Below are positions 1 to 34,747 of a stretch of 34,747 nucleotides of DNA, piece after piece. The notes under the pieces are model-generated. The model did no database searches, had not been told where the DNA came from, and saw only the letters and a list, made by a program, of their open reading frames with translations. Location: IMG/VR virus record IMGVR_UViG_3300027917_000105, positions 1-34,747 of that record; one strand, 5' to 3'. The translations under genes and the position numbers were made by a program. The stretch's first letter is position 1, and each line of letters starts with the position of its first letter. The stretch is from a virus.

Positions 1-643
1 CGCCGTTATCGTCCTCGGTGATGACTACCACACCATCGGCATCAATAGCATCGAGGTCCGTCGTGAACGTCGCTTCCCACACTGCCGATCCATCGCCCGC
101 GATTGCCGCAGCGAGATTGGCCATGGTGTCGGCAACCGTCGCACCGATGGTGTACTGAACATCGCCGCCCGTACCCGCACCGTACGTTCGGGTCGTCGTG
201 CCGTCGGTAATCGTGATGGTGTCGCCCGAGGACGGATTGTTCGCCATCGTCAGGGCAACGGACGCCAAGATACCTTCGGCGTCATCGAGCTGGTCTTCGT
301 GGAGCAGCAGCTCCTTTACGGTACCGCCGGTAATCACTGCCGTATTCAACTGCGAAAGGTTGACGGCATGGTGTGACAGCGTACCGTCGGCCACGTTCGT
401 GATTTGCTGACTCGACATGTTGAGCGCACTGTCTGTGATGGTCAGCCCGCTCAAAGAAGCCCCAGCTTGCCCATAGGACAAAGCTTCTCCCGAAGCATCG
501 GCGGCCTCCAACCCCGTAATAGGATTGGAACCCATCGCAATTGCTCCGGTCATTGCGAGTCCACCTAGCTGAATATCATCGGTTGGGTCTTGTTCTCGAT
601 GATACCCGTTTGCGTCACCGTACAGAAATTTTCTCGTGGCCAT
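1..643 (-). CDS. Tail fibre-like structural protein, C-terminus cut by window edge
   Basis: The frame is open from an ATG at 643 to the left edge (214 codons), so the C-terminus is missing. An AAGGAG Shine-Dalgarno lies 6 nt before the start. The N-terminal part contains the alternating hydrophobic/glycine pattern MTGAIAMGSNPITGL followed by a second similar turn (LTITDSALNMSSQQITNV), a pattern common in trimeric phage fibre shafts. From about residue 120 a beta-rich segment begins (DTITITDGTTTRTYGAG) with a helix (VADTMANLAAAIAG); it resembles in style a segment inserted in the sheath gene of this window. It is the last gene of the tail module, downstream of the baseplate genes, which fits a fibre or fibre-attachment role. 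The family assignment is inference from pattern and position; receptor specificity cannot be judged. Confidence 0.75.
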   Translation of the reverse strand, partial: MATRKFLYGDANGYHREQDPTDDIQLGGLAMTGAIAMGSNPITGLEAADASGEALSYGQAGASLSGLTITDSALNMSSQQITNVADGTLSHHAVNLSQLNTAVITGGTVKELLLHEDQLDDAEGILASVALTMANNPSSGDTITITDGTTTRTYGAGTGGDVQYTIGATVADTMANLAAAIAGDGSAVWEATFTTDLDAIDADGVVVITEDDNG

Positions 644-675
644 GCTGTGCTCCTTTTTTGGCTACTTGTTTCCCC

Positions 676-1287
676 CTAACCGTCCGGGGTGTTTGCGTTT
701 ATATTAGTAATCTTAGCCTCTTTTCCTTCGGTAGCATTTTTAATTTCCTGCAATGCTTCCTCTGGAATACGTTTGAGTACGCCGGTATCCTCGTCGTACC
801 CCCACTGGTTCATGTGTATTCCGTAATCCTCCTCTACCTCACGACGAACGTCGGATATTTTCCTGATTGATTTTCGTTGTGTGTCTTCCCATTGACGAAC
901 AACATTATTGAGTTCGGCCTTGAGTGCTTGCATACGCGACTCATATGCAGATTTCCGAACTTGTATTTGAAGCGCCGCTTCTAATGCACACTTCTCCAAA
1001 TACATCATGCGAAAAACACGTGGGTCAGGTATCACCCCCGTCCCAGCAATACGCAAACGTTCCAATCGCACTTCGTCATCAATCGTATCCGGAATATCCG
1101 GTACCTTTTCTTCTGCCTTTTTCACTGCTTTTTCTTCTGCCATTTCTTCTGCCATTTCTTCTGCCTTCTTAGGTACTTTGTCTTCTACTAAAGATAGCTG
1201 CTTTGCCGTGTCATCGTCAATTTTCATAACTACTACATCTGCTTTTTTCGTTCTCGCTGCTTTGGCTAATTTCTTTTTCTGTACCAT
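676..1287 (-). CDS. Coiled-coil hypothetical protein in the tail module
   Basis: 203 residues starting at ATG 1287 with AGGAG six bases upstream. The N-terminus is lysine-rich (MVQKKKLAKAARTKKAD). Residues about 40-62 are a low-complexity Glu/Ala/Lys stretch (EEMAEEMAEEKAVKKAEEK) encoded by a 12-bp tandem repeat. Residues about 95-150 are highly charged with heptad-like spacing and are probably a coiled coil. No enzyme motif is visible. It lies between the 139-residue beta protein and the fibre-like gene, so it may be a fibre accessory, chaperone or attachment protein; that is positional inference only. I do not recognise the family. Confidence 0.8.
   Translation of the reverse strand: MVQKKKLAKAARTKKADVVVMKIDDDTAKQLSLVEDKVPKKAEEMAEEMAEEKAVKKAEEKVPDIPDTIDDEVRLERLRIAGTGVIPDPRVFRMMYLEKCALEAALQIQVRKSAYESRMQALKAELNNVVRQWEDTQRKSIRKISDVRREVEEDYGIHMNQWGYDEDTGVLKRIPEEALQEIKNATEGKEAKITNINANTPDG
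1132..1165. repeat. 12-bp tandem repeat, about 2.8 copies
   Basis: The unit ttcttctgccat is repeated in phase with the codons of the 203-residue coiled-coil gene; on the coding strand it encodes repeated Met-Ala-Glu-Glu. A further copy of the core ttcttctgcc occurs just outside (about 1108-1117). Because the unit is a multiple of three, copy-number changes would lengthen or shorten the helix without breaking the frame. Confidence 0.85.
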
Positions 1288-1299
1288 GTCTTTCTCCTA

Positions 1300-1719
1300 T
1301 TAATTGCCGGTGTAGCGCGTCATCATCCTCGACCCCGGTAAAAGCAAGAGATCGTCGCTGACCGCATTACCGATTTGTTGCGCCCAAAAATACTCGCCGG
1401 GAGCTAGTGTCGGAACTTCCTCGGCCAAATCGCCACCGAGTCCGACTAAAATCGGTTCGCCTGGTGTCATGTCCGTAAACAAATCGCAGACTCCAAACAA
1501 CTGAACAACTCCGACTGTTGGCGTCGACTTCGAAATGAGTATCCCCAGAGCAGGCATTTTATCCCGAGTACTTGGATCCGCAGTTTCCACCCTCCATTTC
1601 CCATTAACTCTAACGTCACGAATGCAGACAGGATTTCCGACGGTGTCGGTGCTCAAACACGCCACCTCTTGAAATTGTGGAAGATAATCAAGCGAGCCAA
1701 AATCAGCGTTAAGAGCCAC
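1300..1719 (-). CDS. Small beta-rich structural protein
   Basis: 139 residues. The start is GTG at 1719, nine bases after GGAGG; the ATG inside that spacer opens only a five-codon frame. The sequence has no enzyme motif and looks like a compact beta domain: GILISKSTPTVGVVQLFGV, then GEPILVGLGGDLAEEVP and a C-terminal stretch ending SRMMTRYTGN. The Gly/Val-rich middle resembles the small beta-barrel decoration or fibre-tip proteins of phages, but I cannot name a family. It lies between the baseplate J-like gene (18 bp upstream) and the coiled-coil gene, so a distal tail role is more likely than a head role. Confidence 0.75.
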   Translation of the reverse strand: MALNADFGSLDYLPQFQEVACLSTDTVGNPVCIRDVRVNGKWRVETADPSTRDKMPALGILISKSTPTVGVVQLFGVCDLFTDMTPGEPILVGLGGDLAEEVPTLAPGEYFWAQQIGNAVSDDLLLLPGSRMMTRYTGN

Positions 1720-1737
1720 AGCTCATTTCCTCCAGTG

Positions 1738-3501
1738 CTAACCAACACCGCCAATAACAGTCAGTTGAAATCCATCGTCTTTCAACTTGATCATCTCGTC
1801 GAATTCTGGATCTGCATTGTCGACATATTCTCCTGTTTTGAATCTGTATTTATCGATGGTAGTCGCCGGAGTCACACCGGCAGTCGCCAAGAAAGAAAAC
1901 CGGGAATTTGCCTCAGTAAAAGTCGTCCCAACCGTACCAGAACCGACATTCCCTGAAGCATCGCCTACAACGTCGAAAGTTGTCGGCGAAGTCATATAGA
2001 TCATGTAGGTATCCTGGATAGTATTTGAGTTCATTGAGAAACTGCCGAAAGAAAGGTCAGTACTGCTGCCCAACGGAAAATGATACGGATTCGGGATGCG
2101 CTGCATCTGAACCACATCAGGATAATCCACTCCCTGTAAGCCTTCGACTACAGCATGCACAGCCGATAACGGAACCTGCTGACCGAGTACTTGATTCTCT
2201 GCTTCAAATAATTCGAGTACCGCATCCTCTATTACCCTCAAAGCAACTTCACGACGGACGTTCGAGAACAGGTACACGTTCATCACCAGCTCGATTTCAA
2301 TCATTCGAACCGGGTCAATGTAGAGAATTGTCGGTGTGGTTTTTCGTTCTTCGAGATAAGCACCAACGGCACCGATCAACCCCGTACCGATGGCAGTATA
2401 CGGATCCCACGTTCCTGTCGGTACCGGATTCGATCCACCCGTAGCGATGACCACATGCTCCTCAAAAGATCCCGTCGGACGATAGGCATACGCGTGAAGG
2501 ACGCCAGGGACTTCGAGAGCCAACGCTTTATAGTCATCGTGAGTGACAGCCCGATTCAGGGCTTTGAGACTCAGAGGGGCATTCACTTTCGCCTGAGCTA
2601 CGGTTTCTCGGTCGGCCCCGCCGGTTGGTTTCGCCGGATTGGTCACCGATGTCACAAACGAATATGAACCAATCAACTTCGTCAGCTTGTTGATCGCTAC
2701 CTGATTTCCTTCGTGACCACCGCCCACTCGATAAACGGCTGAAATATTGTTGGTGCCACTGGCCGGAACAGCACCGTTCACACCATCACCGAAAATCACG
2801 GTCACGACATCATTCTCGTCTATCTCTGTTCGAAAATGCTCATCAGTTGGCCCAGACTCCAAGAAGTTGTCAACTTCAGCCCACACGGTATCGATCATCC
2901 CGGCAGTAATAGTCACCTCTAAACTCGATGTGCCATCCGGATTGAGCGCCAAAGGCGTACTGCTGAGTTCATACTGTTGATCGGCAGAGCCGTCGCTAGA
3001 GCCCAAAACCTCAGAAACAGAATTTCCTTCGTATGCAGTGACACCAGTTGTTGTGCCCGCACCGGTAGAAACAAAATCAGCAGCCAGCTCGAAAGTGGCC
3101 GATTCACTGCCATCCGAAGTATCGACTTGAACTTTGGTTCTTTCCGGAACCGTCCCAGCCCCCGACGTAACGAACGTCAATTCCACACCGGCACTTGTTG
3201 GTGGATCGAGTTCGTAGCCAATGAGCTTGCAATGCTCGATCATAGACCGACGCTGTACAACCGATGGAAACAACGCTTCATTCGCACATCGATCTTGATA
3301 GTACGAAAGATTGTCGGCCATGAACGCAAAGGCCTCAACCAGTGCCACACCGAGATCAAGTTCCGATCGATCAGACCAATCCGGAGTGTACGTGTCGGCC
3401 AGACCGCCACTGTCTATAACGTCCGATACGTAGCCTTCAAAATCTCGGGTCTCCAAATCGACCGTAACGAGATTACCCGCGAGCGTAGTGACGACCGGCA
3501 T
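1738..3501 (-). CDS. Baseplate J / T4 gp6-like wedge protein
   Basis: 587 residues, ATG at 3501 with AGGAGGAACGGT just before it. The first 90 residues hold the features of the Baseplate_J family: an acidic Asp-rich N-terminus, LVEAFAFMADNLSYYQDRCANEA, and VQRRSMIEHCKLIGYELDPP. The middle has the beta-rich core (DVVTVIFGDGVNGAVPASGTN, then YRVGGGHEGNQ), and a helix with ALNRAVTHDDYKALALEVPGV follows. Members form the dimeric baseplate wedge that triggers sheath contraction. The gene lies directly downstream of the gp25/W-like gene (10 bp gap), the classic W-J pairing. The C-terminal part (after about residue 470) is an extra beta-rich region of unknown function, perhaps a docking site for fibre proteins. 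Confidence 0.9.
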   Translation of the reverse strand: MPVVTTLAGNLVTVDLETRDFEGYVSDVIDSGGLADTYTPDWSDRSELDLGVALVEAFAFMADNLSYYQDRCANEALFPSVVQRRSMIEHCKLIGYELDPPTSAGVELTFVTSGAGTVPERTKVQVDTSDGSESATFELAADFVSTGAGTTTGVTAYEGNSVSEVLGSSDGSADQQYELSSTPLALNPDGTSSLEVTITAGMIDTVWAEVDNFLESGPTDEHFRTEIDENDVVTVIFGDGVNGAVPASGTNNISAVYRVGGGHEGNQVAINKLTKLIGSYSFVTSVTNPAKPTGGADRETVAQAKVNAPLSLKALNRAVTHDDYKALALEVPGVLHAYAYRPTGSFEEHVVIATGGSNPVPTGTWDPYTAIGTGLIGAVGAYLEERKTTPTILYIDPVRMIEIELVMNVYLFSNVRREVALRVIEDAVLELFEAENQVLGQQVPLSAVHAVVEGLQGVDYPDVVQMQRIPNPYHFPLGSSTDLSFGSFSMNSNTIQDTYMIYMTSPTTFDVVGDASGNVGSGTVGTTFTEANSRFSFLATAGVTPATTIDKYRFKTGEYVDNADPEFDEMIKLKDDGFQLTVIGGVG

Positions 3502-3511
3502 ACCGTTCCTC

Positions 3512-3892
3512 CTATGTCAAATCCAGACTCAGTGTAACAGGATCTCCTGTGTTTCGGAAAATAAACGAAATCTCAGCCACGACTTTCATTCCTTCCGCTA
3601 AATCTTCGTGCTGCTGAATATCTATGGTCAATCCAACTGCTCGTGGCTCATAGGTTGCAATGGCGTCGGCAATCAGCGTTTTTATTGGAGAGAGTGTCGT
3701 ACCATACGCAGATCGCAAAACACGATCATACCCAATAGTACCGACATTTTTCCGAATCAAACGGCTCTTTACTTTAGAATATACCAGTGCCTTCAAATTA
3801 GAAATTACCTTGTCTCCGTCATCATCTCTCGCCACACCACCAGCAGCAGAAAACCGAAACGGAAAACTAATCCCACTGGGATAAACCGTCAT
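3512..3892 (-). CDS. Baseplate wedge protein, gp25/GpW-like
   Basis: 126 residues, ATG at 3892 overlapping the stop of the preceding gene by ATGA, with GGAGGAGGAATT upstream. It matches the gp25-like (GPW) fold: an N-terminal strand with FPFRFSAAGGVARDDDGDKVISNLKALVYS, a central helix and arginine (RVLRSAYGTT), and the terminal strand EISFIFRNTGDPVTLSLDL. These proteins start sheath assembly in contractile tails and sit in the wedge with the J-like protein encoded next. Despite an old 'lysozyme' label for the family, no catalytic role is expected. Confidence 0.88.
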   Translation of the reverse strand: MTVYPSGISFPFRFSAAGGVARDDDGDKVISNLKALVYSKVKSRLIRKNVGTIGYDRVLRSAYGTTLSPIKTLIADAIATYEPRAVGLTIDIQQHEDLAEGMKVVAEISFIFRNTGDPVTLSLDLT

Positions 3893-4878
3893 GGCAATTC
3901 CTCCTCCAATCTAGCCTTTGCATCCTCATACCAAGCAGTCTGGCCCATGACCTGGAACAAAGTTTCCATCGGTCCAGTTGTCCCACCAGTGACTAGGAAT
4001 ATCCCACCCACCGTGTAGTTCGCATCTGGAAGGTCCATCGGCCCACCCGTAGACGTTATCAGTTCATTTGAGAGCCAGTCCGCATCACCCTGACCGAAAA
4101 TAGGTAGAATGAAAGCACCTTCGAAATTGAGAATGACAGCAATAAGATTGACGATGTCCTCAATGCTTTTGATGAAATTTACCAGATAATCAATTTTTTC
4201 GGTTAACTGCTCGATGTACTTATCGTAAATTCCCGGTCCATCAGAAGGACCAAGAATAGCATTGGCGTACGAAATCAATTTTTCGCAGATCACATTGAGA
4301 TACGGAATGATGTCGGAGATTTTCACCGACTTCCAGTTCGGTTCTTTACCTACACCGGGAATAACATCAAACTCAGTCCCAAATTCTTTCCAATTTCCAT
4401 ACTGACCAAGAGATCCAAGAACATTCTTCAGCAGCTCCATCAAATTGTAAAAATCGTTGAGCAGATCACGGAGATTCTCGGACGTGGCCATGATCACTGT
4501 GGCACCGACAAATGCATACGGATCCACAAGAATCGGCCTACGCCCATCCATACGATCATACAGAGAAGTAGAAACATGCGACAGCCATTGGCGAGGTGTC
4601 AGTGTATACGAAACCGATGGTGACACATGGAACAGCGCGTACACACCAGTCTGCGTCAACTGCTGAACAATACTGGTTACCAACTGACGAGCCGCTTCAA
4701 TGACAGCGGCATTCAAGTCATTGATTCCCTGAATGAAAAGTTTGAGAATTTCAATTGCTGTTTTTAGTCCTTCAAGTCCTGTAGCAAGGATGTCATTGAC
4801 TGTTTCGAATTGGTCAAGGACGTCAGTGATATAGCTTGGGAGAAGGTCGAGGGGGTCAAACTGGTACCATTCAGCCAT
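3889..4878 (-). CDS. Hypothetical baseplate-region protein
   Basis: 329 residues from ATG 4878, preceded by GAGGAG and eight bases. The first 90 residues are long hydrophobic helices (DVLDQFETVNDILATGLEGL, then TAIEILKLFIQGI). A central part follows with YTLTPRQWLSHVSTSLYDR, then more helices, ending in a short beta/Gly-rich tail (TVGGIFLVTGGTTGP). I see no known catalytic motif and do not recognise the family. Its place between the spike gene and the gp25-like gene suggests a baseplate component or baseplate assembly factor. Its first 115 bases overlap, in another frame, the end of the upstream 132-residue gene. It ends with an ATGA overlap into the gp25-like gene, so translation is probably coupled. 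Confidence 0.75.
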   Translation of the reverse strand: MAEWYQFDPLDLLPSYITDVLDQFETVNDILATGLEGLKTAIEILKLFIQGINDLNAAVIEAARQLVTSIVQQLTQTGVYALFHVSPSVSYTLTPRQWLSHVSTSLYDRMDGRRPILVDPYAFVGATVIMATSENLRDLLNDFYNLMELLKNVLGSLGQYGNWKEFGTEFDVIPGVGKEPNWKSVKISDIIPYLNVICEKLISYANAILGPSDGPGIYDKYIEQLTEKIDYLVNFIKSIEDIVNLIAVILNFEGAFILPIFGQGDADWLSNELITSTGGPMDLPDANYTVGGIFLVTGGTTGPMETLFQVMGQTAWYEDAKARLEEELP

Positions 4879-5162
4879 TTGTCTAGCTCCTCATTTTTAA
4901 TGCCATGTCTGTCTCGCATCACTACTGCCAGAGACTTTGTTTTGAGTGCTGCTCCCAATGCTGTTTCTGCCAAGCCAAGCATAAGAAACTCACCAAGAGT
5001 TTCAAATTTTAGCTTCAGGTTATTTCCTTCCGCCGCAGAATTCGCCCGCGAGGTCAAGTCAACCTTCCACTGCTTAAGGTACTCGGGGTCAAAGGAGGCT
5101 TTTTCGACCTTGTCTTTATGCGTTTCGAGTAAACTCCACCGCTTCGTCTGTTCAGTGCTCAT
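4764..5162 (-). CDS. Small hypothetical protein overlapping its downstream neighbour
   Basis: 132 residues; ATG at 5162 overlaps the stop of the spike gene (ATGA). Residues 1-90 look like a genuine helical protein (MSTEQTKRWSLLETHKDKVEK, later ETLGEFLMLGLAETALGAALKTKSLAVVMRDRHGI). Residues from about 95 onward are Ser/Thr/Leu-rich and are encoded in the 115 bases shared with the next gene. The ATGA coupling upstream and the normal-looking first two thirds support a real gene; the tail may be tolerated rather than selected. Function unknown; by position a baseplate accessory. Confidence 0.65.
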   Translation of the reverse strand: MSTEQTKRWSLLETHKDKVEKASFDPEYLKQWKVDLTSRANSAAEGNNLKLKFETLGEFLMLGLAETALGAALKTKSLAVVMRDRHGIKNEELDKWLNGTSLTPSTFSQAISLTSLTNSKQSMTSLLQDLKD

Positions 5163-6502
5163 GCCGATTCCACCACCGTCGACGTAATCAATCCTGGAGT
5201 ATCTAGCTGGGGTAAGATTGACGTATTAACAACCGTCGTCAGATCGACAGAAGATAATGCCTTCACACCAGCAACTTCGTGAGTATGTGCCATAAGGGCG
5301 GCTAACAATGTTCTCAGCAAAGTGACAAATGACCGACCCTTCACCAGCGGCTCTGTGACACCGTAGCCCAAGAGTACATTAGCTGGTCCCACACCCGGTA
5401 TCGACGCCGTTTCCTGCAATTCAATCTGACCGCCGACTACTGTACCGGCGAGTGTTGACAGTTTCCACGTCGAAGACCCGATACCCAGGGTTGTCGGATT
5501 GAGTTCGAATGTTGCTTGCTTGGCCTGCCCCGTCGAATCAGCGGCCCCGATGATCACCGCGCCATTGTAGCCATAAAACTTGATCGACGGTACCGGGCTC
5601 GGAGCCAATGGAGGAACCTCACCATAAGTCGTATTCGATGCCGTGAAGTCGATCGTTTCCATGATCGACGCCTGAAGGCTAGAGCCTACCATGAAAGCCA
5701 ACTGACCAGACGTTGATAGTGAGGCATTTCCGGCAGAGACCAGGTCCATAAGCGAACCGGCTTTGAGGGTGCAATCACCAGCCCAGACAGCCCGGAAAGA
5801 CTCGCCCGACTCAGCCACCGAATTGTAGGTTCGAGTGACATTGCCAGAATACGTTTCTGTCGTCAGACCACCGAACGAAACGGTACGCTCACCCTCGACG
5901 ATACGCTCCTCATCCAGGGATTTGATGCTATGCATACCGTTGATAAATCGTCGCTGACTCCCGATACACACTTCCTGCATGCCACCATCAGACGAAATCT
6001 CATATCGAGATCCAGAGTAATGCGAGAGCTGGACACGCTCAGCCCCCGGAGTGCCATCAAACTCCAAGAACGATCCGTCAGGCCCTTGAATAATACGAAC
6101 ATTTTTACCGTCGCCCTCAAATTGTGTCGGCGGAATGTTGTCCAATTCTCGCACAGAATAATCGGTATAATCGGCCTGCCCACGACCATGTCGGGGAGCC
6201 ATGCTCTCGCCATTACGAAAAGCCCATGCTCCGGGAGACCATACTGGATAAGCCACATCACCGGCTTCAAATTCCACCCAAACAAAATCATTCACTTGAG
6301 GAAGCAGAAAATCACCGGCATTCAAATGCCCACCAGCACTGGGAGAAGGTAGCGCCCAACCAAGTTCTTCCTCACTTCCCATAACAATCGGACATTTAAC
6401 TTTGACCCGCCCGAGTTGCTTGGGATCCTCCACATCAACCACATATCCGCGATACTTTCCAAAATACCGGCCAGCAAATCGATCTTCAAACTCACTAATC
6501 AT
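5159..6502 (-). CDS. Baseplate spike / gp5-gpV-like OB-fold protein
   Basis: I start it at ATG 6502 (447 residues, beginning MISEFEDRFAGRYFGKYRGY), which overlaps the upstream stop by eight bases. A longer reading to 6580 adds 26 Cys-rich residues that overlap the upstream gene and look spurious. Residues about 12-100 are the Phage_base_V/gp5 OB fold: YRGYVVDVEDPKQLGRVKVKC, then LGWALPSPSAGG and a VNDFVWVEFEAGDVAYPVW strand pair. The remainder is repetitive beta structure of the needle type (SLDEERIVEGERTVSF, NASLSTSGQLAFMVGSS), with AHTHEV near the C-terminus. The protein forms the central membrane-piercing spike. No lysozyme domain is inserted, unlike T4 gp5, so wall digestion must come from another protein. 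Confidence 0.88.
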   Translation of the reverse strand: MISEFEDRFAGRYFGKYRGYVVDVEDPKQLGRVKVKCPIVMGSEEELGWALPSPSAGGHLNAGDFLLPQVNDFVWVEFEAGDVAYPVWSPGAWAFRNGESMAPRHGRGQADYTDYSVRELDNIPPTQFEGDGKNVRIIQGPDGSFLEFDGTPGAERVQLSHYSGSRYEISSDGGMQEVCIGSQRRFINGMHSIKSLDEERIVEGERTVSFGGLTTETYSGNVTRTYNSVAESGESFRAVWAGDCTLKAGSLMDLVSAGNASLSTSGQLAFMVGSSLQASIMETIDFTASNTTYGEVPPLAPSPVPSIKFYGYNGAVIIGAADSTGQAKQATFELNPTTLGIGSSTWKLSTLAGTVVGGQIELQETASIPGVGPANVLLGYGVTEPLVKGRSFVTLLRTLLAALMAHTHEVAGVKALSSVDLTTVVNTSILPQLDTPGLITSTVVESA

Positions 6503-7997
6503 CGTTGCCGTCCACTTTCTTTGAAAGCACACTCCAATAACCAGACAGCTTGTCGAACACGCCGAATTGCTGACGCTCACCTTTCTGGGGCTGACCCGAC
6601 CCGCTGTCCTGATTTCCGGGAACTTTGTCTGCTTTGTCTTTATCCTGCTTTTCGTTCATGGCTTTGATGTCAGCAGCCGACGGACGGAACTCGCGCTTGA
6701 CCGCCTTAATCGTCGTCTGAAACGCTGGCGAACTGCCGTACTCATGAGTAACCTCGGTCATGCGATATTTCCCAGAATACCGGTCACCAACACCAGCAAT
6801 AATAATGGAATTACCCGGCTTGTACATCATGGATGCGATGGCCGGAACCATCGTAGCTTCGATCATTTCGCTCGAACCCAAGATTTTTCCCGCACTTTTT
6901 CGCTTGGCTTCGGCTGCAGAGTCCGGCGTGCCATCCGTATTCGTGTCCGTTATTTCTTCGTCGTTTGCTCCATCACTTTCTTTCTTCCCACCACCCTTTT
7001 CTTCAACCTTCCAAATACCTTTGAGCTTGGCAAATGTAGCCCGGTATTTCGTACCCTCTTTCGACGACGTTTTTGCAGAAGTATCATCCCCAGTCTGGTC
7101 AGCGCCACCTTCCTCAGCCCCACCAGATTTCTTGGTGTCCTGATTGTCACAAAGCTCCTGCTTTTTGTCCTTCATCCCCAGCATATCTTTTGCTGTACCA
7201 AGAGCTTCACTCGCACCATCACGAATCGTTTCAACAAGATCAGCACCAACAAAATCAGCAGCAGTTTCAGCCAAACTGTCGCCGACCATATCGACAACAT
7301 CTTTTTGCTGGACAGAGCATTTCTTCTTACCGTGCTTGATGAAACTAACTTCAGCCGAAAAATTCAGGAGCGTAGCTCCGTTTATTCGATAAGACAACAC
7401 CGGAACATTTTCTTGCCGACCAGCTTCATCAGCGTCAATCGGACGACGAAAATATAGCGTCGTACCCTCAAGTCCCCAAGCAAAACCATAACGATCTGCG
7501 AGAGTCTGAAGGAGTTTAGCGTCTGACATATTGGCTTGTATTAAAGGGTAGTCGTCACTGAAATCTAGTTCACGAATACTTTCGATGTCGTATCCAAGCT
7601 CATGCTCTTTAGCGATCTTTTTAATAATATCTACGGGAGATCCCGTATGCTTGCGCTTCTTCGATTTCTTATTCATTTTGTGCGAGAGATCCTGAAAATC
7701 AACCCGCAAAGTAGGACGACCGTCGGAAGCAGCAGTGAACGAGTAGCTCTTGACTACGAAAGGGCCGCAGGGGACCGCTTCATTATTCCAGCCAAACAAA
7801 AAAGCTAAGCGATCCCCCTGCTGAAACACCTTGTTGTCAGAAAACATGAAGTCATAGTCCGCTATCGTAAAACTTCCATCCGACGCTTTCTTTTCTCGAT
7901 AGGTAATGTTCAGATCCGTAATGCGACGAACCGACTCATCGGCCAACTCACGGTTGTTGACCCACACGAACAGCATCGGGGTCTTGACGTAGGCCAT
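6495..7997 (-). CDS. Baseplate hub protein, gpD / gp27-like (late control D)
   Basis: 500 residues, ATG at 7997 sharing one base with the upstream stop (TAATG). The N-terminal part has the gpD-type pattern: a strand-rich start (PMLFVWVNNRELADESVRRI), then FQQGDRLAFLFGWNNE and PFVVKSYSF. Next comes the LysM-like/hub segment SPVDIIKKIAKEHELGYDIE, and SDAKLLQTLADRYGFAWGLEGTTLYFRRP follows. Residues about 260-370 are a charged low-complexity linker (DKKQELCDNQDTKKSGGAEEGG) separating this from a C-terminal strand-rich end (YKPGNSIIIAGVGDRYSGKYRMTEVTHEYG). Proteins of this family form the trimeric hub that joins spike to tube, matching its place between the LysM and spike genes. The long acidic linker is unusual. 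Confidence 0.85.
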   Translation of the reverse strand: MAYVKTPMLFVWVNNRELADESVRRITDLNITYREKKASDGSFTIADYDFMFSDNKVFQQGDRLAFLFGWNNEAVPCGPFVVKSYSFTAASDGRPTLRVDFQDLSHKMNKKSKKRKHTGSPVDIIKKIAKEHELGYDIESIRELDFSDDYPLIQANMSDAKLLQTLADRYGFAWGLEGTTLYFRRPIDADEAGRQENVPVLSYRINGATLLNFSAEVSFIKHGKKKCSVQQKDVVDMVGDSLAETAADFVGADLVETIRDGASEALGTAKDMLGMKDKKQELCDNQDTKKSGGAEEGGADQTGDDTSAKTSSKEGTKYRATFAKLKGIWKVEEKGGGKKESDGANDEEITDTNTDGTPDSAAEAKRKSAGKILGSSEMIEATMVPAIASMMYKPGNSIIIAGVGDRYSGKYRMTEVTHEYGSSPAFQTTIKAVKREFRPSAADIKAMNEKQDKDKADKVPGNQDSGSGQPQKGERQQFGVFDKLSGYWSVLSKKVDGNDD

Positions 7998-8296
7998 TAA
8001 TTGAACTCCGCATACGACCTTGGGGGAACAATTATTTCCTCGCCAGACTCCAAATCAAGGGGCCAAAAAATCTGCGGATTTACGTCCGCAAGAACATACC
8101 ACTTATTTGCATCGTTGTAGAAACGGTAAGCCAGAGATTCAAAAGTTTCTCCCGCCTGCACTAAATACCGCTTCGATCCTGCAGGGGGTTCAACAGTTGT
8201 CTTTCGCAGAGGATATACAGCATAAACACTGCCATCCATGTCCTCCACTTGCAGAAGTTTTTCCAGTCGGTACCGCGACCCATAAAAAATGGACAT
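7997..8296 (-). CDS. LysM-domain tail/baseplate hub protein
   Basis: 99 residues. A LysM domain covers about residues 43-92: RYLVQAGETFESLAYRFYND, then NKWYVLADVNPQIFWPLDL and GEEIIVPP. The leading part (MSIFYGSRYRLEKL) is a short strand-rich arm. Equivalent small LysM proteins occur between the tube-initiator and gpD-like genes in contractile phages and extracellular contractile injection systems, where they act as structural hub adaptors rather than as wall hydrolases. Its stop/start contacts with both neighbours show tight translational coupling. Confidence 0.85.
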   Translation of the reverse strand: MSIFYGSRYRLEKLLQVEDMDGSVYAVYPLRKTTVEPPAGSKRYLVQAGETFESLAYRFYNDANKWYVLADVNPQIFWPLDLESGEEIIVPPRSYAEFN

Positions 8297-8859
8297 TAGG
8301 CACTCCCCGATGGTGGCTTATCTCTTTCTGCCGAACTGCGCCGCTCACTGAGCTTCGTGTAGTACGAAACAGTATGCGACATCCCCCGATGCACTACTTG
8401 AAAAGCCAACTCAGCTCGTATTCGAGTTGGTATGAGTTCTCGATTTCTCCGAATAACATCGAACGAAACCGAAGTGGCCACGACATACCAGGACTCCTCG
8501 CCGATAGCTAACAGCAGTAACGGAGGAGAAACAAATTGCCCGAGGCCTTCGACAAACGGATCGAGATCCTGCACGGCCATGGCCTCAAGCGAAGCTTTTT
8601 CTGCCAACAACCCAGTCGATGTATATTTTTCTGTGGCATCGAAAAACAATTGAAAATTGATATTGTGCGAAGTCACAGACTTAAACACAGCCGTAGGAAA
8701 AGCGGACCCAGGAGCATCTACCATCGAATACTCGGGCGAAATATCTTCCTTAATATTCGTCGGATTGTACTGAAAGACGAGATACGCTTCGGGATCGATC
8801 TCGCCGTCACGAATACGTCCGATCCAACCCTTCTGAACTGGACGGTCTGAAACACTCAT
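8296..8859 (-). CDS. Tube initiator / CIS-tube-like baseplate protein
   Basis: 187 residues, ATG at 8859 overlapping the tape measure stop by ATGA. The sequence VFQYNPTNIKEDISPEYSMVD near residue 28 is the characteristic start of contractile-injection-system tube-family proteins that cap the baseplate end of the inner tube. It is followed by VTSHNINFQLFFDATEKY and SWYVVATSVSFDVIRRNRELIPTRIRAELAF, matching strands that form the tube barrel. The C-terminus is charged and probably disordered. Together with the LysM, gpD-like and spike genes it forms a hub cassette ordered as in many contractile tails. Family recognition is from motif memory, not a search. Confidence 0.8.
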   Translation of the reverse strand: MSVSDRPVQKGWIGRIRDGEIDPEAYLVFQYNPTNIKEDISPEYSMVDAPGSAFPTAVFKSVTSHNINFQLFFDATEKYTSTGLLAEKASLEAMAVQDLDPFVEGLGQFVSPPLLLLAIGEESWYVVATSVSFDVIRRNRELIPTRIRAELAFQVVHRGMSHTVSYYTKLSERRSSAERDKPPSGSA

Positions 8860-11645
8860 TTGAATGCAATCCCTTGTTGATAATCCCAGAACTGCTGCAT
8901 GCGATCACCTGTTTGCTTGGCAATGGCCATCGCATCTTCTTTCGTGGCATTACCCTGAATAATGACCTCGATCTTCCCAACCTTCGGTCCAGCTTCAGCC
9001 ACCGGAGCCATCACCGACTGCTGAGCACCACCTGGACCACCCGATGTTTCCCATCCCTCTCGTTGCCGAGTAATCGGAAAATTCCGACTGTTGGCAGCTA
9101 ATTCGGCAATACGTGCTCGTTGCGCTTCACGACGGCTCACATACTCACTGCCCAATACCCGATCTTCAACCGCTTTCTCCGAAACACCCATATCAACGGT
9201 TACGCCCTCGGTCGCCTTTTTCCAAGCATCGTTTACCTCCTCCTCGGACTTCAATCCAAAGAGCGACATGCCTTTGACAACCAAAAAATCAATCTGGGCA
9301 AAAAACCACTTCTTAAATCCTTCCCAGCCGTTGGTAAATCCCTGACGAATCCATTGAACCATGCCCTCGCCAATTTTCTTGAATGCGTCGAAACCATGCG
9401 TCTCAAACAGCACAACGAAATAATTGAACCAGTACGTAATGGTTTCCATCATGTTGGCGAAGGCGTTTCCAACCTTGGGGCCAACCCTCAGAGCTATTGC
9501 CAAAAGCACGAGGAAAATTATCCCCACGGCTGCGATTTTGAGCTGTGCAACAGTGGCGGCTGAACCCAGTGCCCAAATCATCTGAGTCAATTTCGCAACC
9601 GCCGAAGCTCCAGTAAGAAACTGATTAACTAATAATCCACCAACCAATAATGCCAAAACACCAAAAATAGCACCTACCGCTCGATACACACTCAGTGCGT
9701 TTGTGATGTCAGAGGTTCCAAATGCTTGTGGCAAAAGACCAAGCGCATCGAGCAACTTGCCCGTCACCCAAATCACACCATAAAAAATTCGAAATGCCAG
9801 CTTGAACACACCGCCAATGACTGTGAAGAAGCCCTCGAAAACTGCTACCAACCGTTCCTTTACCTGAATAATGAATCCGACAATACCCAACAGTTGGCGC
9901 TTTTCGAGCATGCGGTACAAATCGATACTGCCTTCACCGCCGTTGAACCACTCAACAACACCCTGAGCAATAAGCCACAGATCCTTAAGCCGCTGCACAA
10001 AAGCATCGATAACAGGACCAAAATACTTACGTATGTGTGACCAATTCTTTATCACCAGATATAAGAGCAAAAAGATGGCCACCACAGCACCGGCGGCGAT
10101 CAAGACACGCAGTATGTTCGTCCGTAATGCAGCAAAGGCTTTGGTTAAAAATGCAATAGAACCACCGGCGGCATTCACCGCTGGAACAACCATCCCCTGG
10201 TACATCAAAAACGCTGCGAGACCAATCAAAACCGTCCCGAGCACTGTAGCAAGACCGCCGAGAAGAGTAATTGTCCAAGAAAGAGCCTTAGCCACCGCTG
10301 GATTCTTCTTCAAGTAAGACAGAAAACCATCCAAGAAAAACTTCAGGACAGCAATCACATCGTAGAATACCGGGAGCATCGCCTTTCCCATGATAATGAG
10401 AATGGTTTGTTCCGTTCCTTTTTTGAGTTCTTTCAGTCCTTCAGTTGTTCTTAGATACGCTTCCTCTGCTTGCTTGAGAACACCGTTTGAGTTATCGACG
10501 TCACCGGATAATCGGTTGACCATCTCACGGAACGACTCTCCCTGCTTCGTGAGTTGTTCAAGCATACTGAGAACAGTCGTTCCCTTAGAACCAAAAGCAC
10601 CACTCATGACAGTGGCTTGCGCCCGGTCACTCTCTTTACCAAGTGACTGCATTTTTTCGAGCGTTTCGACAAGCACATCCTTGAGAGGACGAGTCTTTCC
10701 CGCAGCATCGAACATCGACACGCCAAACTTTTGGAACTGAATCATTCGTTTGGGCAAGTCTTTGGGATCCATCTGAAAGAACTGCTCTTCAGTTATCCCC
10801 TTTTTCTCCATGTACGCGCCGAGTTTGCGTTGATTGCTAATCATTTTTTCGGCAAACAACGCGATGGCCTGCGCAGACTCGGCGGCCTGCATGGACCCCA
10901 TACGCATCGCACCACCGATAGCCAACATCTCGGAAGTCGTTGCCTTGAGTTTTTTCGGTGCATCACGAAGAGCATTGATAAAAGCAGGCATATGCTGCCA
11001 ATTCAATGCCGTCACCCTCGTTGCCTGCGCAATATCATCGAGGGTTTTAGCAAACGGCTGGCCAAGGTGACGAAACTTACTTATCGCACCAATAGTAGTA
11101 CGAATAGCCTCGTCCATACCGAGCATACCGCGAGAACCGGTGACCATCTGGATCACCATCGGGAGTAATTCCATAGATTCTGCTGTGTCCATGCCAGCAG
11201 AACGAAGGTCCGCAAAAGCATGAGCCGCACTTACCGGGGTTTCCTTCGTTTTCAACCCAAGATCGATCATAAAATCTTCAAGTTTTTGCAGCTCTTTTCC
11301 AGTAGCTCCGGTAGCAAATTGGATTCGTCCCATAGCCACTTCAAAATCAGAAGCTCCCTGAATAGCTGGCTGGACAAAGGACGTCGAAATCTTTTTGCCA
11401 ATACTCAATAACCCAAAACCAACACCGGCCAATGCCGCCGATGCTTGAGTCATAGTCTTGGACACAGATTGAGCTTTTTCTTCAACCTCACCCAAACGAA
11501 GAGCAGTTCGACGAGCCGTCTTGTCGATATTATTCAACTGCATCTTCATAATGTTGGCACCGGTAACGACCCCCTTAGTACCAATACGGAAGTTGATCTG
11601 AGAAACCAACTGACTTCCACCGGTCCCCATAAATCCAAGTGCCAT
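8856..11645 (-). CDS. Tail tape measure protein
   Basis: 929 residues, the longest uninterrupted product after TerL and in the expected place after tube and chaperone. Residues 1-110 are helical (a coiled-coil start, then QASAALAGVGFGLLSIGKKISTSF). Residues about 95-330 match the conserved TP901-type tape-measure core (DFEVAMGRIQFATGATGKELQKL, HAFADLRSAGMDTAESMELLP, FRHLGQPFAKTLDDIAQATR). Residues about 430-720 include several strongly hydrophobic stretches (AKALSWTITLLGGLATVLGTV, RVLIAAGAVVAIFLLLYLVI, FGVLALLVGGLLVNQFL, VGIIFLVLLAIALRV) that could enter the host membrane during DNA ejection. The end is charged with VIIQGNATKEDAMAIAKQTGDR. At about 0.15 nm per residue it would give a tail near 140 nm (inference). 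No peptidase or lysozyme motif was found. Confidence 0.92.
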   Translation of the reverse strand: MALGFMGTGGSQLVSQINFRIGTKGVVTGANIMKMQLNNIDKTARRTALRLGEVEEKAQSVSKTMTQASAALAGVGFGLLSIGKKISTSFVQPAIQGASDFEVAMGRIQFATGATGKELQKLEDFMIDLGLKTKETPVSAAHAFADLRSAGMDTAESMELLPMVIQMVTGSRGMLGMDEAIRTTIGAISKFRHLGQPFAKTLDDIAQATRVTALNWQHMPAFINALRDAPKKLKATTSEMLAIGGAMRMGSMQAAESAQAIALFAEKMISNQRKLGAYMEKKGITEEQFFQMDPKDLPKRMIQFQKFGVSMFDAAGKTRPLKDVLVETLEKMQSLGKESDRAQATVMSGAFGSKGTTVLSMLEQLTKQGESFREMVNRLSGDVDNSNGVLKQAEEAYLRTTEGLKELKKGTEQTILIIMGKAMLPVFYDVIAVLKFFLDGFLSYLKKNPAVAKALSWTITLLGGLATVLGTVLIGLAAFLMYQGMVVPAVNAAGGSIAFLTKAFAALRTNILRVLIAAGAVVAIFLLLYLVIKNWSHIRKYFGPVIDAFVQRLKDLWLIAQGVVEWFNGGEGSIDLYRMLEKRQLLGIVGFIIQVKERLVAVFEGFFTVIGGVFKLAFRIFYGVIWVTGKLLDALGLLPQAFGTSDITNALSVYRAVGAIFGVLALLVGGLLVNQFLTGASAVAKLTQMIWALGSAATVAQLKIAAVGIIFLVLLAIALRVGPKVGNAFANMMETITYWFNYFVVLFETHGFDAFKKIGEGMVQWIRQGFTNGWEGFKKWFFAQIDFLVVKGMSLFGLKSEEEVNDAWKKATEGVTVDMGVSEKAVEDRVLGSEYVSRREAQRARIAELAANSRNFPITRQREGWETSGGPGGAQQSVMAPVAEAGPKVGKIEVIIQGNATKEDAMAIAKQTGDRMQQFWDYQQGIAFK

Positions 11646-11656
11646 CGTTACCTCAT

Positions 11657-11827
11657 CTACTTACTGGCTCGTCGATTATCCTCACTGACATAGTCGCAAT
11701 AGATTCTGCGACGACTATTTGGAAGGCGAAGAATCTCGTTTTCCGTCCACCCGTAGGCTGTAGCTAAATGATGAACCTGTTCATACAGATTTTTCAAAAC
11801 TAGCTCGCAGTTCTTCGCCCCCCATCG
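11657..11827 (-). CDS. -1 frame extension of the tail chaperone (frameshift segment)
   Basis: This is the part of the -1 frame that would be translated after slippage at 11827-11833: 56 codons ending in TAG at 11657-11659. Its end encodes a natural-looking short domain: YGWTENEILRLPNSRRRIYCDYV. This resembles small helical proteins found just upstream of tape measure genes in contractile phages. It has no ATG or good Shine-Dalgarno of its own (only a weak TTG at about 11797), while the preceding gene has a canonical slippery heptamer exactly in phase. A ribosome slipping back one base would add these 56 residues to 260 residues of the upstream protein, giving 316 residues. Frame and stop were checked base by base. 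Confidence 0.7.
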   Translation of the reverse strand, partial: RWGAKNCELVLKNLYEQVHHLATAYGWTENEILRLPNSRRRIYCDYVSEDNRRASK

Positions 11828-11833
11828 AAAAAA
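11721..11833 (-). promoter_or_regulatory. Programmed -1 ribosomal frameshift signal
   Basis: On the coding strand the heptamer T TTT TTC lies at 11833-11827, in phase with codons TCT TTT TTC of the chaperone gene. Three bases later GGGGGGCGAAGAA (11823-11811) can pair with TTCTTCGCCTTCC (11733-11721): 13 continuous pairs, two of them G-U, around a 77-nt loop. This is the heptamer-spacer-stem layout of known -1 frameshift sites. The zero-frame stop (11800-11802) lies inside the loop. The spacer is short (3 nt) unless the outer G-C pairs open. The structure is paper-folded, not calculated. Confidence 0.7.
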
Positions 11834-12606
11834 GAGGTCAAATCCACATCTGCTGAAAAATCACGCCCACATCTACATCGTACCTCTTTCCATTGACGCA
11901 CGCCAGGAAACGCAGACTGTAAATGTTGCATGAGATACCGACGATCAGTAGACCGCATGCGCTTCATCATCTCTTGATCAAAACTCGTTAGATCACCCAA
12001 CTGCTTCAGACACGATGCAAACAAAGAGTCAAAAATCTGGGCTGGATTTTTGAGTTCTGCCATCAATTCTTGCTCTTTCCCGGTCGGAAATCGAACTACT
12101 CCCTTCTTGTGAACTTTCCCATCCCGAACAAAACCGCGAGGAAGCTCGAACTCAACTTCCAACGGTTTATCTTCCGGCCATTCGACAACCGGCAATTCAC
12201 TAAGAAAGATGTCTTCTTCCCACGGCTCGTTGCATCGAGGGCACTGGCCTGCCAGCATGGCTTTATCATCACCGCTAAGAATGTAAATTCTCGTGAGCAG
12301 GAATTCGCGGTCAACAATCGTAAGCTTGCGAGCAAACGAACGGTCAAACAGCTTTTCCGGATTTTCTTTGCGGTTAAGATAGCCTTCGATTTTTTGGACA
12401 CATCGACAGAGCAACAATGTCATGGCTTTAGCACCATTGTTGCCCGCTTTCTTGCTCGCGATGTTGTGGTCATCAATACCCGTCATCTCGTCGAGAACAA
12501 CTTTACGATACCGAACACCGTCGACTTCCAGACCAACCGGAAGTCGAACGGTATCGGACATATCATTGATGGGGATTGATTCTACGACATCATATTTCTC
12601 TGACAT
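11800..12606 (-). CDS. Tail assembly chaperone / T4 gp26-type protein (zero frame)
   Basis: 268 residues, ATG at 12606 with AGGAG seven bases upstream. It looks like the T4 baseplate/gp26-type family used as a tail assembly factor: RKVVLDEMTGIDDHNIASKK near the start, LTIVDREFLLTRIYILSGDD, and then a zinc-type pair CPRC (122, 125) with a second pair CRC (244, 246) near the end. A segment reading LPRGFVRDGKVHKKGVVRFPTG lies in the middle. Its position between tube and tape measure genes is where contractile and siphophage tails keep their chaperone pair, usually joined by a frameshift. Here the last eight zero-frame residues follow the slippery site and would be replaced in the long form. Confidence 0.8.
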   Translation of the reverse strand: MSEKYDVVESIPINDMSDTVRLPVGLEVDGVRYRKVVLDEMTGIDDHNIASKKAGNNGAKAMTLLLCRCVQKIEGYLNRKENPEKLFDRSFARKLTIVDREFLLTRIYILSGDDKAMLAGQCPRCNEPWEEDIFLSELPVVEWPEDKPLEVEFELPRGFVRDGKVHKKGVVRFPTGKEQELMAELKNPAQIFDSLFASCLKQLGDLTSFDQEMMKRMRSTDRRYLMQHLQSAFPGVRQWKEVRCRCGRDFSADVDLTSFFDGGRRTAS

Positions 12607-12665
12607 GGCATTTCTCCTAGTATGTCTACTGCTATGGAATATCCGCCTATACCAACTGACGGATC

Positions 12666-13121
12666 CTACGTGGTTTCGAGCTTGATCCCCTCATTTGCGA
12701 GGACCAACGTCTGAATGAGCACTGCATTGGCGTTGGCATCCAAGTCCTCAGTCGAAAACTCCTTCGGCCATGCTCTTTTCACAGTCCACTTCTTGACCCG
12801 AGCACCGCTTTTGTCCTTGAGGTGGATGACGACCGTCTTGCGGAAAGTCTCGTTGTCGCCCTGCTTACCTTCAGAATTGTCGACATCATAAATTTGATTC
12901 CGCCAATTGAGGAAATCATCATCGACTGAAATTCCTCGACCCAACGTGATGTCACCGAAAGTAGTCTGACCTGGAAGATGATGAGGAGTCTCGTTCTCAC
13001 CACCCTCTCGGTAAGTGATGTCCTCGGTTGTTTCCGTCAGCCCGCTCACGGTGGCGAAGCCAGCTCGCGAGAAGCCCTCGATCTCAACCTCGAATTTAAA
13101 ATTTCGATACGGATCTGGCAT
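12666..13121 (-). CDS. Tail tube protein, T4 gp19-like
   Basis: 151 residues. The sequence fits the gp19-type tube family: PYRNFKFEVEIEGFSRAGFAT at the N-terminus, then GLTETTEDITYREGGENETP with PHHLPGQTTFGDITLGRGI, a loop DDDFLNWRNQIYDV, and a C-terminal strand and helix (VVIHLKDKSGARVKKWTVKRAWPKEF). Monomers form stacked hexamers lining the channel. It directly follows the sheath gene in transcription order (31-bp gap), the usual sheath-tube order. Confidence 0.93.
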   Translation of the reverse strand: MPDPYRNFKFEVEIEGFSRAGFATVSGLTETTEDITYREGGENETPHHLPGQTTFGDITLGRGISVDDDFLNWRNQIYDVDNSEGKQGDNETFRKTVVIHLKDKSGARVKKWTVKRAWPKEFSTEDLDANANAVLIQTLVLANEGIKLETT

Positions 13122-13152
13122 CTTTCTCTCCTTCAGTTTCTACGAGGTTGAC

Positions 13153-15603
13153 TTAAACCTCGGTGATGTCGACGCCGCTTGTGTACTGGCTGAAATCAAA
13201 GATAATGAATTCGCCCGGCTTCTGTGCGGCCATACCGATTTTGCCCTTCACCTTTCCGTCGTCGTAATCCGCCTGGTCCATGACACCATCCGTGATGCCG
13301 ACCTTAACGAAAAACGCACTCGCTGCATCCGTCGTAGGGAACGCACCGTCCGTAAGTCTGTCCGACAGATAGGTCACGATCCGATCTTTGAGCTTGCCCC
13401 AGAGGCGGAAGTCGTTGTTCCGGAATACGCCCCAACGAGTGCTGTCGACGATACTCTTCTCGGTGTGTTGGAAGAAACGCCTGGTGTTGATGTACCTGAA
13501 TTTCTGGGCCGTCGAAGCATCGAGTGTCCGACCACCCCAGATGACCACCGGAGACGTGTTGGTGAATTTACGAAGCACGTTGATGTGAGCGTCGTTCATC
13601 AGGCCATGCTCGTAATCGGTGTACTCGGTACCGACATCGAGCGCTGTTCTGAGACGACCATAATCACCCTCACCACTCGGAGTTTCCCACGGACCAGAAT
13701 CCGTCAGAGTGTCGACACGAGACCAGACACCCATGATGCCGCCGAGCCCGGAAATCGTCCGCTTGGGATTCGACCCCGCTCCCAGCGGATCGTAAACCTT
13801 CATGCCACCCGCGTAGAGCATGCCGTAACTGCTGTCGATACCCAAAGTATTGTTGCGATACGCGACCGCAGACGCCCCTGAGAGGCCCGCTGTGACGTAC
13901 CCAATGTAGTCGAACCAAATTCGACTTGCAGCGTACTGACAGCCCGCGTGGAACACTACAGCATTGTTGTTTCCGATCGTGCAGAGGGGCATGAACTCGT
14001 TAATGGTGTCGAAGGCATAAAATCCGGTCTGGCCCGTCTGATCTCCAACCCAGTCGGCATCGGACATACCAGCAGTTTCATCTGTGCCGCCAGTCAAAGC
14101 TGTGGCCGCAGCATCCGAGGCCGGAAGATCTGCACCAAGACCGGCTACTGCATCCATGTCGGTCGCGTACACGTAGGCAGAGCCAAAGTTCTCGTCGTTC
14201 ATCTTGGTTTCGACGTAATTGTCGACAGTGTCGAGCATCGACATCTGAGTCCAGGTCTCGACCAAGACATCGCTCTCGTAAACTTCGACATCGAATTCCT
14301 GCGTCTGAAGCTGAGCAGCGGCCACTACGTAGCCGTTGGTAAAAGACCCACTGATGTCGGCAAAGAACGTCACCGACCCACCAGACACCACCGTACGCAC
14401 GGCGGTGACTTCCTTGTACTCGGTGTTCGTTCCGTCCCAAACTTTAATGACCGACCCCACATTGATTCCCGCCAACGTCACAACCTGAACACTGGTGTCC
14501 GAAGCCGTGATGTCGGCAGCCAGGTCACTACCAGCACCAGCCGACGCATGACGTGGGTTCTGCGTGATCTTGGTCTTGAGGTCATTGCCAGCGGTGCCCG
14601 GAGATTTATATCCCCGGTACCCGGCCTCGAACTTCAGGGTACTGTAAGTCGCCCCGGCATCCGTGCCGACGATAACCTCAACCGAAAGGCCGAGCTTCGT
14701 CAAAGCGACCCCGCTCTGGAAATCCAACTCAGAAGTCGATCCAGTTGTCGGCGAAGCGATGGTAAACACACCGCCGGAAACCGTAACTTCGGCGGTCGTA
14801 TCGTTCTCGACAACTGTTTCCACCTCGGCGGCAGTGACCGCCGAAATGTCGGCGACATCGCCGGTACCCGCTACCGGAGCACCCCACGTCAACGCAGAAG
14901 TCCCAGCAGTGATCGCCACAGAGCTTCCCGTTCCCTCTTGGTCGGAAACGACCTTGACTTGACCACCGTCATCGACGGCAAATCCACCGGCCAACTGTGC
15001 ATTGATCTGATTGATCACGTGCTGAGCCGTAGTCGTGGCTCCCGAGAACGTAATGGTCTGCGCCGTCCCACCATTGAGAGTGATCTGAAAATTCAGACCA
15101 TCCTGATCCGCCACCGGATAAGTAGTGGTATCCACGACATATCCCGCCGCCGCGTCGAAAGTCACGGTTGCCGGACCAACGTTGTCAACATCGAGACTGA
15201 AGGAATCGCCCGGCGAGAGATTATACGTCTCGGCTCCACCTTCCTTCGAAGCACCTGTGGCGGCTACGCCATCAGTGATAGCCGTACGATTGGCGACTCC
15301 TCCGGTATACGAGGTCTTGTCCGTGACATCGCTATAGTTCACCTGTCGACAGGTGATAAGCTCGAAACCTCCCTCGTCAAAAAAGGCCTTGGCCTCGTAC
15401 GCAGCATCACCTCTTGACGCCGCTTCGTACGACCCGAAAACTTTCGTCCAGGCGTCGAATGAACGATGCCTCAACGGAATTCCGGGAGGTCCCTTTTTGG
15501 TTACAGCAATCATTCCTCCGATCCCGAGAGCCGCTGCTTGAATCGGACCCTCTGCCGAAGTCGACTCCTGTGCATACACGTCTGGAAATGTGTAGACTGG
15601 CAT
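13153..15603 (-). CDS. Tail sheath protein with large inserted beta domains
   Basis: 816 residues, ATG at 15603 with AAGGAG eight bases upstream. The ends match contractile sheath proteins: an N-terminal arm (PVYTFPDVYAQESTSAEGPI) with GIGGMIAVTKKGPPGIPLRHRSF, and a C-terminal core with MKVYDPLGAGSNPKRTISGLGGIMGVW, HINVLRKFTNTSPVVIWGGRT, FRYINTRRFFQHTEKSI and a terminal arm. Between about residues 125 and 430 lie extra beta-rich segments, including LNFQITLNGGTAQTITFSG followed by HVINQINAQLAGGFAVDDGG, similar in style to hook IN-type motifs. These insertions probably decorate the outside of the sheath. The length exceeds the common 400-660 residues. The region between sheath and the next gene (15604-15707) shows no clear promoter or terminator. 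Confidence 0.92.
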   Translation of the reverse strand: MPVYTFPDVYAQESTSAEGPIQAAALGIGGMIAVTKKGPPGIPLRHRSFDAWTKVFGSYEAASRGDAAYEAKAFFDEGGFELITCRQVNYSDVTDKTSYTGGVANRTAITDGVAATGASKEGGAETYNLSPGDSFSLDVDNVGPATVTFDAAAGYVVDTTTYPVADQDGLNFQITLNGGTAQTITFSGATTTAQHVINQINAQLAGGFAVDDGGQVKVVSDQEGTGSSVAITAGTSALTWGAPVAGTGDVADISAVTAAEVETVVENDTTAEVTVSGGVFTIASPTTGSTSELDFQSGVALTKLGLSVEVIVGTDAGATYSTLKFEAGYRGYKSPGTAGNDLKTKITQNPRHASAGAGSDLAADITASDTSVQVVTLAGINVGSVIKVWDGTNTEYKEVTAVRTVVSGGSVTFFADISGSFTNGYVVAAAQLQTQEFDVEVYESDVLVETWTQMSMLDTVDNYVETKMNDENFGSAYVYATDMDAVAGLGADLPASDAAATALTGGTDETAGMSDADWVGDQTGQTGFYAFDTINEFMPLCTIGNNNAVVFHAGCQYAASRIWFDYIGYVTAGLSGASAVAYRNNTLGIDSSYGMLYAGGMKVYDPLGAGSNPKRTISGLGGIMGVWSRVDTLTDSGPWETPSGEGDYGRLRTALDVGTEYTDYEHGLMNDAHINVLRKFTNTSPVVIWGGRTLDASTAQKFRYINTRRFFQHTEKSIVDSTRWGVFRNNDFRLWGKLKDRIVTYLSDRLTDGAFPTTDAASAFFVKVGITDGVMDQADYDDGKVKGKIGMAAQKPGEFIIFDFSQYTSGVDITEV

Positions 15604-15707
15604 GTGTCATACTCCTTGCGTCAAAAGCGCTTTGAGTCTCCTCCGACAAAGAACTTTGCCTTTCTTCGGGTATGACTGTCTCATCGGGAGGAGTACGTTA
15701 CTTATTC

Positions 15708-16427
15708 TCACGGTATTACCTCGATGTCGGTATCGGTGATGCGGAACTCGACATCCTTCACATTTTTAGAATCGTCTATCTGGATAACCCCGCCCGCACC
15801 CAAATAGAAGTGTCTCGACTGTACCTCAAAGTCCAACTCGGTAGCAACTTTGGTGTCAGTCGTTGTATCAACTGCAGTGCGCGCCAGATACGCTAAAATA
15901 GAGACTGTCAGCGTCTTGTGATAAATGATTTCATCGATTGAACGCTCTTCTGCGGCAGTAATTCCGCCATCCCAAAACATCCACAAATCGATAGCCGTCC
16001 CGTCAATATTTTGGACAGTCAAATATCCACGTGGATCCGTCAAATACAACAGCGCTTCAGCAACCAAATCACGTGATTCAGAGGCGCGAGCTTTGTGCCA
16101 AGTGTCAATCGAATACATAACCCGATGCGGTAGTGGCTTTTTCCGCATCGTTCGAACAGGAGGTACCACGAGGTCGTTGTATGAAATCTCCTCGCTATCA
16201 TCCACATCATCAGATTCGACAATGGCAAAATAATCTGGAACTGTTGACAATAATTTCAGCGCAATCGACGGGTAGACTCGCTCTGGATATTCCTCCGGAT
16301 CAGGATCCTCCATGAAAACAGTGACCGGAGTCACTACGGAGGGACTGCCCGTATCAATCGAAATCCCAGAGTACTTTGTGATCAATGCAGCATCAATAGC
16401 TTTGATTGTCGTAGCCAAAGACGTCAT
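15708..16427 (-). CDS. Probable tail terminator / neck protein
   Basis: 239 residues, ATG at 16427 overlapping the preceding stop (ATGA). It begins with a helix (TSLATTIKAIDAALITKYSG), then strand-rich sequence with VTVFMEDPDPEEYPERVYPSI. A middle stretch LPHRVMYSIDTWHKARASESRD and AEALLYLTDPRGYLTV follows. This alpha-beta pattern and its place immediately before the sheath gene fit a tail terminator or sheath-completion protein (gp15/Tail-completion type). No specific family motif is certain, so the role is mainly positional. Confidence 0.65.
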   Translation of the reverse strand: MTSLATTIKAIDAALITKYSGISIDTGSPSVVTPVTVFMEDPDPEEYPERVYPSIALKLLSTVPDYFAIVESDDVDDSEEISYNDLVVPPVRTMRKKPLPHRVMYSIDTWHKARASESRDLVAEALLYLTDPRGYLTVQNIDGTAIDLWMFWDGGITAAEERSIDEIIYHKTLTVSILAYLARTAVDTTTDTKVATELDFEVQSRHFYLGAGGVIQIDDSKNVKDVEFRITDTDIEVIP

Positions 16428-16894
16428 TGGAGTGCTCCCGCAAGAGAGAAATTACGGAATGCAGCGTAGTTCCACATCTCATTTTTGACTGGCCGCCAAA
16501 TCGGTCTAGCAGGAATTTTCGGTGCGCCTGTTTCCAAAATCTCAGCAACATCCTGCAACATTTTCTTGTTGGTTGGATGTCGACCATATGGATGCACCGA
16601 TAAAAACACTTCATAATTAGGACCAGTTTCCACATCTACAGCAATGTGCTTGAGATAAAAACCAGTCTCGATGTACTTGTAGAAATGTCCTTTGCGACGT
16701 CGAGTTCGTGCAGCCAACGGTGCCCAAGGAATATCTTGGGCAAGAATATGCTTGCGCAAGCGCTCGCGAATCTCATAACCAAACTCCTTCGCAAATGTTA
16801 CAAACTGCGGAAGAAATTTTCCGTCAGACATGTCATCAACCCAATCGTTGAGTTGGTCCCAGTAAATATCGAACTCTACGTTCTTATCCGACAT
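16424..16894 (-). CDS. HK97 gp10-like neck / tail-completion protein
   Basis: 156 residues, ATG at 16894, two bases after the upstream stop. The sequence FAKEFGYEIRERLRKHILAQDIPWAPLAARTRRRKG with later KMLQDVAEILETGAPKIPARPIWRPV is the pattern of HK97-gp10/virion-morphogenesis proteins: an N-terminal helix, a basic loop and a C-terminal 'PxRPxxRP' strand. These act at the head-tail joint or in tail completion. Its location between two neck-type genes supports this. Assignment is by motif memory. Confidence 0.68.
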   Translation of the reverse strand: MSDKNVEFDIYWDQLNDWVDDMSDGKFLPQFVTFAKEFGYEIRERLRKHILAQDIPWAPLAARTRRRKGHFYKYIETGFYLKHIAVDVETGPNYEVFLSVHPYGRHPTNKKMLQDVAEILETGAPKIPARPIWRPVKNEMWNYAAFRNFSLAGALQ

Positions 16895-16896
16895 GG

Positions 16897-17313
16897 CTAA
16901 TCACGCTGCCCTTCTATGGTTGTGGCCAAAACCACTACCAGTGAAAAGTATTGTCCCACTTGGCCAGACGGATGAACTTTCTCTATCCTGTACCTCCTAG
17001 ACCACCAAGTGATTTCGGCATCCACATCTAGCCACTCGCCTTCCGAAGCACTTGGAAATTTCCTGTCCATCTCCAATTTGGAAAACAGGAATGCCACGTC
17101 ATATCGTTCATCGTTACCGATGACCGAAATTTGTTCTTGTGTTGGATTAAGAATCGCTCGGCCCGTCAAAGACACACCGGTACCAAACGTTTTTGTTCGT
17201 TGTTTGTAAATGTCAGTAGAACCAGTGACGTACGGGTAATAAACGATGGCTGTTGTCTTGTGAGCAGCAATCACCTCATCAACCATGTTCAGGATTTGCG
17301 TCTCAGTATACAT
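16897..17313 (-). CDS. Probable head closure / stopper protein
   Basis: 138 residues, with the start codon directly next to the upstream stop (TAG-ATG at 17313). After a helical start (MYTETQILNMVDEVIAAHKTTA) the protein is strand-rich: IVYYPYVTGSTDIYKQRTK, then GRAILNPTQEQISVIGNDERYD, DAEITWWSRRYRIEKVHPSGQ and a final strand. Such small beta-barrel proteins between the adaptor and gp10-like genes usually close the connector after packaging. The family itself is not certain. Confidence 0.6.
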   Translation of the reverse strand: MYTETQILNMVDEVIAAHKTTAIVYYPYVTGSTDIYKQRTKTFGTGVSLTGRAILNPTQEQISVIGNDERYDVAFLFSKLEMDRKFPSASEGEWLDVDAEITWWSRRYRIEKVHPSGQVGQYFSLVVVLATTIEGQRD

Positions 17314-18090
17314 CTACGTGACCGTCACCGTCAGAAGGTTGCTGTTGGTTTTCAGCAGATTGCCGTTGACCGTTTTTACTCGATAGTAGTACGTGCCAGC
17401 CGCCAGTCCCTCATCAGTAAAAGTGACGTCGTGATTGTCCGCAAAGTATGCGATCCGCTCCTCATTTGTCATGGATGAATCAGTGTCCCGCCAAACTTCG
17501 TACGCACCGAAAGTTTCGTCGTACCAAGTAGACCAGGTCAAAGCCACGTCAGAACCTGTTACAACAGCAGAAACAGTCACCGCAGACGGACCTTCGTCCA
17601 AGTCGTACTTACGCCATCCACCGGTCGATAATGAAATCCGTTTGAGGTAGCCAGTCTGGATCTCGGCAGCATTCGAACTTCCACCGACATGTGCGATCTC
17701 GGAGTCATACTCGTCCTGCAGACGATTCGCGAGCTTGATCCACGTATCGGCGGCCTCATCCGCCGACGCTGCATCGCCCTCTACTTCGAGATCAGGAACT
17801 TTGATCGAGTGGAAAGTTGCATCACCGGCATCGGTTTCGTCACCGTCAGTATCCACATGTCCGGCTGCCCGGATATAGCACATCTCGATAGCAGCAAGTT
17901 TGACGAGAAGAAAGACTCGATGTGCAGGAACATCTTCTGCTGAAGTATATGTGGCGTCGAAATCATGACTGAGCTTGCTGAGCCCAAACTCAATGGCGTC
18001 GATATAAAAATCGTCTGCGTACTTTACGTACTCGCCATAGTCCGCAACTCGTCGGCGAACCTTGCTAATGACTTCTGTTTGTGTCGCCAC
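17314..18090 (-). CDS. Head-tail adaptor with C-terminal fibronectin III domain
   Basis: 258 residues, GTG start at 18090. Residues 1-130 are a mostly helical adaptor-like part (QTEVISKVRRRVADYGEYVKY, then EFGLSKLSHDF, and a helix with HRVFLLVKLAAIEMCYIRAAG). Residues about 168-258 form a fibronectin type III domain: PSAVTVSAVVTGSDVALTWS, FGAYEVWRDTDSSM, GLAAGTYYYRVKTVNG and a last strand LLTVTV. FnIII domains on phage structural proteins usually sit on the virion surface and may bind carbohydrates. Their presence on a neck adaptor is uncommon in my experience. The adaptor role is inferred from position between capsid and neck genes. Confidence 0.72.
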   Translation of the reverse strand: MATQTEVISKVRRRVADYGEYVKYADDFYIDAIEFGLSKLSHDFDATYTSAEDVPAHRVFLLVKLAAIEMCYIRAAGHVDTDGDETDAGDATFHSIKVPDLEVEGDAASADEAADTWIKLANRLQDEYDSEIAHVGGSSNAAEIQTGYLKRISLSTGGWRKYDLDEGPSAVTVSAVVTGSDVALTWSTWYDETFGAYEVWRDTDSSMTNEERIAYFADNHDVTFTDEGLAAGTYYYRVKTVNGNLLKTNSNLLTVTVT

Positions 18091-18097
18091 GCGTCAC

Positions 18098-18427
18098 TCA
18101 TTCCACCAAGCCACAAGACCGCAAATAAGCAATCTGAGGCTCAGTGGCCGTTACTGATTTCCCCTTGATCAAGTGAAACCATTGACCACAAAATTTCGAG
18201 GCCGTCTTCAGAGCCACCGTAGTCCTCAAAGACTGAGCCACATCAGAAGGATGCGCTTTCTTCAATTTCGCCACCTTTTCAGGTGGTGGTGGTTCAACGT
18301 CCTCGGGTTTTACCTTCTGAACACGTTTGGGTACGATCTTCGTCTCAACAGCCTTTTCTTCCGGGGCTGCGACCTTTTCGTCAGCCTCATTTTTCTCGAC
18401 CGGAATCCGTTTTCTTGTTTTCGGCAT
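18098..18427 (-). CDS. Small hypothetical head-region protein with Pro/Lys-rich arm
   Basis: 109 residues, ATG at 18427 after GAGGAG and seven bases. The first 60 residues are Lys/Glu/Pro/Val-rich and probably disordered (PEDVEPPPPEKVAKLKKA). The last 45 form a compact end (KFCGQWFHLIKGKSVTATEP then IAYLRSCGLVE), the kind of short domain seen in small phage proteins next to capsid genes. I do not recognise its function; a capsid accessory or neck role is possible. It lies 90 bp downstream of the capsid gene. Confidence 0.75.
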   Translation of the reverse strand: MPKTRKRIPVEKNEADEKVAAPEEKAVETKIVPKRVQKVKPEDVEPPPPEKVAKLKKAHPSDVAQSLRTTVALKTASKFCGQWFHLIKGKSVTATEPQIAYLRSCGLVE

Positions 18428-18517
18428 TGAGTACTCCTCTTAAAAGTGGGATTGGTCCCCCGATAACACGGCAACCGCTAATGCACCGGGAGACCGTTCC
18501 CAACGCAATGCACGTAC

Positions 18518-19480
18518 CTACACGGTCTCCAGGCGGACAATGAAATCGTCTTCGAGGATTCCCGCGCCCATGATCGAGTACCATGCCAGACCGTGCTTTC
18601 GGCCATAGTCCATGACCCCACCGTCTCGCATCTCGACCGGAAGGGCGAGAGCCTTGCCAACGGCACTGTCGGCGAACATGAGTGACTCGTACACATTGGC
18701 AGCTACCGCGCCTCCCGTGGCCGCGCCGACGAGGGCAGCGAGATAACCGGGATCGACACTCGCTGCCGCACCGTTCCGGCTGTGCGTGGTGCCGACGAAG
18801 ATCACGTCTTCCCAGCGCCCCAGCTCGCCATTGAACAGCGCTCGTGTGTTCGCGTAATTTTGAGCAGCAACCCAATCGGGGTCACGCTTGAGATACGCGG
18901 CCTGGTGCGGATGCACGAAGCACACGTAGAAGTCACCCATGAACTTGGGCGCATTGTTGGTTTGCAGGATTTCGACAGCCTGTCGAATGATCTCGACGTC
19001 GAAATAATCGGTCGCACCGTCCATGGCAGCACGACTGGCTTTGTTGCCACCGTACACCACGTTCGTGGCGGCCCCGAGGGCATCCCGAAGCATCAGGTCA
19101 TTGACTACCGCGTAGTCACGACCGAGCAAGACAGCGGCCTCGGCCAAAACATCGTCATACGACGTCTGGACCAGCTTCTCGGATACGCCAACGGCATTCC
19201 CCCATTCAGTGACGGAAATCGCCCGCTGCGTCGCCGTCATGTTTCCCTCGACCATGGCCACCGACTCGGTGAGTTCCCCACCACGATTCAGGTTGTTGTA
19301 CCTGTTCATCGTGATTGTTTGGCCGGGTTGCACGGTGAGTTCGGTCTTTTTGACTGCGAACTCCTCGAACTTCATGACCCCGAGAGCTTCGTGCTCGATG
19401 TCCATCGAGTAGACATCGAGAATCGCCTGCGGCAGGGCAACGAAGTCACCCGCCGTATGCACGCCAGAATATGCTGCCAT
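18518..19480 (-). CDS. Major capsid protein, N4-gp56 family
   Basis: 320 residues, ATG at 19480 with GAGGAGG upstream. The pattern is that of the N4-gp56 major capsid family: an early FVALPQAILDVYSMDIEHEAL, the long strand pair TVQPGQTITMNRYNNLNRGGELTE (E-loop region), QRAISVTEWGNAVGVSEKLVQ, a spine helix with LGRDYAVVNDLMLRDALG, then FYVCFVHPHQAAYLKRDPDW and the end GRKHGLAWYSIMGAGILEDDFIVRLE. It assembles the HK97-fold shell. The scaffold gene is immediately upstream. Codon use appears more GC-rich than in neighbouring small genes, consistent with high expression. Confidence 0.93.
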   Translation of the reverse strand: MAAYSGVHTAGDFVALPQAILDVYSMDIEHEALGVMKFEEFAVKKTELTVQPGQTITMNRYNNLNRGGELTESVAMVEGNMTATQRAISVTEWGNAVGVSEKLVQTSYDDVLAEAAVLLGRDYAVVNDLMLRDALGAATNVVYGGNKASRAAMDGATDYFDVEIIRQAVEILQTNNAPKFMGDFYVCFVHPHQAAYLKRDPDWVAAQNYANTRALFNGELGRWEDVIFVGTTHSRNGAAASVDPGYLAALVGAATGGAVAANVYESLMFADSAVGKALALPVEMRDGGVMDYGRKHGLAWYSIMGAGILEDDFIVRLETV

Positions 19481-19515
19481 TGGTTTTCCTCCTCAAAAGG
19501 TGATTTGGGCGGTTT

Positions 19516-20286
19516 TTAAGTTGTCCACCCTGCTTTTGTTTTCGCGTCCTCTAACAATTCCTGACGACGCCGTTCGTATTCATCACCTTTGAGCCGTGCC
19601 ACTGCCTGCCGATTTTGGGGTGTTATTACCGGAGTAGGACCTCTACCCTGAGAACCGTCTGTCGACATAGGTTGGGGAAGGTCGTTGGCTAACTCCTTGC
19701 GTATCTGCTCACGCAAAGATTCTTCGATCGCTTTTTCCCGTTTCTTCGCAGCTTCTATTGAAGCATCGATTTCAGACTCAGAAGATCCCGAAACAAGCTC
19801 AACTAGCGAAACTTGGGCCTCGCGTAGTTTCTCTGCTTTGTATGCTTTGAGTTCCTGTTCACGGATCTTCATTGTCGCTGACTCAACGGAAGCTTCGAAG
19901 GCTTTCTGAAGTTTCTCGTTCTGTTCCCGCAGTTGGCTCAGCTCTTCGTTGACTGATTTGAATTCGGACGAACGTCCTTCACGAAGAGCATCTCGATCTG
20001 CCTCGATCTCTTTTCGCATAGCCTCTAGTTCAGCCAATTTTGTTTGGTACTCCTCGTTCGCTTTCTTCAAGGACTCCAATTTTGAGAAGACTTTTTTCTT
20101 CTCGTCGGCTCTGGCTTTTTCGATCAAGTCAGTGATCTGCTCTTCAGCAAAAACTTTTTGTGTCTTTGGTGGATCTGCCGATTGTGACTGCGGGTCTTTA
20201 TTCTGTGTCTGCGTCGAAGTGTCCGAATCACTACTCGGTTGACTCTTCGCCTGCGAATCTTGAATATTTTTCGTGTCGTCTCCCAT
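19516..20286 (-). CDS. Capsid scaffolding protein
   Basis: I use ATG at 20286 (256 residues) because GGAGGA lies just upstream; a TTG at 20298 would place the start inside the Shine-Dalgarno itself. The first 50 residues are Ser/Gln/Asp-rich and disordered. From about residue 50 to 190 the protein is one long charged coiled coil (LEAMRKEIEADRDALREGRSS, NEELSQLREQNEKLQKAFEAS). The C-terminus is basic (RQAVARLKGDEYERRRQELL) and could bind the capsid. This shape and its place directly before the major capsid gene are typical of scaffold proteins. No protease domain is present. Confidence 0.87.
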   Translation of the reverse strand: MGDDTKNIQDSQAKSQPSSDSDTSTQTQNKDPQSQSADPPKTQKVFAEEQITDLIEKARADEKKKVFSKLESLKKANEEYQTKLAELEAMRKEIEADRDALREGRSSEFKSVNEELSQLREQNEKLQKAFEASVESATMKIREQELKAYKAEKLREAQVSLVELVSGSSESEIDASIEAAKKREKAIEESLREQIRKELANDLPQPMSTDGSQGRGPTPVITPQNRQAVARLKGDEYERRRQELLEDAKTKAGWTT

Positions 20287-20335
20287 ATTATCCTCCAATA
20301 TCTTTTCGCGATGTCTTTGTTATATCTTTGTGCTG

Positions 20336-20527
20336 TTACGCGAGACGTGGATCTCGCACCGGTTTCGTCAGTCCGGATTTGTCATTGGGATTTCCCGTGT
20401 TGCCTCCGTTGGCAACTTTCCCTGTTTTTCGTTGCCCCTTGGAATACGGGAATGTTTTTGACGATCCCCGATCCATGTCGGTTTGGCCCTGATTGCCGCC
20501 GCCGACTCGTCCTGCGCTGTTAGCCAT
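20336..20527 (-). CDS. Small Gly/Asn/Lys-rich protein
   Basis: 63 residues starting at ATG 20527 with a perfect AAGGAGGT five bases upstream. The sequence is disordered-looking and basic (MANSAGRVGGGNQGQTDMD, then SKGQRKTGKVANGGNTGNP). There is no recognised domain. It is the first gene after the 20559-20587 promoter and lies just before the scaffold gene, so it may be a small capsid accessory. The strong ribosome binding site suggests real, efficient translation. Confidence 0.7.
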   Translation of the reverse strand: MANSAGRVGGGNQGQTDMDRGSSKTFPYSKGQRKTGKVANGGNTGNPNDKSGLTKPVRDPRLA

Positions 20528-20558
20528 TTTTGACCTCCTTGTAAAAGTACTCTCTTTG

Positions 20559-20587
20559 AGTATCTGAGGACAGCCCTCTTACGTCAA
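20559..20587 (-). promoter_or_regulatory. Sigma70-like promoter before scaffold/capsid genes
   Basis: TTGACG (20587-20582), a 17-bp spacer and GATACT (20564-20559) lie in the 88-bp gap before the 63-residue gene. The spacer holds a small inverted repeat (GAGG/CCTC at 20566-20578), a possible operator but short enough to be chance. It would raise scaffold and capsid transcription above that of terL and portal. Confidence 0.6.
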
Positions 20588-20615
20588 GTTTAAGCTGACC
20601 TCTTTGAATCTTTAT

Positions 20616-20891
20616 TTAATGATTAGCACTCTCTTGGTTGGAATTCAACAATCCTAGTGCTTCTTCTATGGAAAATATGGTGGCTTCTATTGAAGATCTT
20701 TTGCGCAAGAAGAACAAAAAATCGCTCGAAGTTTTTCTGTTGTGGCCCGTGGACTTTAAGTGCTGGAGCTTTAGATAGCACAATCTAAGCTCAATATATG
20801 CCGATTGAAGACATTCGGATAAGGAACCTATTTCGCGAGGTTCATTAAAATTGAAGGACGGAAATTCCAGTTCACTTCGTGTTTTTTTCAT
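20616..20891 (-). CDS. Small hypothetical protein of atypical composition
   Basis: 91 residues from ATG 20891, which overlaps the MuF-like stop as ATGA; a GTG at 20915 would add eight residues. The protein is helical: CLQSAYIELRLCYLKLQHLK, then a basic loop and IEATIFSIEEALGLLNSN. Its DNA is visibly more AT-rich than the head genes on both sides, with codons such as TTT, ATT and AAA more frequent. No domain recognised. Placed between MuF-like and capsid genes and followed by its own promoter, it looks like a later insertion. Confidence 0.65.
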   Translation of the reverse strand: MKKTRSELEFPSFNFNEPREIGSLSECLQSAYIELRLCYLKLQHLKSTGHNRKTSSDFLFFLRKRSSIEATIFSIEEALGLLNSNQESANH

Positions 20892-21823
20892 CTGATTAAT
20901 GGCTCCGCGTAGCACTTACACCATGGATGTGGATACGAAGGCCAATCTGAAAGCTGGTGCAAACCTTCCAAAAGAATTCCGGCACCACCATCCGGTGTTT
21001 GCGCTAAATACCGGGCAATGTCTGGATCTTCGTTGGCGGCCAACACTTCGCAGATTTCGTTTCCTCCGTACCACGGATGAGCAGGACTCAGTCTCCAGTA
21101 AGCCAAGCCAATTCCAGAAGCTTTCATTATTTCCGTCTCTACAGCGTTTGTAATCCGAGCCTGCTCCGCCACAAAAAGACCCATCGTCTTTTTCGTTGCG
21201 CTGCCACCAGCTATCGGTGTTCGCCCAAAACGATAATGAGTCAGTGTCGCTCGCACGCCTGACGTAATTTTTTCTTTTGCTGGTTCCCGATAAGTACCGT
21301 TGATTATCTTTGTAAGCGTACCCTGATGTTCAACCTGAATACGTTGCAGTCGTTTCAAATACGTCACGCCAGATCCTACCGGAAAATCACTGTCGATAGC
21401 CAAAAGTGCATTTTCAACAATGGCTTTCAACTCCGCCTGCACCGGAGTTGTCACTCCTCGGGAACGGAGAAATGCCACTTGAGCTTTTGCTGCCCGTTGC
21501 ACGGCTGCCCGCAAGCGCCGACGAAAATCGGTGTCCATATGAGCCAAAATAGGTCCCAACTCCCGCTGCACTTTGTTGGTCAGCACTTTTCTAGACGACG
21601 CCAGCAGTCCAGTTTTGTCCTGGAGATACCTTTCTTCTTGGGAAATTATCGGTTTGAGTGCAAAGAAAAACTCGGAAAGATATTTGCGGAGATACCTCGC
21701 ATTCGAAAACCAGAGTGCCAAAAACGCCATACGCGCAGCACTCAGTTCTTCATCTCCTTGGTCTTGTATTGAGGGGTCTGCCGTTTCCCAAGCAGCGGGG
21801 TTTCGTTGGTTGATCGCCGCCAT
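20888..21823 (-). CDS. MuF-like minor head protein
   Basis: 311 residues, ATG at 21823 two bases after the portal stop. The N-terminal 200 residues are helical (SNARYLRKYLSEFFFALKPI, DTDFRRRLRAAVQRAAKAQVAF). The C-terminal part has the Mu F-type signature: TNAVETEIMKASGIGLAYWR, then ending SYPHPWCKCYAEPL, with an intervening EICEVLAANE. These proteins sit inside or on the portal side of the procapsid and are encoded right after the portal, as here. No toxin domain is fused at the C-terminus. Confidence 0.8.
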   Translation of the reverse strand: MAAINQRNPAAWETADPSIQDQGDEELSAARMAFLALWFSNARYLRKYLSEFFFALKPIISQEERYLQDKTGLLASSRKVLTNKVQRELGPILAHMDTDFRRRLRAAVQRAAKAQVAFLRSRGVTTPVQAELKAIVENALLAIDSDFPVGSGVTYLKRLQRIQVEHQGTLTKIINGTYREPAKEKITSGVRATLTHYRFGRTPIAGGSATKKTMGLFVAEQARITNAVETEIMKASGIGLAYWRLSPAHPWYGGNEICEVLAANEDPDIARYLAQTPDGGAGILLEGLHQLSDWPSYPHPWCKCYAEPLIR

Positions 21824-21825
21824 GG

Positions 21826-23430
21826 TTATTCGTCACGCAAATCGTCTTCCATCAGATCGTTGTCGATCTTCTCTCCGCGCGTCTCGTTCGCGCCACCTCG
21901 ATTGAGCTGAAATTTACCGTTGTCCTCTACCGTGCGTGCCGAGGGCTGGAACATGGACTCCATCTCTTCCTGTGCCTCCTTGTCAGCAGCCTTCAGCATG
22001 TCTTTTATTTCAGCCTGGGAGTACCCCATCTTTTCTAACTCATGTCGGCGAGCCGTCAACCTCAAGGCCAAACGCTCCTTCGACATTTCCAGCTCCCGTC
22101 GCTCATCCTGTGGCAACGGATCAGGAAACACAATTTCATTCCGATATTTGTTGCCCTGTAGCCCCTTGAGCTGTTTACGAAAAGTCGAATTTCCGATCTC
22201 AGTAATTTGCATAATAATGCGATTTATCAGCCGCAACCCAAGACCGTACGTCAAGACTTTGAGATCACGTTTGTCGAGCAACGGCAGATACTGAAGCTGG
22301 AGCGCTACCCCGGAAGGGGGCACTGAGCCCTCGAATTTTCCCAGGGATTGTTCAGTAGTTCCTGACAACTCAAGAATCGCCGACCGAATCGAAGAATAGT
22401 GTTTCTGGGCGGCAACAAGATCACCATCCAACTGCAAATTCTCAGCCTTGGCATTTTCTGGCAGAGCCCAAATACGATTGGCCCCTTTTTCCAAATCCTT
22501 GAGTTTGGCCCCGTACAATACGGTCGTAGGAGACCCGTGATAATTGATGATGTCCGAAATATCAGTGGCTTTTTCGTTCAGCTCTTTGTTCAAGTCGATG
22601 ATGTCAGCCAGGTCTGAAATTCCGTAATACTCACCAGACAACGGATAATTCGGGATATGCACCACAGGAATATCACCCAGCGGATTTTCCCTCTCCTCGA
22701 CCAAAACCTTGTTCTCGAAATACCGCACCATCGACGGCGCAATTTTCTGCTTGGTTCGGCGATCGTACCTAGCAGAGATCCATTCTTCGGCCATCATGAC
22801 CATTTCAACAGGAGCCATGAGCTTGGGATTTCTCCGGGCATACGGGCCGACCATGGCCGACAGGTCCGACTCTCGGTATGTCGGATTCACGATGAGAATT
22901 CGCTTGAGCTTTTTCTTGTCCACTCCGTGTGGGCCACCAAATTCTGGAAAGCATAGATGCGAAGGAATGAGGTCGACTTTGGCGTACGGCTCTTCGAGCG
23001 GATCGGTTGTGTCCCAAGCCACGCGGGCAAAAACATCACCTGTCACCGCTCCACCCTGAGCGGCCTCTATCATCCAGAGACTCTTATTGTTCTTCCTCCA
23101 CGTTTCTTCGAGCATAACACGAACAAAATCTCGATCTTCTTTGTCATCATGTTCTGTCGTAGGATCGTCAGGAATGACCACCTTGAAACCTTTTTTGAAC
23201 GTGAAACCGTTGTGAAGATCGATAACTCTTCGGCAGTAATTAAACGTAAGAACCGGGTCACTATCGCTCCGAGAATACGACCAATGCCGTCCCAAATAGT
23301 ATAGCCAATACCTCCGATATGCCATTAGTCGTCGGCTGTGCGTCCTGTTGATGTCGTCCTCGAAGAACAACTCGAAGGTACTCGAAATGGCATGAGAAGC
23401 AGTCGGAGTTGGGTTCGTATAAGTGCCCAC
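21826..23430 (-). CDS. Portal protein (SPP1 gp6-type)
   Basis: 534 residues, GTG start at 23430 with GGAGG upstream. It has the portal pattern: RRLMAYRRYWLYYLGRHWSY, then LTFNYCRRVIDLHNGFTFKKG, the wing strand pair (FARVAWDTTDPLEEPYAKVDL), PVVHIPNYPLSGEYYGISDL with ADIIDLNKELNEKATDI and the channel helices including SGTTEQSLGKFEGSVPPSGVA. A charged, Glu-rich C-terminus (LEKMGYSQAEIKDMLKAADKE) ends the protein. It forms the dodecameric ring through which TerL pumps DNA. It follows terL after an 80-bp gap. Confidence 0.92.
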   Translation of the reverse strand: MGTYTNPTPTASHAISSTFELFFEDDINRTHSRRLMAYRRYWLYYLGRHWSYSRSDSDPVLTFNYCRRVIDLHNGFTFKKGFKVVIPDDPTTEHDDKEDRDFVRVMLEETWRKNNKSLWMIEAAQGGAVTGDVFARVAWDTTDPLEEPYAKVDLIPSHLCFPEFGGPHGVDKKKLKRILIVNPTYRESDLSAMVGPYARRNPKLMAPVEMVMMAEEWISARYDRRTKQKIAPSMVRYFENKVLVEERENPLGDIPVVHIPNYPLSGEYYGISDLADIIDLNKELNEKATDISDIINYHGSPTTVLYGAKLKDLEKGANRIWALPENAKAENLQLDGDLVAAQKHYSSIRSAILELSGTTEQSLGKFEGSVPPSGVALQLQYLPLLDKRDLKVLTYGLGLRLINRIIMQITEIGNSTFRKQLKGLQGNKYRNEIVFPDPLPQDERRELEMSKERLALRLTARRHELEKMGYSQAEIKDMLKAADKEAQEEMESMFQPSARTVEDNGKFQLNRGGANETRGEKIDNDLMEDDLRDE

Positions 23431-23509
23431 GATAACCTCCTAATGAGTGAACTCTCTGTGCTCATCCTCTAGTTTTACAACGAATCGCCTGTATTTCCTA
23501 ACAACGGGA

Positions 23510-26293
23510 TCAGTCCCACACACCGCGCTTTCCCGGTCGTTTTGGCCGCCGAGGTTCGAACACTCCCCGGTACCAAGCGCGGGCATTTTTCATTGCATCT
23601 GACGCCGCCCATCGGGCAGCCCGACCGATGAATGGATTCGGTCCTTCTTCCACTTCCACCGTCCCCCTAGAATTAACCAACCAGGCCAACATCATAAGTG
23701 AATCACCATAGTCGTCGCGAGCATCCGAAGAATGTTTCGGCTTGTGGACCAACATCTGTTGGCCACGCCATTCCTTTTCTAGATCTTCCATCTGATTAAT
23801 AAAACGCTGCCACTTCTGCATCCGCGTGACACGATGGCCAGCGGGAAAAGTCAGTCGACGAGTCATCAATTCCTGATGCAGAATCTTGTAACCGAGATCC
23901 TTGGTGGAAGAATTGAAAATAAACGGAATCACCGACACGCCATAGCCTTCGAGGTCTGCTGCCAGTCGCGAGTAGATCGGATCGCCCTTACCAGTGGCAT
24001 CGATGATGGCCTGCGACAACTTGTAATTTTTGAGAAACGCCATTATCTGTGGGTGCTGAGCTTCGTGGTCATCACCATACAACTCCAACCAGTTGAGTAT
24101 GTGTATGTAAAAACGCTCTGAATCTGCATAATCGACGGGCATCTCCCAGAAAATTTTACCGACCGTAATTACCGTCGAGTTCGTTCTCCCCACGTCAATA
24201 GCAGCCACGATCCCATCATTATGCGCGTCGTACGTCACAACATTCGGCGCACGCGAAAAGGTGATCGTCTTTTTCCGACGACCCCTACCCTGCACAGTTG
24301 TAAGGTGACTAGCATTGTCGCGAATACCGCAGTCATGAAGAACATCTGGATTGATAAACATCCCACGATCGAGCAGCCAATGCAGACGATATTTCATCCG
24401 AAATTCATCTGAATCCTCACCAAGTCGGGCTTTCTCTTTGACGATGTATTTACGGTATCGAGGGTTGTACTTCTGGCCGACAGTGTAATCGAATTCAAAA
24501 TGACACCGCTTTTTGGATCGCAAATTTCCGGCAGCAAGATCTGCTCGCTTGTTCCGTCGACACGCCATGTAGAACTCAGAACGCTTTCGATTCGGGGTCC
24601 CAATCTTCACCAGAGAACCGCCGACGGCAGCACCCATGGGATGGATGGATTCTAAGATCTTGTCTGTCGGAATATCCTGGCACTCCTCAAGCAAAAGCAG
24701 GTGATATGTCTTACCTTCTATCTTAGACTGAGGCGAAGCAGTACCAGCATCGACAAACGATCCGTTTGGCAGCACCATGTTCTCGCGTTCGTTGTTGAGG
24801 TTGATGTCGATGTCCGGATCCATCAACGCTGCACGAGCAGAGTGCGAATAGAGCCGGGACTTCATCCGGGACCACAGGATACCCGTCTGTTCGTAGTTCG
24901 GCGCATAAATGCCCACCCAAAGACCCTCACTGAACTTTGCAATTCGAGAATCCCACCGGATGTTCTGGGCAAACACGGGAAAAAGAACCATGCACCCGAC
25001 CACGACACAGGCAATAGATTCCGTGTTGTGGGTAACCGTGTAGTCTCCCAGGAGAAAACGCTTATTTCCGTCCAGCACAAATCCGTAATACTTTCCCACA
25101 CCTTTCGGGCAAATCTTAAAACCGTAATGTAATGGATTTTCCTGAAGCTGCTTCTTTTTCCGTTTTTTGCGCGCCACCCGCAACGGAAGTTCTGACATTT
25201 GCCCATACAAACCAAGACGAATGTACTCGACATCATCAACATACTTCGATTTTCGTGAAACACGAAAGCCGAGCGACTGAGCTAAACGACGAATATCCTC
25301 AATCAAACACGTCTTTTTCATCGTCAGCTCGCAGCAATTATTTCCATGAACGTGACCGTCGGTATCGATTATGCCAGCCAATAATCGCCGACGCACAACA
25401 GCAGAATTGGCCATGTACAAATGAGGAATGTGTTTTCTATTTTTCCCCAGAAGATCAAAATCCCGCAAAAAGTTGCGAACTGGATTTCGATTGGCACCGC
25501 CGAAAGCTGTTCCTGAAACAATGGCGTACGAAGAACATTGACCTCGCTCGGAATACTCCGAGAGAACCATTCCCAAAGAAGCCGCCAGCTCTCGTAAATA
25601 TTCCACAATTTCTTGGTCACTATCTGCAATAGTGACTGCTGTGTCATAGCTTCTCCCGTCGCCCAACCAGCAGCCAAACCAGTAAGGGTCCATCGGAACA
25701 TCCCGATGGACGTATTCCACTGGAACCTTGTATCCCAGATAACTGCTTTCGATATTCTTGAGCTTCAGAAATTTGCGTAAAGGCAAATCCACTCGGGTGC
25801 CATCGTATCGTTTTTCGACCGAAAGGATGTGTTCCGCATTCACCGTATATTCATCGTGCGTATCTGGACAATTCGGAACAATGGCGTACATCGGACTTTC
25901 GCCAAAAGCCAACTGAAGAACCTGTCGTGGAGTTGAATCATCACCCATCAGAAGGTCACCAACACGAACGTCTTCGACCAACTTCCGCGTACCGTCAAAC
26001 ATCAAGACCTCAGTACCTGGTGCCAGGCACTTACCCGACTGCCTAGCAAACAATGCGGTGATTTCGTCCGAGTCTTCAGACAGCAGAGAATACGCCACAC
26101 GCCAGGCAAATTCTATTTGGTATGGATGCAGCTCCACTCCCGTCATTTCCTGTACGTAGGCAATGACGAGGTCACAGAGTTTCGCTATTTCCTCATCTGT
26201 CAGGTCCTTATTTGGTACATCCTTAAATGAGCCCTTAACTGAATCCTCGTAGTTCTTGAGCGTATCTTTCTTCTGTTTCTCAGCTATTTTCAT
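23510..26293 (-). CDS. terL: Terminase large subunit interrupted by an intein
   Basis: 927 residues from ATG 26293 (a GTG at 26302 is also possible; neither has a strong Shine-Dalgarno). After removal of a 335-residue intein (residues 89-423) the host protein is 592 residues, normal for TerL. The ATPase has an adenine-side motif (ELHPYQIEFAWRVAY), Walker A split as ARQSGK / TES, Walker B LLLLEE at 532-537 (Glu where Asp is usual) and the coupling motif KIGTPNRKRSEF near 563. The nuclease has acidic residues in AIDVGRTNS (D700), IIDATGKGD (D765) and DDYGDSLMM (D864). It cuts and pumps DNA into the head. No TerS candidate lies immediately upstream. Confidence 0.95.
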   Translation of the reverse strand: MKIAEKQKKDTLKNYEDSVKGSFKDVPNKDLTDEEIAKLCDLVIAYVQEMTGVELHPYQIEFAWRVAYSLLSEDSDEITALFARQSGKCLAPGTEVLMFDGTRKLVEDVRVGDLLMGDDSTPRQVLQLAFGESPMYAIVPNCPDTHDEYTVNAEHILSVEKRYDGTRVDLPLRKFLKLKNIESSYLGYKVPVEYVHRDVPMDPYWFGCWLGDGRSYDTAVTIADSDQEIVEYLRELAASLGMVLSEYSERGQCSSYAIVSGTAFGGANRNPVRNFLRDFDLLGKNRKHIPHLYMANSAVVRRRLLAGIIDTDGHVHGNNCCELTMKKTCLIEDIRRLAQSLGFRVSRKSKYVDDVEYIRLGLYGQMSELPLRVARKKRKKKQLQENPLHYGFKICPKGVGKYYGFVLDGNKRFLLGDYTVTHNTESIACVVVGCMVLFPVFAQNIRWDSRIAKFSEGLWVGIYAPNYEQTGILWSRMKSRLYSHSARAALMDPDIDINLNNERENMVLPNGSFVDAGTASPQSKIEGKTYHLLLLEECQDIPTDKILESIHPMGAAVGGSLVKIGTPNRKRSEFYMACRRNKRADLAAGNLRSKKRCHFEFDYTVGQKYNPRYRKYIVKEKARLGEDSDEFRMKYRLHWLLDRGMFINPDVLHDCGIRDNASHLTTVQGRGRRKKTITFSRAPNVVTYDAHNDGIVAAIDVGRTNSTVITVGKIFWEMPVDYADSERFYIHILNWLELYGDDHEAQHPQIMAFLKNYKLSQAIIDATGKGDPIYSRLAADLEGYGVSVIPFIFNSSTKDLGYKILHQELMTRRLTFPAGHRVTRMQKWQRFINQMEDLEKEWRGQQMLVHKPKHSSDARDDYGDSLMMLAWLVNSRGTVEVEEGPNPFIGRAARWAASDAMKNARAWYRGVFEPRRPKRPGKRGVWD
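25025..26029 (-). other. Intein with LAGLIDADG homing endonuclease inside TerL
   Basis: 335 residues inserted in frame between Lys88 and the Thr of Walker A. The first residue is Cys with the block A pattern CLAPGTEVLMFDGTRK. Block B reads YTVNAEHILSV, with Asn in the usual Thr place but the His kept. The C-terminus is FLLGDYTVTHN followed by extein Thr, giving the His-Asn / Thr splice junction. The endonuclease has two LAGLIDADG helices: YWFGCWLGDG (intein 116-125) and LLAGIIDTDG (216-225), each with an acidic residue. All splicing and cutting residues appear intact, so it is probably active. Splicing is required to restore the ATP-binding loop. Confidence 0.95.
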
Positions 26294-26389
26294 GATACCC
26301 ACATTTCACAGAGCAACGACCACTGGCCTCTCAACTTTGGTATCACGATAGCGTAAAAGGCATTGCTTTTCCAGTTAGGTGCTTTGAAG

Positions 26390-26430
26390 AAAAAATTCCC
26401 CCAAGCATCAGGGGGGAGACACTTGGGGGA
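26390..26430 (-). terminator. Intrinsic terminator upstream of terL
   Basis: On the minus strand CCCCCAAG (26405-26398 arm and its partner 26429-26422) forms a perfect 8-bp stem with a 16-nt C-rich loop, followed by AATTTTTT ending at 26390. It lies about 45 nt after the predicted start of the 26478-26506 promoter and about 100 nt before terL, so it blocks transcription into the late genes unless overcome. Confidence 0.85.
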
Positions 26431-26475
26431 GGAGAAGGGGAGACCATCATCGCAATGGTGACCGACCGAACCCCT
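26390..26475 (-). ncRNA. Predicted short leader RNA between promoter and terminator
   Basis: Initiation about seven bases after the -10 element and termination in the T-tract would give a transcript of roughly 85 nt with no ORF. Its 5' part contains a small hairpin (ACCAT / ATGGT) enclosed by GGGG / CCCC. Its 5' CAGGGG is also complementary to CCCCTG in the terminator loop, which permits alternative folds. It could be a late-operon leader like the lambda 6S RNA, an attenuator, or a small regulatory RNA. It is inferred from promoter and terminator positions only. Confidence 0.55.
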
Positions 26476-26477
26476 GT

Positions 26478-26506
26478 AGAATACCTGTTGGATATTGCCG
26501 AGTCAA
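26478..26506 (-). promoter_or_regulatory. Predicted late promoter ahead of terL
   Basis: TTGACT (26506-26501), exactly 17 bp, and TATTCT (26483-26478) lie in a non-coding stretch of about 220 bp between a short ORF and terL. The -35 matches consensus at five of six positions, the -10 at four. This is the only convincing promoter seen before the whole packaging, head and tail region other than the internal one at 20559. Confidence 0.6.
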
Positions 26507-26519
26507 ATTAGACCCAGAC

Positions 26520-26627
26520 CTAAAAAAGACGCGCAAGAAACGAAACTATCTTTATCGCAGCGAAGACCATAAGCAGCACTACCCCTACAGACACACCGAC
26601 CAGCACGAGCAGGTACAACGCCTCCAA
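26520..26627 (-). CDS. Possible tiny single-helix membrane protein
   Basis: From a TTG at 26627, directly after the preceding stop, 35 residues could be made. It consists almost wholly of one hydrophobic helix (LYLLVLVGVSVGVVLLMVFA) with a short basic end (IKIVSFLARLF). The TTG start lacks a well-spaced Shine-Dalgarno, although translation could be coupled to the upstream stop. A longer reading to 26711 overlaps the upstream gene and is arginine-rich, so I reject that part. Weak candidate, possibly a small membrane peptide. Confidence 0.35.
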   Translation of the reverse strand: MEALYLLVLVGVSVGVVLLMVFAAIKIVSFLARLF

Positions 26628-26628
26628 A

Positions 26629-26832
26629 CTACGCCCTATTGGGGAGCACCTCCTCGACCAAATCGACCGACAAGCGAACACCCTTCTTCTTTTCGTTGAT
26701 CGCGTCGGCAATGATTCTGTCGAGGTGCGGTATCTGAGCCCGAATCAGGTCTTCGGGGTTTTCGACTACGCCGTCCGGCATCATGTCGGGTGTGACGTCA
26801 TAGACATACGTAAAATTGATCCGAAACTTCAT
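26629..26832 (-). CDS. Small hypothetical protein
   Basis: 67 residues from ATG 26832 with AAGGAG seven bases upstream; a longer frame to 26898 runs across the promoter and is rejected. Strand-rich start (KFRINFTYVYDVTPDMMPDG), then a helix (IPHLDRIIADAINEKKKG) and a final strand (VRLSVDLVEEVL). This simple beta-alpha-beta outline has no family I recognise. It is the first gene after the 26871-26898 promoter. Confidence 0.75.
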   Translation of the reverse strand: MKFRINFTYVYDVTPDMMPDGVVENPEDLIRAQIPHLDRIIADAINEKKKGVRLSVDLVEEVLPNRA

Positions 26833-26847
26833 CCCTTTTCTCCTTTT

Positions 26848-26860
26848 GTTGAGTGTCAAC
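26848..26860. promoter_or_regulatory. Operator-like inverted repeat at a promoter start
   Basis: gttga-gtg-tcaac is a perfect 5-bp inverted repeat around 3 bases, located about +4 to +16 relative to the predicted start of the 26871-26898 promoter and just before the Shine-Dalgarno of the 67-residue gene. It may be an operator; the arms are short. Confidence 0.4.
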
Positions 26861-26870
26861 CCACAATAGA

Positions 26871-26898
26871 AGTATAACACATGGGATGGTTTTGTCAA
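26871..26898 (-). promoter_or_regulatory. Strong sigma70-like promoter with extended -10
   Basis: TTGACA (26898-26893), 16 bp, then TATACT (26876-26871) preceded by TGT, an extended -10. The -35 begins immediately after the stop of the lipoprotein gene. Sequence from the -35 through AAAACCAT is shared with the promoter at 28143-28170. It drives the 67-residue gene and perhaps more. Confidence 0.75.
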
Positions 26899-27159
26899 TC
26901 AGAATCTGACCGTGCAGCCTTTGAAAACACCACCACAACACACCGTGGCGTGGGTTCGCACTTTGTCCCGGACACCAGTGACTTCAAAGGCAACATCATC
27001 ATCTTTACTACACCCAAACAATGACGGTGCCAACCAGTGCGTGTTTTTAATGGTGACCTCGGTAAACCCTAAAGCATGCATGGCATCGAATGCACTATCC
27101 TCCGATACAAAAAGTCCGCAACCGGTCAACAGCACGAGCACAACAATCAAAAATTTCAT
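26899..27159 (-). CDS. Small lipoprotein
   Basis: 86 residues, ATG at 27159 overlapping the thyX stop (ATGA). It starts with a lipoprotein signal peptide: MK, a hydrophobic run (FLIVVLVLL) and the lipobox LTGC with the lipidated Cys at 14. The mature part ends with FGCSKDDDVAFEVTGVRDK and VCCGGVFKGCTVRF. This Cys-containing pattern (GCSxDD...TVC..FKGxTVRF) is one I have seen in small phage and bacterial proteins of unknown role. A membrane-anchored location is well supported; superinfection exclusion or an outer-membrane spanin role is speculation, and no inner-membrane spanin partner is visible beside it. Confidence 0.85.
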   Translation of the reverse strand: MKFLIVVLVLLTGCGLFVSEDSAFDAMHALGFTEVTIKNTHWLAPSLFGCSKDDDVAFEVTGVRDKVRTHATVCCGGVFKGCTVRF

Positions 27160-27815
27160 TCTTCTTTTCCTTTTCCCAAATACTTCTTGTACAACCCACC
27201 AAAAATTGCAGGCGATTCCCAGTACAAAAACTTGAGAACATCACGAGCACATCTCCGAATAATCGGATGAGCCGCACTGGAGCATCGAAGTTCGAGAATA
27301 TGCAGCCATTCGCGGATGTTCGCCTTGATCGCAATCTGTGTCTGTAACCCAATCGGAAGAACCGACCGAGCTTCTTCGGGAGGAATGCCCATCACCCGCA
27401 ACTGCTTGTAAAACTGCTCCGCATGCTCCATCGCTAACGTCCACAACGAAGAAGCACCTTGGTCAGCGGCGATCGAGGGCTGTTCTATCACAGTGATCTC
27501 GCCGCCGAATCGCTTACCAGTATGATCACAATACCGAGTACTCGTTTGAGCAAACGAAGCCAGACGGTGCCTGACAATCTCGTGCGACATCCCACGATCA
27601 CACGAAAAAATGACTGCCGCATCACAGAATTCGAGCATTGCGTGATGCCCTCGATTCACCAGGTGCGTCACGAGCTTGACGTCACTACCCTTCTTTATTC
27701 GATCCTGACTCCGATAACAGATGCGAGCATAATGCTCGATGACCGTATCGATAGTTGAGAAACCCGTGGGGAGAATCAATCGTACTTCTTCTACTTGTGC
27801 ATGGGCTATTTTCAT
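27156..27815 (-). CDS. thyX: Flavin-dependent thymidylate synthase
   Basis: 219 residues, ATG at 27815 with AGAAGGAGG upstream. The ThyX signature is complete: GHHAMLEF at 56-63, RHR at 82-84 followed by seven residues and Ser92 (RHRLASFAQTSTRY), EARSVLP at 149-155, and the C-terminal REWLHILELRC with AHPIIR. It makes dTMP from dUMP using FAD, NADPH and methylenetetrahydrofolate, supplying thymidine for phage replication. It is the only metabolic enzyme in the window. The lipoprotein gene overlaps its stop. Confidence 0.97.
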   Translation of the reverse strand: MKIAHAQVEEVRLILPTGFSTIDTVIEHYARICYRSQDRIKKGSDVKLVTHLVNRGHHAMLEFCDAAVIFSCDRGMSHEIVRHRLASFAQTSTRYCDHTGKRFGGEITVIEQPSIAADQGASSLWTLAMEHAEQFYKQLRVMGIPPEEARSVLPIGLQTQIAIKANIREWLHILELRCSSAAHPIIRRCARDVLKFLYWESPAIFGGLYKKYLGKGKEE

Positions 27816-27870
27816 GGGGTGCCTCCTTCTAGGAGACTACTGAAAGGCGAGCAGAAGCTCAAATATGAGG

Positions 27871-28071
27871 CTAGTCGTGGCTCCACCATTTCTTGACTTT
27901 GGCTACGACCCACGTAGCCGCACCAAAAAATACCATGAGTGCTGCGACAGCGTTCGGTTCCTTCGAACCGATGACACCGATGATTCCAAAAACAAACAGC
28001 AGCCCACCCAGCGCCGAGGCAAGTTTTATGCCCTTGCTTGTTTTTTGTACGGTTACGATTTGCTCTTTCAT
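27871..28071 (-). CDS. Small two-helix membrane protein
   Basis: 66 residues from ATG 28071 with GGAGGGG upstream; a longer frame to 28170 would cross the promoter. Two membrane helices are clear, about 17-35 (LASALGGLLFVFGIIGVIG) and 41-57 (AVAALMVFFGAATWVVA), separated by a short SKEPN turn; both ends are charged (KKWWSHD at the C-terminus). This hairpin topology is shared with some holins and with superinfection-exclusion proteins, but no lytic enzyme is adjacent, so I leave the function open. It is the first gene after the 28143-28170 promoter. Confidence 0.75.
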   Translation of the reverse strand: MKEQIVTVQKTSKGIKLASALGGLLFVFGIIGVIGSKEPNAVAALMVFFGAATWVVAKVKKWWSHD

Positions 28072-28142
28072 GATCCCCTCCGTGAAAGTTGCGACGCCCA
28101 ACCCCAATCGAGCGCCAATTGTTCGTTCGGCCTTCACAGAGA

Positions 28143-28170
28143 AAGGTAACACACAGCATGGTTTTGTCAA
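28143..28170 (-). promoter_or_regulatory. Sigma70-like promoter
   Basis: TTGACA (28170-28165), 16 bp, TACCTT (28148-28143), again with TGT before the -10. The run ATTGACAAAACCAT and the TGTTA at the -10 repeat the 26871-26898 promoter. It lies three bases after the stop of the 404-residue gene. The -10 is weaker (three of six). Confidence 0.6.
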
Positions 28171-28173
28171 TGT

Positions 28174-29388
28174 TTAATCGGAAGTTGTTTCTTTTTTGGC
28201 CTGCTTCGGACACCATCCAGGACGACGACTGGCCACTGTTTCTTTCAGGCCGATTGGATCAAATCTCCCACCTTCAGCGGTACACCAACCATATCCGTCT
28301 TTCGCTCGCTCAACCAAGCTTTCGCATCCAACACATCCACCACTCTCAATTTCTTTTTTCGGTTCTTCGGTGGCTAGCGGAAACAATTTCATCGCCGATC
28401 CACCCTGACCACCCTGAAGAGCAGAAAAGAGCAACATGTCCTTGACGCCGAAGTCACCCTTCTGAAGCATCAGCAGCGGAAGCATTTGCTGCACGTTGTT
28501 TCCACCCATGCCCATCATGGTCATCGCCGCCATAGACTCGATGTCCATGCCCTCGCCCTCAGAGGCCATCATAGCCATCAGGAGCGGATTCATTTCGCCC
28601 CCACCGAAGATGTTCTGGACACACATTACCGCCGCCTGACCGAACGCCAGGTTCTTCGGAGGGCTAATCCATGCACACGTGCCCGTCGGAAACATCACGC
28701 GGATGCGTTTGCTGTCGCCCGACACTGCGGCGACAAAGCCACATCGAGTTTTCGACATACTCACGATGTCGCCAACAGACACCTTGTCGAGCGGCGTTCG
28801 TATAGCATATGCCGGTACCGGCGATGAAAAGAAATCGATCGGATTGATCGTCGCAGTTCCAGTCTCGTCGTTGAAGGTGAAAATTCCTTCGGGAGATTTG
28901 ATCCCCAACTTCTGGAGCTGGAAATCAAACACCACTTGATCCACCTGGCGAAAGAAGGAGTCCAGAAACGTAGTGGACATATCCTTCTTGGTTATTGTTA
29001 CCCTCGGTCTTTTCGGTTCGTTCATCAGTCTTCTCCTTCGCTGCTCCCGCAACAAAAAATTGTAGTTGGGAACCCCCATCTTGCCCGCACGCTCCAAGTA
29101 GAAGAGGGCATTTTCCAAATGCTGATCAGACAAACTACTGTACTCAACCCTCTGACCAGTACCTGTCTTCCACTTCTTATCCTGGAGACTTTCACTTATT
29201 ATTTCTAAAGATAGTACTCGCGAGTCTATCTTCGAAATATCTTCTTCATAATCCTCACAGTTCACAGCATCCGACTCCACAACCGGATGCTTTACCCACA
29301 ACACTTTAGATCGCAGACTACAGCAAAGATCGTCCTTATCTTTCCCAATACTGTGTTTGCAATGAGCACACGAAATAGTAGTCCACAT
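28174..29388 (-). CDS. Hypothetical protein with Cys clusters at both ends and an internal start
   Basis: 404 residues from ATG 29388, two bases after the upstream stop. Cys7, 10, 22, 23 and 44 form a zinc-type cluster at the N-terminus. A basic helix (NFLLREQRRRRLM) leads to a second in-frame ATG at 29025 with its own strong AAGGAG, seven bases away. The second part has a strand-rich domain (VPAYAIRTPLDKVSVGDIVSM, RIRVMFPTGTCAWISPPKN), then a Met/Gly/Leu-rich stretch (AMTMMGMGGNNVQQMLPLL). Its end carries CVGC and two more Cys. The Met-rich part is reminiscent of phage proteins of unknown role. I do not recognise the family; two products of 404 and 283 residues are possible. Confidence 0.8.
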   Translation of the reverse strand: MWTTISCAHCKHSIGKDKDDLCCSLRSKVLWVKHPVVESDAVNCEDYEEDISKIDSRVLSLEIISESLQDKKWKTGTGQRVEYSSLSDQHLENALFYLERAGKMGVPNYNFLLREQRRRRLMNEPKRPRVTITKKDMSTTFLDSFFRQVDQVVFDFQLQKLGIKSPEGIFTFNDETGTATINPIDFFSSPVPAYAIRTPLDKVSVGDIVSMSKTRCGFVAAVSGDSKRIRVMFPTGTCAWISPPKNLAFGQAAVMCVQNIFGGGEMNPLLMAMMASEGEGMDIESMAAMTMMGMGGNNVQQMLPLLMLQKGDFGVKDMLLFSALQGGQGGSAMKLFPLATEEPKKEIESGGCVGCESLVERAKDGYGWCTAEGGRFDPIGLKETVASRRPGWCPKQAKKETTSD

Positions 29389-29390
29389 GG

Positions 29391-29672
29391 CTAACCATTC
29401 GCTTTCAAGTTCTGCTTGGCGATTTCTGATCGTCGCTGTCGCTCTTCTTCTGAAAGCTCGATACGACTTTCCTCCCACGTAACCTTGCCCACACGCCGAG
29501 GGTTATACTGCTTCCACTCAAGGTCAGGCACACTCGTTTTTTCCTTGTACGGTTGGTATTGGTACAAAGGACACTGCGAAACATGACAATCCCGCTTTCC
29601 ATCGACCCAATAGCTCATGCAGTCAGCGCACTTCGCCTCCATACACTCTTTTCGAGTGGGTTTATCGCTCAT
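29391..29672 (-). CDS. Cys-rich hypothetical protein
   Basis: 93 residues from ATG 29672 (AAAGGA upstream). Cys10, 15, 18, 29 and 34 lie in KECMEAKCADCMSYWVDG and DCHVSQCPLYQY, a zinc- or iron-type cluster seen in many small phage proteins I cannot name. The C-terminal half is charged (ELSEEERQRRSEIAKQNLKAN). It is preceded by the promoter at 29706-29732. Confidence 0.75.
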   Translation of the reverse strand: MSDKPTRKECMEAKCADCMSYWVDGKRDCHVSQCPLYQYQPYKEKTSVPDLEWKQYNPRRVGKVTWEESRIELSEEERQRRSEIAKQNLKANG

Positions 29673-29705
29673 TTTGTTGTTCCTTTCGTTCGGTCGTGAA
29701 TTCGT

Positions 29706-29732
29706 AGTATAACGAACAGTGAGTTTCGTCAA
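29706..29732 (-). promoter_or_regulatory. Sigma70-like promoter
   Basis: TTGACG (29732-29727), a short 15-bp spacer and TATACT (29711-29706). The -35 overlaps the TGA stop of the preceding 63-residue gene. The AAAC following the -35 and TTATACT at the -10 repeat the 26871-26898 promoter, though the TG of the extended -10 is absent. Confidence 0.6.
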
Positions 29733-29920
29733 GTAAGAAGAATATCTAGATTTATGAGAAGTTGATCCAGATCACCACTATCTACTTTTTTGGTGAGAAT
29801 ACGAAATGCCTGCATGGTCTCTATCGGTCGACAATCAGTAGCAAATGCCTGGCGAACTAGCGCCAAGTAGGTGTGGCAGTCTTCAAGCAACTCGCGCAAC
29901 TGCCGATGTTGATCCCTCAT
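29729..29920 (-). CDS. Small helical hypothetical protein
   Basis: 63 residues; ATG at 29920 overlaps the upstream stop (ATGA). It is wholly helical: RDQHRQLRELLEDCHTYLAL, then a loop and a second helix ending in LLINLDILLT. No known motif. Its stop TGA is part of the -35 of the next promoter. Confidence 0.7.
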   Translation of the reverse strand: MRDQHRQLRELLEDCHTYLALVRQAFATDCRPIETMQAFRILTKKVDSGDLDQLLINLDILLT

Positions 29921-30174
29921 GACTGGTTCTCCATCATGTGCAGCGCCAGACTCCCCTGGAGACTCATAATTACATTGTCCACTGAACAACCGGTTTCAAT
30001 GGATGTTTGCGTGCCCTCAAGATGATAATTTCGAACCTGCATGCGGAGCATGAATTTCTCTTGGAGACCAAGGCACATTGTATCAATCTCTGCATACATA
30101 TCGGCCACGTTCTTCATCAGTGTTTCCATCAGCTCGCCATATGCAGCCTGACCTTCGGGTGTTTTCATCTTCAT
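29917..30174 (-). CDS. Small hypothetical protein
   Basis: 85 residues, ATG at 30174 overlapping the upstream stop. A long Met-rich helix (AAYGELMETLMKNVADMYAE, TMCLGLQEKFMLRMQV) is followed by GTQTSIETGCSVDN and a final helix. No family recognised. It is tightly coupled at both ends to other small genes. Confidence 0.7.
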   Translation of the reverse strand: MKMKTPEGQAAYGELMETLMKNVADMYAEIDTMCLGLQEKFMLRMQVRNYHLEGTQTSIETGCSVDNVIMSLQGSLALHMMENQS

Positions 30175-30512
30175 TTTGCCAACCGTTCCTTTTCCAGCAG
30201 TTCACGAAGATGCTGATTTTCGGCTTCGAGAGACCATACCTGTTCGCGTCGCTGCTCCGAAATATCCATTGCCTGACTCCGCGAACTACGGACGGCTTCC
30301 AGCTCGTGCAAAAGCTCAAAATATCGGCGAACAAAACCATCGAACTGCTGGTTTACCCTATCCTTGTCCGAAGAATTTTCCTCGCAGTAAACGCAATAAC
30401 AACGCAGACACTTGTGATACTTGTGCTGGACATCGAAACACGGTCCCACCCAATAATGAGTACATTGTAACTGCTTATCTATCTGCTCTCGTGTTCCGCC
30501 ATAAACAATCAT
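30171..30512 (-). CDS. Zinc-ribbon-like protein with C-terminal coiled coil
   Basis: 113 residues, ATG at 30512 with GGAGG six bases upstream. Cys17, 25, 35, 38, 40 and 43 with several His residues (QCTHYWVGPC, HKYHKCLRCYCVYC) suggest metal binding. Residues about 60-113 are a charged coiled coil (FELLHELEAVRSSRSQAMDI, ENQHLRELLEKERL). The combination suggests a small regulatory or adaptor protein, but the function is unknown. Confidence 0.75.
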   Translation of the reverse strand: MIVYGGTREQIDKQLQCTHYWVGPCFDVQHKYHKCLRCYCVYCEENSSDKDRVNQQFDGFVRRYFELLHELEAVRSSRSQAMDISEQRREQVWSLEAENQHLRELLEKERLAK

Positions 30513-30513
30513 C

Positions 30514-30777
30514 TCAACCTCCAGCCATCAATCCCAAACAACCTGAACATGTGCGCATGACGTATTCAGGATGTCGAGTTTCAGTCATTTCCTCTGGCGG
30601 AAACATGTTCCCGCAGCGCGAACAATTCTGCAGAGGAATAGCGGCACTCATCGGCAAATGCCTGGCCCGATGAATAATCGACTTCCACCCATCTCGAACC
30701 ACCTCGACAAAATCTTCATGTATGTAGACATCCCAGCCAGCAAACCTGGCGACCGTAATTCCCTGCCCGTCTTTCAT
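30514..30777 (-). CDS. Zinc-ribbon-like hypothetical protein
   Basis: 87 residues from ATG 30777 with AGGAGGA upstream. The first 45 residues are a strand-rich domain (GQGITVARFAGWDVYIHED). The last 40 have a four-Cys ribbon: Cys52 and 55 (CSRCGNMFP) with Cys77 and 80 (CSGC). Four ligands in two CxxC pairs are typical of zinc ribbons that contact nucleic acid or protein. Function unknown. Confidence 0.75.
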   Translation of the reverse strand: MKDGQGITVARFAGWDVYIHEDFVEVVRDGWKSIIHRARHLPMSAAIPLQNCSRCGNMFPPEEMTETRHPEYVMRTCSGCLGLMAGG

Positions 30778-30791
30778 GTCTCCTCCTATAT

Positions 30792-31022
30792 CTACTCCGC
30801 CTTCGAAGCATCCATCGTTTTCATCTTCTTTGTATCCGTCTCGATCTTTTTAGCACACTCTGGACAATAATCCTTCCATCGGCCTTTGATTCGCACACTG
30901 ACCCAGCCCAAACGCTTCGCAACATCTCGTGTCCGCTTGATTAGCACTCGATCACTGACAATACCAGGGATCCACTCGCAGCAGAGGTCGCAGAAAATAT
31001 CGTTGCTGATTCGTATGGACAT
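30792..31022 (-). CDS. Small zinc-finger-like protein
   Basis: 76 residues, ATG at 31022 after GGGGAGGG. Cys11 and 14 (FCDLCCEWIPG) pair with Cys53 and 56 (DYCPECAKK), separated by a basic helix (KRTRDVAKRLGWVSVRI). This is a compact treble-clef-like outline. The Lys-rich tail may bind nucleic acid. Not recognised further. Confidence 0.75.
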   Translation of the reverse strand: MSIRISNDIFCDLCCEWIPGIVSDRVLIKRTRDVAKRLGWVSVRIKGRWKDYCPECAKKIETDTKKMKTMDASKAE

Positions 31023-31034
31023 GGACCCTCCCCA

Positions 31035-31223
31035 TTAGAGAAGTCCGTTCTGCTCTGCCCACCATTCCGCCAGCACAAGGTCACCCTCAGTATCGGCAGC
31101 GTAAACTTCAGAATCATCATGCACAACAGACTTCGGAACCCAAAGCTCGATTGTTCCATCGGATACCAGAATAGCTTTATCCGTCTCGCGAGTGCAAATA
31201 AAGTCGCCGACATTAGCCTTCAT
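31035..31223 (-). CDS. Small hypothetical protein
   Basis: 62 residues, ATG at 31223 overlapping the previous stop (ATGA), with GGGAGGA upstream. Strand-rich sequence (VGDFICTRETDKAILVSDGT, IELWVPKSVV) ending in an acidic helix (LVLAEWWAEQNGLL). The pattern resembles small single-sheet beta domains; no family or function can be given. Confidence 0.7.
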   Translation of the reverse strand: MKANVGDFICTRETDKAILVSDGTIELWVPKSVVHDDSEVYAADTEGDLVLAEWWAEQNGLL

Positions 31224-31543
31224 TTTTTCTTCCTCCCTTTCTTTTTCTTGGTCTTCGAATTCCTGCCAAAGTCAAGAGCTGCGGCTGAAGAATCCATGCC
31301 GTACTCACGGGCCATCGCTTGCAACGCTCCCCACTCATTGTGGTTAACACAATCCCAACATAACTCACGGATCCTATCTCGGATAATCTCGTCGGGCTCG
31401 TCAATTTCTTCGACAGTCACACGATACCTGCGGACCATCACGTGGTGATTCATGGCACTCGGAGTCGTTCGTGTTAACTGAGACACCTGCCAAGGACCGA
31501 TCTCCAGAAAAGTCTCGAACTGATGCTTTATCTTATCGCTCAT
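31220..31543 (-). CDS. Hypothetical protein with lysine-rich tail
   Basis: 107 residues from ATG 31543, whose ATGA overlaps the upstream stop; the longer frame to 31609 is rejected as overlap. The core has a strand MVRRYRVTVEEIDEPDEII, a helix RIRELCWDCVNHNEWGALQA and AREYGMDS. The last ten residues are almost all Lys/Arg (KTKKKKGRKKK), probably binding nucleic acid. One CxxC pair (CWDC) is present. Not recognised. Confidence 0.72.
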   Translation of the reverse strand: MSDKIKHQFETFLEIGPWQVSQLTRTTPSAMNHHVMVRRYRVTVEEIDEPDEIIRDRIRELCWDCVNHNEWGALQAMAREYGMDSSAAALDFGRNSKTKKKKGRKKK

Positions 31544-31764
31544 GCCACACCAAATCGTGCAATCGTTTTGTGAAAATGTAACTGACGCTGATTGTACCGG
31601 CGAACCCATTCTCTTTCTGCATACTCCAAATCGTCAGGAAAAACCGGATCTATCTGACCACACCTCGAACAAGAGCGAACCAAAATAGAAAAATTCTTTC
31701 TCCCCGTCGGCCCGCATCGCCTACGGCCAAGAAAATAATGACCACAAGGACATTTTCGCAACAT
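31540..31764 (-). CDS. Small zinc-ribbon-like protein
   Basis: 74 residues from ATG 31764, which shares its first base with the upstream stop (TGATG). Cys5 and 7 (RKCPCGHYFLG), Cys17, and Cys32 and 35 (SCSRCGQIDPVFP) form two knuckles separated by a basic loop (RRRCGPTGRKNF). The C-terminal helix is charged (EYAEREWVRRYNQRQLHFHK). Longer readings to 31899 overlap the upstream gene and are not needed. Confidence 0.72.
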   Translation of the reverse strand: MLRKCPCGHYFLGRRRCGPTGRKNFSILVRSCSRCGQIDPVFPDDLEYAEREWVRRYNQRQLHFHKTIARFGVA

Positions 31765-32048
31765 CAATCTACCAACTGCTCGGCAATGAGTTTTTTCATG
31801 GCAATCAATGCGTTTTTCCACCCCAATTGAAACGCTTCTTCCTCGGACAACGTCCAAATTTTTTCGACAGTAACTGATTGACTGGTTGTAATCGGACAAT
31901 ACTCCAGTGAACTAACTTTGTATAAATAGATCTCATCCACAAAATACTCGCCAACACGTAAAGGAACTCCTTCCAATAAATCTTGATTCAAAGACGTCTG
32001 AGACGTCCACTTGGCATTAGCTGGAAGCTCAACAATTTCTCTTCTCAT
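31764..32048 (-). CDS. Small hypothetical protein
   Basis: 94 residues from ATG 32048 with AAGGAG upstream, lying inside the last 20 bases of the preceding gene. A strand-rich part (GVPLRVGEYFVDEIYLYKVSS, then QSVTVEKIWTL) is followed by a helix (SEEEAFQLGWKNALIAMKKL). The helix resembles those that end small phage proteins with a substrate-binding beta sheet, but no assignment is possible. Confidence 0.72.
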   Translation of the reverse strand: MRREIVELPANAKWTSQTSLNQDLLEGVPLRVGEYFVDEIYLYKVSSLEYCPITTSQSVTVEKIWTLSEEEAFQLGWKNALIAMKKLIAEQLVD

Positions 32049-32331
32049 CTTCCTTCTCCTTCTTCTCGGCCCATAAATCGCAAGTACAACACCATGATAC
32101 TCGTCTGCAACTAGACCACTCATTCCAATCCCGCAGCATAGCTGATCTGACCAGCGGATTCTTCTGTGCTTCCTTGTCATCGTCTATTTCATCCGGATTA
32201 GCAGGTACTTTCGAGCCGTACAGATTGCAAAAATACGAATCAAACACGTACCCTGGCCAGTAGTAACAACCGGAACAATTGGCGCATGTTTTTCCACTCC
32301 GATAACTATCTGGTAACTTGAAATCAGCCAT
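32029..32331 (-). CDS. Cys-rich hypothetical protein with two metal-type clusters
   Basis: 100 residues from ATG 32331 (GAGG seven bases upstream). A first cluster has Cys16, 19, 22 and 35 (TCANCSGCYYWPG, YFCNLYG); a second has Cys75, 81, 82 and 84 (SCRRVSWCCTCDLW). The CxxCxxC spacing in the first is also known from iron-sulfur proteins, so zinc is not certain. The C-terminus is charged (AEKKEKEDEKRN). Function unknown. Confidence 0.72.
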   Translation of the reverse strand: MADFKLPDSYRSGKTCANCSGCYYWPGYVFDSYFCNLYGSKVPANPDEIDDDKEAQKNPLVRSAMLRDWNEWSSCRRVSWCCTCDLWAEKKEKEDEKRNC

Positions 32332-32339
32332 AACCAACC

Positions 32340-32624
32340 TCAACCTATCGAAAAGCGTATTCGAGAAATGTCTTTCGGCATGTGCTCAAGTAGAACCTCA
32401 TACCCGTTGTAGTAATGACCGCACCATTCCTCAATCCACTCTGGCTGATCATTCACCAAGTCCAGGGCTACTCCAGAACCATCTGGCTCACGATGATTGA
32501 AATACTCCTCGACTTCATGTGGAACAGATACCCCAGCTTCTTCACAAGCGTCCCACACAGCTTTCATCTTTTCCCATTTCTCGTCAGGGGAACGAATCGC
32601 CTCAATTCTTATGGTCAAACTCAT
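32340..32624 (-). CDS. Small hypothetical protein
   Basis: 94 residues, ATG at 32624 directly after the upstream TAG. The sequence has a strand (LTIRIEAIRSPDEKWEKMKA), a helix with DACEEAGVSVPHEVEEYFN, and a middle loop (WIEEWCGHYYNGYEVLLEHM) ending in a strand. The outline is like small conserved phage proteins I cannot name. The GAG-GAG-TAG-ATG junction supplies its Shine-Dalgarno from the end of the upstream coding region. Confidence 0.75.
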   Translation of the reverse strand: MSLTIRIEAIRSPDEKWEKMKAVWDACEEAGVSVPHEVEEYFNHREPDGSGVALDLVNDQPEWIEEWCGHYYNGYEVLLEHMPKDISRIRFSIG

Positions 32625-32888
32625 CTACTCCTCCACCCCAACATCTTTCAATTCTTTTTCGATCTGACCAATCATGCCGTCGATTCCTTCAATCAAAAGA
32701 TGAATCCACGCATTGCCTTCTAACCTAGCAGCCACAAACTCCTCATCTCCAACAGGATGTGTGCGCGCAAACTTAACAATGACAACAGGATCACTAGCAT
32801 TTCGGTCAGTAATGGCAGCCTTATTTTTCAACAACTCTTTCTTCTTACTAAGAAGCGAAGCAGCTCTAATTACATCATACGCTCTCAT
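32625..32888 (-). CDS. Small hypothetical protein
   Basis: 87 residues, ATG at 32888 with GGAGG upstream. Basic helical start (YDVIRAASLLSKKKELLKNK), a strand (VVIVKFARTHPVGDEEFVAA), and a long C-terminal helix (GIDGMIGQIEKELKDVGVEE). It ends in Glu-Glu, whose GAG codons form the ribosome binding site for the next gene. No known domain. Confidence 0.72.
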   Translation of the reverse strand: MRAYDVIRAASLLSKKKELLKNKAAITDRNASDPVVIVKFARTHPVGDEEFVAARLEGNAWIHLLIEGIDGMIGQIEKELKDVGVEE

Positions 32889-32902
32889 CTATTCCTCCAC
32901 TC

Positions 32903-32980
32903 TTACTTACCGTGGTCCACCCACGGTTCGCGCCGAATACGAGTAACCCCATCACGCACAAGCTCAGACACCGTTTTCAT
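32903..32980 (-). CDS. Possible 25-residue peptide
   Basis: ATG at 32980, three bases after the upstream stop, with AAAGG seven to ten bases before it, opens a 25-codon frame to TAA at 32903. The peptide (MKTVSELVRDGVTRIRREP, then five more residues) is amphipathic and charged. It fills an otherwise empty gap between two packed genes, which favours it, but size alone gives little evidence. Confidence 0.5.
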   Translation of the reverse strand: MKTVSELVRDGVTRIRREPWVDHGK

Positions 32981-32983
32981 GAT

Positions 32984-33178
32984 TCATACCTTTGTCGCTT
33001 CGAGGCACTGCGGACATCGCTTATATTTGCCATCCTTGAAGAATAGCTTTGCTTGTCCGAAGAAATAGCACATATCTTCGTCAGTATAGTCGACGCCTTT
33101 TCCCTCACAACAGGTGTCGCAATGGTCATCATCGAACACAATCATGACTTCAATCAATACCTTGACTGCCTTATTCAT
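32984..33178 (-). CDS. Small zinc-binding-like protein
   Basis: 64 residues, ATG at 33178 overlapping the upstream stop (ATGA). Cys20, 23 and 24 (HCDTCCEGKG) with Cys37 and Cys55 and 58 (RCPQCLEA) suggest a compact metal knuckle. Between them lie aromatic residues (MCYFFGQAKLFF). Function unknown. Confidence 0.7.
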   Translation of the reverse strand: MNKAVKVLIEVMIVFDDDHCDTCCEGKGVDYTDEDMCYFFGQAKLFFKDGKYKRCPQCLEATKV

Positions 33179-33453
33179 TTCCCAAGCCCCTTACATCGCC
33201 TTTTATCTTCGTTTAGTTCACCTTCTAATGTAAGAATGCAGTAGCGCCCAAGTAAACCTAACGCAGTATAAGCTTGTTTCTCTTTCATTACCTTTATTAG
33301 CAGCATAGATACGGCTGACAACTCTTCTTCATTCAACCTTTCTAATAGTTCTTTTGTTGTTTGAGTTATATTTTCAAACAACCCTTTTTTCTCTTTTTTT
33401 AATTCTTCATTTTGTTTTCGTATTGCTTCCCTTATATCTTCTTGTACGCTCAT
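33175..33453 (-). CDS. Helical hypothetical protein in an AT-rich patch
   Basis: 92 residues, ATG at 33453. Long helices dominate: EDIREAIRKQNEELKKEKKG, TTKELLERLNEEELSAVSML, and a more hydrophobic turn AYTALGLLGRYCILTLEGEL. The DNA is visibly AT-rich compared with the genes around 29-32 kb, with many TTT, ATT and AAA codons. No known family; the coiled-coil-like N-terminus suggests dimerisation. Confidence 0.7.
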   Translation of the reverse strand: MSVQEDIREAIRKQNEELKKEKKGLFENITQTTKELLERLNEEELSAVSMLLIKVMKEKQAYTALGLLGRYCILTLEGELNEDKRRCKGLGK

Positions 33454-33490
33454 TTTTCTTTCCTATTGTTCTCTTAAAGTCCAACACTTG

Positions 33491-33682
33491 TTATCGGCGT
33501 CTCTCATGCTCTATACAGGAATACTTTTTGAATAATGCTTTACATACTTTACAGTATGAGCGTTGATGGTAATACATACCTTCACCCTCTAAAGGGTATA
33601 GGAATTTCATCTTGCCTTTCTTGCAAGAATCACAGATATAGAATGCTTTAAATACTTTAAATTCTCGTTTTACTTCAGTCAT
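33491..33682 (-). CDS. Zinc-ribbon-like protein in an AT-rich patch
   Basis: 63 residues from ATG 33682, overlapping the upstream stop by eight bases. Cys17 and 20 (YICDSCKKGKMKF) and Cys44 and 47 (SYCKVCKALFKKY) form a clear two-pair ribbon with basic surroundings, and HERRR ends the protein. The upstream Shine-Dalgarno is weak. Likely a small nucleic-acid- or protein-binding ribbon. Confidence 0.72.
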   Translation of the reverse strand: MTEVKREFKVFKAFYICDSCKKGKMKFLYPLEGEGMYYHQRSYCKVCKALFKKYSCIEHERRR

Positions 33683-34091
33683 AGTTCTTTTCTTCCTTTG
33701 GATCAATTTCCTTAAGAACTAAACACCCTTTTTGAAGTGTTCCTATTGAACTTATTAACCACGGATAACAGACATAAGAGCGACAAACGCCTTTAGGATT
33801 CGCCGCATTCGCTGATAGGTATGGATGCTCGCAGTAATGCCAAAGTATGCCTAAAGGACCATCAGTTTGCACGGCATAGGAACAATCTTCTTCGCTGCAA
33901 AATCCAACGCCGTTTTCATCAAATCTTGGGTTTATCTTTTTCATCTGTTCCTCCGCAGAAATGCATGCTGCACAAATGTTATCCCTCAACGGATCGACTG
34001 CGTATTTCAACATTGGCGTCTCGGACAATGGAATTTCTTGCTCACACTTTCGACAAATATAAGGGTCATTTCTATCCCATTCATCGTTCAT
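33675..34091 (-). CDS. Multi-Cys hypothetical protein
   Basis: 138 residues, ATG at 34091 with GAGGAGGAG from the end of the previous gene. Cys13 and 16 (YICRKCEQEIPLSETP) and Cys40 and 43 (NICAACIS) build a ribbon resembling the HNH/recombination-like knuckles. A second group at Cys65, 70, 87, 103 and 108 follows. The remainder is aromatic-rich (LGILWHYCEHPYLS). No HNH catalytic set is visible. Function unknown. Confidence 0.72.
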   Translation of the reverse strand: MNDEWDRNDPYICRKCEQEIPLSETPMLKYAVDPLRDNICAACISAEEQMKKINPRFDENGVGFCSEEDCSYAVQTDGPLGILWHYCEHPYLSANAANPKGVCRSYVCYPWLISSIGTLQKGCLVLKEIDPKEEKNYD

Positions 34092-34625
34092 CTACTCCTC
34101 CTCAGCATCCAGAGGAAAGGCATCCCCAAAAAACTCATGTTTCTTCCCATTATCTAGGTCATACGTCCGGTGCTCATCAGTCTCCGAATAATATGGTCGC
34201 CACACATTTTCCGATACCGATGTGGCCTGCCAACAAACTGCTTGGTAGTCACCGGGGTCAGAACTCAGCTGCTCTAAATCCAAGATCATCGCAGGCAGAT
34301 GACTCTCATCTGGATAATTGCAATGAAACTGCCTCAGGGCAGCCACCACCCGAGGAATATCCACGATGCGAACGACGCTGTAGTCAAAAGTAAGCCACAA
34401 GACCTTGACCTCGAAATCCGCCAACCGTTCATCGTCCACCAGCTTCCAAAGATCCTTGGATCTTCCCTCAGCTAGCCAATTATCGTAGGGAATTTCTGGA
34501 TCCTTCACATACTTGTCGAACAATTCTTTCCAGACATATGCCGCCCACCTCCAGGAATTATGATACTCGTGGAGTACCCCCAGTTTCCCATCATTTGTAA
34601 ACGCGTACATAGTGCTTCTACTCAT
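34092..34625 (-). CDS. Hypothetical protein
   Basis: 177 residues, ATG at 34625 directly after the upstream TAG. Sequence begins MYAFTNDGKLGVLHEYHNSW with strongly aromatic helices (RWAAYVWKELFDKYVKD), then a strand FEVKVLWLTFDYSVVRIVDI and a helix RVVAALRQFHCNYPDESHLP. The end is acidic (DAFPLDAEEE). Despite its good length I recognise no family or catalytic set. Because of its many Trp/Tyr residues a protein-binding or inhibitor role is conceivable but unsupported. Confidence 0.75.
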   Translation of the reverse strand: MSRSTMYAFTNDGKLGVLHEYHNSWRWAAYVWKELFDKYVKDPEIPYDNWLAEGRSKDLWKLVDDERLADFEVKVLWLTFDYSVVRIVDIPRVVAALRQFHCNYPDESHLPAMILDLEQLSSDPGDYQAVCWQATSVSENVWRPYYSETDEHRTYDLDNGKKHEFFGDAFPLDAEEE

Positions 34626-34747
34626 CTACTCCTCCTTGGACGACCACCCACAACCAGGACATTCCCCTGTCTTCGAACCTTCAGACAAATCGATCAGCTT
34701 GTATCGCTGTTTGCACTTGAAGCACTCAACAGTATCTATTGGGCCTG
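34626..34747 (-). CDS. Zinc-ribbon-like protein, N-terminus cut by window edge
   Basis: Forty codons remain before TAG at 34626-34628. They include ECFKCKQRYKLIDL and ECPGCGWSSKEE, two CxxC pairs about 20 residues apart, the layout of a rubredoxin-like or zinc-ribbon end. The start lies outside the window. Its last codons GAG GAG supply the ribosome binding site of the next gene. Confidence 0.65.
   Translation of the reverse strand, partial: GPIDTVECFKCKQRYKLIDLSEGSKTGECPGCGWSSKEE

Follow-up and report, generated by a model that had tools for sequence, protein, structure and literature searches.

The locus in front of the tape measure gene of the virus analysed here very probably gives rise to two tail assembly chaperones (TACs) by a programmed −1 ribosomal frameshift, namely, a short form of 268 aa (TAC-N) and a long form of 316 aa (TAC-NC), as far as can be judged from the nucleotide sequence. 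The initial annotation had proposed a −1 frameshift cassette at this place. The proposal is strengthened by a slippery heptamer that recurs in all related −1-frame lineages, by the assignment of the −1 frame product to PF20546, by the lack of starts with a ribosome-binding site, and by the covariation of a stem in close relatives. The locus is ordinary in kind, and the parts of wider interest are a branch of the family with a +1 frame and the likely function of DUF6760 (PF20546).

Gene Order and Type of Phage

The whole stretch of DNA that was analysed, referred to as the window, has 34,747 bp and corresponds to one virus record in IMG/VR. Genes for terminase, portal, major head protein, sheath, tube, tape measure, and baseplate lie on its minus strand, so the phage is, on the basis of its gene content, contractile-tailed. 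The genes surrounding the locus are as follows:

13153..15603, minus strand: tail sheath protein (phrog_23, E 1.3e-29)
12666..13121, minus strand: tail tube protein (gp19 type), upstream neighbour (PF06841, E 2.2e-37)
11800..12606, minus strand: zero-frame ORF of 268 aa, putative TAC-N of the T4 gp26 type (PF12322, E 4.1e-6)
8856..11645, minus strand: tape measure protein, downstream neighbour (phrog_28, E 1.2e-32; PF10145, E 2.5e-12)

The order of sheath, tube, 268-aa locus, and tape measure, with the locus lying between the tube and tape measure genes, is the usual one for TACs. The tape measure gene starts 11 nt past the stop of the −1 frame. Elsewhere in the window, the gene of the terminase large subunit (23510-26302, minus strand) contains an intein that has a Hint domain and a LAGLIDADG homing endonuclease domain, and a ThyX-type thymidylate synthase gene is present at 27156-27815 on the minus strand (PF02511, E 7.3e-43).

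The Slippery Heptamer and the Downstream Stem

The elements of the site are all on the minus strand and are listed in the direction of translation:

11827..11833, minus strand: slippery heptamer T_TTT_TTC, in phase, codons F259-F260 (read directly; kept in relatives)
11811..11824, minus strand: 5' arm of the stem (folding; covariation in five sequences)
11800..11802, minus strand: zero-frame stop TAG, in the 77-nt loop (read directly)
11796..11798, minus strand: TTG, the only possible start in the −1 frame, 2 nt past the zero-frame stop and without a Shine-Dalgarno sequence (sequence reading)
11720..11733, minus strand: 3' arm of the stem, encoding LRLP in the −1 frame (folding; covariation in five sequences)
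11657..11833, minus strand: −1 frame segment with the putative TAC-C domain (PF20546, DUF6760; E 3.7e-7 to 3.9e-7), stop at 11659-11657

The heptamer is located at the 3' end of the 268-aa ORF, in the context ACC TCT TTT TTC GAT GGG, and it is exactly in phase, as had been claimed. Among the 9101 codon positions of the 28 coding sequences of the window, no other in-phase T_TTT_TTC is present. The −1 ORF runs without interruption from 11860 down to its stop and spans the zero-frame stop. The claim that 3 nt and then a 13-bp stem follow, with a 77-nt loop holding the zero-frame stop, also agrees with the sequence; the same stem can equivalently be described as 14 pairs, including G-U, that begin 2 nt after the heptamer. 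The minimum free energy of the 120 nt downstream of the heptamer is −40.3 kcal/mol (z = −3.1). The search of Rfam revealed no known RNA element.

Conservation of the stem among homologues was observed only at close range. In the five nearest sequences, 80% of the cells were paired, both sides were changed in 4 of the 14 pairs, the covariation score was reached by none of 500 shuffles, and slid versions of the stem scored worse. More distant relatives do not keep the structure, and z is near −1 in many of them. The idea that the family as a whole shares a downstream structure was rejected, as the z-scores scatter. Since the spacer of 2-3 nt is shorter than usual and the structure is lost at greater distance, the stem may be an auxiliary element confined to this lineage.

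On the basis of this anatomy, the following course of events can be proposed. Most ribosomes would end at TAG and release the gp26-type TAC-N. A minority would be held at T_TTT_TTC by the downstream stem, shift back by one base at the pair of Phe codons, and continue for 56 residues in the −1 frame. Their product, TAC-NC, would carry a helical domain of the DUF6760 type (TAC-C). The fusion translated in this way would have 316 aa, in agreement with the length of about 316 residues that had been predicted. By analogy with lambda G/GT, TAC-N would coat the tape measure protein, while the additional domain of the rarer TAC-NC could bring in tube subunits or initiate the polymerisation of the tube, and both forms would leave before the virion is completed. 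The anatomy of the sequence, the conserved site and frame, the kinship of the domains, the gene order, and the covarying stem were observed directly; the slippage itself, its efficiency, and the role as chaperones are what we infer.

The Zero-Frame Protein

The 268-aa protein belongs to the family of T4 gp26 (PF12322, T4_baseplate; 27.1 bits against a gathering score of 24.5), in line with its initial description as a T4 gp26-like type. It also matches phrog_150 (baseplate hub) and, weakly, phrog_508 (tail assembly chaperone). The latter match is just E 0.0026 for the window protein itself; among its relatives, 11 of 35 match phrog_508, with a best value of 1.6e-10. The score against PF10109 (Phage_TAC_7, the family of P2 E and Mu 41) is 16.4 bits and remains below the cut-off of 25; a relative (L052) reaches 21.7. 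The AlphaFold model of the protein is a confident one (pLDDT 91); among the named viral proteins that it resembles in structure, T4-like baseplate hub assembly proteins predominate. Neither a PDB sequence search with both profiles nor Foldseek against the PDB revealed a solved relative.

The −1 Frame Domain and Its Relatives

The −1 segment passes the gathering score of PF20546 (30.5 bits against 27), and its predicted model consists of three helices (pLDDT 83). When the −1 domain alone was compared with phages by tblastn, only chance matches were obtained, mostly to tail fibre genes, and a literature search for DUF6760 yielded no paper. The relatives comprised about 120 loci from searches of viral contigs and phage records. 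For the survey of frames, a profile of the DUF6760-type domain was seeded with 14 of these sequences, any frame was allowed, and lineages were dereplicated at under 80% identity.

In all loci with enough sequence, the DUF6760 domain after the gp26-type gene lies in a shifted overlapping frame and never in frame; in the group of the window, it is always the −1 frame. Between pairs of relatives, the −1 domain changes most at third codon positions, and so it is evidently translated, as this pattern of substitution indicates. The notion that the −1 frame encodes a natural short domain is supported by this bias and by the membership in a conserved family.

The overlap contains an in-phase X_XXY_YYZ in 25 of 25 −1-frame lineages, compared with 3.5 expected; the background rate in the bodies of gp26-type genes is 0.5% of codons. 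The letters of the heptamer drift (T_TTT_TTC, G_GGT_TTT, A_AAT_TTT, T_TTT_TTA, and others), with the slippery pattern retained. The inspection of homologues, which had been put forward as a check, shows the slippery pattern in every −1-frame lineage.

Two alternatives can be judged from these data. A sequencing error or the decay of an in-frame fusion gene could be imagined, given that the T6 homopolymer is error-prone and that the in-frame form exists, the two domains being fused in T4 gp51. This explanation is practically negligible and already refuted by the relatives: 25 lineages, which come from different metagenomes, share the shift and its position, and none of them is in frame. The run of six T could also allow RNA polymerase to add or drop a U, and mRNAs of mixed lengths could then give the −1 frame. 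Such transcriptional slippage is extremely unlikely, as G_GGT_TTT and A_AAT_TTT in relatives are shorter homopolymers that fit tandem tRNA slippage, and the covarying stem fits ribosomal stimulation.

A third explanation is that the −1 domain is a separate small protein made by translational coupling, with reinitiation at the TTG 2 nt after TAG. The statement that the −1 frame has no good start of its own stands in so far as no start with a Shine-Dalgarno sequence is found, and is to be qualified by this one weak, non-conserved TTG (11798-11796). Among the 25 lineages, none combines a Shine-Dalgarno sequence with a start for the −1 domain, and in 19 of them, ATG, GTG, and TTG are absent from the scanned stretch; there is no start at all in L043 and L001 and only CTG in L005 and L002. 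Moreover, coupling would conserve neither an in-phase heptamer in every lineage nor a −1 frame open upstream to the heptamer.

Coupling has its precedents outside the clade of the window. The DUF6760 domain was found in 22 of 397 genomes searched from one bacterial phylum (L127-L148), in loci that probably belong to contractile injection systems. There, too, the domain is shifted by −1 with respect to the preceding gene, but in most cases it starts at a GTG or ATG of its own that overlaps the stop (TGA), and several of these starts are preceded by the ribosome-binding site GGGGGA. The bacterial PF20546 loci, therefore, differ from the window in using coupled translation rather than a heptamer. 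Two of them (L133 and L137) have CTG and GGGGCGA at the position of the start, and a frameshift may occur there. In the distant phage Cygsa01, the domain is a separate short gene whose start overlaps the stop. Relatives that kept the domain, lost the heptamer, and gained a start, which the initial annotation had named as refuting evidence, were encountered only in such bacterial loci and in some distant phages; there are none in the window's own clade. For the window, coupling is very unlikely, and the −1 frameshift is retained as the explanation.

A Sister Clade with the Domain in the +1 Frame

A sister clade of 53 lineages has the DUF6760 domain in the +1 frame after the gp26-type gene. In 52 of these lineages, TTT followed by C or T is present within the last zero-frame codons, compared with 0.5 expected, and the codon after TTT is CGN in 36 of the 52 and otherwise CAR, CTY, or a stop. 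The members are L019-L022, L042, L056-L121, L123, and L124, and the motif conserved among them is TTT[C/T], mostly TTT CGN. In a quick tree, 54 +1 tips formed one group (SH-aLRT 98); the family as a whole needs three changes of frame direction, only one of which is forced by the tree.

One branch of the family, thus, seems from its sequences to slip forward (+1) instead of back. At UUU_C, the Phe tRNA could re-pair one base ahead and thereby enter the +1 frame. UUU_CGU is the site of influenza PA-X (PMC3498833), and +1 shifts are known in other phage tail genes, namely, in Listeria phages and in SPP1 17.1 (PMC3498833, PMC6316719). A literature search found no report of the +1 branch at UUU[C/U]; the full text of Vladimirov et al. 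2022 was outside this search. It is likely that the direction of frameshifting switched within the family, between the −1 clade and the +1 sister clade at UUU[C/U] (mostly UUU_CGN). Together with the two genes of T4 and the overlapping start of the bacterial loci, this would make four ways to produce the long form.

The Streptomyces phages BRock, LuckySocke, GiJojo, and pSt2308 and the Streptococcus phage vB_SagM-GXN1 belong to the +1 branch or are alike, with BRock, LuckySocke, and GiJojo placed within the sister clade, and the database records of these five phages show no joined gene. In BRock (L021, 4767-4949), gp135 is annotated as a separate hypothetical gene with a start in the middle of the domain; it most probably represents the 3' portion of a chaperone gene that is frameshifted by +1.

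Comparison with Known Chaperone Loci

One parallel is P2 E+E', with an annotated −1 shift at T_TTT_TTG. It shares with the window the place before the tape measure gene, a near-identical heptamer, and a −1 domain related to E'. The profile of the shifted-frame domains matched the E' frame of P2 by hhalign (P 1.5e-5), and E' outscored 5000 shuffles (best of 5001). Kinship to known frameshifted TACs is seen through E' and through the phrog_508 matches of the relatives. The zero-frame part of P2 E differs from that of the window, as it is 91 aa long and has no Cys pairs, and the similarity to Phage_TAC_7 is below the cut-off.

Lambda G/GT uses the heptamer G_GGA_AAG and protein families unlike those of the window. 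Its likeness lies in the logic and the place of the locus (PMC5009743). In SPP1, the TAC pair 17.5/17.5* is predicted to use UUUUUUC (PMC6316719), and the heptamer, the role, and the place are shared with the window; SPP1, unlike the window, is a siphovirus. In the Pseudomonas phage Adele, a −1 frameshift between TAC-N and TAC-NC was proposed bioinformatically for myoviruses, with the next frame mis-annotated, as in the present case; Adele belongs to another phage family (Vandenendeviridae) and has the motif GTTTTT (PMC12846349).

In T4 (L149, 3803-5229), gp26 and gp51 are both members of PF12322, the family of the window's zero-frame protein. Genes 26 and 51 are reportedly those named as T4-like TACs by Vladimirov and co-workers. 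The C-terminal part of gp51, taken from an alignment of eight T4-like phages, matched the shifted-frame domain profile with a probability of 81% (P 1.2e-5); column-shuffled controls scored at most 11 compared with 31. The match rose to 93% when the short downstream domains of four distant phages were added; one gp51 sequence on its own did not match the profile significantly. T4 gp51, thus, resembles a gp26-type protein with a C-terminal domain related to DUF6760 and fused in frame, and gp26 and gp51 look, from their sequences, like separate short and long chaperone genes. T4 has the two forms in two genes, whereas the window has one gene and a −1 frameshift; the record of the window, which may be incomplete, holds one match and not two. 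The initial annotation had regarded a gp26-type fusion as unusual. This judgement can no longer be upheld, since gp26-type proteins are the short TACs of T4-like phages and gp51 looks like the in-frame fused form.

In PMC3004832, T4 gp26 and gp51 appear among the chaperones of hub assembly, and T4 is a stated exception to G-T frameshifting (PMC5009743). According to its title, a study by Vladimirov, Gautam & Davidson (2022, Virology 566:9-15, cited in PMC12846349 and PMC10885494) identified the TACs of T4-like phages and proposed a non-frameshifting mechanism. T4-like TACs were, therefore, known before, and the link between gp51 and TACs is not presented as new. Poly-T sites have also been described for the TAC-N genes of T4-like phages (PMC12846349). 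In the cyanophage S-CAM8 (L150), the end of the gp26 gene at 2184 contains an in-phase T_TTT_TTC, and an unannotated −1 frame encodes a domain like the C-terminal part of gp51. In the cyanophage S-SCSM1 (L151), the gp26 gene ends at 2187 with TCT TTT TTC GCT TAG, and the domain that follows lies in the +1 frame, as a short gene (2210-2374) for which a separate start is annotated.

These comparisons suggest that DUF6760 (PF20546) probably functions as the C-terminal half of a TAC and would unite T4 gp26/gp51, P2 E/E', and numerous myoviruses from metagenomes in a single family. With −1 and +1 branches that share a homologous site, the family provides a natural experiment in changing the direction of frameshifting. 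In addition, gene callers regularly overlook the long form: S-CAM8 and pSt2308 have no annotation for the shifted frame, and in BRock and LuckySocke, the annotated gene starts in the middle of the domain.
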